Part shown: positions 1-50,585 of the stretch, piece by piece
Position numbering within the stretch: the stretch's first letter is position 1
Layout of the letters: each line of letters begins with the position of its first letter
Origin: Candidatus Cloacimonadota bacterium
GTDB taxonomy: Bacteria; Cloacimonadota; Cloacimonadia; Cloacimonadales; Cloacimonadaceae
Assembly: GCA_017994635.1 (NCBI GenBank)
Contig: JAGOKK010000005.1
Coordinates: forward strand, 1-50,585
Direction: 5' to 3'
DNA: 50,585 nucleotides
Notes under the pieces: generated by a model
What the model was told of the DNA's origin: nothing
Seen by the model: the letters and a program-made list of their open reading frames with translations, nothing else
Database searches by the model: none
Program-made: the position numbers and the translations under genes

Positions 1-75
1 TAATGATATATGCAATATACCAGTACGTGTTTCGTTAGGTAGTATTTAGAGTCTTGGATTTGTATCTATTTTGGA

Positions 76-115
76 ATTTGCAGTTTTCGGTGACCCAATT
101 TGCAGATTTCAGTGA
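76..115 (-). repeat. IS21-like terminal repeat pair, left edge
   Basis: Two copies of an 18-bp motif lie 22 bp apart. Read on the minus strand they are TCACCGAAAACTGCAAAT (76-93) and TCACTGAAATCTGCAAAT (98-115). The same motif recurs in the opposite orientation at 50066-50295. Multiple roughly 20-bp terminal repeats are characteristic of IS21-family elements. By orientation, the element interior would lie to the left, outside the window. No transposase is visible here, so the family assignment is inference. Confidence 0.6.
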
Positions 116-293
116 CTCTTTTCAATATGGCTTATGTATTGAAGGATAGATGGTTAAACTTCAATTACGACCCTCATGTTTTATCCTGGAAACACTCTCT
201 TATGTGAGTACAGGATTTCCCTAAGCAACTATATGGGATTTCTCAATCAAACAGATGTCACGATTTGAGATATCTTCTGTGTCAACTCATACA

Positions 294-460
294 CCTCGCC
301 CCCTGCTGCCCCGTACTTTACCCGAACTCCACTTGAATCCCTCCTGAACTGGGTCCGGGTGGGGTTCAAGTGGGTTTCGAGAGGAGTACATCTGGTTAAT
401 GGGCAAGATGTCTGGCTCATCCTGGGAATTGTAAAATGGATGTCACGTTTTGACGTCCCG
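294..460 (+). repeat. 167-bp dispersed repeat, copy 1 (contains 77-bp palindrome)
   Basis: This stretch aligns without gaps to 39832-39998, with about 14 mismatches by eye (roughly 92 percent identity), in the same orientation. Bases 313-389 form a 77-bp quasi-palindrome starting and ending in GTAC, with long arms that include CCACTTGAA and TTCAAGTGG. Several arm differences are G-T wobble-compatible. It does not encode a plausible protein. No obvious target-site duplication flanks it. It could be a non-autonomous mobile element, a REP-like element or a structured RNA. Confidence 0.8.
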
Positions 461-488
461 TCGCTAGCTTAGCTGGATGTTTATGCTA

Positions 489-1916
489 TCATAATCTCCA
501 TTGCCAGTTACCCAGCGCAGTACCCGGGATATTCATCCGGGCTTCATCATCCAGCCCCAGGATGTCCTGCATGGGAATGATATAACGGTCACAACCGGAG
601 ATTCTGGCCACTTCGTGCAGAATATCGTGGATATTATCCTGATTGGGCAAGCCATTATCCGGCATGAACCTCTTACAGAATACTGCCAGATTTAACCTGG
701 AAGGCGAATTCTCTGGTAAGGAATCCCACCAGCCTCTGGTGGTGCTGTTATCATGAGTTCCTGTATAGATGAAGCGATCTGAGGGAAAGTTCATCGCATC
801 CGGCACGCTTTCTTCGAAACAGAATTGCAGGATAATCATCCCCGGAAAACCGTATCTTTCCCTTACTTCACAAACGTCGTTATTCAGGATACCGAGATCT
901 TCAGCGATGAACTTGTCGATGGGAAACTCACTCAGCAAAGTGTCAAAGAAAGCTTCAGGTAACGCTCGCACCCATGCACCGTTGATAGCACTATCCGGTA
1001 CAATACTATTCGGGCAGTTTACCTTCCAATAGTTTACATACCCGATAAAATGGTCTAGCCGGATTAAGTCAAAATACCGCATGACATGACGGAAACGCCT
1101 GATGAATATCTCGAAACCACTGTCCTGAATCCGATCCCACAGGTAAATGGGATTTCCCCACAATTGCCCGCTTTCCGAAAAGGCATCTGGAGGTACTCCA
1201 GCCACGCTAAGCCTTCGGCCGGAATCATCCAGATCAAACAAATCCTGATGTGCCCACACTTCAGAGCTTTCATAACTGAGGTAGAGAGGGAGATCGCCGA
1301 TCAGAGACACACCACTATCGGTCATATAGGCCTTCAGGCGAGTGAACTGCTCTTCAAAGACTTGTTGCAGAACAGCAGTTTTCCGCATCTCGAGCTTATT
1401 CTGTTGGTACAATTCGTCATAAAGCTTGTCGCAATAATGCCTGAACTCATGAGGCCATAGGTACCACTCTGATGAGTGCATTTTTTGGCTGAGCATGGTA
1501 AAAGCCAGATACGGCTTTAAATGCCAGGCATTTTCCCGGATGTAGTCCTCCACATCAATATCTTTTAAAATTCGCTCTGCAGCTAGATCGAGCAGCTGAC
1601 CTTTGATGCGATATACCGCTTCGTAATCTACACTGCTAGTGTGCGGAAGCTTTGCAGCTTGCAGTTCAGCTCTGCTCAGGTAAGACTTTTCTGCTAGTAT
1701 ATCTGGGCTTATCAAGAACTTGTTGTATGCAAAGGCAGAAATGGGATTGTAAGGCGAATTGCCATATCCGCAATGGTTTAGGGGTAGTATCTGCCAAAAG
1801 CTGTGAGAATTTTCCAACAGGTAATCACAAAACCGGTAAGCAGCAGTGCCCAAGTCCCCAATTCCATAATCGGTAGCGAGGGAGCTAAGATGTAAAAGTA
1901 TTCCACTTTGTTTCAT
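489..1916 (-). CDS. malQ: 4-alpha-glucanotransferase (amylomaltase, GH77)
   Basis: This enzyme transfers alpha-1,4-glucan segments between maltodextrins, in cytoplasmic glycogen or maltodextrin metabolism. The 475-residue length fits the short Thermus-type amylomaltases rather than the longer enterobacterial MalQ. GH77 landmarks are visible: the nucleophile region RLDHF, the acid/base region IAEDLG, the GTHDN motif, and a C-terminus ending in PGTALGNWQWRL. The ATG at 1916 has GGAG five bases upstream and overlaps the holA stop by four bases (ATGA), so translation is probably coupled. It is the last gene of the long minus-strand run, and no other glycogen gene is adjacent. Confidence 0.95.
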   Translation of the reverse strand: MKQSGILLHLSSLATDYGIGDLGTAAYRFCDYLLENSHSFWQILPLNHCGYGNSPYNPISAFAYNKFLISPDILAEKSYLSRAELQAAKLPHTSSVDYEAVYRIKGQLLDLAAERILKDIDVEDYIRENAWHLKPYLAFTMLSQKMHSSEWYLWPHEFRHYCDKLYDELYQQNKLEMRKTAVLQQVFEEQFTRLKAYMTDSGVSLIGDLPLYLSYESSEVWAHQDLFDLDDSGRRLSVAGVPPDAFSESGQLWGNPIYLWDRIQDSGFEIFIRRFRHVMRYFDLIRLDHFIGYVNYWKVNCPNSIVPDSAINGAWVRALPEAFFDTLLSEFPIDKFIAEDLGILNNDVCEVRERYGFPGMIILQFCFEESVPDAMNFPSDRFIYTGTHDNSTTRGWWDSLPENSPSRLNLAVFCKRFMPDNGLPNQDNIHDILHEVARISGCDRYIIPMQDILGLDDEARMNIPGTALGNWQWRL

Positions 1917-2926
1917 TTCGTCTCCAATATGGCAATGATGGCCAGCCCCAGGATCAGCTTGCCATCAAGATTGCTACTCTTCAGCTTGGCATCTGTGTCC
2001 AGCAGAATACCCATTATGGATTCCAGGGATTGCGTGCTGTATGCATTGGCAAAATCGAGATATTCTTTACGCTGAGACATGAAGACTTCAGCAATGTGTT
2101 TTACAGTGATCTCGCTATCGCTTACATGAGCCTTTCTGAGGAGCTGGATCTTGTAAAGTATGGAGTAAAACCGATATAGCTGAAAGAATATCTGCAAGGG
2201 TTCCCAATCGGTGGATAACATGAGCTCCACCGCCAAGAGAGCGGTCTTTGGATTTCTTTTGCCTAAAGCACGGTAAAAATCGATCAGAGTCCCGGTTCTG
2301 GTAGTGCCCAGACTGGCAAAAACATCTTCTTCAGTGAAGGTTTTGCGGTCTCCCGCCAGGAGATTGATCTTGTTCAGTTCGTTGGCTGCACTAAAGTAAT
2401 CCAATTCTATCCGGGAACTGAATTCGTCCATCGCTTTTGGGGTCATGCTCTTCCCCATTCGCTTCAATTCAGCGTTTAGCCAACTGCGTATCTCTGAGCC
2501 CCATTTGGGAGGGTCGCAGTTTATCCGGATGGAAGCACTGGTAATCTTTTTCCAGGCAGAAAGGCGGGCGTCAAACTTGTCGATCACAATGATCAGGCTT
2601 TGGTTTTCTGCAGGAGCATCAAAATATGCGGAGATGATCTCGATCTCGTTTTTACGAAGTTGCTCGGTATTCTTAATGATCACCAGTTTATTGGCGGAAA
2701 AAATTGTAAATGTATCCAGATGCTCGGCAAGCTCACCAGCCGATACCTCATCCGCGTAGACGATAATGGTATCAAACTCAGTTTTGGATCGCATCATTGT
2801 TTTGATTTGTCTGATGATGCTTTCGATAAGAAAGCTATCTATGCCGACAAGCAGCATGTTTTGCCCCAGACTGAATCTGAGGTTAGCTGCTTCCAATGCG
2901 TTCAGAGTCTTTTTGGAATCGTCCAT
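1913..2926 (-). CDS. holA: DNA polymerase III, delta subunit
   Basis: The delta subunit opens the sliding clamp as part of the clamp-loader complex during replication. The 337-residue product has the usual family length. It matches HolA in pattern: an N-terminal AAA-like region (about 10-150, with a degenerate nucleotide site as usual for delta), a middle lid containing a TGTLIDFYRALGKRNPKTAL-type helix, and a C-terminal collar that includes WEPLQIFFQLYRFY. The reading frame stays open upstream to 2971. The ATG at 2926 is preferred because it abuts the uppP stop (TAATG) and starts a typical N-terminus (MDDSKKTLNALEAANL). The downstream overlap with malQ is ATGA. Confidence 0.85.
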   Translation of the reverse strand: MDDSKKTLNALEAANLRFSLGQNMLLVGIDSFLIESIIRQIKTMMRSKTEFDTIIVYADEVSAGELAEHLDTFTIFSANKLVIIKNTEQLRKNEIEIISAYFDAPAENQSLIIVIDKFDARLSAWKKITSASIRINCDPPKWGSEIRSWLNAELKRMGKSMTPKAMDEFSSRIELDYFSAANELNKINLLAGDRKTFTEEDVFASLGTTRTGTLIDFYRALGKRNPKTALLAVELMLSTDWEPLQIFFQLYRFYSILYKIQLLRKAHVSDSEITVKHIAEVFMSQRKEYLDFANAYSTQSLESIMGILLDTDAKLKSSNLDGKLILGLAIIAILETK

Positions 2927-3738
2927 TATCGATACAGGATAAAGCTGATGGAGAGAGCGGCAACCAACCACAGGTAAAAAGCGAAATACTTCAGGTTTCC
3001 GCCTTGAATCAGACGGATCAAGAGGGCAATCACGAGATAGCCGGCTATGAACGAGGCGATAAATCCGCCGATGTATTGGGGCAAAACAGCGGGATCAAGA
3101 GTCATTAGTTCCTGATATTCGGATACATTAGCGGCAACAATGGCCGGTATTGAGAGTAGAAAAGAGTAATGAGCAGCATCTTTCCGCTTGATCCTGCAGA
3201 ACAGCGAGGTGGCAATGGTGCTGCCCGATCTGCTGATTCCGGGTAAAATGGCCACACCTTGCGCCAATCCAATAAACATAGATTTGATGAATCCCATGTT
3301 GCTGGCGGGTATGGAATTGTCTTTTACCAGATCGGAGCTATAGATGAGAATGCCGGTGAGGATAAGCATCAAAGATACAAACAGAGGGCATGTATATGCT
3401 GCTTCAAAAAGATCCTTGAATAGTATGTACATGACGGCAGTGCTGAGAGTTGACAAGATCAGAAACACGATCAACATCCGGTTGTGGCGGTGAATTTCTC
3501 CATCAAGCTTTGCACCCCAACAAAACATGGATTTGATGAGTTCCCAGATTCTATGGCGAAAAAAGATCAAAACCGCGCAGAGTGTCCCCAAATGCAGAAA
3601 GATTTCAAAGCTCAGGTCTCCAGCCCCCTCCAATCCGATGAAGTACTGTGCCAGCACCAGATGACCAGAAGAACTGACAGGGATAAACTCGGTGAGGCCT
3701 TGAACTATGCCCAGGATGATTGCTTGCAATAGATTCAT
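2926..3738 (-). CDS. uppP: undecaprenyl-diphosphatase
   Basis: This integral membrane phosphatase recycles undecaprenyl pyrophosphate to the monophosphate carrier used for peptidoglycan and surface polysaccharide. The 270 residues and multi-helix profile match UppP/BacA. The two family signatures are present: GLTEFIPVSSSGHLVL (about 14-29, with Glu17 and His26) and PGISRSGSTIATSL (about 165-178, with the catalytic Arg-Ser-Gly-Ser region). ATG 3738 has GGAG five bases upstream and overlaps the preceding gene stop (ATGA). It sits in the same run as a polysaccharide deacetylase. The isoprenoid partner uppS is also in this window, at 35197. Confidence 0.96.
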   Translation of the reverse strand: MNLLQAIILGIVQGLTEFIPVSSSGHLVLAQYFIGLEGAGDLSFEIFLHLGTLCAVLIFFRHRIWELIKSMFCWGAKLDGEIHRHNRMLIVFLILSTLSTAVMYILFKDLFEAAYTCPLFVSLMLILTGILIYSSDLVKDNSIPASNMGFIKSMFIGLAQGVAILPGISRSGSTIATSLFCRIKRKDAAHYSFLLSIPAIVAANVSEYQELMTLDPAVLPQYIGGFIASFIAGYLVIALLIRLIQGGNLKYFAFYLWLVAALSISFILYR

Positions 3739-5048
3739 AATATCTCCGGAACTTCTTGGCTCCCGTACTCAGACAAGGGAACCAGGGTGAATCCAGCCAT
3801 TTTCAGGCGGGCGATAAATCTCTTTAGATAATCCAATTTGTCCTCACTATGGCAGTGAGTAATGGCGATGATATGCTTCTTTGTAGATGCCAACTGGATG
3901 ATTTGATTCAGTTTGTCATCCATGGTGGATTGGCTGATGTTTGGACTATCCAGAAAGAGATCATTTCGATATGCCTTCAGATGAGACTTTTGGGCGGTTT
4001 GAAATGCCACTGAGACGTTGGTTGTCCGGCTGTCCAGAAAGGCCTTGTCATGCTTTTTCAGGACGTTCATCACGTACTGCATGATCTCGGGATCGGTAGT
4101 AGCCAGGCTACCCATATGGTTGTTTATGCCTATCGCATCGGGCAATTCTGCGATGAAGGAATCCATCAATCTCTGAATGTGGGCCTCACTGTGCTGAACA
4201 AGGATGGCGTCTTTCCCAGGATTATTGCTGGGGTATCCAATCGGCTCCATGGGCACATGGATCAGCACTTCTCTGCCTTGCCTGCTGGCTCGCTGCATGG
4301 TGTACTTGCTATTGGTTTCACCCGGAAAGATAGCAAAACAGACTTGACTATCCACATCAAAGAATCCATCCAGCAGTTTCCCGCCAATACCTCCGAAATC
4401 ATCGACCACAATGCTGATCTTCTTACCGACCAGGCTATTTTTGTAGTACTTGGATTCGTAGAAAAGCTCCAGGCGGTACTTTTCAGACATGGCTCTATGC
4501 GAGAAGCTGAGAATCTGCCGATTGTGTGAATCTTCACCCTTTAACAATCGAGCACCAACCTGCTCCAGATTCCCTTTGAAAATCATATTGGCGTAAGTGA
4601 GATCCATGCGTGATCTGTCTATGGGAATGTTGTAGCTAACCAAATCGCTGCTCTTCTTTCTCTGCAGGGCGCTTTCTGGCACCCCAATGCCTGCGGCAGC
4701 CTTTCTGATCGCCATATCTACTTCTGTTTCACCTGCTTTGGGAACTTCTTGTTTCACAATTTTCTCATCAGGAGACTTAGCGGAACCTTCTACCCGGGGT
4801 TTTGAAGGATCATCTGATACTTTCTCAGGCTTTTCCTTTACAGGCTTGGCTTCCCTTTTGGCGTTAGCATCTTCCGCAGTTCGTTCAAAATCTTCAGGAG
4901 CAGATTGCGGTTCCCGGATCAGGATCCACATCATAAACATCGTGGCAAGGGCAGCCAGCAAATAGATGCCCAGACGCGGACGGCTCTTCCTGCGACGAAT
5001 GGTCTTCTTGCGAGCTGGTTTACGCTTGGTTTTGATTGATTTCTTCAC
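3735..5048 (-). CDS. divergent polysaccharide deacetylase family protein (YibQ-like)
   Basis: This is a membrane-anchored, extracytoplasmic member of the divergent polysaccharide deacetylase family (Pfam PF04748), whose substrate is unknown. The 437-residue product starts with a very basic cytoplasmic tail (KTKRKPARKKTIRRRKSRPR). A single transmembrane helix follows (about 26-44), then a Lys/Glu/Pro-rich linker to about 110 and the NodB-like domain in the C-terminal half. Family landmarks are IVVDDFGG (about 214), HVPMEP, INNHMGS and the HCHSED segment near the end. The start is GTG at 5048 with AGGTG upstream. It overlaps the preceding membrane-protein gene by 29 bases, consistent with translational coupling. 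Confidence 0.85.
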   Translation of the reverse strand: MKKSIKTKRKPARKKTIRRRKSRPRLGIYLLAALATMFMMWILIREPQSAPEDFERTAEDANAKREAKPVKEKPEKVSDDPSKPRVEGSAKSPDEKIVKQEVPKAGETEVDMAIRKAAAGIGVPESALQRKKSSDLVSYNIPIDRSRMDLTYANMIFKGNLEQVGARLLKGEDSHNRQILSFSHRAMSEKYRLELFYESKYYKNSLVGKKISIVVDDFGGIGGKLLDGFFDVDSQVCFAIFPGETNSKYTMQRASRQGREVLIHVPMEPIGYPSNNPGKDAILVQHSEAHIQRLMDSFIAELPDAIGINNHMGSLATTDPEIMQYVMNVLKKHDKAFLDSRTTNVSVAFQTAQKSHLKAYRNDLFLDSPNISQSTMDDKLNQIIQLASTKKHIIAITHCHSEDKLDYLKRFIARLKMAGFTLVPLSEYGSQEVPEIL

Positions 5049-5889
5049 TGTTCACCTTAGCAAAACTAATTGGATGCAGTTTGTCTGCTAGAAACTGAGC
5101 GAGGACTATCAAAGGGTAAAAACAAACATTGGACAGAATGAAAGCTGCAGCCAGGATAAAGAGATTGTAGAAAACAGACCATAATTGATCGATGCGGATC
5201 AGTTCCAATCTGACATTGATCCCGGTCAAATCCAGAATTCCAAGTAACAAGGGTGAATACACGTAGTTTATCATCAGTAGATATAGCCGTACTGCAGCTA
5301 TCAGTATCAGGAATAGTAGCCCACTGTACTTAATGGCGATTAGAGGATGCTTGATTAACCATGAGTAGCAAAGCATTTCACTACGACGCTTGCTATAGCC
5401 CCTCTCCCGGTATGGCTTTAGCCACATATGCGGGATGTAGTAAGCTATGATCAGAAGTATCGTAAAGAGGCGAAAGAAAAGCATAACAGCGTGCTTCACC
5501 GGTAATTTGATCCCATAGAAATAGCTCAGGAACTCCGATAGCACAAAGAAAACCATCACGATTAGCAGCACTACGAATAGTCTTGCATGCAGATTGATGA
5601 TGGAATCCCAAAACTCATCCAGGAGATGGACTTGGTGATCTGGCGCTACACTGAAGATCATTGTGTATATCTTCATGATCATGAAAGCCAGATAGATGAA
5701 CAACACCCCCCAAAAAGTGATGGGCAGGAAGTGCACTCGTACACTTAGCAGCGTGGATAACGCCAGGAGAATACTGGAGCTGGAAATCCAGTAAAATAGG
5801 GTACCGGGATAAAGGAATATCTGGATGCCATTGTAATCGGTAAACATCGATTTCAAGGTGCCACGCAGAAACAGAGATAACTTCGTCAC
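5020..5889 (-). CDS. predicted six-helix integral membrane protein, unknown function
   Basis: I do not recognise this 289-residue protein. It has about six hydrophobic helices, roughly at residues 24-50, 54-80, 105-128, 133-155, 183-210 and 235-265. The loops are short and the C-terminal tail is polar, ending in NSEEINQNQA. The start is GTG at 5889 with AGGAG six bases upstream. The ATG at 5891 is out of frame. The gene lies between an outer-membrane protein and a membrane-anchored deacetylase, and overlaps the latter. An envelope role is therefore likely by context, but no catalytic motif is evident. Confidence 0.75.
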   Translation of the reverse strand: MTKLSLFLRGTLKSMFTDYNGIQIFLYPGTLFYWISSSSILLALSTLLSVRVHFLPITFWGVLFIYLAFMIMKIYTMIFSVAPDHQVHLLDEFWDSIINLHARLFVVLLIVMVFFVLSEFLSYFYGIKLPVKHAVMLFFRLFTILLIIAYYIPHMWLKPYRERGYSKRRSEMLCYSWLIKHPLIAIKYSGLLFLILIAAVRLYLLMINYVYSPLLLGILDLTGINVRLELIRIDQLWSVFYNLFILAAAFILSNVCFYPLIVLAQFLADKLHPISFAKVNSEEINQNQA

Positions 5890-5898
5890 ATATGACTC

Positions 5899-7374
5899 CT
5901 AAAACCTATGCAACAGACCCAGATACAGGTGTCTGCGCTGTTTTGGCAATGCTCTGTGAACGCGTTTATTGGAGTTTAGCAGATTGTCCAATCCGATATA
6001 CAATTGACCATTACTTCCTATGTCCGCCCCAAACTCTAGATTCAAATCCAGCAATTCTGGCAAATCTCGCTGCGCTTGGTCTTTGGCAAAATATTGCTGC
6101 ACAAAGGATATCTGCCCATGGTAAGGGCTGCGCTCGTACTTGGCCGTGCTTTCTAATTGCAGCATACGGTTGTAGGCAAGGCTTCGCCAATCATGCCTGG
6201 TCTCATATGCCAGCGACACAGCCATATTCTGGATCACTTTGAAAGGTGAAGATCCAAAGACAGCCGCCAGAGAACTCCTGTTTTCAAAGACATCGTCATA
6301 CACAAACTCCACTACATCCGGCATATCGCTTTCTGCCAGCAGAGCTTTGTTCTTACTAAAACTGGTGGTATTCTTTACGCTTACTGAGACCGGATGGACA
6401 TCCTGGACTTCAGGATTGATCATCGCATACTCCAAACAGAATTCAAGAGGGACGGTGGTGTTGCGAAGGCGCTCGTCCATAAGGATCCAAGTGTATTGAT
6501 GCAGTAACTCCTGATAGTCTTGCAGAGCGGTGTGGGCACGGTTTGATATCTTTAGAGCAGAATCGTAGCCTGTATCGATAGTATGATTGAAGCTGAGAGC
6601 AGGCATCAGGTACATCCCGTCGTATATAGCGCCAATGCTATAGCGATCGATGTAATCCCCATTTAGCTCCAGTTGAGAGCCAATGACCGGTTTGGGACCA
6701 TAGAGATAGACACTGTTACCTAGCAATAGATCAGCCAGTTTCACCGTGCTTTCATGATGCCAAGCCACGCCTTCAGAGCTAAAACTGGATGGGAGATACT
6801 TCTGATCCAGGCTGTAGAACCTTAATTCATTGCTCATCTCGCGGAAATCTAGATCCAAAGCAGAGAAATCACGCCCGCCCAAGTGTAATTGCCCCATCCG
6901 AAAACTGCTCTGCATATCTGCGGTTTCCACCTTTTGCAAATGGGCATCCAGTATAAGAGTATGACTCACGGCAGGGCGTAAGTCCGCATTTATAGATATA
7001 TTGCGTGAGATTAACTCGCTTTTGGGAGATTTGAAGGAAGCGCATAGTCCAGCCGCGTTCAGATACTTGAGCATGAAATGATGCCTGAAAATGGCGGAAG
7101 CTTCGCCGATACTGCCTCCCTGGATGTGGATGTAGCTCCTGCTGCTTTTCGTCTTAGCTCCAGCATGTGGTACTGGCTCCATTGGGTATGAAAGCGGTAA
7201 AAAGGCTTGCAGGCTGTCATTCAAGGTGCTCTGAGGACTATATGGCAAAGCTTTTTTGTATAGAAAGATCTTTACCTGGCTTTCTCCCGTTACTTCCATA
7301 TCAGGTAAAACCTGTATCTGAGCCTGCAGTATGCAGTAAACCAAAGAGAATACAATCAGTAATGGGTATTTCAC
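5899..7374 (-). CDS. predicted outer-membrane beta-barrel protein
   Basis: This 491-residue protein has a short N-terminal signal peptide (KYPLLIVFSLVYCILQAQ). A stretch containing YIHIQGGSIGEASAIFRHHF follows, then many alternating polar/hydrophobic strands. The terminal strand LYLGLLHRF ends in Phe, the classical outer-membrane protein C-terminal signature. The phrase LYIGLDNLLNSNKRVHRALP near the end resembles the last strands of TonB-dependent receptors, but I see no plug domain and the length is short for one. The start is GTG at 7374, overlapping the upstream TPR-gene stop (GTGA). The two probably form one envelope unit; the ligand is unknown. Confidence 0.7.
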   Translation of the reverse strand: MKYPLLIVFSLVYCILQAQIQVLPDMEVTGESQVKIFLYKKALPYSPQSTLNDSLQAFLPLSYPMEPVPHAGAKTKSSRSYIHIQGGSIGEASAIFRHHFMLKYLNAAGLCASFKSPKSELISRNISINADLRPAVSHTLILDAHLQKVETADMQSSFRMGQLHLGGRDFSALDLDFREMSNELRFYSLDQKYLPSSFSSEGVAWHHESTVKLADLLLGNSVYLYGPKPVIGSQLELNGDYIDRYSIGAIYDGMYLMPALSFNHTIDTGYDSALKISNRAHTALQDYQELLHQYTWILMDERLRNTTVPLEFCLEYAMINPEVQDVHPVSVSVKNTTSFSKNKALLAESDMPDVVEFVYDDVFENRSSLAAVFGSSPFKVIQNMAVSLAYETRHDWRSLAYNRMLQLESTAKYERSPYHGQISFVQQYFAKDQAQRDLPELLDLNLEFGADIGSNGQLYIGLDNLLNSNKRVHRALPKQRRHLYLGLLHRF

Positions 7375-10265
7375 TGGCCTTGCCCCATCAGCTCATTTAT
7401 GGCAGACTTATGATCATCAGAAAGCTCTGTTGCCATATCCCAAAGCAGCATCTCGGCTTCTGAGAATTCACCCATCCTGATATAGGTGACGATTAGATGA
7501 TACGCTGCGTCATCCCTGATATCGGCCAGATCAGGAAAAAGCATCAATGTCCGGTTAAACTCAGGGATAGCCGCCTCATAACGTTCCTGATGGAAGTAAA
7601 TGAGGCCTTTGTGGAGAAAAGCAGTAGCATGATCGTGGGGATTCAGACTCTCATTGATGATCTGATCGGTATAGAGCAGCGCTTCGTCAAAGCTGTTCTG
7701 CTCCATCAGTTGTGTCAGGCGGACGATCCTCGACGCAGGGATTTCATTTTGATACACGTCTCCAAGACTCCATATCTCGTCAAAATCCTGATAATCAATC
7801 CCAGCGGAAGCCTTGAGCATCTGATACCAGATCTCGGCTCCAGGAGAGTTTGTAAAAGCTACACGGTATTTTTTAAGAGCTGATGCGTAGTCCTGGGTAA
7901 GATAATCAATCTCTGCCCAGCGGATGAGTGCTTCGAGATCATTGGTATCTGTGTATAGTGTCCCCAGCAGACTATCAGCCTGGGCCAATTCGTTAAGTTC
8001 GATCAGGCTCTCTGCCATCAGGATTTCCACTTCATTGCGCTTTACCTCAGGGAAAGCTCTGCGAAGCTCCTCTGCCCCATTGAGCACATCCTGCCAGGAA
8101 TCATTCTCAGCATAAAGACGAATCAACAGATAGCTTAGCTCAAAGCTGATATACAGACTCTGGAAGCTTTGGGACAACTCTGCAGTTTCGTCCATCAATG
8201 CTGGATTATCCGCTCGTTTGAGAGATAACTCCAAACCGGTGAAGACTTCCCCCAACAAGGCACGATCTGCATCGCTAAACTCCCGAACATTTCGGAAACG
8301 GGATAGGATGCTGTGATAATCTCTCACCGCCTGTTCGTAATTCCCCATATTGTAATAGCTATTGGCGATATCGGCTAGGACAGGAAGGAAGTACTGTGAT
8401 TCGGGATAGGTATCGATAAACTGGTCAAAGAGACGTAAAGCTTGGTGATAATCCCCTGCGGCATAGGCAGATTTGGCTCCCAGATATAGGTATGTGTCGG
8501 GGCTTTCACTGCCTTTGAACAGCTTCAGATAGAGCTCTGTTGCTTCGGTATAGCGTTTCATCTGGTACAGACACAGGGCCCGGTAGCTTTGTGCCTCTGT
8601 GATCTGAACTGCCTTATTGCTGGCCCGCTCAGCCAAGCTGAAGAACTGTAGTGCAGAAGGGTAATCCTTTCGGATGAAGTGTACATGACCTTGCAGGATC
8701 AGTGAATCGTAGCCGGGACTGATCTTTTGCAACCAATGCTCGGTGGCATCGTAATTTGCCATATAATAATAGATTTGGGCTACTCTCAGGGCGGCATCGC
8801 TATTATCTGGTTCAGCTTCCAGGATTTCCAGAAAAGCGTTCAAGGCCAGAGTATAGTTTGCCAGGTAGTAATCCATCTCAGCTAGATAGAACTTGGCTGA
8901 TGGCAGGTTCTCAGATTCGGGATGCTGGGCCAGCAATTTACTAAACGCGGTTTTTGCCAATACATAGTCTTTGTTCTCGTGATGGATGAAGCCGATGTAA
9001 TATAGAGCTTCATCACGATGTGAAGCTTGAGGATAAAGGTTCAGATAGCGGTTAAATGCCTCTAAAGCACTCCCAAGTCGCTTGGCTTTCAGCCAGCTTT
9101 TGGCGACAAGTAGATCTATCTCAGCCAGACGAGCTTGATCTTTACTTTCGCTCCTGGCCAGGTTAAACTGCTTTAGCGCTTCCACATAATCTTGCTTTTG
9201 ATAAGCGAAGAAACCAAGACATAGATGCTGCTCAGCTTTGGCAATCTTATTCTCAGGATTCTCCACATACTGACCCAGTTGCACCATGGCGGATATGGGT
9301 TCAGTAAGATACAAAATCTTGAGTCGTTCGAGATAGCTAAGCACTTTCAAGTCCGGTTCAGCACTCTTCACGAGATCTGCGAGCAATTCATCGGCTTGTG
9401 CAGTGTCGCCCATTTCTATTGCCAACAAAGCTCGATAATAATACAGATGATCCTGGGCCTGAGGATTCGCATTCAGGATGACTTCTGCACGACGATAGTC
9501 TTTATCCAGAAAGGCTTTTCGTAATATCAGGATCTTTACTGGCAATTCGTCTTGCAGGGTACTCTTCTGGGCGATCAAACTCTCGAAATCATCCATAAGA
9601 CTGCTGCGTAACAGATAATCCGCATAAGCAGTGTAGGCCGGAACAGCGAAGTTCTCATCGTTGGCAAGTTTGGTAAGCTCAACCTCAGCTTCCTCAGTTC
9701 TATGCTGATCTAACAGCACGCCCAAGTATTCATAGCGATATAGTGGGTTGTCCAAGTATTCCAGAGCATACTGATAGGCACGCATCGATCCGAAATGTTG
9801 CCCGAGGATATTGTATATGCGTGCTTTGCAGATGCTTGCTTCAGCCAACAAGAGGGTGTCTCGCGTGGAGGAATCCAAGATCTGGATTTGGGTCATTGCT
9901 GAGGAATAGTCTTTGAGATAATAAAGACTCAGCGCGCGGTTTAAGTATAGCTGATGCTTGGTCTCCAGGTCCAAATCGCCAAAGAGCAAGACGTCATAAG
10001 TCTCCAGCGCAGCCCTGAAGCTGCCCTTATTTAGCTGCAGATTTGCCGAAAGAAAGCGGACGTAGTCTCGATACTGGCTATTTGGATATTGCACCAGAAA
10101 GCTCTCAATCTCCCTTTCCAGGATATCACTTTCGCCTTTTTCCCATAGTAGAGCTATGTACTGGTATCCATAGCGCTCACCGTTGGAAGAAGGTACCGGT
10201 TTTGCCCAAAGGCTATAGCTCAAGCCCAGTATCAGGAGGCTTGCATAAAAACATCTCTTCAGCAT
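7371..10265 (-). CDS. large secreted/periplasmic TPR-repeat protein
   Basis: The protein has about 964 residues and consists almost entirely of tetratricopeptide repeats behind a signal peptide (LKRCFYASLLILGLSYSLWAK). Repeat hallmarks such as ALEAFNRYLNLYPQASH, ALRLFDQFIDTYPESQYF and AIPEFNRTLMLFPD recur throughout, and the spacing resembles YbgF/BamD-like envelope TPR proteins. The frame is open to a TTG at 10322 and an ATG at 10280. I chose ATG 10265 because GGAG lies seven bases before it and it gives a clean signal peptide. The stop overlaps the GTG of the beta-barrel gene, suggesting a scaffold working with that protein. Specific function is unknown. Confidence 0.85.
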   Translation of the reverse strand: MLKRCFYASLLILGLSYSLWAKPVPSSNGERYGYQYIALLWEKGESDILEREIESFLVQYPNSQYRDYVRFLSANLQLNKGSFRAALETYDVLLFGDLDLETKHQLYLNRALSLYYLKDYSSAMTQIQILDSSTRDTLLLAEASICKARIYNILGQHFGSMRAYQYALEYLDNPLYRYEYLGVLLDQHRTEEAEVELTKLANDENFAVPAYTAYADYLLRSSLMDDFESLIAQKSTLQDELPVKILILRKAFLDKDYRRAEVILNANPQAQDHLYYYRALLAIEMGDTAQADELLADLVKSAEPDLKVLSYLERLKILYLTEPISAMVQLGQYVENPENKIAKAEQHLCLGFFAYQKQDYVEALKQFNLARSESKDQARLAEIDLLVAKSWLKAKRLGSALEAFNRYLNLYPQASHRDEALYYIGFIHHENKDYVLAKTAFSKLLAQHPESENLPSAKFYLAEMDYYLANYTLALNAFLEILEAEPDNSDAALRVAQIYYYMANYDATEHWLQKISPGYDSLILQGHVHFIRKDYPSALQFFSLAERASNKAVQITEAQSYRALCLYQMKRYTEATELYLKLFKGSESPDTYLYLGAKSAYAAGDYHQALRLFDQFIDTYPESQYFLPVLADIANSYYNMGNYEQAVRDYHSILSRFRNVREFSDADRALLGEVFTGLELSLKRADNPALMDETAELSQSFQSLYISFELSYLLIRLYAENDSWQDVLNGAEELRRAFPEVKRNEVEILMAESLIELNELAQADSLLGTLYTDTNDLEALIRWAEIDYLTQDYASALKKYRVAFTNSPGAEIWYQMLKASAGIDYQDFDEIWSLGDVYQNEIPASRIVRLTQLMEQNSFDEALLYTDQIINESLNPHDHATAFLHKGLIYFHQERYEAAIPEFNRTLMLFPDLADIRDDAAYHLIVTYIRMGEFSEAEMLLWDMATELSDDHKSAINELMGQGQ

Positions 10266-10328
10266 CAGCTTTCTCCGCATTTTAGCTGCTTGCCAGTCTG
10301 AGATATATGGATTTCTTGTCAATGAGCA

Positions 10329-11480
10329 TTATTTAAACTTCTCTTCACCGCTGAAGTCACGGTATGGATCAAAGCTCTGCAACACTCGATGGTCATCGGC
10401 AGAGAGCTGTCCAGTGCAAATGCGGCTCACCAGTTCTCCCATTCCTGGACCAAGCATAAAGCCCTGACCACACATACCAACTGCTAGCACAAGATTCTCG
10501 ATATCGCGGGACTGACCGACGATCGGGAATCCATCAGGAGTCATGGGATACTGTCCCCGCCAGGTTCTCCGAACTTTCAAGTTTCGCAGACGGGGATAGA
10601 CTTTGATCATGCGCTTACTGCACAGGGGCAGAAATTTTGAAGTCGAGCGATTATCTATCCCCAGTATGGGAGGATCGGGAGTGATGCAAAACACTACCTG
10701 ACCTTCGTTATTCTGATAGAAATAGAAGTTAGCGCTACCAGGCTCTTTACGCATGTCGATCACCATAGGCCCAAAGAACCTGGCCACAGGCTCGGTGATA
10801 CCTGCCTCATGACAATCTGGATATACTGGAATATCGAGATTCAACATACTCCCAAGATCCCGGGCATAGTTTCCAGCGGCATTGATCACCTGATTGCATG
10901 AGTAAGAACCTTTACTTGTGTTCACTTTGATGATGCGACTTCCCTGCAAATCAAATCCAGTAACGCTTTCTTCAAAGTGGAAATCTACTCCAGCCTTCAA
11001 TGCGTGGAAGTAAAACGAGGACCCTGTCAGCAGCGGTGAACAGCTCCCGTCTTCAGGGGAAAAAGTGCTGCCCAAAAGGCCGTCCATATTGATGCCGGGG
11101 ACGATTTCATTGTATTCCTCTGCTGAAAGCCATTTGATATTTAGCCCAAAGCCCAGCTGTACCTTCATAAGGTCCTGTAAGGCCTTCGCATCTTGTTCGC
11201 GATATGCGGGATATGAGTAACCGTTACTCATCCAACCGATATCATCACCACGCTCAACGTGCCAATTCTTCAGGATTTCTATGGAGCGCAGGCACACAGA
11301 AATCTTGCCAAAGTCGGAATGTGTGGCTCTGATCCCTCCAATCGCTTTTTTATTGTTCTGTTGCCCCGGAGCATGTTCACTGTCCAATACTAGCACACTC
11401 AGCTTCATTTCCGCCAGGTATAATGCTGCTGGAACGCCAATGGAACCGGCACCTATCACGATCGCGTCATAATTCTTCAT
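10329..11480 (-). CDS. FAD-dependent amine/amino-acid oxidoreductase, small (DAO-type) subunit
   Basis: The 383-residue protein belongs to the DAO/DadA fold family of glycine, sarcosine, proline and D-amino-acid oxidases or dehydrogenases. The N-terminus carries a dinucleotide-binding GAGSIGVPAALYLAE (about 9-23). An IGGIRATHSDFG segment follows, and a C-terminal FAD contact MTPDGFPIVGQSRDIENLVL lies near 325. ATG 11480 has a strong GGAGGTGATAA leader and overlaps the upstream gene stop by four bases. The pair resembles the beta/alpha subunits of sarcosine oxidase, HcnC/HcnB or dye-linked L-proline dehydrogenase. Which amine is oxidised cannot be read from the sequence. Confidence 0.85.
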   Translation of the reverse strand: MKNYDAIVIGAGSIGVPAALYLAEMKLSVLVLDSEHAPGQQNNKKAIGGIRATHSDFGKISVCLRSIEILKNWHVERGDDIGWMSNGYSYPAYREQDAKALQDLMKVQLGFGLNIKWLSAEEYNEIVPGINMDGLLGSTFSPEDGSCSPLLTGSSFYFHALKAGVDFHFEESVTGFDLQGSRIIKVNTSKGSYSCNQVINAAGNYARDLGSMLNLDIPVYPDCHEAGITEPVARFFGPMVIDMRKEPGSANFYFYQNNEGQVVFCITPDPPILGIDNRSTSKFLPLCSKRMIKVYPRLRNLKVRRTWRGQYPMTPDGFPIVGQSRDIENLVLAVGMCGQGFMLGPGMGELVSRICTGQLSADDHRVLQSFDPYRDFSGEEKFK

Positions 11481-13555
11481 TTATCACCTCCATCGGGAAA
11501 TTTCGCCAGGGGAACTTCAATAAATACAGGACGTTTCGTATTTGGCACTACATCCGTAGTGGGGATACCTTCTTCGCGGAGCAGACCTTTGATCAATACT
11601 TCGCAAGTCTTTGCGCCACAGGGCCCCATCCCAGCTCTGGTGATGGCCTTAATCTGGTTTAAGTCATTGATGCCCTTTCTGATAAGGTCTCTTACATGTC
11701 CTACTGTCACACGTTCACAGAGGCATATCATTGCTTCATTGGGAGTTCGCTCTTGGATTACAGGCTTCTGAAGAGCTTCGCACACCGCTGCACTTTGTAC
11801 CCTGAATCCCGCCACTTGCTTGGCAACCGAAGCAGGAACCTGGAAACGCACCAATTGCATTTGTTGCTTGGGGAAGCTTTGCACCTGGATCACTTTGTAT
11901 TCACCCATGGAATTGGCTTCGATGTCAGTAAGATCGCGCTTATCCCCAACCTGTACTGGCATATTCATAATCTCATAGGCAATGGTTACCGTGGGCATGG
12001 CTCTATCCTTACGATAGTCGACCAAGGTGATAGCCAGACCGGGACAAATCAGCAAGCATTTACCGCAGCCAATACACTTACCAGTGTAGCGAGGTAAGGC
12101 CATTAAGGTACCATCTTCTGTGTTGATTGATTTGGTGGGGCATACGGTAGTGCAGGGATTACATGGTATTTCCTGCAGGCAGTGAATCACTGGGAAGACT
12201 TCTTCCCCTCTCTCATCAATATGTTGATACTCTTTGATAGCACCGGGATGTGCCTTCAGTACATCTGCTTTAGCATACCAGGATTCAGGGATGTCTTCCA
12301 CACCGTCACCAATAAGGCTTTTAGCGATTTTCAACCCTGCAATTTTTCCATTGAACATGGCGGAGCTTGCTTCGGCTATCTCCAACGCATCACCGGCAGA
12401 ATGAACTGGGATACCAGCTGCAGAAGCTTCGATGGTGAACTCACTAAGTGAATCCAACCCAACAGCGATCAATATAGTATCACAGTTAAAGCTTTTTTCT
12501 GTACCGGGAATGCTCTTGAACGAGGCATCAACTTCTACGATGGTCACGCTTTCTACGGTCTCATCACCGTTTGCGCTTAGAATGCTGTGTGAAGTATAAA
12601 CCGGAACGCCAAAACGTTTGAGTTTATCTGCGTGAACCTTATATCCGCCACACTGGGGCATGGCTTCTGCCAAACCCACTACTTCGATTCCAGCTTGAAG
12701 AGCGTGATAAGCAGCAATGAGCCCCACATTTCCTCCACCGATAATGAACAGTCGTTTGGTGGGTCTTACAAGATCGCGGTTTACCAGAGTCTGAAATGCT
12801 CCGGCCCCGTATATGCGTGCCAGTTTGTTGCCCGGAAAACGTAGGAACTTCTCTCTTGCCCCAGCTGCGTTCAAGATCAATCTCGGCTGTACCAGTTTAT
12901 ACATCCCATCCTTCAGAATTCCTACCTTTTGATCGCTGAAAACAAACAGCGCAGTGCTATTGAGCCACGTCTTTACTGTGGGATAATTTGCCACTTGATC
13001 GGCCAGTATCATACCAATATGGTGTCCTCTGGTACCAGCGCGGCTATCCTCTTCCGAACCGAAGAACTTATGTGTCTGCAGCACCAGCTTACCGCCCAGG
13101 CGGTTTTTATCGTCGATTAAAAGCGTATCCACACCATGTTTACCAAGCTCTATGGCTGCCGACAGACCTGCGGGTCCACCTCCAATGATCAGTACATCGC
13201 ATTTCAGCTCTTCCAAAGGACTAAACTCAATTGGTTCTTTATCTTCCGGTAGCACGGGGAGCCCTTCAGCGCTTGATACAATCATATTGAACTGCACAGG
13301 CGTCATACATGACTTTACAGCCACTCCATTGGCGATTACCGTGCATTTGGCACACTGACCATTGGCACAGAATATTCCCTGTGCCGAGCCGTCCTTGTGA
13401 TGATGGCCAAAAACATCGATACCATTTGCTATCAGCGCGGACGAGATCATTTCGCCCTCTCGGGCTTCCAAACGTATTCCGTTGAAGTAGAAACCGATCA
13501 TCTTATATTCTGGAACCTCCAGAATTGGGTGCTCGGCAATGCGGGATTGCTCCAT
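11477..13555 (-). CDS. multi-cluster NAD(P)/FAD oxidoreductase, large subunit (HcnB / sarcosine-oxidase-alpha-like)
   Basis: This 692-residue protein would accept electrons from the DAO-type partner. Four parts are visible. A plant-type 2Fe-2S domain has Cys63, Cys68, Cys71 and Cys83. A two-dinucleotide-fold oxidoreductase has GGGPAG at 125 and GGGNVG at 273. Two 4Fe-4S motifs follow (Cys459/465/468/472 and Cys494/497/500/504). A BFD-like C-terminal 2Fe-2S domain has Cys611, Cys613, Cys646 and Cys651. Sarcosine oxidase alpha normally lacks the bacterial-ferredoxin insert, so a ferredoxin- or quinone-linked dehydrogenase is more likely than an oxygen-using oxidase. ATG 13555 has AAAGGAG eight bases upstream. 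It is the first gene of the long minus-strand run. Confidence 0.88.
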   Translation of the reverse strand: MEQSRIAEHPILEVPEYKMIGFYFNGIRLEAREGEMISSALIANGIDVFGHHHKDGSAQGIFCANGQCAKCTVIANGVAVKSCMTPVQFNMIVSSAEGLPVLPEDKEPIEFSPLEELKCDVLIIGGGPAGLSAAIELGKHGVDTLLIDDKNRLGGKLVLQTHKFFGSEEDSRAGTRGHHIGMILADQVANYPTVKTWLNSTALFVFSDQKVGILKDGMYKLVQPRLILNAAGAREKFLRFPGNKLARIYGAGAFQTLVNRDLVRPTKRLFIIGGGNVGLIAAYHALQAGIEVVGLAEAMPQCGGYKVHADKLKRFGVPVYTSHSILSANGDETVESVTIVEVDASFKSIPGTEKSFNCDTILIAVGLDSLSEFTIEASAAGIPVHSAGDALEIAEASSAMFNGKIAGLKIAKSLIGDGVEDIPESWYAKADVLKAHPGAIKEYQHIDERGEEVFPVIHCLQEIPCNPCTTVCPTKSINTEDGTLMALPRYTGKCIGCGKCLLICPGLAITLVDYRKDRAMPTVTIAYEIMNMPVQVGDKRDLTDIEANSMGEYKVIQVQSFPKQQMQLVRFQVPASVAKQVAGFRVQSAAVCEALQKPVIQERTPNEAMICLCERVTVGHVRDLIRKGINDLNQIKAITRAGMGPCGAKTCEVLIKGLLREEGIPTTDVVPNTKRPVFIEVPLAKFPDGGDK

Positions 13556-13713
13556 TATCCAAACTCCTTTAGTGAGTATATGTTAGCGTATTATGCTGCC
13601 TATTTCAGGCCATCTGGCTTAAAAGATTTGAGAAGCCCTGCTATGTCAAGAAAAAGTGTGGTTCCAGTATGTACTTGCCCTCTGTATCAAGCACGGAGCT
13701 TGAGGTGTAGAGA

Positions 13714-13744
13714 AAGCGCTCCACAGACTTGCTGCGGAGCGCTT
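13714..13744 (-). terminator. intrinsic terminator after the phytoene-desaturase-family gene
   Basis: On the minus strand, AAGCGCTCC pairs with GGAGCGCTT, and inner CAG/CTG bases extend the stem. It is followed by TTCTCT. It lies ten bases beyond the stop at 13755, so it should separate this gene from the next minus-strand run. A second small stem (TCAAGC/GCTTGA) sits just downstream, near 13687-13704. Confidence 0.75.
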
Positions 13745-13754
13745 ATAAGTATAT

Positions 13755-15236
13755 TTATATCCCCAATCCAGTCAGGAGATTTACGCTGATGCGGGCTGAT
13801 TCGTATATGGTGGGCAGCCCCGATCCAGGATGCGTACCTCCCCCCACCAGATAACAATTCTCAAGCTCTTCAAACTTGTTGCGAGGCCTGAAGTAAAGCA
13901 TCTGATCCAGGCTGTGAGCAAGATTGAAAGTTGCCCCGAAATAGACGTTGTACTTATTCTGCCAATCTGCCGGAGTGATGATCAATTCTTCTTCGATGTG
14001 TTGATCCAGATCCTCCAGAGATGGCATATGCTGCATGATCAGCTTGATTACCTGATCGCGATACCGCTGCTTTTCACGATCCCAGTTTATGCCGCTCTTA
14101 TTATTAGCAACCGGCACCAGTATATACAAGGCCGATTTGCCTTCCGGAGCCAGTGAAGGATCAAGGGCGGAGGGATTGTGCAGATAAAATGCCGTATCTT
14201 CATGTAGGGTCTTGGCATCGAAGATATCGCTCACATTCTCTTTGTATGTGGGGCTAAAGCGGATGTTATGATGCGGCAGATCCACCTTTTTGTTCACTCC
14301 CAGATACAGCATAAAAGTGGAGCAGGAATAGCCCATGGTTTTCAGCTTGGAACGATTGTATTTCTTTAGCGTACCCGGTGCAACCAGGCTGGACATGGAA
14401 TGGGCAAAGTCGGAATTGATAAAGACAGCGTCGGCAAAGAGTTCGCTGCCATCCATCATCCTCACACCCTTCACCTTTTTGCCTTCCAGAATCAGTTCCT
14501 TTACGGGACTGTCCAACATAAGCTTACCGCCATCTTCTGCGATCACTTCAGCCATCGCTTCCGAGATTCTATTTAGCCCGCCCATCACATGATAGATCCC
14601 CTCATGATGTTCTACAAAGGGAATTATGGTGAATGCTGCGGGACAATCCCAAGGAGACATACCGAGATACTTTGACTGGAAGGTGAAACTGAGCCGCAGC
14701 TTTTCGCTCTTGAAATAGTTGCCAAGTTCTCCATATAGAGATTTCCCAATGGACATGATCGGAATAGCACCCAAAAAGTGCTTGGAAACCATGCTTTGCG
14801 GAGTATGGTAGGGAATCTGTAAACAAGGCAAAAGCCTGTCATAGCGCTTCTTCTCTCGATCCACAAACTTTGCAAGTCCATCCTCTTCACCTGGGAAAAG
14901 CCTGGCCACGTCATCGCGCATATCCTTCAGATCATTCCTGATATCCAGCTCAAACTCCGGAAAGTAAAGTCGATACATAGGGTCCAGCTTGTGAGTTTGC
15001 AGATAATCCTCGGTTTTTCGTCCCACTGCGCTAAATATCTCATCGAGGATAAACTTCATCATCAAAAAAGTGGGACCAGTATCAAAACTGTAGTCACCAA
15101 GTTTTATGCGTGCGTTACGTCCACCCACCCGGTCTGCCTTTTCCAATACTGTTACGTTGTATCCTCTGTTTTGTAAGAGCATCCCGGCAGTCAATCCCCC
15201 GGGGCCGGCACCGATAATCAGAACATCCTTTTTCAT
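13755..15236 (-). CDS. phytoene desaturase family (CrtI-like) FAD oxidoreductase
   Basis: The 493-residue protein has the CrtI architecture. An N-terminal dinucleotide-binding motif (IIGAGPGGLTAGMLLQNRGY, about 6-25) leads into VTVLEKADRVGGRN. A GDYSFDTGPTFLMMK segment follows. The C-terminal signature reads YLVGGGTHPGSGLPTIYESA (about 463-482). CrtI-type enzymes desaturate phytoene or related polyprenoids; some homologues act as saturases or isomerases. No phytoene synthase, cyclase or other carotenoid gene is adjacent, so the substrate is uncertain. ATG 15236 has a purine-rich AGGAAGAGAG leader. The gene is monocistronic, with a terminator after it and a 760-base island before it. Confidence 0.85.
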   Translation of the reverse strand: MKKDVLIIGAGPGGLTAGMLLQNRGYNVTVLEKADRVGGRNARIKLGDYSFDTGPTFLMMKFILDEIFSAVGRKTEDYLQTHKLDPMYRLYFPEFELDIRNDLKDMRDDVARLFPGEEDGLAKFVDREKKRYDRLLPCLQIPYHTPQSMVSKHFLGAIPIMSIGKSLYGELGNYFKSEKLRLSFTFQSKYLGMSPWDCPAAFTIIPFVEHHEGIYHVMGGLNRISEAMAEVIAEDGGKLMLDSPVKELILEGKKVKGVRMMDGSELFADAVFINSDFAHSMSSLVAPGTLKKYNRSKLKTMGYSCSTFMLYLGVNKKVDLPHHNIRFSPTYKENVSDIFDAKTLHEDTAFYLHNPSALDPSLAPEGKSALYILVPVANNKSGINWDREKQRYRDQVIKLIMQHMPSLEDLDQHIEEELIITPADWQNKYNVYFGATFNLAHSLDQMLYFRPRNKFEELENCYLVGGGTHPGSGLPTIYESARISVNLLTGLGI

Positions 15237-15500
15237 AAAGCTCTCTTCCTTATGTCATTCATCTTAATGCACTTTTACAGCGATTACAAAAGCGTCAATG
15301 AAAATCGAACTCCACTGCTAATTGCTTGGAACACAGAGCTAAGTATGCAGATACTACTCGCATCATAGCTTATGTCCCATTATAATATCGTTATCTAATA
15401 TTACCCTCTATTGCCGGCCCTTATCACGTCTTAGTAATACAGATATGATAAGAGGTAGATTAGAAAGTGATGACCGTATGGGTTACTGCACAACAAGACA

Positions 15501-15571
15501 GGCATCCCCCCTAATAAACGGGGAATGGTGTGGATAAACACATCAATCCTCGTTTATTAGAGGGATATGCC
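15501..15571. repeat. 71-bp near-perfect inverted repeat
   Basis: The outer arms begin GGCATCCCCCCTAATAAACG and pair with CGTTTATTAGAGGGATATGCC read backwards. An inner TGTG...CACA stem closes the apical loop. It lacks a T-tract on either strand, so it is not a standard terminator. It sits 27 bases before the third 77-bp palindrome. I found no second copy in the window. Confidence 0.7.
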
Positions 15572-15598
15572 AGACTCTATCTATCCCCCTTCTGGCCT

Positions 15599-15675
15599 GT
15601 ACTCCACGCCAAGCCCACTCGAACCCCACCCGAACTGAGTTCAGGAGGAGTCCAGGTGAGTTTCAAGTGGCGTCC
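15599..15675 (+). repeat. 77-bp quasi-palindrome, copy 3 (diverged)
   Basis: This aligns without gaps to 313-389 and 39851-39927, at roughly 70 percent identity, and has exactly the same 77-base span. The centre is GAACTGAGTTC, and the arms pair along most of their length despite sequence divergence. The similarity continues a little past the palindrome (GTTAACGGGA versus GTTAATGGG), so the forward orientation is the homologous one. Confidence 0.7.
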
Positions 15676-15865
15676 GTGGTGTTAACGGGAATGCCAATAA
15701 GGGTGTCGCAGATCAGTCGAGCTGTGGAATATGCTTGGACGTTAAATGTTTTCGGAATAGAGTAGCGCGCTGTTGGAGTGTAATATCAGAGCCCGGTATT
15801 TCATCCCTGGGGTTAACCGAATGATAAACATTATATTACGTTTGTACCAGTTTCCTCTAGCCTGG

Positions 15866-15915
15866 GCCCCGAATGGGGCGACACATTTCATAGCGGGGGG
15901 CTTTAGCGAAGCCCC
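15866..15915 (+). repeat. paired GC-rich hairpins
   Basis: The first hairpin is GCCCC-GAAT-GGGGC (15866-15879). The second is GGGGCTT-TAGCG-AAGCCCC (15897-15915). The second is followed by TCTTAATG, which is too T-poor for a confident terminator. The arrangement is reminiscent of short intergenic palindromic elements common in Bacteroidetes-type genomes. That comparison is from memory and needs a search. Confidence 0.5.
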
Positions 15916-16082
15916 TCTTAATGCACAATCCAATCGGATAGAGCAAAGCATATTGTTATAACCATATCATATCTGCTAACAAAGTGATAGCAGCATATGT
16001 CCAAGTGCATGCTATATAGAATAATAAGTGAGGGTTTACAATCTTTCCAGCCCATCGCTCCGTCAAGCGAGAATGGAAGAAT

Positions 16083-16110
16083 TTGGCATGTGCAGAATAT
16101 CCATTATTAT
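16083..16110 (+). promoter_or_regulatory. predicted arsR-zntA promoter
   Basis: A TTGGCA (16083-16088) and a TATTAT (16105-16110), separated by 16 bases, resemble sigma-70-type -35 and -10 boxes. The predicted start would fall inside the adjacent palindromic operator, a normal geometry for repression by ArsR/SmtB proteins. Confidence 0.55.
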
Positions 16111-16127
16111 ATGAGCATATACTCATA
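16110..16127 (+). promoter_or_regulatory. ArsR/SmtB-type operator
   Basis: TATGAGCATATACTCATA is a perfect inverted repeat, with six-base arms and a six-base spacer. It closely resembles the TGAAC-N6-GTTCA-like operators known for CzrA/SmtB-class zinc sensors. It lies between the -10 box and the AGGAG ribosome-binding site (16131-16135) of the regulator gene, so binding would block the operon. Confidence 0.7.
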
Positions 16128-16140
16128 CATAGGAGAACTG

Positions 16141-16494
16141 ATGAACGAGCAATGCAAGTGCAAACAGATAGGCGACATAGAGATAGCTAACATTGTGAAG
16201 GGTCTTCCTCTCAATGAGACCATGGAACAACTGGCTGATTTCTTTAAAGTGTTCGGTGATTTCTCAAGGTTGAAGCTTATATACTTCTTGTCCAAGGCTG
16301 AACTGTGCGTGGCAGACCTCTCCACCCTTGCTGGGATGCAACAATCCGCGGTTTCTCATCAATTGAAAACTCTGCGGCTCAGTAGATTAGTGAAAACCAG
16401 AAAAGAGGGAACTGTGGTTTACTACTCTCTCGACGATCAGCACATCAAGAATCTCTTTGATCTGGCGCTGGAGCACTTGGAGGAGCGGTCATGA
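16141..16494 (+). CDS. ArsR/SmtB-family metal-sensing repressor
   Basis: This is a 117-residue winged-helix repressor that should release DNA when it binds metal. The frame is open from 15997, but ATG 16141 has AGGAG five bases upstream and gives the family length. The recognition helix is in QQSAVSHQLKTLRLSRLV (about 67-84). The alpha5 metal site is present with SmtB spacing: Asp99, His101, His112 and Glu115, equivalent to Asp104/His106/His117/Glu120 in SmtB. This points to zinc. Cys5, Cys7 and Cys56 (ELCVADL) could form an additional thiolate site. The gene overlaps the downstream ATPase (ATGA). Confidence 0.9.
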   Translation: MNEQCKCKQIGDIEIANIVKGLPLNETMEQLADFFKVFGDFSRLKLIYFLSKAELCVADLSTLAGMQQSAVSHQLKTLRLSRLVKTRKEGTVVYYSLDDQHIKNLFDLALEHLEERS

Positions 16495-18566
16495 TCATAA
16501 AAGAATATGATGTTCGCAATCTAGACTGTGCCGGCTGCAGCGCCAAAATAGAAGCCGCAATCGCAAATCTCGCAGATGTGAGTAGGGTTAATCTTGATTT
16601 CATGAATAAAAAGCTCACGATTCAGTACCAAAATCATAGTTCCGATGCCCTGGAGTTGTTGAACAAGATCGCTAGCAGAATTGAACCTGGCGTTAGTATT
16701 CATAGCTTAGGGACAGCTGAAGAAATGAATCCCAGCATCTATTCACACCTGGTCAGGAGTGGATTAGTATTGGTAGGCATCAGTCAGTTTCTAGTGAGTT
16801 ATCCCCTTTTGCAGAAGATACTGATCATCGTGGCCTATTTCCTGGTTTCTGCCAGGATACTTCGAGCTGCGCTAAAAGAACTATTCTCCAAACAATTGAT
16901 GGCAGAGCACTTTCTGATGAGTATAGCCAGCATCGGAGCTATGTACCTGGGCGAATACACTGAAGCTATTGCTGTGATGGCTATCTACGAATTCGGGCAG
17001 TATCTGGAAAGCAGAGCCCTTAGTCGGAGCCGCAAAGCGGTTAACAGCTTGTTAAGCCTTAAACCTGAAAAGGCGCATCTGAAAACTAATCAGGGTATTG
17101 AGGATGTTAAGCTGGCTCATCTGAAAGTTGGTGATACCGTTCTTGTATATCCGGGAGAAAGGATTCCCGCAGATGGGAGTGTCTCCTCTGGCAACAGTAC
17201 TCTTGATTCATCCAGCATTAGCGGCGAGTCGGAGCCCTTGCTTGTATTCAGAGGGGATGATGTATATGCCGGTTGCCTGAACAACAGCGGTCTATTGGAA
17301 ATATCAATTACCAGAAACGAAGCTGAGAGCATGGTAAGTCGTATCATGAACATGATCGAGAATGCCGGATCCCGAAAGTCGCGCCAGGAACGCTTTATCA
17401 CTCGCTTTGCCAGATACTATACTCCTGCTGTGGTTGTTTCTGCACTGCTGGTATTCCTGATCCCGCTAGTCCTGGGTCTGCCTGCAGCGGTTTGGTTTAA
17501 ACGTGCCCTGGTCTTTTTAATCGTCAGTTGTCCTTGCGCTCTGGTAATCTCAATTCCGCTTTCATATTACATAGGGATCGGAATCGCCGCCAGTAAGGGC
17601 ATTATATTCAAAGGCAGCGTCTATCTGGATGCACTCAGAAGCATCAGGACTCTGGTGTTTGACAAAACCGGCACACTTACTACTGGAGAATTGAGATTGG
17701 ACAAGATTATCACCAAAGATGATCTAGATCCTGCAGAGCTAGAAACAGCCTTGTATTATTGTGAATATACCTCAAACCACCCCTTTGCCCTGGCTGTGAA
17801 GAAGAGCATTTCCCGGCAGTTTGACACCAAGCATTTATCATCCTTTCTTGAAGTTCCGGGCAAGGGAATCACTCTATCCTATGATGGCGCAGATTACAGC
17901 ACTGGCTCTGAGAAGTTCTTTCACGATCTGGGCTATCTGGACCTAGTGGATTGTGGTACTTCCAGTTGCGTGCATGTGGCGAAGAATGCTATTTACCTAG
18001 GTGCAGCACTCTTCTCGGATGAGTTGAAACCTGGAATGAAAGAGAGTTTGAACAGTCTGCGTGGTTTTGGTGTAAAAACAATGATCATGCTCTCCGGAGA
18101 TCGTGATGCGAAAGCTGCCGTAGTGGCAAAAGAACTAACTCTGGACGGCTACTTCGCTGAGCTATTACCCCAACAAAAGCTAAGTAAAGTAGAGGATTTA
18201 CTAACATCTGGCGAGGGAGGACTGGCGTTCTGCGGTGATGGCTTGAATGATGCTCCCGTCCTGGCGAGAGCGGATGTGGGCATCGCGATGGGAGATATGG
18301 GCGCTGATGCCTCAGTGGAGAGCGCGGATGTGATCTTGCTAAATGATCGGCCGGATCAGCTTGTATCTGCCTTCAGGATCTCAAGAGCAACCAATAGAGT
18401 GTTGTGGCAAAACATCATCCTCGCTCTGGGGATCAAGCTAATGGTGATGGCATTGGGGCTGAGCGGTATATCAGGATTGTGGGAAGCCATTATCGCCGAT
18501 GTGGGAGTAACCTTGTTGGTCATCCTGAATAGTCTTCGTATGATCAGGCTGAAAGAGCGTACTTGA
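16491..18566 (+). CDS. zntA: P1B-type heavy-metal-translocating ATPase (Zn/Cd/Pb class)
   Basis: This is an inner-membrane efflux pump for soft or divalent metals, 691 residues long. An N-terminal heavy-metal-associated domain carries LDCAGC (Cys13, Cys16). The transmembrane metal site is Cys347-Pro348-Cys349 (SCPCALV). The phosphorylation loop DKTGTLTTGE starts at Asp391, with the hinge GDGLNDAPVLARADVGIAMG further on. An Asp in the last helix pair (IIADVGVTLLVILNSLRM) supports the Zn/Cd/Pb subclass rather than copper. ATG 16491 overlaps the regulator stop and has a GGAGGAG leader. Regulation by the adjacent SmtB-like repressor is very likely. Confidence 0.93.
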   Translation: MIIKEYDVRNLDCAGCSAKIEAAIANLADVSRVNLDFMNKKLTIQYQNHSSDALELLNKIASRIEPGVSIHSLGTAEEMNPSIYSHLVRSGLVLVGISQFLVSYPLLQKILIIVAYFLVSARILRAALKELFSKQLMAEHFLMSIASIGAMYLGEYTEAIAVMAIYEFGQYLESRALSRSRKAVNSLLSLKPEKAHLKTNQGIEDVKLAHLKVGDTVLVYPGERIPADGSVSSGNSTLDSSSISGESEPLLVFRGDDVYAGCLNNSGLLEISITRNEAESMVSRIMNMIENAGSRKSRQERFITRFARYYTPAVVVSALLVFLIPLVLGLPAAVWFKRALVFLIVSCPCALVISIPLSYYIGIGIAASKGIIFKGSVYLDALRSIRTLVFDKTGTLTTGELRLDKIITKDDLDPAELETALYYCEYTSNHPFALAVKKSISRQFDTKHLSSFLEVPGKGITLSYDGADYSTGSEKFFHDLGYLDLVDCGTSSCVHVAKNAIYLGAALFSDELKPGMKESLNSLRGFGVKTMIMLSGDRDAKAAVVAKELTLDGYFAELLPQQKLSKVEDLLTSGEGGLAFCGDGLNDAPVLARADVGIAMGDMGADASVESADVILLNDRPDQLVSAFRISRATNRVLWQNIILALGIKLMVMALGLSGISGLWEAIIADVGVTLLVILNSLRMIRLKERT

Positions 18567-18592
18567 CAAGAATTATGGTTTATCAATTCTTG
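18567..18592 (+). promoter_or_regulatory. inverted repeat between zntA and thrS
   Basis: CAAGAATT and AATTCTTG form perfect eight-base arms around a ten-base loop, immediately after the ATPase stop and 28 bases before thrS. There is no T-tract, so termination would be weak. A TTGACA overlaps its left edge (18563-18568). It could be a weak terminator, an operator or part of a thrS promoter. A T-box leader is excluded by the short distance. Confidence 0.4.
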
Positions 18593-18620
18593 CCTGCAAT
18601 GTGTACAATATGGAGTAAAT

Positions 18621-20525
18621 ATGTCAGTGATTATTAGCCTTCCCGACGGAAGCAAAAAAGAATACCCTGGAGCGGTAAGCGCCCTTGACATTGCCAAAGA
18701 TATTAGTCCGCGCCTAGCTGACGCAGCACTAGCCGCAGAGATAAACGGAAAATTACGTGATATTGGCAGCATCATAGAGAGTGATGCCAGCGTAGTAATA
18801 CATACTTTTAAGACCGAAGAAGGTAAAGAGCTTTATTGGCACAGTACCGCCCACTTGATGGCGCAAGCGGTCAAACAGCTCTATCCCAATGTACAGGTCA
18901 CCATTGGTCCAGCCATCGAGCAAGGTTTTTACTATGACTTCGATCGAGATGAACCCTTTAATGATGAGGATCTGATCAAAATCGAAGAACGCATGAAAGA
19001 GCTAATCGCGCAGGATCTCCCCTATTCCCGCCGTGAACTCAGTAAAGCTGAAGCCATGGATATTTTCCGCAATATGGGTGAGAATTACAAACTGGAAATC
19101 TTGAGCGAGATCCCCGACTCGGACGTGATCAGTACCTATACTCAGGGTGACTTCATTGATCTGTGCCGCGGACCGCATATTCCATCCACGGGGAAGATCA
19201 AGGCAGTTAAACTGTTGAAAAGCTCCGGGGCATACTGGCGCGGTGACGAGAAGAATAAGATGCTCAAACGTATTTATGGCATCAGCTTCCCATCAAACAA
19301 AGAGTTAAACGAGTATCTCACCTTCTTGGAAGAGGCGGCAAAACGCGATCATCGCAAGCTGGGTAAAGACCTGGATCTATTCTCGATAAATGATGAAGTA
19401 GGCGCGGGGCTCGTGTTATGGCATCCCAATGGTGCCATGATCCGGCATCAGATCGAAGCTTTTTGGAAAGACCAGCATCTGAAGAACGGTTATAAGCTTA
19501 TTTATACCCCGCATGTAGGACGTAGTAATCTCTGGGAGACCAGCGGTCACTTGGGATTTTACAAAGAAAACATGTATTCCAAGATGGACGTAGAAGGTCA
19601 GGACTATTATATTAAGCCCATGAACTGCCCCTTCCACTTAAGTATCTATAACGCCAATCACCACAGCTATAGAGAACTACCTGTTCGCTTGGCTGAGCTT
19701 GGTACCGTGTACCGCTTTGAACGCAGCGGGGTATTGCACGGATTGATGCGGGTGCGTGGCTTCACTCAGGACGACGCACATATCATCTGTACTCCGGATC
19801 AAGTGAGCGAGGAAGTGGAGAAACTCATTGTCTTCTCTCTGGATATGCTGAAATCTTTCGGCTTCAAGGACTTCATGATCTATCTTTCCACCAAACCGGA
19901 AGCATCGGTGGGTAAGGACGAAGACTGGGTGATGGCTACTAAAAGTCTGAAAGCATCTTTGAATAAACTGAATCTGCCTTTTGACGTGGATGAGGGCGGT
20001 GGCGCTTTCTATGGCCCTAAGATTGATATCAAGATCAAGGACGCCATCGGTAGAGCCTGGCAGTGTACCACCATCCAGTTTGACTTCAATCTTCCGGAAC
20101 GCTTTGACATGCAGTATATTGGAGCGGATAACACAGCACATCGTCCCTATATGATTCACCGTGCAGTATTGGGTTCAGTAGAACGCTTCTTTGCCACTTT
20201 ACTGGAGTATCATGGCGGCAATCTACCCTTGTGGCTAGCTCCCACCCAGATGATGATCCTGCCCATCACAGACGCTCAGATGGAATATGCCAAAGGTCTA
20301 CAGGAACGCTTCTACGCCGAGGGGCTGCGTACAGAGGTGGATTATCGTAGCGAGAAAATCGGATACAAGATTCGTGAAGCTGAGCTGATGAAGATACCTT
20401 ACATGTGCATCGTGGGCAAGAAGGAAGCTGAAGAAGGCACTCTTACCCTACGCAGACATACAAAAGGTGATTTGGGTGCGATGAGTTTTGATGCTGCTCT
20501 GACTACCTTGAAAAGCGAACTATGA
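18621..20525 (+). CDS. thrS: threonyl-tRNA synthetase
   Basis: This class II synthetase charges tRNA-Thr in the cytoplasm. The 634-residue length is typical. The domains are an N-terminal TGS domain (about 1-60), an editing domain with HSTAHLMAQAV (about 74-84), the catalytic core with the zinc-binding MNCPFHLSIY region and the RGFTQDDAHIIC motif, and the motif 3 region HRAVLGSVERF. The anticodon-binding domain starts after LPLWLAPTQ. ATG 18621 has GGAG upstream. The stop overlaps the ATG of the sugar-phosphate isomerase gene. Confidence 0.98.
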   Translation: MSVIISLPDGSKKEYPGAVSALDIAKDISPRLADAALAAEINGKLRDIGSIIESDASVVIHTFKTEEGKELYWHSTAHLMAQAVKQLYPNVQVTIGPAIEQGFYYDFDRDEPFNDEDLIKIEERMKELIAQDLPYSRRELSKAEAMDIFRNMGENYKLEILSEIPDSDVISTYTQGDFIDLCRGPHIPSTGKIKAVKLLKSSGAYWRGDEKNKMLKRIYGISFPSNKELNEYLTFLEEAAKRDHRKLGKDLDLFSINDEVGAGLVLWHPNGAMIRHQIEAFWKDQHLKNGYKLIYTPHVGRSNLWETSGHLGFYKENMYSKMDVEGQDYYIKPMNCPFHLSIYNANHHSYRELPVRLAELGTVYRFERSGVLHGLMRVRGFTQDDAHIICTPDQVSEEVEKLIVFSLDMLKSFGFKDFMIYLSTKPEASVGKDEDWVMATKSLKASLNKLNLPFDVDEGGGAFYGPKIDIKIKDAIGRAWQCTTIQFDFNLPERFDMQYIGADNTAHRPYMIHRAVLGSVERFFATLLEYHGGNLPLWLAPTQMMILPITDAQMEYAKGLQERFYAEGLRTEVDYRSEKIGYKIREAELMKIPYMCIVGKKEAEEGTLTLRRHTKGDLGAMSFDAALTTLKSEL

Positions 20526-21490
20526 GCATCTATGCAGTCATCCAGGAAGAACTATTGAAAGAGGCTTCTGCCATCACTACGGTGGCAGAAGCCCTTGATA
20601 AATCTCAGGTAGAAAAAGCTTTTCTACTCCTCAAAGAATGCCGTGGTAAAGTAGTGCTTACTGGCATCGGAAAAGCTGGCATTATCGCCCGGAAGATATC
20701 CGCAACACTTGCCAGTACGGGGACCAGTTCCATATTCCTGCATGCCGCAGAAGGTATTCACGGAGATCTCGGTATGCTGAGTGCGCAGGATGTGGTAGTG
20801 GCTGTATCCAATAGTGGAAATACGTCCGAAATGCTTGCCATCATCCCCTTTATCAAGTTTATCGGCATTCCCCTGATCAGCCTCACTGGCAATCCGGATT
20901 CGCAATTGGCAAAGGCTTCTGATGCTGTGCTTTGCACCAGGGTCGATGCCAATCTAGAACCCCTGGGCATGGTTCCTACTGCCAGTACGACCGTCGCTCT
21001 GGCTTTAGGTGACGCAATGGCTATCGCGCTGCTAAATGATAAGAACTTTTCGCTCAATGACTTTGCTCGTTTCCATCCCGGCGGAGCAATCGGTAAAAGG
21101 CTGCTCCTGAAGGTGAAAGACTTGATGCATCAAGGGGATGAATTGCCCAGAGTATTTGACGATACACCACTGATGGATAGCATCCTGGAAATGAGTGTAA
21201 AAAAGCTGGGCTGTACCATCGTAGAAAACACAGATGGCATTCTTACAGGCATCATCACTGATGGTGACCTGAGACGACAGATTGAACAAAAGAAAGAAAA
21301 CCTGCTCAGCTATTCCGCCAAAGAGTGCATGACGGTAGATCCCAAGTCCATTCACCCTGAGGAACTCGCTGTTAGCGCGCTGAACCTGATGGAGAAGCAT
21401 AGTATTACCATGCTCCCGGTTACCGATTCCGAAGGTAGGGCGGTCGGAATGCTACATATGCATGATCTAATCCGGGCAGGAGTAGTGTAA
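20522..21490 (+). CDS. kdsD: KpsF/GutQ-family D-arabinose 5-phosphate isomerase
   Basis: This enzyme interconverts ribulose 5-phosphate and arabinose 5-phosphate, the first step toward KDO for lipopolysaccharide. The 322 residues comprise an N-terminal SIS domain (TGIGKAGIIARKISATLAST about 48-67, SNSGNTSEMLAI about 98-109, and the FHPGGAIGKRLL signature about 183-194) and two C-terminal CBS domains (about 205-320). The start ATG overlaps the thrS stop (ATGA). Together with the LpxL-like gene at 43581 it supports a KDO-containing outer membrane. Confidence 0.93.
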   Translation: MSIYAVIQEELLKEASAITTVAEALDKSQVEKAFLLLKECRGKVVLTGIGKAGIIARKISATLASTGTSSIFLHAAEGIHGDLGMLSAQDVVVAVSNSGNTSEMLAIIPFIKFIGIPLISLTGNPDSQLAKASDAVLCTRVDANLEPLGMVPTASTTVALALGDAMAIALLNDKNFSLNDFARFHPGGAIGKRLLLKVKDLMHQGDELPRVFDDTPLMDSILEMSVKKLGCTIVENTDGILTGIITDGDLRRQIEQKKENLLSYSAKECMTVDPKSIHPEELAVSALNLMEKHSITMLPVTDSEGRAVGMLHMHDLIRAGVV

Positions 21491-21559
21491 CCCATATCCT
21501 CTGGATCAGTCAAGTTTATTCCAAACTAAGTGAATATCATCAGCCACAGGGAGGCTAGT

Positions 21560-24409
21560 ATGTCCGCTCTAAAGCCCTACATCTTCATTACAGATATCGG
21601 ATCCACTACTACCAAGGGTATCCTTATTCACACGGAAACCAGCCAGATCATAGGCATTGCACATGCCAACACCAGCGTGGAGGAGCCCGATAATGACGTA
21701 AAGATCGGAGTGTTGTCGGCTGCTCAGGAACTGGAAAAGCAGATCGGAATCAAGATAGTTGACTCAACCCCAGTCCACGGGGAGCTTTGTTTCTCGGAAA
21801 AAGTGAGCTACTTAAGCACTAGCAGCGCAGGCGGTGGATTACAGATCCTGGTGATCGGATTAACCCTCTTTGACAGTGGTAGTTCAGCTAAAAGAGCCGC
21901 GTATGGGGCTGGAGGAGTGATCCTGGATGTATTTGCTATCGACGACAAACGTAAGGCTGTGGAGCAAATGCAGGCAATGCGTAATCTGCGTCCGGATATG
22001 ATCCTTCTGTGCGGAGGCACAGATGGAGGGGCACTAAGCAGTGTACTTAGAATGGCAGAAATCCTGCGCATCGCCAAGCCAGTGCCAAAGTATCAGAGTA
22101 AAGATAAGATACCCACTCTATACGCGGGCAATAAAGACGCCGCCGAGATGATCCGTAATATGATCACTCGTGATTTTGACCTGCATATAATGCCTAACCT
22201 TCGCCCCGGCTTAAATGTAGAAAACCTAAAGCCTACCCAGGATAAGATTCAAGAGCTCTTTATGGAAAACGTGATGGAAAGAGCTCCGGGATATGCCGGA
22301 ATCAAGAAAGTAGTGAGCAATCCCATTCTTCCTACTCCTTCAGGTGTTCTCAGAGCCATGCAGAGTCTGGGCAAAGATCAGAAGAACCTGATTGCCTTTG
22401 ATATCGGAGGCGCCACTACCGACGTGTTTACCAGGATCAACGGTCACTTTCAACGCACTGTGAGCGCAAATCTGGGTATGAGTTACAGCGCACTTAATGT
22501 CCTGAAAGAGAAGGGCATCGACAATGTGATGAGAATGCTGCCCCCTGAGATTGATGAGGATTTGGCTCGTAACTATATTGGAAACAAAAGCCTGTACCCC
22601 ACTGTGGATCCGGTCTCAGAGCAGGAGTTTCGCATTGAACACGTATTAGCCAAGGCTGCCATTCAGATGGCGTATGAACAGCATCGTCAAATGCATTACA
22701 ACACTCGAAAGATCGGCTATTTGGATATCATCAAGCAGGAAGGCCGCGATAAGTATGAAGAGAAGTTTCATTACATCGAACAGGAAGAGTCCTACTCCTT
22801 TTACCCCAGCGAAATAGACATCCTCATCGGTGCTGGAGGAGTGTTTGCCCACGCTCAAAACACAGGGCAATGTATCGATATGTTGATCTCAGGTTTCAAG
22901 CCGATGGGAATCACAGAACTGATGGTTGATAAACATTTTATTAGCCCCCATCTTGGTGTTTTATCCACCGCTGATCCAGCTCTTAGCAAGAGGCTACTCG
23001 ATACGCAATGTCTTCAAGCGCTAGCGCTGCATATTCGCCCTCACTTCCCTTTGAAGAAAGGCATAAAAACACTCAGGATTAAGGCAGATGACCTGCCTGA
23101 TACGATGATCTTTAGCGATGAATTCATAGTACTTGAGCCCAAAAAAGGACGCAAGCTATACATCGAACCTGCCCGGAAGTGTCTTTTGAATGGAACTAGC
23201 GAGCAAATCGAGCTGATAAGTGACCGAATGATCATCCTTGATACAAGGCTGGACCAGGAAGTATATAATCACACTGTAGAATGCACTTTAAGTATGTACC
23301 ATCATTCTACTGGATATGCGATGTTTAGGAATGATAAAATAGCTCGTATGGATACCTACACCAGGATGGTTGATTTACCCTACAAGGGTGAGATCAAAGT
23401 GGAAATAGCCGATCAGGTAGAAGCAGAAGACTTGATAGCGGTAAATCAGTATGACCCGGCAAGGCTATTTGTGATCCCCGCCATTCCAACTCGTCCCGGA
23501 ATCACTGAACACGTAATCAGAGAGAGCATCAAGGTACATGTCGGCGATCATATTCACTACGATCAGGTGCTAGCACATCCTGTACCTCAAGCGGGAATAG
23601 CACATTCCTTCCGCTCCCCTGTCCGAGCCAGAGTTGAGTACATTGAGTATTCCGCGGGATTGATCGTTGCCTCTGAGATCCAAGACTATGACATGAAGCC
23701 ACATCCAATAAACATAGCCGCAAAACTCCAGGTAAAGCCAAAACAAGCAGCTAGATACTTGATCAAGCATCCCGGAGATTTTGTATATGAAGATGAAATC
23801 CTGGCCAGAATACTGGGTAAGAACCGCATCGGCATAGCCAAAGCGCCCAGCACTGGACAGATTGTTGCATTAGACAAGGATACGGGAATCATGACCATAC
23901 GCTATCCGGACAGAGCCTACGAGTATCATGCATTGGTAAGGGGTATAGTAAGCGCTGTGGAAGAAGGTAAATCTGCAGAAATTACTTACAATGCTCAGCG
24001 ACTGGAAGCTGCCATCGGATGGGGACAGAAAGTATACGGCATTCTACAAGTAATCGATAGGTCACAGATATCCGCTCTGAATGAGACGGCCATTGCGGTA
24101 CTCACCTACAAACCTGATGATAATGACTTCGAAATGATACTGCAAGCTAAACCTAGGGCAATAATCTGTCCGAGCATTGATGAGCACTTTATCCGGGATT
24201 ATCTGGGCCAGGAACAGGGTGTGATCAATACTGGATTTGAAAATCCTGAGTCGTCCTTGATCCTGATCCAGGGATTTGGTGACATTAACTACACCGATTC
24301 ACAATTGGCATTCTTGACTGCATCGTCGGGTAAGGCATGCTTTGTGGATCCTCACACCAGGATCAGAGCCGGAGTGGTAAGAGCATCCATCTTTGTGATG
24401 GAAAACTAA
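21560..24409 (+). CDS. MutL-like (glutamate mutase L family) ASKHA protein with long C-terminal extension
   Basis: The N-terminal half (about 1-470 of 949 residues) matches the glutamate mutase MutL family of the ASKHA ATPase fold. It has phosphate-1 DIGSTTTKG at 12, an LLCGGTDGG segment near 150, phosphate-2 DIGGATTDVF at 281 and an adenosine-like LIGAGGVF near 422. MutL proteins are thought to support B12-dependent glutamate mutase. Family members are usually about half this length, and no mutase subunits are adjacent. The C-terminal half is unrecognised but includes two barrel-sandwich-like stretches (VGDHIHYDQVLAHP about 660; PGDFVYEDEILARI about 738). The frame opens at GTG 21530; ATG 21560 is chosen because AGGGAGG lies just upstream. 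Confidence 0.8.
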   Translation: MSALKPYIFITDIGSTTTKGILIHTETSQIIGIAHANTSVEEPDNDVKIGVLSAAQELEKQIGIKIVDSTPVHGELCFSEKVSYLSTSSAGGGLQILVIGLTLFDSGSSAKRAAYGAGGVILDVFAIDDKRKAVEQMQAMRNLRPDMILLCGGTDGGALSSVLRMAEILRIAKPVPKYQSKDKIPTLYAGNKDAAEMIRNMITRDFDLHIMPNLRPGLNVENLKPTQDKIQELFMENVMERAPGYAGIKKVVSNPILPTPSGVLRAMQSLGKDQKNLIAFDIGGATTDVFTRINGHFQRTVSANLGMSYSALNVLKEKGIDNVMRMLPPEIDEDLARNYIGNKSLYPTVDPVSEQEFRIEHVLAKAAIQMAYEQHRQMHYNTRKIGYLDIIKQEGRDKYEEKFHYIEQEESYSFYPSEIDILIGAGGVFAHAQNTGQCIDMLISGFKPMGITELMVDKHFISPHLGVLSTADPALSKRLLDTQCLQALALHIRPHFPLKKGIKTLRIKADDLPDTMIFSDEFIVLEPKKGRKLYIEPARKCLLNGTSEQIELISDRMIILDTRLDQEVYNHTVECTLSMYHHSTGYAMFRNDKIARMDTYTRMVDLPYKGEIKVEIADQVEAEDLIAVNQYDPARLFVIPAIPTRPGITEHVIRESIKVHVGDHIHYDQVLAHPVPQAGIAHSFRSPVRARVEYIEYSAGLIVASEIQDYDMKPHPINIAAKLQVKPKQAARYLIKHPGDFVYEDEILARILGKNRIGIAKAPSTGQIVALDKDTGIMTIRYPDRAYEYHALVRGIVSAVEEGKSAEITYNAQRLEAAIGWGQKVYGILQVIDRSQISALNETAIAVLTYKPDDNDFEMILQAKPRAIICPSIDEHFIRDYLGQEQGVINTGFENPESSLILIQGFGDINYTDSQLAFLTASSGKACFVDPHTRIRAGVVRASIFVMEN

Positions 24410-24424
24410 AAGATGATAAAGAGT

Positions 24425-24458
24425 AAAGCAGCCTAATACTGGAGTATCAGGCTGCTTT
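24425..24458. terminator. bidirectional terminator between convergent genes
   Basis: AAAGCAGCCT pairs with AGGCTGCTTT, and an inner ATAC/GTAT extends the stem. A-rich and T-rich edges on either side allow function on both strands. It sits between the MutL-like gene (plus, ends 24409) and the WbpB-like gene (minus, ends 24469). Confidence 0.85.
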
Positions 24459-24468
24459 ATAGTTTACT

Positions 24469-25497
24469 TCAAAGAGGCAAGCTTATTTTTTTGCTGGTCT
24501 TTGCACTTAAGTAAATCGCTTGGATGATCTCCACGGATTTGCGTCCATCGCGACCGTCTGTGGAGGGGACAGCCTTGCCAAGTAATACGTCCACTACATT
24601 GCGATAATAGGGATTGTGCCCAAAGCCATAGATATTGGGTGGCTGGTAATTTGCGTCCTGGGCAATGCGGTCGTCATCATCATAGTCTTCGAATTCCCAT
24701 TTCTCTATCTTGTTCACGGCTACTCCGCCCACTTTGACGATGCCTTTCTCACCGATGATAGTGATGGATCCTTCGTAATTCTTTGGGTAAGTAAGCATAG
24801 TAACGTTTATCGAGGCAATGATTCCGCTACGAAATTGGAGAATGGCGCTGCCGGTGTCTTCGGCTTCTATCTTTCTGGCCATGGTGGCAGTAAAAGCAGA
24901 AACGCTATCCACATTGCCTAAAAGCCAATAAATGGCATCCACATAGTGACTGGCTTGGTTCATATAAGCGCCTCCGTCAAACTCCCAAGTTCCACGCCAC
25001 TTTTCTGCATCATAATAGGCCTGGGGACGTGTCCAAAAAACATTAGCCTGCGCCATGTAGATTCGGCCAAAGCGGTTTTTATCAATAGCCCGTTTCAGGA
25101 GCTGCATGGTGCTATTAAGACGGTTTTGCTTTACGACAAAGAGCCTCACCTGGTTTTCATCGCAAGCGCGGATCAAGCGATCGGCTGCTTCGATATTTAT
25201 CGCCATGGGCTTTTCCGTGAGAACGTTCACCTTGGCTTTTGCTACGTCAATGCCCATATTGGGATGCATCCCGCTGGGAGAACAGATGGAAACCAGATCC
25301 AGTTTCTCTTTGGCGAGCATTTCATGATAATCTGTGTAAACAGCAGGGATATGATATTCTGCAGCAGCCTTATCGGCTTTATCGGGGAGAATATCAGATA
25401 CAGCTACAAAGTCAGCTTCCGGAATCTGCGATATGGCTTCAAAGTGATTCTTTGAGATTCTGCCACATCCGATGAGTCCAAGTCTTACTTTCTTCAT
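24469..25497 (-). CDS. wbpB: Gfo/Idh/MocA oxidoreductase, WbpB/WlbA-like (UDP-GlcNAcA 3-dehydrogenase type)
   Basis: This is a 342-residue NAD(P)-dependent sugar oxidoreductase. The Rossmann start is LGLIGCGRISKNHFEAI (about 6-22) and the catalytic EKP is at 95-97. The second half (GTWEFDGGAYMNQASHYVDA, then INVTMLTYPKNYEGSITIIG and IYGFGHNPYY) matches WbpB/WlbA closely. Those enzymes oxidise UDP-N-acetylglucosaminuronate at C3 on the way to diaminouronic acids of O-antigens. Partners WbpA, WbpE and WbpD are not in the window, so the pathway must be completed elsewhere. ATG 25497 has AAGGAG ten bases upstream. It is the last gene of the glycosyltransferase transcript. Confidence 0.85.
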   Translation of the reverse strand: MKKVRLGLIGCGRISKNHFEAISQIPEADFVAVSDILPDKADKAAAEYHIPAVYTDYHEMLAKEKLDLVSICSPSGMHPNMGIDVAKAKVNVLTEKPMAINIEAADRLIRACDENQVRLFVVKQNRLNSTMQLLKRAIDKNRFGRIYMAQANVFWTRPQAYYDAEKWRGTWEFDGGAYMNQASHYVDAIYWLLGNVDSVSAFTATMARKIEAEDTGSAILQFRSGIIASINVTMLTYPKNYEGSITIIGEKGIVKVGGVAVNKIEKWEFEDYDDDDRIAQDANYQPPNIYGFGHNPYYRNVVDVLLGKAVPSTDGRDGRKSVEIIQAIYLSAKTSKKISLPL

Positions 25498-25514
25498 TTG
25501 ATAAAGACTCCTTA

Positions 25515-26690
25515 CTATTGGGGATTTGTGATTCTATTCAAGCGCTCGCGGATCAGATCCGATACTGCGGCGGGGGAATACTTCTTGAGGATCAAAGAAC
25601 GCCCGGCGCGGCCGATTTGGTCTCTCGCTTCAGCGTTTTGGATCAGATGAGTAGTTTTCTTTACAAAGCCTAGATTATCGTCAGCGATCATCAGTTCCAC
25701 TTCGTCGTGAGCATCCAGGCTTTTCGCTACATTGGATGTGGTAACCACGGGCAGTCCACAAGCCATGGCTTCCAGGGCCTTATTCTGGATACCTGCGCTG
25801 AAATACATCGGCGCTACAAAGATATCTGCTGCCATTAACTCGGAGTATAGATCGTCCACAAATCCGAGAACTCTAGTGCCATTTACTTTATCCAGAGCCA
25901 ACACTTCTTTGGATGGATTAGCTCCCACAATGAGTAATTCCAGCGTGGGATAATCTCGCAGCAGAGCAGGCATTATCTTATAGCAGAGATTCTGGGCTGC
26001 CACCACATTATGTGCCACACTCATGTTCCCTGTGAAGATCAGACGGCCATGGAATTGCTTCTGGGGTAGCGATTCAGGTATTATCACTTGATTGGGCAAC
26101 ACAATGCTGCGATGATGGGCCTGTAAGCCTAACATGGAGATATCTACCGGAGATATCACCCAATTCTCCGCGAAGAGATTGGCTACTTTAAGCTCGTATT
26201 GAGCAGTGCGTTTGGCTTCTTCGCGAAAGAATATGCGTTTTAGCAAACCGAGATGCTGCAAACTGCGTGAATACTCAAGTGAGATACAATCAGTGTAATC
26301 CAGAACCACCTTGTGATGAGACAGATGCATGGCATAAGGCACCATGCGGACAAGATGGCAGTACACAGCATCATATCCCCTTGGATCAAGACTTCGGACC
26401 AGTTTCATGAACTTCGGATTTAGATAATACGCTACTTGAAAGGGCAAAGAGGAGAAAAGATTCGAAGCAAGATTCCACAAGGCGCGCCAACGGGGATGTG
26501 AGATAAAGTGACATTCTGCAATCTCTTCTTTCATCACCTTCATGGCTTTTGCATCAGCATGAGGGTCGACCAGAGATATCAGGCACACCTCACCCATCGC
26601 GGTAAATTGCCGCAAGAGATACAATGTTCGCACTTTATCCCCCCGATCGGGTGGATAGGGAATGCGTGAACTGATAAATATAGTCTTCAC
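25515..26690 (-). CDS. glycosyltransferase, GT4-like (EpsH/PEP-CTERM-associated sugar transferase type)
   Basis: This 391-residue GT-B fold glycosyltransferase probably acts in surface polysaccharide assembly. The N-terminus KTIFISSRIPYPPDRGDKVR resembles the sugar transferases associated with EpsH/PEP-CTERM systems. The donor-binding region reads FVAPMYFSAGIQNKALEAMA (about 293-312), followed by ACGLPVVTTS. The C-terminus ends with RAGRSLILKKYSP and a short helix. The start is GTG at 26690 with GGAG five bases upstream. That GGAG lies inside a short upstream reading frame whose stop overlaps the GTG. The specific sugar and acceptor are unknown. Confidence 0.85.
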   Translation of the reverse strand: MKTIFISSRIPYPPDRGDKVRTLYLLRQFTAMGEVCLISLVDPHADAKAMKVMKEEIAECHFISHPRWRALWNLASNLFSSLPFQVAYYLNPKFMKLVRSLDPRGYDAVYCHLVRMVPYAMHLSHHKVVLDYTDCISLEYSRSLQHLGLLKRIFFREEAKRTAQYELKVANLFAENWVISPVDISMLGLQAHHRSIVLPNQVIIPESLPQKQFHGRLIFTGNMSVAHNVVAAQNLCYKIMPALLRDYPTLELLIVGANPSKEVLALDKVNGTRVLGFVDDLYSELMAADIFVAPMYFSAGIQNKALEAMACGLPVVTTSNVAKSLDAHDEVELMIADDNLGFVKKTTHLIQNAEARDQIGRAGRSLILKKYSPAAVSDLIRERLNRITNPQ

Positions 26691-26776
26691 AAATTCTCCA
26701 GCACGGATCTGTACATATCTGGGTAAGTGCTTTCTTCAAAGGCTTGCATGTCTTGCCGATTACCAATAATCATCAT
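26687..26776 (-). pseudogene. short reading frame or gene remnant upstream of the glycosyltransferase
   Basis: A 29-codon frame (MMIIGNRQDMQAFEESTYPD, then nine more residues) ends with TGA overlapping the GTG of the glycosyltransferase (GTGA), as coupled genes do. An in-frame stop lies upstream near 26800, and no Shine-Dalgarno precedes any of its ATGs. The residues look protein-like, so it may be the C-terminal remnant of a deleted gene. It could equally be an untranslated leader that is open by chance. Confidence 0.35.
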
Positions 26777-26829
26777 GGATTGAATGCAATACATCAAGCA
26801 CTATCTACGTCTCACCTGCCATGCGGTAC

Positions 26830-26858
26830 TAGTTATCTGCCGCTGTACACTCTGTCAA
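26830..26858 (-). promoter_or_regulatory. predicted promoter for the glycosyltransferase-wbpB pair
   Basis: On the minus strand, TTGACA (26853-26858) and TAACTA (26830-26835) are separated by 17 bases. This is a near-consensus sigma-70 -35 box with a moderate -10. It would give a leader of about 130 bases and split the polysaccharide block into two transcripts. Confidence 0.5.
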
Positions 26859-26954
26859 GGATATTCCCCATTCAAACCCTTTGTCATGCTTTTTTCAGGC
26901 TGTGATCATGCCTTTACTATAGGGCTAAGTATCGGCTTGATCGGTAGTGACAAA

Positions 26955-28001
26955 CTATGTTAAAGGGGCGTGATTCCTGATAATTTCCGCAACCAAGCTT
27001 GGTTTCAAGTTTCTTAGACATTCTGTGGAGCAAGCCGACTTTGTCCTATTTTGGACGCAGGGGGCGCACGGGGTATCGGATCTGATCGTGATTGCTTTAG
27101 GATTAAATGGAGCTGTTTGTCTCTCATCCCCTGGACCAAAGATTACGAAACTTGGTAAGTGATGGCACGAAGCGATATGCCCGATTCCGGAATCAGTATT
27201 GATGATCATGCTACTTATTTTTAGTGTCTCATACACAACGTCCAGACTAACCCCACTTAAGATTGGTGCAGATAGACGCCGGCTCAAGGCTCTGCCCTCT
27301 TCAAGTTCATCAGGGCCAGCTATGACATAGAACTTCCACTTCGGAAAGTCCTTATTGAGGAGTCTCACCAATTCCATAAAATACTCCAAATCCCATCTGC
27401 GATATTTATTCTTGGCAGTGCAACCGGGATGTATAGCTACAACAAAGTCCTTTGCACCAAAGTAGCGAAAGAAAAAGGCTTTGGCTTCTGCAGATGCTGA
27501 CTCCTTACTGTAATAGCGAGTTCTGAACAGACTGTTATACTGAGGCTCTCTCTTAACTATTTTAGCTTCAGGTAGCGGGAAGACAAGCTTGAAGATATCA
27601 TGATCTGCCCAGGTTCTAAGCATCGATGCGTTAAAGGGAATCTGAGTAGTATAGAATGGACAGGGTTTCCCCTGATAATCACCTATCCGACATCTTGCTC
27701 GAATCAGCCATGAAAACAAACCGGCCTTTATGGCGCTAATCCCCGATGTAGTAATGCTATAATCGTACTTCTCCCGCCCTAATCTGGCTATCATCGGCAG
27801 TAGCTGGGATGGTTTGTAGCTGCATTGGTGGACCTCAGAAGTGTATGGCGCACTCTTTATCGGGAGCATGGAGCTTCCCTGAAACACAGCAAAATCAAAC
27901 ATGACTTCCGGGAATAAATGATGTATTAGCTCCAAAACCGGTGTAAGGAGAATCATATCTCCAATACCCCAAGTATGGACAATCAGGTATTTACAAGCCA
28001 T
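26955..28001 (-). CDS. glycosyltransferase family 9 (heptosyltransferase-like)
   Basis: This 348-residue GT-B protein is of the heptosyltransferase family, which adds sugars to the lipopolysaccharide core. The N-terminus YLIVHTWGIGDMILLTPVLE carries the acceptor-side Gly-Asp-Met motif. The donor-side motifs are AIHPGCTAKNKYRRW (about 192-206) and INTDSGIGHIASC (about 268-280). A cysteine-rich tail (PCAPCVQNR, CSTECLRNL) is typical of many GT9 members. The frame extends to a TTG at 28016. ATG 28001 is preferred and overlaps the preceding gene by 11 bases. It closes the long transcript starting at prfB. Confidence 0.87.
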   Translation of the reverse strand: MACKYLIVHTWGIGDMILLTPVLELIHHLFPEVMFDFAVFQGSSMLPIKSAPYTSEVHQCSYKPSQLLPMIARLGREKYDYSITTSGISAIKAGLFSWLIRARCRIGDYQGKPCPFYTTQIPFNASMLRTWADHDIFKLVFPLPEAKIVKREPQYNSLFRTRYYSKESASAEAKAFFFRYFGAKDFVVAIHPGCTAKNKYRRWDLEYFMELVRLLNKDFPKWKFYVIAGPDELEEGRALSRRLSAPILSGVSLDVVYETLKISSMIINTDSGIGHIASCHHLPSFVIFGPGDERQTAPFNPKAITIRSDTPCAPCVQNRTKSACSTECLRNLKPSLVAEIIRNHAPLT

Positions 28002-29268
28002 GTTGAAAGACCCCAATCAGTCTCTGGGTGAGATTTTTTCGAGAGAAAGAATCTACAATATCCATATTTGTACGTTTCATATTTCCGGTCAGCAGTTTAT
28101 TGAGAGCTGCCAGAATTGCTTCTTCATCTTCGATAAATGCATAAGCTCCTGTATTAGTCTGTTCCAGAAGATCTTTAACTAAACCGTGGCGAGGTCCTAC
28201 AGCAAGTATCGGTTTCCCGATTTTAATCAGTTCAAAAATCTTGCCGGTTAAAACTCCCGTAGATTCAGTGTCATTGTTATTTATCAGGATATTGATGTCT
28301 GCTCCAGCGGCGAAGTTGATGGCTTCCTGATGTGTCTTATAACCCCAGTATTGGAAGAATGACAACTGCATGTTCTGAATCTCTTCGAGCACTTCTTTGG
28401 CTATGGTGCCTATGTGAATATACTGGAAATCAAGCGATTCTATATTTGCGATAGCTCGCAGCAATGGGAGTGGATTTCTAATATGTCCATAGATCTTGCC
28501 CATATAGACAAAAGTAAACTTGCTAAACTTATGTGCCTTGACGTTAGCAAAATCATCTTCATCGAATCCATTGGTAACGACCACAGCTTTTTGCTCAATC
28601 CATGCATAGTGATTGGTGTACCGTTCCTTGATGTAATCTGTGACATAAAGAACACGATCACAAGTTTTTAGCACCAGATCGTCACATCGGCGGATCAAAG
28701 CATAACGAAATGGCATAACGTTTTGCTCAATGAGAGGTTCGAATTGCCATGCGTCTCGATAATCCGCAACCCAGAATACTTTGTCCTTGAATACATGTTT
28801 TAGCGCGACTCCAATCAATAGTGCGGAGAAAGGGAAGCCAGTGATATAAACATTACGGAGATCATGCTTACGGATAGTTTTGATAGCTGCAACAAGTGCA
28901 AATGGAGCCCAGCCAATCTGCTTGTCAATTGGGAAAACAATGTCGTTGATCAATTTGGCAGCGCCCCATATCAGGCGCTTCAACAGACTCAGTTTGTTCG
29001 CAGTTTTTGCGCGAATATCTGCCACTTTGTCTGTGGCGGAGGCAGTCAAGCCCCAGCTATGTGTTTTAATGATGTGTGCTTTTGGAGGGACATCATCGCA
29101 AAGAGATGCATCAACAACGTTCTTAGGCAGTTTCTTTGGAGTAATGACCCAGCACTGCCATCCCGCACGGTCTAGATACTTCAAGAACTTTAGGGGTCTC
29201 TGAACACCACTCTCTCCAGTGGGAGGAAACTCATTGACGATCATCAGGATCCGATTATCACATTTCAT
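27991..29268 (-). CDS. glycosyltransferase, GT4-like
   Basis: The 425-residue product has a GT-B N-terminus (ILMIVNEFPPTGESGVQRPL, about 7-26) typical of family 4 enzymes with a SGVQR acceptor loop. Its C-terminal Rossmann half includes FTFVYMGKIYGHIRNPLPLL and a donor-site-like STGVLTGKIFELIKIGKPIL. The function is presumably one sugar addition during assembly of the surface glycan. ATG 29268 is favoured over GTG 29274 because AGGAG lies five bases before it. It overlaps both neighbouring glycosyltransferase genes by about 11 bases, so the three are probably translationally coupled. Confidence 0.82.
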   Translation of the reverse strand: MKCDNRILMIVNEFPPTGESGVQRPLKFLKYLDRAGWQCWVITPKKLPKNVVDASLCDDVPPKAHIIKTHSWGLTASATDKVADIRAKTANKLSLLKRLIWGAAKLINDIVFPIDKQIGWAPFALVAAIKTIRKHDLRNVYITGFPFSALLIGVALKHVFKDKVFWVADYRDAWQFEPLIEQNVMPFRYALIRRCDDLVLKTCDRVLYVTDYIKERYTNHYAWIEQKAVVVTNGFDEDDFANVKAHKFSKFTFVYMGKIYGHIRNPLPLLRAIANIESLDFQYIHIGTIAKEVLEEIQNMQLSFFQYWGYKTHQEAINFAAGADINILINNNDTESTGVLTGKIFELIKIGKPILAVGPRHGLVKDLLEQTNTGAYAFIEDEEAILAALNKLLTGNMKRTNMDIVDSFSRKNLTQRLIGVFQHGL

Positions 29269-30427
29269 AGACACTCCTGATGCGGTCGCATAGCTGTTCC
29301 ATGCGGAAATCCCGATCTACCATTATCTTCCCCGCTAATGCAATGCTTTTCGCTTCCATGGGATGGTTTATAATCCAACGGATTTGTTGCTCAATGCTCT
29401 TTATGCTTTTAGGCTCGACGAGAAGGCCATTATCTCCGTGTTTGATTACACCATCGATACCCTGGCCTCTTACTCCAACGGTAACGATTCCGGCAGCCAT
29501 AGCTTCCAGATAAACAATCCCAAAGGTCTCGCTATAGCTTGGTAGGATGAAAGCATCAAAGAGGGGATACATGTTTCTCAAAAGCGTGTTCTCGATTGCC
29601 CCAAAACAACAGATGGCATTTTGCATTCCATGATCCGTGATCAAACGGTCGAGGGTTTCTCGCTGATCACCATCTCCGAAGATTGCAAGGCGGATGTGTT
29701 TACCATCCCTCACAATCCCGGCAACAGCCTCTATCAAAAGGTCAAACCCCTTGGTGGACTTCAAATTCCCCGCGCTGATGATCCGGAACTCAGATCCCTC
29801 CAGGAAGGACGCCACCTTGTCGATCAACGGATCTGATACGGTGCTAAATGGTTTGATTGCATTTCCTATCATGCTGATACTATGAGTCTCAACGATAGCT
29901 GATATCTGTTGGATGAGTTGGTTATTGACACAGAAGATGTGATCCCAGCTCCGATAGGCTATTGGTAATAGACACCGATATATCATGCGTAGAATCGGAT
30001 TCTTGATCCTGACTGGATGCGTGGTCATGTTGTGCACAGTCAAATAGTGCTGAATCCCGGATTTGTGTAACATGGGAGCTAAGTTTACGAGTTCTGGGAC
30101 GTGTCTGCAATCATGAACGTGGATTATATCTGGTTTGATCTCTTGGATTACTTTTCTCAGTCGAGGAATCACTAAATACCTATATTTAATTGTGTTGAGA
30201 AGAAACAGAGGTCGAATCATCTTGAAATAGTCGTGATACTCTCCATCGGGAGCTTTTCTAGGTATCAGGCTCGAATAAACATCAAACATATGCGTAGCAT
30301 ATACATACACATCATAGTACTTCATCAACTCTTGCACTTGATGTTTTACGAAGATACCGCCATTAGGATTAAATTGATCTGGATATAGGTCTGTGATTAT
30401 GAGAAGTCTCACTTGATCATTTCTCAT
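29258..30427 (-). CDS. glycosyltransferase family 4
   Basis: This 389-residue GT-B enzyme has the family 4 layout. The N-terminal part reads LLIITDLYPDQFNPNGGIFV (about 9-28), then KPDIIHVHDCRHVPELV and YLTVHNMTTHP. The donor half reads RIISAGNLKSTKGFDLLIEA (about 225-244) and FILPSYSETFGIVYLEAMAA (about 293-312, the EX7E motif), then GDNGLLVEP. It is the most canonical glycosyltransferase in the block. The gap to the flippase gene is three bases. The transferred sugar is unknown. Confidence 0.9.
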   Translation of the reverse strand: MRNDQVRLLIITDLYPDQFNPNGGIFVKHQVQELMKYYDVYVYATHMFDVYSSLIPRKAPDGEYHDYFKMIRPLFLLNTIKYRYLVIPRLRKVIQEIKPDIIHVHDCRHVPELVNLAPMLHKSGIQHYLTVHNMTTHPVRIKNPILRMIYRCLLPIAYRSWDHIFCVNNQLIQQISAIVETHSISMIGNAIKPFSTVSDPLIDKVASFLEGSEFRIISAGNLKSTKGFDLLIEAVAGIVRDGKHIRLAIFGDGDQRETLDRLITDHGMQNAICCFGAIENTLLRNMYPLFDAFILPSYSETFGIVYLEAMAAGIVTVGVRGQGIDGVIKHGDNGLLVEPKSIKSIEQQIRWIINHPMEAKSIALAGKIMVDRDFRMEQLCDRIRSVYEM

Positions 30428-30430
30428 TTA

Positions 30431-31753
30431 TCAATGCTTTCTCGCCGGCATCAGAGATACCGCGAAATCTCTGATTTCTAACAAATCTGACTTACGGGGA
30501 ACAAGATAAGACAGCATAGTCCTTCCGGTTGTGTAATGCTCAAAAATCACAATCAATACAAACCAAAGAGTATAAGCAATACTGGTGGCTAAAGCAGCTC
30601 CATATATACCCCAAACGGGAATCAAGAGTAGATTCAGGGCTATGTTTAACAATAACGCTATAGCCGGGAAGACAATGCTGATAACTGGAAATCCCTTGCT
30701 GTTCAGGTAGTTATTGAACAAGGAACCAAAGGAAAGGCTAAAGCTGGCTGGAATCAACCATAAATATACGCCATATACTGGCAGGAACTCCACACCAAAG
30801 AATATCCCCAAAAGGATTCTACCCAAGAGAATAAAACCGAGGTTGGCCACACCCAGGACTATTGTAAAAACAAAGATTATTCGACGCATGATGTCCCATT
30901 TATCTTCAATGGTGACGCTATCCGCAAGCTTGACCAAGAGTAGATTACCCACAGTGTTTGATGCAATTTGCAAAACATCTATGATATTTGCTGCAATGGA
31001 GTAGATCCCTACCTGGCTATAATCTAATGCTCTCTTGATTAATATAATATCTGCACGAATCAAGAATGTAACCAAAAGAGATGATACAAAAACACGAAAA
31101 CTATATGTATAGATTATCTTCAGTAAACCCGGATCGAAACGGAACTTTATCGGTCCTAACTTAGTAGTGCTCTGAATGTACCCGATTATCAACAGATGAG
31201 AACCAAGTACAATAGCTAGCATAAATATGAGTTTATTAACATCTCTAATGAACAACAGAGCAATCAACAGCAAGATCACGATGAATAAAGTACTTAAGAG
31301 TCTGGCTATGGAAAGGTCCCATATCCTATTCATCCCTACTTGGAAGGATTGTAGCTGCAATCCAAACTTAGAAGTAGTAATTATGGCCACCAACAACAAG
31401 GTTGATGCCCTACTTAACTCAAAGCTAAGAAACTCACTCCAGAAACCGATGAAGCTAAGACCAACAAAACCTAAAAGGATACTCTCAAGAAGAAACAAGA
31501 ACAAGGTAAAGCTGTAAACCTCATGAATCTTCTCCGGGAACTTTCTGGCTAAATACGGTATGCTCCTGGATACACCCATGTCCAGGATGGCCCACGCGAA
31601 GCCGGTCATGGTCAATAGATAGCTGTACTCACCCTTAATCTTCACGCCAAGATATCTGGCGGACATAAAACTGGTAAAAAAAGATGCTATCATGATCAAG
31701 AGACGGAAGCTTCCGCTGGTAAGGATATTCTTCTTCAGATTGATCTCGTTCAT
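30431..31753 (-). CDS. polysaccharide flippase (Wzx-like, MATE/MOP superfamily)
   Basis: This 440-residue integral membrane protein with about 12-14 predicted helices belongs to the oligosaccharide flippase group. It would move lipid-linked oligosaccharide units across the inner membrane. The N-terminus (LTSGSFRLLIMIASFFTSFM) and the following ARYLGVKIKGEYSYLLTMTG match the usual Wzx pattern in which a Gly-rich segment follows helix 1. ATG 31753. It lies between the EamA transporter and three glycosyltransferase genes with gaps of three to five bases, consistent with one O-antigen or exopolysaccharide operon. A Wzy polymerase is not visible in the window. Confidence 0.88.
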   Translation of the reverse strand: MNEINLKKNILTSGSFRLLIMIASFFTSFMSARYLGVKIKGEYSYLLTMTGFAWAILDMGVSRSIPYLARKFPEKIHEVYSFTLFLFLLESILLGFVGLSFIGFWSEFLSFELSRASTLLLVAIITTSKFGLQLQSFQVGMNRIWDLSIARLLSTLFIVILLLIALLFIRDVNKLIFMLAIVLGSHLLIIGYIQSTTKLGPIKFRFDPGLLKIIYTYSFRVFVSSLLVTFLIRADIILIKRALDYSQVGIYSIAANIIDVLQIASNTVGNLLLVKLADSVTIEDKWDIMRRIIFVFTIVLGVANLGFILLGRILLGIFFGVEFLPVYGVYLWLIPASFSLSFGSLFNNYLNSKGFPVISIVFPAIALLLNIALNLLLIPVWGIYGAALATSIAYTLWFVLIVIFEHYTTGRTMLSYLVPRKSDLLEIRDFAVSLMPARKH

Positions 31754-31757
31754 ATCC

Positions 31758-32645
31758 TTAGGCCTTCTTGAGGAGCATGTTTCTGGATAGAGCCAACATA
31801 ATCAGCATCATTCCAGCAATCTGCAATGCACCCAGTTTTTCCTGCAATATAAGGTACGCCAGGATCGATGCCAGCGCAGGTTTGAGAAAGAAATAGATGG
31901 ATGCGCGAGACGCACTTAGCTGTTTCATCCCTTCGAAATATAGCACATAGGCCAGACCGGTCACCACCAGTCCTAGGTAAATGATCAACAGGATACTGCG
32001 CAGATTCGGATCAAAGAGCATACTTTTACCGATGACCAGGTTGATCAGCGCTAAAAGGATGCCCCCGATGAGGAACGACATTGAGTTTGTAATCAAGTTG
32101 CCGTGTCTGGCCACCAAACGCTTTGTCAGTACGGTATAGAGAGCAAAAGTAACACAGGCCAGAATGGCAAAGAGTATCCCCAGAGGCAAGTTTAGATAGA
32201 GCCCGGAGCCCAAATCTCTTTCGGCGCAGATAATCAGTCCTAAGCCAGCAATCCCGACCACCAGGGAAATAATCTGAAGCTTAGAAAGCTTTTCTCTGAG
32301 TATATAGATCGCAAACACGCTCACAAATAGAGGATTCATACTCACTATCATCGCGGTTAGCGATGCTTTGCCAAAGTAGATCGCAAGCTGCAAGAGCAGC
32401 ATACTTACCACGACGTTGAGAAATCCCAAAGCGCCGAAGGAAAGCAGGCTGCTCTTGTCCAAGCTATGCTTATTGTGCACCATCTGTCGCACTGCAAACG
32501 GGGCAATAACGGCTCCTCCGATGATGAACCTCCAGGCGGTGATGGCAAACGGTGAAATCTCCGTTCCCAAAAGCTTGCCGGAAAGTTCCAGGGAAGACCA
32601 TATGCATATCGTTAACAGGCAATATAGATGGCTTTTGAACTTCAA
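31758..32645 (-). CDS. EamA/DMT-family transporter
   Basis: The 295-residue protein has ten predicted helices arranged as two EamA repeats, roughly 5-140 and 150-290. The first includes WSSLELSGKLLGTEISPFAI and ITAWRFIIGGAVIAP; the second ends LILQEKLGALQIAGMMLIM. Members export amino acids, nucleosides or other metabolites, and some move lipid-linked sugars, so a role in the glycan pathway is possible but unproven. The start appears to be TTG at 32645, one base after the stop of the upstream secreted-protein gene. No good Shine-Dalgarno is present, suggesting coupling. No alternative ATG preserves the first helix. Confidence 0.85.
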   Translation of the reverse strand: MKFKSHLYCLLTICIWSSLELSGKLLGTEISPFAITAWRFIIGGAVIAPFAVRQMVHNKHSLDKSSLLSFGALGFLNVVVSMLLLQLAIYFGKASLTAMIVSMNPLFVSVFAIYILREKLSKLQIISLVVGIAGLGLIICAERDLGSGLYLNLPLGILFAILACVTFALYTVLTKRLVARHGNLITNSMSFLIGGILLALINLVIGKSMLFDPNLRSILLIIYLGLVVTGLAYVLYFEGMKQLSASRASIYFFLKPALASILAYLILQEKLGALQIAGMMLIMLALSRNMLLKKA

Positions 32646-32646
32646 G

Positions 32647-34392
32647 TTATTTCATCAGGATCATTTTTTTGGTGGAGCTGTAGCTTCCGGATTTGAGACG
32701 GAAGTAATACACTCCGCTGGATACAAGTTTGCCACTGTTGTCGGTACCATTCCAGTGCAGATTATTCAATCCTTTTTCAGCGGCACTGATATTGAAATCC
32801 TTCACCAACTGACCCTTTTGGTTATATATGCTTACCATGGCGGGAGCAGCTTTGTCCATGTTGAATTGGATGGTGGTGTTGGGATTAAAGGGATTGGGAT
32901 AGTTACCGATGAGAGCGATACCGGCTGGGGTAACCACCGGGTCACCATTTGATACGGGGTTGAAATCAGCCAGCATGCGGGGAGTGATTTGTGCTCCGCT
33001 CTGGAAATGCGCAATGATGCCCTGGATGCTGAAATTACCTTGATGCATGGGAGTATCGATGTAATCCACATCATAGAATGATGTACGGAAAGTCATGGCT
33101 CCAGTAGCATCAGAAATGGGGTAATTTACGGCAGGATTGGTAGTATAATTGCCGCTGGGGCTGTCGAAATGCACAGCATCAATATACACCAGTCGGGATT
33201 GATACATATTCACACCCACATCACCATTCAGTTGAGCAATAGTGACAGTAGGAATAAAGACCTGGTTGCCACTGGAAGCAGGTGCACCCGGATCGAGGGT
33301 GGGAATGAACTGCAGAGTTTCGTAATACATGTTCAGCTTACCGGTAAGTCCAGCTATAGCATCGCCAATCTGATAATTGGTGGTGATCACGTTTGGTTGA
33401 TCGTCGATCAGAATCGCTGCATTGGCATCCTGCACGAACTTTTGGTTGCGATTACTTTGCTTGAAAGTGAGAATCACATTACCAGGAATATGGTAAATGG
33501 TGCTATTATCGGCAATTTGCTGGCGCAATTCAGCGATATCTTGAACTACTACGGGGAATATATAATTCGCAGTGGCAGTATAGGAAGGATCCATATCATC
33601 AGCCCACGCTTTGGCCTTGATGGAGGTGCTTATGTTGATCGGGATGGGATTGCTGTATTGAGTAGAGCTGGTGGTAGGTTCAGATCCGTCCAGAGTGTAA
33701 CGAATTACGGCACCGGCAGTGCTGGAACTGAGACTCACGTTTATGGCTGTAGTATAGGCTCCGGCTGGGGGATCGAAAACAGGGGTTCCCGCCATCTCTC
33801 CACCACCGGGATTGAAAGTGTGAGCACCAATGTTATCGAAGTAATCCTGTGCTTCCACCAACCATTCGCTATCGTCCATATTGGTGCCAGCAGATGTTGC
33901 CCAGTTCGTATTCCCCTGAGCTATATTGGGTTTACGAATGAGAGTGTGATTCAGAGTAGCTCCGGTCACTCCTGCAACGTCCCAAGCAGTTCCGGGATCC
34001 ACCATATAAACGCCTATGATATCTATCATGGTTTCACCATGGAAGAGTCCCAAAGCGTCGTCACCATTGAAGTAGGTAACCGTGCTGGTGATATCAGATA
34101 CGTTCAGGATGGCGGCGGCGGCTTGCGCATTGGCTATCACATAAACTTCATTATTGGCCAGGCTGCCTTCCAATGTTATGGAATTGGTGGCACTCCATTC
34201 TCCGCCGTTGGAGCCGAGTTTTACGGAGTATTCAGAAAGATCGACTGTTTCTCCAGTGCCATTGAAGATTTCGATGGCTTTGTTGTTTGAAGATCCTTCA
34301 ATGTATTCACTGAAGAAAAGGTTGGCTGCTTGTGCGAAGATCATTGTGATCGCAGCTAACAGGAACAGGGTTACAAGTGTTTTTTTCATCAT
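32647..34392 (-). CDS. secreted lamin-tail-domain protein with C-terminal sorting domain
   Basis: This 581-residue extracellular protein has four parts. A signal peptide (KKTLVTLFLLAAITMIFAQA) comes first. A lamin tail domain follows (about 25-190, starting LFFSEYIEGSSNNKAIEIFN). Next is a chitobiase-like/Fn3-like domain (about 200-280, with IRYTLDGSEPTTSSTQY). A central beta-rich, OB-like region lies at about 283-480. The final 90 residues form a FlgD-like/type IX sorting domain, with NYPNPFNPNTTIQF and a terminal YYFRLKSGSYSSTKKMILMK. Such tails direct secretion or surface attachment in Bacteroidetes-group and Cloacimonadota-type bacteria. ATG 34392 has GAGG upstream, inside the end of cdsA. 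The long plus-strand frame opposite it is a shadow. Confidence 0.87.
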   Translation of the reverse strand: MMKKTLVTLFLLAAITMIFAQAANLFFSEYIEGSSNNKAIEIFNGTGETVDLSEYSVKLGSNGGEWSATNSITLEGSLANNEVYVIANAQAAAAILNVSDITSTVTYFNGDDALGLFHGETMIDIIGVYMVDPGTAWDVAGVTGATLNHTLIRKPNIAQGNTNWATSAGTNMDDSEWLVEAQDYFDNIGAHTFNPGGGEMAGTPVFDPPAGAYTTAINVSLSSSTAGAVIRYTLDGSEPTTSSTQYSNPIPINISTSIKAKAWADDMDPSYTATANYIFPVVVQDIAELRQQIADNSTIYHIPGNVILTFKQSNRNQKFVQDANAAILIDDQPNVITTNYQIGDAIAGLTGKLNMYYETLQFIPTLDPGAPASSGNQVFIPTVTIAQLNGDVGVNMYQSRLVYIDAVHFDSPSGNYTTNPAVNYPISDATGAMTFRTSFYDVDYIDTPMHQGNFSIQGIIAHFQSGAQITPRMLADFNPVSNGDPVVTPAGIALIGNYPNPFNPNTTIQFNMDKAAPAMVSIYNQKGQLVKDFNISAAEKGLNNLHWNGTDNSGKLVSSGVYYFRLKSGSYSSTKKMILMK

Positions 34393-34399
34393 GTTTACC

Positions 34400-35194
34400 T
34401 CACATGTTTATAATTTTTAACGCGCTGTACAGAAATGCTCCTGCCAGCAATATACTATCCGTTCTGTCCAAAACGCCCCCATGCCCCGGTATGAGGTGAG
34501 AGCTATCCTTTACGTTACCAAATCTCTTTATCATGGATTCCAGCAGATCGCCCAACTGGCCAAAGACACCTGCCGCAATTGAGATTACGAGCATCTGCGG
34601 CCAAGGGACGATTGCGAATCCACTTGCATACAATATAAGCAAAGCCACAAATGGGGCAAGAACTCCAGCGATAAAGCCTTCTCTGCTCTTTTTTGGGCTA
34701 ACTTGTGTAATTCCACGCATTTTACCAAAACGCATACCAACAAAATAAGCCACTGTATCCACAATCCAGATCATCAGAATTAAGGCAAGTAATATTTTGG
34801 AGGGTTCATGATACCAGGCTATTTTTACGATCATTGCAGGGAACATCGCAGTATAGATGATGCCAAATATAAGGCTGTACATACGTGGAATGCTTACAGA
34901 TACATCCCAGGTAACCAAAGCTTGAATGAAAGCGATGAATATCACCAGCCACAATATGGGAAACTCCAGGTTGGGAAAGAAAACCCACGCGCAATAGAAT
35001 AAAGGACTTAGCACCAACCAGATTAGCGATAATCTATTGCCGGTGTTTGTCATCATTTCCCGGTATTCCTGCGCCCCAAGGATGCTGACAAACAGGAACA
35101 TAAGGAAGATCGGGATTCCCTCAAAATATAAAGCGAGCAGAAGTACCGGCATGAAGATCAATGAAACCAGTACTCGTTTACTCAGATCGCTCAT
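34400..35194 (-). CDS. cdsA: phosphatidate cytidylyltransferase
   Basis: This enzyme makes CDP-diacylglycerol, the precursor of all phospholipids, at the inner membrane. The 264-residue protein has about eight helices and carries the CDP-alcohol-forming signature near the C-terminus (KRFGNVKDSSHLIPGHGGVL, then DRTDSILLAG). The conserved KKSREGFIAG segment lies around 165. ATG 35194 is preferred over GTG 35197 because GGAGGAG is then spaced seven bases upstream. It follows uppS by two bases, the widespread uppS-cdsA order. Confidence 0.95.
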   Translation of the reverse strand: MSDLSKRVLVSLIFMPVLLLALYFEGIPIFLMFLFVSILGAQEYREMMTNTGNRLSLIWLVLSPLFYCAWVFFPNLEFPILWLVIFIAFIQALVTWDVSVSIPRMYSLIFGIIYTAMFPAMIVKIAWYHEPSKILLALILMIWIVDTVAYFVGMRFGKMRGITQVSPKKSREGFIAGVLAPFVALLILYASGFAIVPWPQMLVISIAAGVFGQLGDLLESMIKRFGNVKDSSHLIPGHGGVLDRTDSILLAGAFLYSALKIINM

Positions 35195-35196
35195 CA

Positions 35197-35922
35197 CTAC
35201 ACTCCTCCAAATCTTCTAGTCCTGGTTTGATAATCCAGTAGCGCTTCCAAAAAGGCTCGCTTTCCAAAATCGGGCCACAAAGTCTGAGTAATATAGATTT
35301 CTGCATAGGCAGATTGCCACAATAGAAAATTCGACAGTCGTGATTCCCCGCTGGTCCTGATGATCAGATCGGGATCGGGTTGCCCAGCAGTGTAGAGATA
35401 CTCTCCGAAGTTATCCGTTGTCAGCATCTCTATCTCTTTCGAGGTCATGCGCTTGATTGCTTCCACGATTTCGAGTCTGCCTCCATAGTTAAAGGCGATA
35501 TTTACCTTCATCCCATTATTCTGATGCGTTTGGGCAGCAAGTGAGCGGATTTCCTCCATATACTGAGGATCTATACCTCTATCCGAACCGATGAAATCCA
35601 CTCTGATGTTCTGCTCGTTCAGTTCAGGTATCTCTTTGATCAAAAACTCTTTGAGCAGTTTCAACAACCCGTCGATCTCATCCTGCGGGCGATTCCAGTT
35701 TTCTGTGGAAAAAGCATAGAATGTGAGCAGTTCAAGCTTTAATTCCACTCCCAATTCCACAACTTCCCGGATCGCATCAGCGCCCGCCCGATGACCTAAT
35801 AGCCGCGGACGTAAGCGTTTTTTGGCCCAGCGTCCGTTGCCATCCATAATGATCCCGATATGCCGGGGTTTTCTACCAAGATCCAGCTTGGGTAATAGCT
35901 CTTTGTAGTCCTTGTCAGCCAT
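35197..35922 (-). CDS. uppS: isoprenyl (undecaprenyl) diphosphate synthase
   Basis: This cytoplasmic cis-prenyltransferase builds the C55 carrier lipid from isopentenyl diphosphate. The 241-residue length is standard. The hallmark HIGIIMDGNGRWAKKR is at 21-36, with catalytic Asp27. FYAFSTENWNRP and the late RTSGESRLSNFLLWQSAYAE are also present. ATG 35922 has AGGA just upstream and overlaps the prfB stop by eight bases. Its product feeds UppP (2926-3738) and the lipid-linked glycan pathway encoded downstream. Confidence 0.97.
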   Translation of the reverse strand: MADKDYKELLPKLDLGRKPRHIGIIMDGNGRWAKKRLRPRLLGHRAGADAIREVVELGVELKLELLTFYAFSTENWNRPQDEIDGLLKLLKEFLIKEIPELNEQNIRVDFIGSDRGIDPQYMEEIRSLAAQTHQNNGMKVNIAFNYGGRLEIVEAIKRMTSKEIEMLTTDNFGEYLYTAGQPDPDLIIRTSGESRLSNFLLWQSAYAEIYITQTLWPDFGKRAFLEALLDYQTRTRRFGGV

Positions 35923-37030
35923 TCATCCTCGTTTTTGCCACCATCTTCAGCCATGCGTAGATAAAGGGATCAAGATCACCATCCATCACCTTATCCACCT
36001 GTCCGCTTTCGTGATTTGTACGGTGATCTTTCACCATCTGGTATGGTTGAAACACATAGGAGCGGATTTGATTACCCCATCCGATTTCTGTTTTAGTGTT
36101 TTCAGTATTCTTCTTTTCCTGCTCGCGAAGCTCTTCATAATATTGATACAAGCGGCTTTTCAAGATCGCCATGGCCTTTTCACGGTTTTGGATCTGAGAA
36201 CGCTCATTCTGGCAGCTAACTACTATGTTTGTGGGCAAATGGGTGATCCGTACGGCGGAATCGGTAGTATTCACATGCTGCCCCCCTGCTCCGCTGGAAC
36301 GATAAGTATCTACTTTTAGGTCTTTGGGATCAATCTCCACTTCTATATCGTCATCAAATTCAGGATAGACAAAGACGGAGGCAAATGACGTCTGCCTTTT
36401 TCCCTGTGCATTAAACGGACTCATGCGCACCAGGCGGTGGATGCCAATCTCGCTCTTCAGCAAGCCATAGGCCATATTACCACTAATCTCTATGCTAGCG
36501 CTCTTGATGCCCGCTTCTTCTCCAGGAAGACTGTCGATCACATTAAAGCTGTATTTGTTGTTCTCTGCCCAGCGCATGTACATACGAAGCAACATCTGTG
36601 CCCAATCCTGTGCTTCAGTGCCTCCCGCCCCCGCGTGGATTGTAAACAGGGCATCGTTGTGGTCATACTTATCGTTCAAAAGACACTCTATTTCTGCCTT
36701 TTCAGTAAAGGCACGAATCCCCGGCAAAGCGTCAACCGCTTCCGTAAAAAGACTCTCAGAGTATTCCTCATCCAGAAAGTCAATATAGGTCTGCAGCTCT
36801 TCTTTGGTGCTCTCCAGCTTCTGGATATGATCCAATTCATCGCGCAACTGTGCCAGTCTTTTACTTATCTTTTTGGCTCGATTCTGATCATTCCAAAAAT
36901 CTGCTTTGTTCATTTCTGCTTCCAGCTCCGCCAGTTCAGATTCTCTGGACGCTTGATCCATCAGACGGCGCACTTCCGAGATCTGCCCCATCAAATCTTG
37001 AGCATCTTTCTTAAAATCAATATATTCCAT
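35915..37030 (-). CDS. prfB: peptide chain release factor 2, no programmed frameshift
   Basis: This release factor terminates translation at UGA and UAA. The 371-residue protein carries the RF2 tripeptide SPF at 204-206 (HRLVRMSPFNAQG) and the peptidyl-hydrolysis GGQ at 249-251 (SSGAGGQHVNTTDSAVRITH). The reading frame is continuous from ATG 37030 (AAGGA upstream), so the in-frame UGA and +1 frameshift found near codon 25 of many bacterial prfB genes is absent. It leads the long uppS-cdsA-polysaccharide transcript. Confidence 0.97.
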   Translation of the reverse strand: MEYIDFKKDAQDLMGQISEVRRLMDQASRESELAELEAEMNKADFWNDQNRAKKISKRLAQLRDELDHIQKLESTKEELQTYIDFLDEEYSESLFTEAVDALPGIRAFTEKAEIECLLNDKYDHNDALFTIHAGAGGTEAQDWAQMLLRMYMRWAENNKYSFNVIDSLPGEEAGIKSASIEISGNMAYGLLKSEIGIHRLVRMSPFNAQGKRQTSFASVFVYPEFDDDIEVEIDPKDLKVDTYRSSGAGGQHVNTTDSAVRITHLPTNIVVSCQNERSQIQNREKAMAILKSRLYQYYEELREQEKKNTENTKTEIGWGNQIRSYVFQPYQMVKDHRTNHESGQVDKVMDGDLDPFIYAWLKMVAKTRMNG

Positions 37031-37386
37031 TGTGTTTCCTTGAATTATCTTCAGAAGCGCATGATCTCATAAAGCGCCAAATCGTCAAGTATTTCTTGCT
37101 TTGCATTCTTTGCTATAGCCATTTTGGAGCAATTCACGTTTCCTATTTGTTGGTGATGACGTGACGAGCGCCCCACCCTCTCCGAGTTCTAAACCTAGCG
37201 CTAGCCAAGCTCTAATGTAGTCTTGACGATTAGGGCTTGATATGAAGTGAAAACGGCCTTCAAACAGGGATAAGGAAGGCAGAAACACTTGGAAACAAAA
37301 AAAAGCTTCATCCCTATTATCCTAGCCATTCAAAAGCATCATGACCAGAATCGGGAATGAAGCGTATATTTAGCCTTGATTAATGC
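37031..37386. other. gene-free spacer upstream of prfB
   Basis: It contains the terminator of the caspase-fold gene (37297-37363) and presumably the prfB promoter. I see a TTGACG near 37079-37084 on the minus strand but no convincing -10. A 67-codon open frame inside shows no protein-like features and is not called. Confidence 0.5.
37297..37363 (-). terminator. intrinsic terminator of the caspase-fold gene
   Basis: On the minus strand GCTTCATTCCC (37353-37363) pairs with GGGATGAAGC (37305-37314), followed at once by eight T residues (37297-37304). The loop is unusually long, about 38 bases, but the stem and U-tract are convincing. It lies about 25 bases after the stop at 37387. Confidence 0.8.
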
Positions 37387-38175
37387 TTAGAAATTGTAGC
37401 TGCCGCCACCTTCCAACCCGCGATATGTGGGAAGGCGGAAACGGTACTTGAGGCCCTGTTCGGGATGATAAAAGCTGAATGGCGCTTTGAGATTACTTTT
37501 CCAATATGGAGTTTGCGCATCCTTGGTTTCCACCTTTGTGTCTCTCACCACCGCAGTCATCAAATCGGGAAAATCCAACATGTCTTCTGTCATGTTCTTA
37601 AATAGAGCATGAGTAAAGACGCTATAATTTGAGCTGGCAGGACGCAATTCTTCACCTGATCCGGCGGCCATGGCAAAGCCCTGATTTGCACCGAGTTTAT
37701 CGATGGAAGCCAGTCCCTTGTCTTTACCACAGGGATTCTTGAAAAACGATGTGCCGATCTGGCGTGATTCCAGGAACATGAAAGATTCTGTTGCTCGGGA
37801 TATCGCTTCCAGAACCACATCAACGCTGATCAGTTGATTACCCTTAACCTTGGGATCCACATTGGTGACAATATAGTTTTTCCCGCACTCCTGTTTGGTG
37901 AAACCGCTATAGTATAAGACTGCTACATCGCCTATTCCTAGATCCTTCTTGAAGTCATCCAGTGCTTTAGTGAACTCGCTGTAGTTAAGATCCGTCTTGT
38001 GTACCACTGTGTAGTCCAGAGCTTTGAGGGCATCTGCGGCCAATTGCGCATCGTTTTTGGCGCTGCTGAAGGTTTTTTTCTCATAAGATGAATTGCCTAT
38101 TACCAACGCTTTTCTCTGGGCAAATGCACCGAGGCTGACTAGCAAGATCAACCATGTGATCAGTATCTTTTTCAT
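37387..38175 (-). CDS. secreted caspase-fold (peptidase C14-like) protein lacking catalytic His and Cys
   Basis: This 262-residue exported protein has a signal peptide (KKILITWLILLVSLGAFAQ) followed by a p20-like caspase fold. KALVIGNSSYEKKTFSSAKN is at about 22-41, then DAQLAADALKALDYTV and DVAVLYYSG. In active prokaryotic caspases the next residues are HG and a later DACR supplies the cysteine. Here they read YYSGFTKQECGKNY and FMFLESRQIGTSFF, so both catalytic residues appear to be missing. The fold-typical FAMAAGSGEELRPASSNYSV and FTHALFKNM remain, arguing for a maintained pseudo-enzyme. The frame extends to 38268, but ATG 38175 has AAGGAG five bases upstream. It has its own terminator. 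Confidence 0.82.
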   Translation of the reverse strand: MKKILITWLILLVSLGAFAQRKALVIGNSSYEKKTFSSAKNDAQLAADALKALDYTVVHKTDLNYSEFTKALDDFKKDLGIGDVAVLYYSGFTKQECGKNYIVTNVDPKVKGNQLISVDVVLEAISRATESFMFLESRQIGTSFFKNPCGKDKGLASIDKLGANQGFAMAAGSGEELRPASSNYSVFTHALFKNMTEDMLDFPDLMTAVVRDTKVETKDAQTPYWKSNLKAPFSFYHPEQGLKYRFRLPTYRGLEGGGSYNF

Positions 38176-38267
38176 CGTGTCTCCTTTCATTGTATCAACT
38201 GAGGGTTGAAGCTCGCATATACGCGGCATATTCGTCAAGGAATATTTCGTTTTACACATAAAATACA

Positions 38268-38291
38268 AAGGCAGGATGGATATCCTGCCTT
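38268..38291 (-). terminator. intrinsic terminator after gdhA
   Basis: AAGGCAGGAT and ATCCTGCCTT form a perfect ten-base stem with a four-base loop, followed on the minus strand by TTTGTATTTTATG. It lies 27 bases past the gdhA stop. Confidence 0.88.
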
Positions 38292-38317
38292 ATTATTCTG
38301 TGAGTTAGTTGTCGGGT

Positions 38318-39766
<1,449 letters not shown>

Positions 39767-39831
39767 TCAAAACGAGAGCCGACGATACCTGGGAATGCGG
39801 ACTTCGCATACGAGTACATATCTCCTTTGCC

Positions 39832-39998
39832 CCTCGCCCCCTGCTGACCCGTACTTTACACGTAATCCACTTGAATTCCTCCTGAACTGGGTTCGGGTGG
39901 AGTTCAAGTGGGTTTCGAGTGGAGTACATCTGGTTAATGGGCCAGATGTCTGGCTCATCCTGAGATTTGTCAAATGGGTGTCACGTTTTGACATCCCG
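39832..39998 (+). repeat. 167-bp dispersed repeat, copy 2 (contains 77-bp palindrome)
   Basis: This is a same-orientation partner of 294-460, at about 92 percent identity by eye over exactly 167 bases. Similarity starts at CCTCGCCCC and stops at TCCCG. The quasi-palindrome spans 39851-39927. It lies in the gdhA-nadE spacer, leaving both genes intact. The two copies frame about 39 kb and could support homologous recombination. Confidence 0.8.
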
Positions 39999-40190
39999 GC
40001 GTCACTTCTTAGTTACGTTAAACGTGCTGGGGAAAAAAGGGTAAGGGCTAGAAGGTTTGGGTGAGAACCAATACTGAAAGCTGATCAAACTCCACCACTC
40101 AGATCTGGGCAATGTACATGATTAGTTTTCCCTTGACTCACAGTGGCTCAACTGAGAATTTGCATGCAGCTAAGATGCGGAGTTTATTAC

Positions 40191-40952
40191 ATGCGTAAGA
40201 TTGACTATAACAAAGAGATGAACAAGATATGCCGCTTTCTGAAGGATTACCTGACTTCCAGCGGCCTATCGAAGTACATCATTGGCATATCCGGCGGTAT
40301 TGATAGCGCTCTATCAGCCGCTTTAGCAGTAAAAGCGATTGGAAAAGAAAACGTAATTGGCATTATGATGCCTTACAGACTCAGCAATCCTCAGAGTTTA
40401 AAGGATGGACAAATCCTCTGTAATTATCTGGAAATTGCCCACGAAGTTATCGATATCAGCCCCATTGTGGATTCATGGTTCGCAAATAGTGAACCTGATG
40501 CAAGTCCGTTACGCCGTGGAAATTGGATGGCGCGCACACGGATGTGTGTGCTTTATGACCTTTCTGCCAAATACGGCGCACTAGTAGTTGGCACCAGCAA
40601 TCAGAGCGAATTGATGACGGGCTATTTTACTCAGTTTGGGGATTCGGCGTGTGCGTTGGAACCCATCGGCCAGCTTTACAAGACTGAGGTGTGGGAAATG
40701 TCGAAACTACTGAATATTCCCAAACAGATCATAGACAAAACCCCCAGTGCCGATCTCTGGGAGGATCAGAGCGATGAGGCAGAAATGGGAATTGGCTACT
40801 CTGATTTGGATGAGATTCTTTACGCCATACATCACATGCAAGACACCACGGTCTTTGATCCTAATAAACTAAGTACTGTGTACAAATTGATCGCCAGAAG
40901 CCAATACAAACGGATGGCGCCACCTCTACCGGAGCAACCATGTTCTCTCTAA
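40191..40952 (+). CDS. nadE: NH3-dependent NAD+ synthetase
   Basis: This enzyme amidates nicotinate adenine dinucleotide to NAD in the last biosynthetic step. The 253-residue protein has only the synthetase domain. The PP-loop is SGGIDSALSAALAV, at about 37-50. VVGTSNQSELMTGYFTQFGD and the late EDQSDEAEMGIGYSDLDEIL are characteristic. No glutaminase domain is present, so free ammonia is the likely donor. The frame opens at 40143, but ATG 40191 has GGAG eight bases upstream. Its end overlaps the next gene by 13 bases. Confidence 0.95.
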   Translation: MRKIDYNKEMNKICRFLKDYLTSSGLSKYIIGISGGIDSALSAALAVKAIGKENVIGIMMPYRLSNPQSLKDGQILCNYLEIAHEVIDISPIVDSWFANSEPDASPLRRGNWMARTRMCVLYDLSAKYGALVVGTSNQSELMTGYFTQFGDSACALEPIGQLYKTEVWEMSKLLNIPKQIIDKTPSADLWEDQSDEAEMGIGYSDLDEILYAIHHMQDTTVFDPNKLSTVYKLIARSQYKRMAPPLPEQPCSL

Positions 40953-42115
40953 GTGCAAAAGATCGCTGCAAGAAGTGCCGTATTCAGCGCGCATTACGTC
41001 ACTGCCCTCGAGTTAACAAAGGACTATGCTGGCGCTGTTGCAACGATATACGCGTTGATCTGAAGTGTCCTGAGAGCTGTCCCTACGCGGGTAAGAAGCT
41101 AGAGCATAATCCCCTCCCCGCCTTCAAGGCGGATACTTTGGCCGAGATGAATCATGCTATCAAACACTATATTGATCTGTGGATCGGCAAAGGCAATCTA
41201 CTTTTTGACGGCATGAGCCCCAAGGCTTACGCCTCCTCAAATGCATCAGAAATGCTTACCTGGCTTTCCGGATTTCAATATCCGGACTACTTCCCCCTGG
41301 ATTATCTGATGCAAAAGATTGGGCTCGAAGTAGAGCCTGCTCGAAAGACTGACAACCCGGAGCAGGTGGCGAGTAAGTATCTGGAACATATCATCGCTCT
41401 GGAGTATGACGATCTTCGCCACCTAACCATGAACCAATCCCCTCTTGCCGATCTGAGAGAAAGATACAAGGACATCCTGAGAGCTGTCCCTTTCCTGAAG
41501 AAAGTAAAAAGCTTCTGCCCCATTCATACCGGTTTTAGTGAGGATGGCAGCAGTGCTCTGGTATTTGTGGAACTCAATCACAAACAGGAATGGACTTTAG
41601 TACTGCGCAAAGATGCAGATAACTGGTATGTACGACAAAACCTGAATGGCAATCCCAGCCTCTATTTCAAGCAGAATGAGCTCAATCAGAACATCGCCAC
41701 GTTACTAGCGAATTCTGATGATCAAAAAGCTTACTTTGAGATCTCGGAAGCCATGCGCAGCTACGTGGACAGCGCTGATCTATACTACTATCGTGCCCTC
41801 TACTGGTTGCTGGTAAAAGCGATCGATAAAGCCAAGGTGGATCTATTCAATGCCATCGCGCTGGATAACCTGTTTACTCCTCCCTATATGCATCTGGGGC
41901 TGCTTTACTTGAACGAAAAAAACTACTCTGAGGCGCGCTTGTGGTTTTCAGCGGTGCTAGACCTAGAACCCGATAATCCCGATGCCGCCAATAACCTTGC
42001 CATAGCCCTACTGGCTGGAGGTGACAAAGCTGACGCGCTGAAGGTCTGGAAGGAACTGTTGAAAAACAATCCTGCCTATGAGCTGGCCAAAAAGAACCTG
42101 GATCTGTATGGATAA
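40940..42115 (+). CDS. cysteine-rich N-terminus plus TPR protein, unknown function
   Basis: I do not recognise this 391-residue protein as a named family. The N-terminus has nine cysteines within about 40 residues (CKKCRIQRALRHCPRV, then GLCWRCCNDI and CPESCPY), a probable zinc-binding module. A central region of about 230 residues contains EWTLVLRKDADNWYVRQNLN. Two to three TPRs close the protein (about 285-385, for example PPYMHLGLLYLNEKNYSEAR and NPDAANNLAIALLAGGDKAD). It overlaps nadE at its start and ribD at its end, so it is cotranslated with cofactor-biosynthesis genes. No signal peptide is seen, so it is probably cytoplasmic. Confidence 0.8.
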   Translation: MFSLSAKDRCKKCRIQRALRHCPRVNKGLCWRCCNDIRVDLKCPESCPYAGKKLEHNPLPAFKADTLAEMNHAIKHYIDLWIGKGNLLFDGMSPKAYASSNASEMLTWLSGFQYPDYFPLDYLMQKIGLEVEPARKTDNPEQVASKYLEHIIALEYDDLRHLTMNQSPLADLRERYKDILRAVPFLKKVKSFCPIHTGFSEDGSSALVFVELNHKQEWTLVLRKDADNWYVRQNLNGNPSLYFKQNELNQNIATLLANSDDQKAYFEISEAMRSYVDSADLYYYRALYWLLVKAIDKAKVDLFNAIALDNLFTPPYMHLGLLYLNEKNYSEARLWFSAVLDLEPDNPDAANNLAIALLAGGDKADALKVWKELLKNNPAYELAKKNLDLYG

Positions 42116-43190
42116 GTACTTTATGCGTATGGCCATCCGCGAGGCTGAAAAATCTCGTGGCTTATGCAGCCCAAATCCCTTTGTGGGAGCGGTGATCGTG
42201 AAAGATGGTAAGGTGATCGCGAAAGGGCGTACCCAAGCCTATGGCTTCGATCATGCAGAGCCTGACGCGCTGAAAAAGGCGGGGAAACTGGCAAAAGGCT
42301 CAACCATGTATGTGACTCTGGAGCCTTGTTGTCATCAAGGAAAGACTCCTCCCTGTACCGCGGCTATCATTATGGCGGGAGTTTCCAGGGTGGTGGCGGG
42401 TATCGCCGATCCAAATCCACTCGTATCGGGAAAGGGATTCGAGATACTACAGAAAGCCGGGATAGAGGTAATTTCCGGAATCGAGGCTGATCGGATTGCC
42501 ACGCAAAACGAAGCTTTCATTTGCAATATCGTCAAGAAACGCCCCTTTGTTACCTGGAAATGCGCCTTATCACTGGATGGCAAGTACGCCGCTATGGACG
42601 GTTCATCTAAATGGATCAGCAATGAGCTGTCCCGTAGGATGGTACACAGAATGCGCGCGCACAGCGATGTAGTTTTAGCTGGTATAAATTCTGTGATCAA
42701 GGATGATGCCATGTTAAACACCAGGGGAGTCAAGAAGCACAAGCAAGCTCTAAGAGTGGTATTGGATCCCTATCTTGATCTTAACCCTTCCTCCCGTTTC
42801 GCTCAGATCGCTGTTCATACCCCGGCGTTGGTGTTTCACTGCACTACCAACGCGAAGAAAGAAGCCAGACTCCATGCTATGGGCATCCAAACATCGTTAG
42901 TTTCAGGCAATGCCGATGAGATGGATCTGAATCATGTACTGTCAGAACTGCATCTCCGTAAGGTAAGTAGTGTTTTTCTGGAAACAGGTAACAGGCTCAG
43001 TGAAGCTTTTTGGCGTGCTGGATTGGTAGATAAATGCGTGATATTCTTTGGAAATATGATTCTTGGCGGCGCTCAATCTTGTTTAAATGGTCTGAACTTG
43101 CCATCAATCTCTGAGGCCATCCCCCTGGAGCGAATGAAGTTAACCAAACTTGGGCAAAACATCATGCTGTCAGGTTACCCCTTGTACTAA
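42108..43190 (+). CDS. ribD: bifunctional riboflavin deaminase-reductase
   Basis: This enzyme performs the second and third steps of riboflavin synthesis. The 360-residue protein has an N-terminal deaminase domain with the zinc ligands His49 (HAE), Cys74 and Cys83 (LEPCCHQGKTPPC). The C-terminal reductase domain starts near FVTWKCALSLDGKYAAMDGS (about 144) and includes SDVVLAGINSVIKDD and FLETGNRLSEAF. ATG 42108 overlaps the stop of the upstream gene by eight bases and gives the canonical MDKYFMRMAI start. No other rib gene is nearby. Confidence 0.95.
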   Translation: MDKYFMRMAIREAEKSRGLCSPNPFVGAVIVKDGKVIAKGRTQAYGFDHAEPDALKKAGKLAKGSTMYVTLEPCCHQGKTPPCTAAIIMAGVSRVVAGIADPNPLVSGKGFEILQKAGIEVISGIEADRIATQNEAFICNIVKKRPFVTWKCALSLDGKYAAMDGSSKWISNELSRRMVHRMRAHSDVVLAGINSVIKDDAMLNTRGVKKHKQALRVVLDPYLDLNPSSRFAQIAVHTPALVFHCTTNAKKEARLHAMGIQTSLVSGNADEMDLNHVLSELHLRKVSSVFLETGNRLSEAFWRAGLVDKCVIFFGNMILGGAQSCLNGLNLPSISEAIPLERMKLTKLGQNIMLSGYPLY

Positions 43191-43250
43191 ACTTGCGCCA
43201 CGTCACAAGCGCGTTATCTTGTAGTTGAGTATAGAACAAGGAGCAAGACA

Positions 43251-43556
43251 ATGATCATTGAATTGTCCGATCAAAACTTCAGTGAAATCATCAGCAATGG
43301 CAAGGTATTGATAGATTTCTGGGCAGATTGGTGCGGTCCATGTCGCATGATTGGCCCGATCGTTGAAGAGGTTGCCGCAGAAGTGAGTGACGTCACAGTG
43401 GCCAAAGTAAATGTGGATGATTACCCCGAATTGGCAGGGAAACATGGCGTTATGAGCATTCCTACCCTGCTATATCTGAAAGATGGGCAGGTGGTGGATA
43501 CAAGTGTAGGCTTAGTACCCAAAAACGTTATTTTGAGCAAGCTTGCCGCTCTTTGA
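43251..43556 (+). CDS. trxA: thioredoxin
   Basis: This is a cytoplasmic disulfide reductase of 101 residues with the classical active site WCGPC at 27-31 (FWADWCGPCRMIGP). The conserved cis-proline is in VMSIPTLLYLKDG (about 67-79). The N-terminus lacks a signal peptide. ATG 43251 has AAGGAG seven bases upstream. A TTGCGC/TATCTT pair with 16-base spacing just before it may be its own promoter. It is followed after 24 bases by the acyltransferase gene. Confidence 0.96.
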   Translation: MIIELSDQNFSEIISNGKVLIDFWADWCGPCRMIGPIVEEVAAEVSDVTVAKVNVDDYPELAGKHGVMSIPTLLYLKDGQVVDTSVGLVPKNVILSKLAAL

Positions 43557-43580
43557 TGCATTGACAGGAACTACACCTAA

Positions 43581-44462
43581 TTGAATAATCTGCAGAATAA
43601 GCTAGAATACTACTCTTTTAGAGGACTCATCGTCCTGTTATCAGCCCTACCCTATGCTTCCAGAAAGGCTATAGTATGCCTGCTCTTTGATCTTGTTGGT
43701 TATCGTTTTGGCATACGACGCGAAGTAGCTGTCAAGCAGATGCGCAAAGTATACCCTGATTGGTCACAAACTACCATTAAGCGCCATGTAAAGAAATTGT
43801 ATCGACAAATGGCGCTGAACATCCTGGAAGTCTATCTGATGGATGACGCTACACTAAACGCCAGATCCGTGATTGTGGGTGAAGAGTATGTGAATGAAGC
43901 GCTGGCACTTGGCAGAGGTGCGATCCTTGCCACCGCGCACTTTGGCAATTGGGAAGCCGCCAGAATACTACCCTTGCGCGACATGCCGGTGAGTGCGATC
44001 ACCAAAAGGCAACGCAACAAGCTATTTGACGCATATACAAACGGAATCAGAGAACGCAACGGCGTGCATACCATAGATATGAAACGTGGGCTAAGAGATA
44101 TCTTGAAGGACCTAAGGGAAAACCGTATAGTTGCCATTTTATCAGATCAAAACGCCGGCTCTGCTGGGATGGTTCTGGATTTCCTGGGCTACCCCGCTTC
44201 GCATTGGAAGGGCGTGGCGAAGCTTTCCCTGCGTTACGATATTCCTATTATCCCTGGATTTGTGGTACGGGAAGAGGATGACACTCTTCGTTTTGAGTTT
44301 CATCCCATGCTACGCTACCCCGATTTGGCTGATGATGAGGCAAATTATAGGGTAGTACTATCCGATATCACCCGGATAACCGAGGAGTACATACACAAAT
44401 ATCCTCACCAATGGTTCTGGGTGCACAAGCGATGGAAACACGCTTACGACATGTTTAAGTAA
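43581..44462 (+). CDS. lpxL: lipid A acyltransferase (LpxL/HtrB family)
   Basis: This inner-membrane enzyme adds a secondary acyl chain to KDO-lipid A or a related acceptor. The 293-residue protein has an N-terminal hydrophobic anchor (GLIVLLSALPYASRKAIVCL, about 15-34) and the catalytic HX4E motif HFGNWE (His120, Glu125). Downstream conserved blocks are AILSDQNAGSAGMVLDFLGY and YPHQWFWVHKRWK. The start appears to be TTG at 43581, since later ATGs would remove the anchor. It supports, with kdsD, a lipopolysaccharide-bearing outer membrane. It converges on the multi-kinase gene with only 18 bases between. Confidence 0.92.
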   Translation: MNNLQNKLEYYSFRGLIVLLSALPYASRKAIVCLLFDLVGYRFGIRREVAVKQMRKVYPDWSQTTIKRHVKKLYRQMALNILEVYLMDDATLNARSVIVGEEYVNEALALGRGAILATAHFGNWEAARILPLRDMPVSAITKRQRNKLFDAYTNGIRERNGVHTIDMKRGLRDILKDLRENRIVAILSDQNAGSAGMVLDFLGYPASHWKGVAKLSLRYDIPIIPGFVVREEDDTLRFEFHPMLRYPDLADDEANYRVVLSDITRITEEYIHKYPHQWFWVHKRWKHAYDMFK

Positions 44463-44480
44463 TGTGCCTTATCTGAGTAT

Positions 44481-47400
44481 TTACTTTCTTATCGGGATTG
44501 CCACGAATACTGTGGTCCCTTCATTTTCCTTGCTTTTGATCCAGATATCCCCACCGTGCAATTCTGCGATGCGGCGTGAGGTGGCCAGTCCCAATCCCAG
44601 ACCGCTGGAACGGTACTCCACTGTGCCCGATTTGTGTGCATAAATCTCATTCAATTCGTAGAACTTACGGAACACGTTTTTCAGCTGATAATCTGGAATA
44701 CCGATGCCATTATCCTGGATGTAAACAACCACGCTATCCTTTCCATCTATCTTTTCCTGATGAAATGCAGCTTTACGAGCACCTATAATGATGGTGCCAA
44801 AGTCATTTGTGAAGCGGATGGCATTCAGCACGATGTTATAGATCATCAAGTGCAGTGCTTCCCAATTTGCCTTCACCTTGGTGAGGTCTTTTTCTATCTC
44901 CAAGCGGATGAACATCTTACGTTTGCGGGATAGGATCTCCACTTCCTGTTGGATCAGTTCCAGGATCTCGGTGACGTCTACAGGGGCCATGGACAGGCTC
45001 TTTTTCAAGTTGTAGTTGTTCATGGTGGTGATGTCACCCGTTGTCACTATCAGTTTCTTCACCGAGTTCTCTATCTTTCCCACGATTTCCTTGCGTTCAT
45101 CCTCATCGGCATACAGATTACGCTTGAGTCGGGATACATAGCTCTGAAGGGTGGTCAACGGAGTATTCAGTTCATGCGACACAATTGCCATAAACTCATC
45201 CTTGAGCTGTTCAAAGGCGTTCAACTCACTGCTTTTTTGTAGCAAGTTATCATAAAGCATGGCGTTTTTGAGTGCAATGGTGATTTGTTCAATGAATAGC
45301 GCAATGATCTCGGGTTTCAGGTACATAGCTCGAGAGTTATTGTCCATATTGTCCAAATAGATGAAGCCAAAGATAGTACCATCCACGCTGATCGGAGCGC
45401 TGAATATTGTGTGGATCTGATAGTCTTGCACTGAAATGGCATTTTTGAAACGGTTATCCTCCATAGCATTGAAGGTAGTAATCATCTCCAGACCTGTCTG
45501 CGAAAGCGACAACGCAGATTTACTTACCCCTGCCACATTGGTAAGAATATGCTTCTCTTGGTTCAGTTGTACACGATAGATGTTATTGCCGTCGGCATCT
45601 CTCTTGATCAAAAAACCTCTGCTACTGCCAGTGAAATCTATGGCATGTGACACAATCTCCCGCTCTAACTCCGCAATGTCGACAATGCGCATCAGTTCAT
45701 GTGAGATCTGCATCAATTGGTTCATTTTTTGGATCCGCATCGTGATCTCGGAGTAATCCTGAATACGCAGGATAAGTGCGGATAGGTGCTGCTTCACGTT
45801 GCGCATGATGGATATTTCCTGCTTGGTAAAGGGTAATTCCGAATCGTCAGTAAGTACCAGGTAACCAACACGCTTAGATCCAGATAGCAAAGGAATGATC
45901 ACCATATTCTGGTCACTATGAACAAGCTGCACAAGGTTATCGGTGCGGAAGGCGCGTTCGATTTCCGGGGCTATTTCCGGCAGGATCAAGCTTTCTTTAT
46001 CGCAGTTGTAGCTGTGGAAAGTGCTAAAGTTCTGGATCCGTTCCGAGTATTCCCAGATGCGAAAACGCCAGGGGCAGATCACTTCATTGATCCCTTTTTC
46101 GATGAGGAATTTGATGCGCTCAACATTGTAAACATTGGCGATGTTGAATAGCAGTTCATTCCATTTACGGCGCATATCTTTGGCACGAGATGAGATGGGG
46201 ATCATGGAGAACTTGCGAAGCTGCTTGATGTTGTATTGATTCACCGCAAAGTAATTGGCACGATCATCATCGGGAATATCCACTGTGATTTCTTCCAGGT
46301 AGCTTTGATACTCCTTGAAAGCTCTATCTGCCAGGTCCTCCAGTTTCAATTCCACGAAAATCTGAAGTTTTATCTGCAGTAACTCCACATTGAGCTGATA
46401 GTATTCGTAGCTGTTCCATTCCTTCAGGTACCGGGCAGTACGGCGCAGGATGTCGCGCAGGGGAATATCCGTGGAAGCAAGATCCAGGCGCAGTTCCACA
46501 ATATCCAGTTTGCATAACCAATAGCGATAGCGGTTACTATGGCACAGATCTCTGGCTTTCTGCAGATAATCCCTGGCTTTCTCAAAATCCTGCAACCCGG
46601 CATGTACCATCACTTCCAGCACATAGAATACGGTAATGGCATAGTTGTTGTTTATCTCCCCAGCGTGTTTTAGAGCTAGTTTCAATTCCTTGTGTGCCAG
46701 ATCATAATTGTTCTCGGATAACGCGATGAGACTGAGCACATTATGGTGAAACTCCTCCTCATGAAGATGCTTGAAATTGATGTGAGCATTGCTGCTGATC
46801 AGCTTTCGCAACTTCTTTGGGCTCATCATCTCGTTCAGATAATAGAAGTAGGTCTTTACCAAGGGATTAATCTCTTGGATGTAGCCATTGATCAGTTCAG
46901 GTTCGTGCTCCTTCAAGAAAAGGTGATAGTGCCCAAAGCCCTTGATTTTGCTCTTGGCCAAGGCCAGATTTCGCTTCACCGAATCCAGATAGGCGGTGCT
47001 TCCTATGGATTTGATCAAGCTTTCGCAGGCCATTAGCTGGATTTCAGCTTCCTGGAATTCTCCCATCTTGATCTTGGCCTCGCCTTGATTGAGCAAAGCC
47101 AGGGCTTTGATCGTAGTCAGATTCAACTCATTGGCATAGCTAAAGGCTTGCAGTGAGTAGTCTTCGGCAACGATAGTAATCCCCTGTTTGAGATAGAGGT
47201 CGGAGAGGTTATTGTAGATCAATCCCAGGAAGCGGCGGATGTTATATCGTTTCCATATATTTAAGGCCAGACCCAGGTGTTCCTGAGCTTCTTCTATGTT
47301 TTTCTGGTCGCTGTAGAACACCCCCAAATCGTTGTGCATGGCTGCAAGCCTGTACATCACACGATAATCGTGCTCCGGGGGGACAGTCGCTAGAAAATCC

Positions 47401-49934
47401 TCAATGGTCTTGATCGCCCGGTCGGTATCTCCGCTGATCTTGAAATACACCGCCAGACGATCGTAAAAAGCAATCCTCAGATCCAAGGGAGCATCTTCCC
47501 GCATCGCCAGATCAAGGTATTCCTTCGCCTTCTCCACGTCACTCTTGAGATACACCTGGATATAAGCCAGTAGTATCTGTAAACGTTGCCGTCCCGTGAT
47601 CACCAGGTTTTCAGCTCTTCGGAAGCTCTCATGTGCCATGATGATGTTCTCTCGAAGGAGGTGGATGGTACCAATTGTGTAGTACTTTTCAAACAGCTCT
47701 GGGATGTTTACCTCATTCTCCAGGATAAAGCCAGCCCGCTCGTAGAATCCAGTGAGATCGGTTTTTTCCTGAAACACTGCCAGATCCCGTATTACATCCA
47801 TCGTGCTTACATTTGTGCGTGGATCCAGATCCAATCTCAGGACATTCAGCATGGCCTCATACGCTGCGCTCTGCTCGTGATCTTCGCTCAGGAGATTGGA
47901 AAGCTTCAGATAGTAATGTCGCGCGGCCTCAAAATCCTCGGCGAGATAGGCATTTGCAATCAATCCCCTGCAGGTCTGTACATCTACTATCTCCTTGTTT
48001 GTAAAGTATTTCAACATTCTCTTTGATATAAGCACATGAACTTTGCTGTTACATTCTTCGAACATACGGTTCTTTGTCTCGATAAAGCTAAAGCAATAGT
48101 ACTTACCGTTCTTGTTCAATATCTCGTTGTATGTAGCGTCATTCAGCAAGTTGTATAGTTCAATGTCTTTTACTTTCAAGATGTATATCATCAGCTCCCG
48201 ACTAAGCGGCGTCTGTACAACGCTCAGTTTTTGCAGATAGGCATAATTCTGACTGGTGAGATGGCTCATCCGTGAATAGATGGAATGGATCAATCGCGAA
48301 GGTAACTGGTAATCGGTCAGGCTTTGGGGAAAGATAGCCGTCTGATCGATTACGATACTCTTGCGCTGTACCAAATCAATTAGGATCTCTCTGATAAACT
48401 CCGGATTGCCCGATGAGCGGAAATGTAACTCGTCGTACAATTTGGCAGGAGCAGGCACAGGCAACAGCTTATCCACATATGTTTTACTCTCTTCAAGGCT
48501 CAGGAAGGGAATATTGAGCAGCACGGTATGCTCAATCTGGTTGACCTTGTTAAAATCGTTGCAGGAGAGCACGATCATTATCCGGTTTTGCACCAGCGCA
48601 GGAGACAGATAGTTCATGAAATCCACCGTATGGCGGTTCACATACTGGAAATTGCGGATGATAAATATGATTGGCTTGGTCTGCGAGAGCTGGAGCAAGA
48701 GGCTTTGCACATTAGCAAAGTCACTCTTCAGGTCGTCCACACTTTGGGTAAGGCTCTTGGCTTCCTGTTCGCTGGCAAAGAGATAGCGCTTAAACTTCGG
48801 CGATATGCCCGAAAGGGATTCATACTCTTCTATCTCTTCCGCACTGAGGGACTGCAAATACTCCTTGATCAGGGCAAAGAATGCCTCGTGGTCGGTGCGC
48901 GTGCAGTTGTAATCAAAGAGGAAGTATTCACCACCCAAGAGATGGTAACGGAATAGTGACAAGATGCTGTCCTTGCCCAGTCCGTCCCCACCGATCACTG
49001 ATATGATCTTACCATTGGAATTCACTACTGCCGGGAGGAAATCCAGCATGTGATGCGAAAACTTTTCCCGCATAATGTAGCTATTGAACTTCATGGTATT
49101 CACCAGGGACCATGAAGTGGAGAAAGGGTAATCATTGCTGCTAATGCGGTTGATGTAACCGATGATCTCTTCGCCTGATTGGAAGCGATTTTCAGGGTTT
49201 CGTTCCAAAAGACGGAGAATTAGTTTTTCCAGCTCGAGAGGAATGTTCTTATTCAGTTCCGAAGGGAAATTGGGGATGAAATACTGGTGACCGCCCTGGA
49301 TCAACGCGTTTATCTGATCGATGCTAAAGGGAAAAGAGCCTGTGCATAGCCGATACAGCATTACTCCCAGAGCATAGAAATCACTGCGTTGTGTGGGCGG
49401 ATTGCCCAGATATTGCTCCGGAGCCACGTAGGGTAAACTGCCTGACACGTGCTGAGTATCTCGGTTTTGATCAATCTTGGAAAAGCCATAATCAATTAGC
49501 TTTACCACTATCTCCTTCCCTTCATTGCGATACAGCACGTTCTCCAGTTTCAGATCCTTGTGCAGTATCTCCTGATTGTGCAGAGAATGTAGTGCGTAAC
49601 AGATCTGAACCACGATGTCGTAGATGGTGGATACACGTGATTTATTGAAGCGGAAGTTGGACAGGGTTTTTCCCTCAAAGTAATCGCTAATAAAGTACAC
49701 ATGATCGCCCACGTGCCCAAAATCCACTACATGCAATAGATTGGGATGCTCAATCTTGGTAATGTGATGCATGTCTTCCGCGCTGAAATGCTTGTAAAGC
49801 TCCTCGGAGGACAAGTATTGAAAGAGTTTTAAGGTGTATAGCTTATCCGTGCGGATATCTCTAACTTTAAACACATTGGCCCAAGTGCCTGAACCTAAGC
49901 TCTCGATTACTTCATAGCGATGATCTATATACAT
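44481..49934 (-). CDS. hybrid Ser/Thr protein kinase - ATPase - TPR - GAF - histidine kinase
   Basis: This is a 1817-residue cytoplasmic signalling protein. Residues 1-265 form a Hanks-type kinase (glycine loop GSGTWANV 14-21, Lys36, HKD 125-127, Asn132, DYG 148-150, APE 171-173). An AAA/STAND-like ATPase follows, whose P-loop GGDGLGKDS (315-323) has Asp where Ser/Thr should follow the Lys. About 620-1240 are helical TPR-like repeats. Two GAF-like domains lie near 1260-1390 and 1410-1560. The C-terminus is a histidine kinase: SHELNTPL with His1587, N-box Asn1704, G1 DNGIG 1741-1745 and G2 GLGLGLAT near 1778. Multi-kinases of this plan are known from cyanobacteria and some other phyla. No response regulator is adjacent. 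ATG 49934 has GGAG six bases upstream. Confidence 0.93.
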   Translation of the reverse strand: MYIDHRYEVIESLGSGTWANVFKVRDIRTDKLYTLKLFQYLSSEELYKHFSAEDMHHITKIEHPNLLHVVDFGHVGDHVYFISDYFEGKTLSNFRFNKSRVSTIYDIVVQICYALHSLHNQEILHKDLKLENVLYRNEGKEIVVKLIDYGFSKIDQNRDTQHVSGSLPYVAPEQYLGNPPTQRSDFYALGVMLYRLCTGSFPFSIDQINALIQGGHQYFIPNFPSELNKNIPLELEKLILRLLERNPENRFQSGEEIIGYINRISSNDYPFSTSWSLVNTMKFNSYIMREKFSHHMLDFLPAVVNSNGKIISVIGGDGLGKDSILSLFRYHLLGGEYFLFDYNCTRTDHEAFFALIKEYLQSLSAEEIEEYESLSGISPKFKRYLFASEQEAKSLTQSVDDLKSDFANVQSLLLQLSQTKPIIFIIRNFQYVNRHTVDFMNYLSPALVQNRIMIVLSCNDFNKVNQIEHTVLLNIPFLSLEESKTYVDKLLPVPAPAKLYDELHFRSSGNPEFIREILIDLVQRKSIVIDQTAIFPQSLTDYQLPSRLIHSIYSRMSHLTSQNYAYLQKLSVVQTPLSRELMIYILKVKDIELYNLLNDATYNEILNKNGKYYCFSFIETKNRMFEECNSKVHVLISKRMLKYFTNKEIVDVQTCRGLIANAYLAEDFEAARHYYLKLSNLLSEDHEQSAAYEAMLNVLRLDLDPRTNVSTMDVIRDLAVFQEKTDLTGFYERAGFILENEVNIPELFEKYYTIGTIHLLRENIIMAHESFRRAENLVITGRQRLQILLAYIQVYLKSDVEKAKEYLDLAMREDAPLDLRIAFYDRLAVYFKISGDTDRAIKTIEDFLATVPPEHDYRVMYRLAAMHNDLGVFYSDQKNIEEAQEHLGLALNIWKRYNIRRFLGLIYNNLSDLYLKQGITIVAEDYSLQAFSYANELNLTTIKALALLNQGEAKIKMGEFQEAEIQLMACESLIKSIGSTAYLDSVKRNLALAKSKIKGFGHYHLFLKEHEPELINGYIQEINPLVKTYFYYLNEMMSPKKLRKLISSNAHINFKHLHEEEFHHNVLSLIALSENNYDLAHKELKLALKHAGEINNNYAITVFYVLEVMVHAGLQDFEKARDYLQKARDLCHSNRYRYWLCKLDIVELRLDLASTDIPLRDILRRTARYLKEWNSYEYYQLNVELLQIKLQIFVELKLEDLADRAFKEYQSYLEEITVDIPDDDRANYFAVNQYNIKQLRKFSMIPISSRAKDMRRKWNELLFNIANVYNVERIKFLIEKGINEVICPWRFRIWEYSERIQNFSTFHSYNCDKESLILPEIAPEIERAFRTDNLVQLVHSDQNMVIIPLLSGSKRVGYLVLTDDSELPFTKQEISIMRNVKQHLSALILRIQDYSEITMRIQKMNQLMQISHELMRIVDIAELEREIVSHAIDFTGSSRGFLIKRDADGNNIYRVQLNQEKHILTNVAGVSKSALSLSQTGLEMITTFNAMEDNRFKNAISVQDYQIHTIFSAPISVDGTIFGFIYLDNMDNNSRAMYLKPEIIALFIEQITIALKNAMLYDNLLQKSSELNAFEQLKDEFMAIVSHELNTPLTTLQSYVSRLKRNLYADEDERKEIVGKIENSVKKLIVTTGDITTMNNYNLKKSLSMAPVDVTEILELIQQEVEILSRKRKMFIRLEIEKDLTKVKANWEALHLMIYNIVLNAIRFTNDFGTIIIGARKAAFHQEKIDGKDSVVVYIQDNGIGIPDYQLKNVFRKFYELNEIYAHKSGTVEYRSSGLGLGLATSRRIAELHGGDIWIKSKENEGTTVFVAIPIRK

Positions 49935-50065
49935 GTGTTACTCCAATCAGTGAAGCTTGTATCACCCGTTTCCTTCAGTTCTGACCCATTCTGGAGTATG
50001 CTCTCAAGTGTCAACCAATTTCTGGAAAATGGGCTTGCTACGAGCAGACAGGGAGCTATAGAGTC

Positions 50066-50295
50066 TCACTTAAATCTGCAAATCTTATCACATTGGCTGC
50101 AAATCGGCTGAAACAGCGGAGAGCGAGTATCACGATTTCTGCAAATGAGTATCACGATTTCTGCAAATGGAGTTTCACTGAATTCTGCAAATGATTTTCC
50201 TCAACTTCATGCATACAAGTCCGTTAGAAGAATATTGATGTCAAACTGATGTTTGTCCCCACAAGAGCACGAAAATATCACGATTTCTGCAAATG
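50066..50295 (+). repeat. IS21-like terminal repeat array, right edge
   Basis: Six copies of the edge motif lie in one orientation: 50066-50083 (TCACTTAAATCTGCAAAT), 50088-50104 (degenerate), 50130-50147 and 50152-50169 (both TCACGATTTCTGCAAATG), 50175-50193 (TCACTGAATTCTGCAAATG) and 50278-50295 (TCACGATTTCTGCAAATG). The first five sit at multiples of about 22 bases. Their orientation is opposite to the left-edge pair and points toward the truncated ORF at 50544. This matches the outer transposase-binding repeats of an IS21-family element. Confidence 0.65.
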
Positions 50296-50323
50296 GCAGT
50301 TCATCAGGATCAGGTTGAAGGAT

Positions 50324-50359
50324 AAAAAAACCGTGGGGAGCGCCGGGCGGTGTCCCCAC
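50324..50359 (-). terminator. minus-strand intrinsic terminator inside the element leader
   Basis: On the minus strand GTGGGGA and TCCCCAC form a seven-base stem around a GC-rich loop, followed by GG and seven T residues. It points away from the truncated ORF and terminates no visible gene, so it may end an antisense transcript across the ORF leader. Confidence 0.65.
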
Positions 50360-50543
50360 TACTCGGAGGGCATTCTATGTAGGGTCTGTAGGCTGTATTC
50401 AATGTGAGATTAGACTGGATTTCTGTCAATGAAGATTCTTGCATATTCTTTATCATATTGAGCGGAAAGGACTTGACCACGGTTGCGAAGGGTGTACAGT
50501 AGACCCATAAATTAACAGTCGGGTAACCGAGAAGGATATCAAG

Positions 50544-50585
50544 ATGACCAAACAAAACAAGAATCGCAAAGAGCAGGCAACGCTG
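50544..50585 (+). CDS. truncated ORF start, possible transposase
   Basis: ATG 50544 has AAGGA seven bases upstream and opens a frame (MTKQNKNRKEQATL) that runs off the window edge. Fourteen residues do not allow identification. The IS21-like repeats upstream suggest the first transposase gene (istA type) of such an element. Some other gene with an inserted repeat region upstream remains possible. Confidence 0.45.
   Translation, partial: MTKQNKNRKEQATL

Follow-up and report, generated by a model that had tools for sequence, protein, structure and literature searches.

A dispersed family of long palindromes built of tandem 11-bp units in a Cloacimonadota genome

Three copies on one contig

The stretch of DNA analysed here (the window, 50,585 nucleotides) is one whole contig (C36) of the 2.12-Mb genome of a Candidatus Cloacimonadota bacterium, whose assembly comprises 149 contigs and is 92% complete. 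An earlier note, made from the letters of the window alone, had drawn attention to a 77-bp quasi-palindrome at three intergenic sites, and the alignment bears this out: 313-389, 15599-15675, and 39851-39927 align without gaps as three real copies, and the next-best 77-mer on the plus strand of the window reaches only 48%. Over 77 nt, identity is 91% between the copies at 313 and 39851, and the copy at 15599 shares 71-73% with both of them; its orientation makes little difference, since the sequence is quasi-palindromic. The note had also described one copy as only about 70% identical, with a more symmetric centre. Such a divergent copy exists (its centre is GAACTGAGTTC), but it is the one at 15599, not the one at 39851; its model score is very slightly better on the minus strand.

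The length of 77 bp has to be revised. Although the copies are real, they are the middle part of a larger quasi-palindrome of 105 bp (CCC...GGG), which extends to as much as 117 bp if the outer ends are counted. Copies 1 and 3 have a stretch of 170 nt in common (294-463 and 39832-40001, 91% identity). In a consensus drawn from 60 copies, information extends from CCC to GGG (105 nt), continues weakly as far as TTCTTGCC and GGCAAGAA (117 nt), and is zero beyond. The palindrome is closed by CTTGCC/GGCAAG, and its end consensus, CCCCCTtgTaGCC, has a partial mirror image at the opposite end, so that there is no one-sided tag.

The core of copy 1 lies at 299-403 on the plus strand (105 nt; 293-409 with the outer ends), with the units of its left arm at 307-350, the centre at 351, and the units of its right arm at 352-395. 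Its long form (294-463, plus strand) consists of the palindrome and a 3' module of about 60 nt (GATGTCTGGCTCATCCTGGGAATTGTCAAA...), which is common to the copies of subfamily A, described below. Copy 2 (15585-15689, minus strand) has no 3' module and lies in the divergent spacer between the genes at 13755-15236 (minus strand) and 15997-16494 (plus strand). Copy 3 (39837-39941, plus strand; long form with the 3' module, 39832-40001) occupies the divergent spacer between the genes for glutamate dehydrogenase (38318-39754, minus strand) and NAD synthase (40143-40952, plus strand). As the note had proposed, the copies in the window fold along their length, and they do so better than dinucleotide shuffles (z from -1.96 to -6.65).

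Other repeats are present in the same window. A separate inverted repeat directly adjoins copy 2 (15507-15564; 26-nt arms, 85% complementary, with a 6-nt loop; CCCCCTAATAAACGGGGA.../...TCCTCGTTTATTAGAGGG). Short repeats of a related kind lie at the contig ends (75-120 and 50128-50303, with TTTGCAGATTTCAGTGAC near the left end and TATCACGATTTCTGCAAATG near the right), and these may be the termini of an insertion sequence at which the assembly broke off.

The family in the genome and in its relatives

A covariance model built from 22 copies gives 135 matches over both strands of the genome, that is, about 68 places, and 65 distinct copies were extracted from the loci. About 65-68 copies are therefore dispersed between the genes. 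This supports the proposal that the palindrome is dispersed, probably mobile, and a member of no named family, and it removes the possibility, raised in the note as grounds for doubt, that only the three copies exist. Both ends are kept in register in 61 of 63 copies. The highest identity between copies is about 95%, and thus no very recent jump is seen. Ten copies, among them the two long ones of the window, form subfamily A, whose 3' module measures about 60-100 nt, and subfamily B has at least 11 copies with a 3' module of up to about 115 nt. No match to the palindrome was found in phage, plasmid, and viral collections, and a search of open-access literature turned up no description of it in Cloacimonadota.

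By crude gene calling, 22 copies lie between divergent, 15 between tandem, and 12 between convergent genes, and 16 lie at contig edges; several contigs of the genome terminate at a copy. Four copies overlap a called ORF of 126-161 aa, but these ORFs are of doubtful reality. As hairpins between genes, the copies might be taken for intrinsic transcription terminators. However, the 22 copies in divergent spacers and the absence of a terminator-like site from the spacer of copy 2 speak against this function, which their location makes unlikely for most copies and to which we give almost no credence.

A second repeat family, of about 140 nt, is found near many copies (244-382 nt away in the right flank of L047, and also at L031, L038, L045, and L092), and the spacers are therefore mosaics of several repeats. 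An all-against-all comparison of the flanks revealed no recognisable nested insertion of the palindrome into other repeats.

The arrangement of the conserved letters can be written as a grid, CCWCYT-N5-CCWCYT-N11-ARGWGG-N5-ARGWGG. With at most one mismatch, this grid occurs in seven of 125 genomes of the phylum, all from one family (24 times in G000, the present genome, 15 in G066, nine in G022, four in G021, three in G013, and once each in G019 and G004); because the grid was defined after weak matches had been seen in relatives, the scan tests its extent against a reversed-pattern control, which gave zero in all 125 genomes, and is not an independent discovery. At three mismatches, the counts are 59 in G000, 24 in G066, 12 in G022, nine in G021, and nine in G013, with 0-2 in the controls, so that single matches in other genomes are not evidence. 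The N5 letters are genus-specific: GAACn in G000 and G004, GGGGT or GGCAT in G066 and G022, TAATT and similar in G021 and G013, and GTCAT in G019. Some G022 copies fit the full 117-position model without any change of length, and the arms in other genera appear to be shorter, with two or three units. The genes next to the copies in these relatives (ABC transporter, radical SAM, SRP54, glycosyltransferase, and others) include no common transposase.

The 11-bp unit and the pairing of the arms

The conserved unit is the 11-bp CCWCYTGAACn. About four such units stand head to tail in each arm, and the two arms are inverted relative to each other. Within an arm, identity is 0.58 at a lag of 11 and 0.57 at a lag of 22, whereas most other lags give about 0.2-0.3. 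When the units of the right arm are taken on the opposite strand, the motif fits all eight unit positions, the outer ones more loosely. In the central units, the two W positions that face each other are mismatched (A:A or T:T) in 45 copies and paired in 16 (n = 61). The two positions are significantly associated when all copies are taken together (Fisher p = 0.0017) but not in the ungrouped copies alone (p = 0.23), and the association is therefore partly a matter of subfamily inheritance. In the relatives, CCTCC on one arm faces CCACC on the other in 11 of 11 counted G022 copies and mostly so in G066 and G021/G013, and this facing is absent from the single G019 copy; these copies were oriented with T on the left where possible, a choice on which the per-arm counts depend and the mismatch does not. 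Among about 100 tandem-unit matches listed, there are no solo arms or solo arrays of units, all of the matches lying inside known palindromes, and thus no larger transposon with such ends is evident.

The note had argued that pairing is retained while the sequence diverges, a sign of selection for structure. This argument does not hold. Among the 22 copies, 76.5% of the pair cells hold standard pairs, compared with 77.9% after the 3' letters are shuffled among copies, and 496 of 500 shuffles pair at least as well as the observed copies. With all 63 copies, the figure is 290 of 300 shuffles, and the subgroups likewise show no excess. Covarying pairs, for which the note had suggested looking with a covariance model, do not exceed shuffles: neither covariation nor surplus pairing over shuffled partners was detected in 22 and then in 63 copies, invariant pairs being uninformative. 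The symmetry of the palindrome is position-wise conservation of the 11-bp motif on both arms, and additional selection on pairing is undetectable. In dispersed repeats, then, symmetry can come from repeated binding units, here putative, instead of from selected base pairing.

These results bear directly on the idea of a structured RNA, or a transcript hairpin selected for its fold. The predicted hairpins are strong, and 11 bp is also one turn of A-form RNA, but besides the lack of covariation and of surplus pairing, C-A mismatches occur at some variable pairs about as often as G-T, the central pair is usually mismatched, and the copies, which match no bacterial RNA family in Rfam, occur in every gene orientation. 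We regard this explanation as improbable. Rfam miRNA matches in L214 were discarded as generic hairpin matches below the gathering score.

Conservation at the level of the unit, not of the pair, and a spacing close to one helical turn would also suit a host DNA-binding site, in which the 11-bp units, all on one face of the helix, are read by a nucleoid-associated or regulatory protein and a role in promoters and spacers preserves the copies. The 22 of 49 classified copies that lie between divergent genes agree with this, whereas the copies in tandem and convergent spacers do not. Moreover, the sister species of the genus have only 0-2 copies, and the sharp borders and subfamily-attached 3' modules are those of copied elements. 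A host site is thus rather unlikely, although less so than an RNA.

Known mobile palindromes and a putative protein in trans

For palindromes scattered over bacterial genomes, the usual explanations are RAYT transposases or parent insertion sequences, and neither fits so far. RAYT-associated REPs are defined as short palindromes (20-50 nt) tagged on one side with GTAG or CGTC (PMC8266576, PMC3733652), form GTAG and CGTC superfamilies (PMC3733652), and in group 2 have a mismatch or bulge in the stem (PMC8266576). The present family resembles the REP/REPIN elements of RAYT (TnpA-REP) systems in being dispersed, extragenic, and lineage-specific in sequence, in having no transposase inside, and in conserving a stem imperfection, namely the central W:W mismatch, as do the REPs of E. 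coli (PMC8266576). It differs from them in its length (105-117 bp), in its arms of tandem 11-bp units, and in the lack of both a one-sided GTAG/CGTC tag and a linked Y1 (HUH) transposase gene flanked by the repeat.

The genome has a single Y1 transposase gene (C16:59764-60084). Its score falls exactly on the cut-off of the IS200 model and well short of the cut-off of the model for REP-associated transposases, and the repeats around it are different ones, of the GCCCCGAAGGGGC and AGCCCCGAAGGGGCG types and GTCCCATCGGGACGACATTTCAGA (L145 1150-2044). Y1 gave no match in G004, G011, and G021, which carry copies or variants, and the examined flanks of 29 Y1 loci contain no grid. With the lone Y1 gene IS200-like and amid other repeats, we rejected a RAYT/Y1 link to the palindrome, and the note's suggestion of a RAYT-type REP, mobilised by a Y1 HUH transposase, is disfavoured, being slightly less probable still than a structured RNA. 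The AGCCCCGAAGGGGCG and GTCCCATCGGGACGACATTTCAGA repeats that flank the Y1 gene look like its own REPs.

Bacterial MITEs (reviewed in PMC10969869) of the ERIC, RUP, and Correia/NEMIS type offer the other comparison. The present element is like them a short (about 100-130 bp), non-coding, multicopy element with inverted terminal repeats and many copies in spacers. Unlike them, it is palindromic along its full length, target-site duplication was not found, and the tandem-unit matches listed from this 149-contig, 92% complete assembly revealed no insertion sequence with these ends that might be its parent. On our best reading, the element is of unusual design and would work like REPs or MITEs, yet it fails tested defining features of each. 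Tandem 11-bp binding units are also found in parC-type plasmid partition sites, where they are direct repeats at one locus. This likeness serves only as a lead; the arrays of the palindrome, with their putative binding units, are inverted and dispersed over the chromosome.

The evidence on mobility comes from the distribution of the copies. The sister species of the genus mostly have 0-2 recognisable copies (one with a full score, a few weak ones, or none). The orthologous gdh-nadE spacer, which holds copy 3 in the window, was compared in the three sister species that have the two genes on a single contig: measured between matching aligned points, it is 273, 203, and 278 nt shorter there. This comparison concerns spacer lengths only, and the differences fit an insertion of the long form. 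No clean empty site was found at base resolution, as the spacers do not align between species. Flanking direct repeats are not in excess in 60 copies, the best deviation being within the chance of about 19,000 tests, and neither the Y1 search nor the genes adjoining the copies in relatives yielded a mobilising gene.

On balance, we lean towards a REP/MITE-like mobile palindrome that is non-autonomous and has, as its arms, putative tandem binding sites for a trans-acting protein; its mobility, the binding, and the co-evolution of the two partners are what we infer from sequence comparison. Each copy would be an inverted array of 11-bp units, about four per arm and one per helical turn, closed by the CTTGCC/GGCAAG ends. 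A putative transposase or recombinase supplied in trans would bind the arrays and, by copying or transfer, bring the entire element of 105-117 bp into intergenic spacers without duplicating the target. The fixed spacing of the units and the concerted change of their letters point to such a binding role. Because the units within an element are near-identical, while the letters differ between genera and the grid is fixed, array and protein have probably changed specificity together.

More tentatively, these may be a family of mobile palindromes in which tandem 11-bp recognition units all alter their letters together from genus to genus, and a putative modular DNA-binding protein, changing its specificity along with its element, may move or maintain them. 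A fixed grid with letters changing in all units provides a comparison for finding this protein, which is expected to be common to the carriers and to differ between genera in its DNA-reading part.

Some copies elsewhere in the phylum are identical in part to those of G000. Over 45 letters, the one copy in G047 and the one in G050 agree exactly with copies of G000. Contig L117, from the bin of a different Cloacimonadota MAG, matches a G000 contig at 98.4% identity for 1.5 kb, and the similarity stops where the palindrome ends on its right. The copies common to G047, G050, L117, and G000 may reflect binning contamination or transfer. Beyond the palindrome edge (L117 1598 / L053), the sequences are unrelated, a break that may be a rearrangement or an assembly effect.
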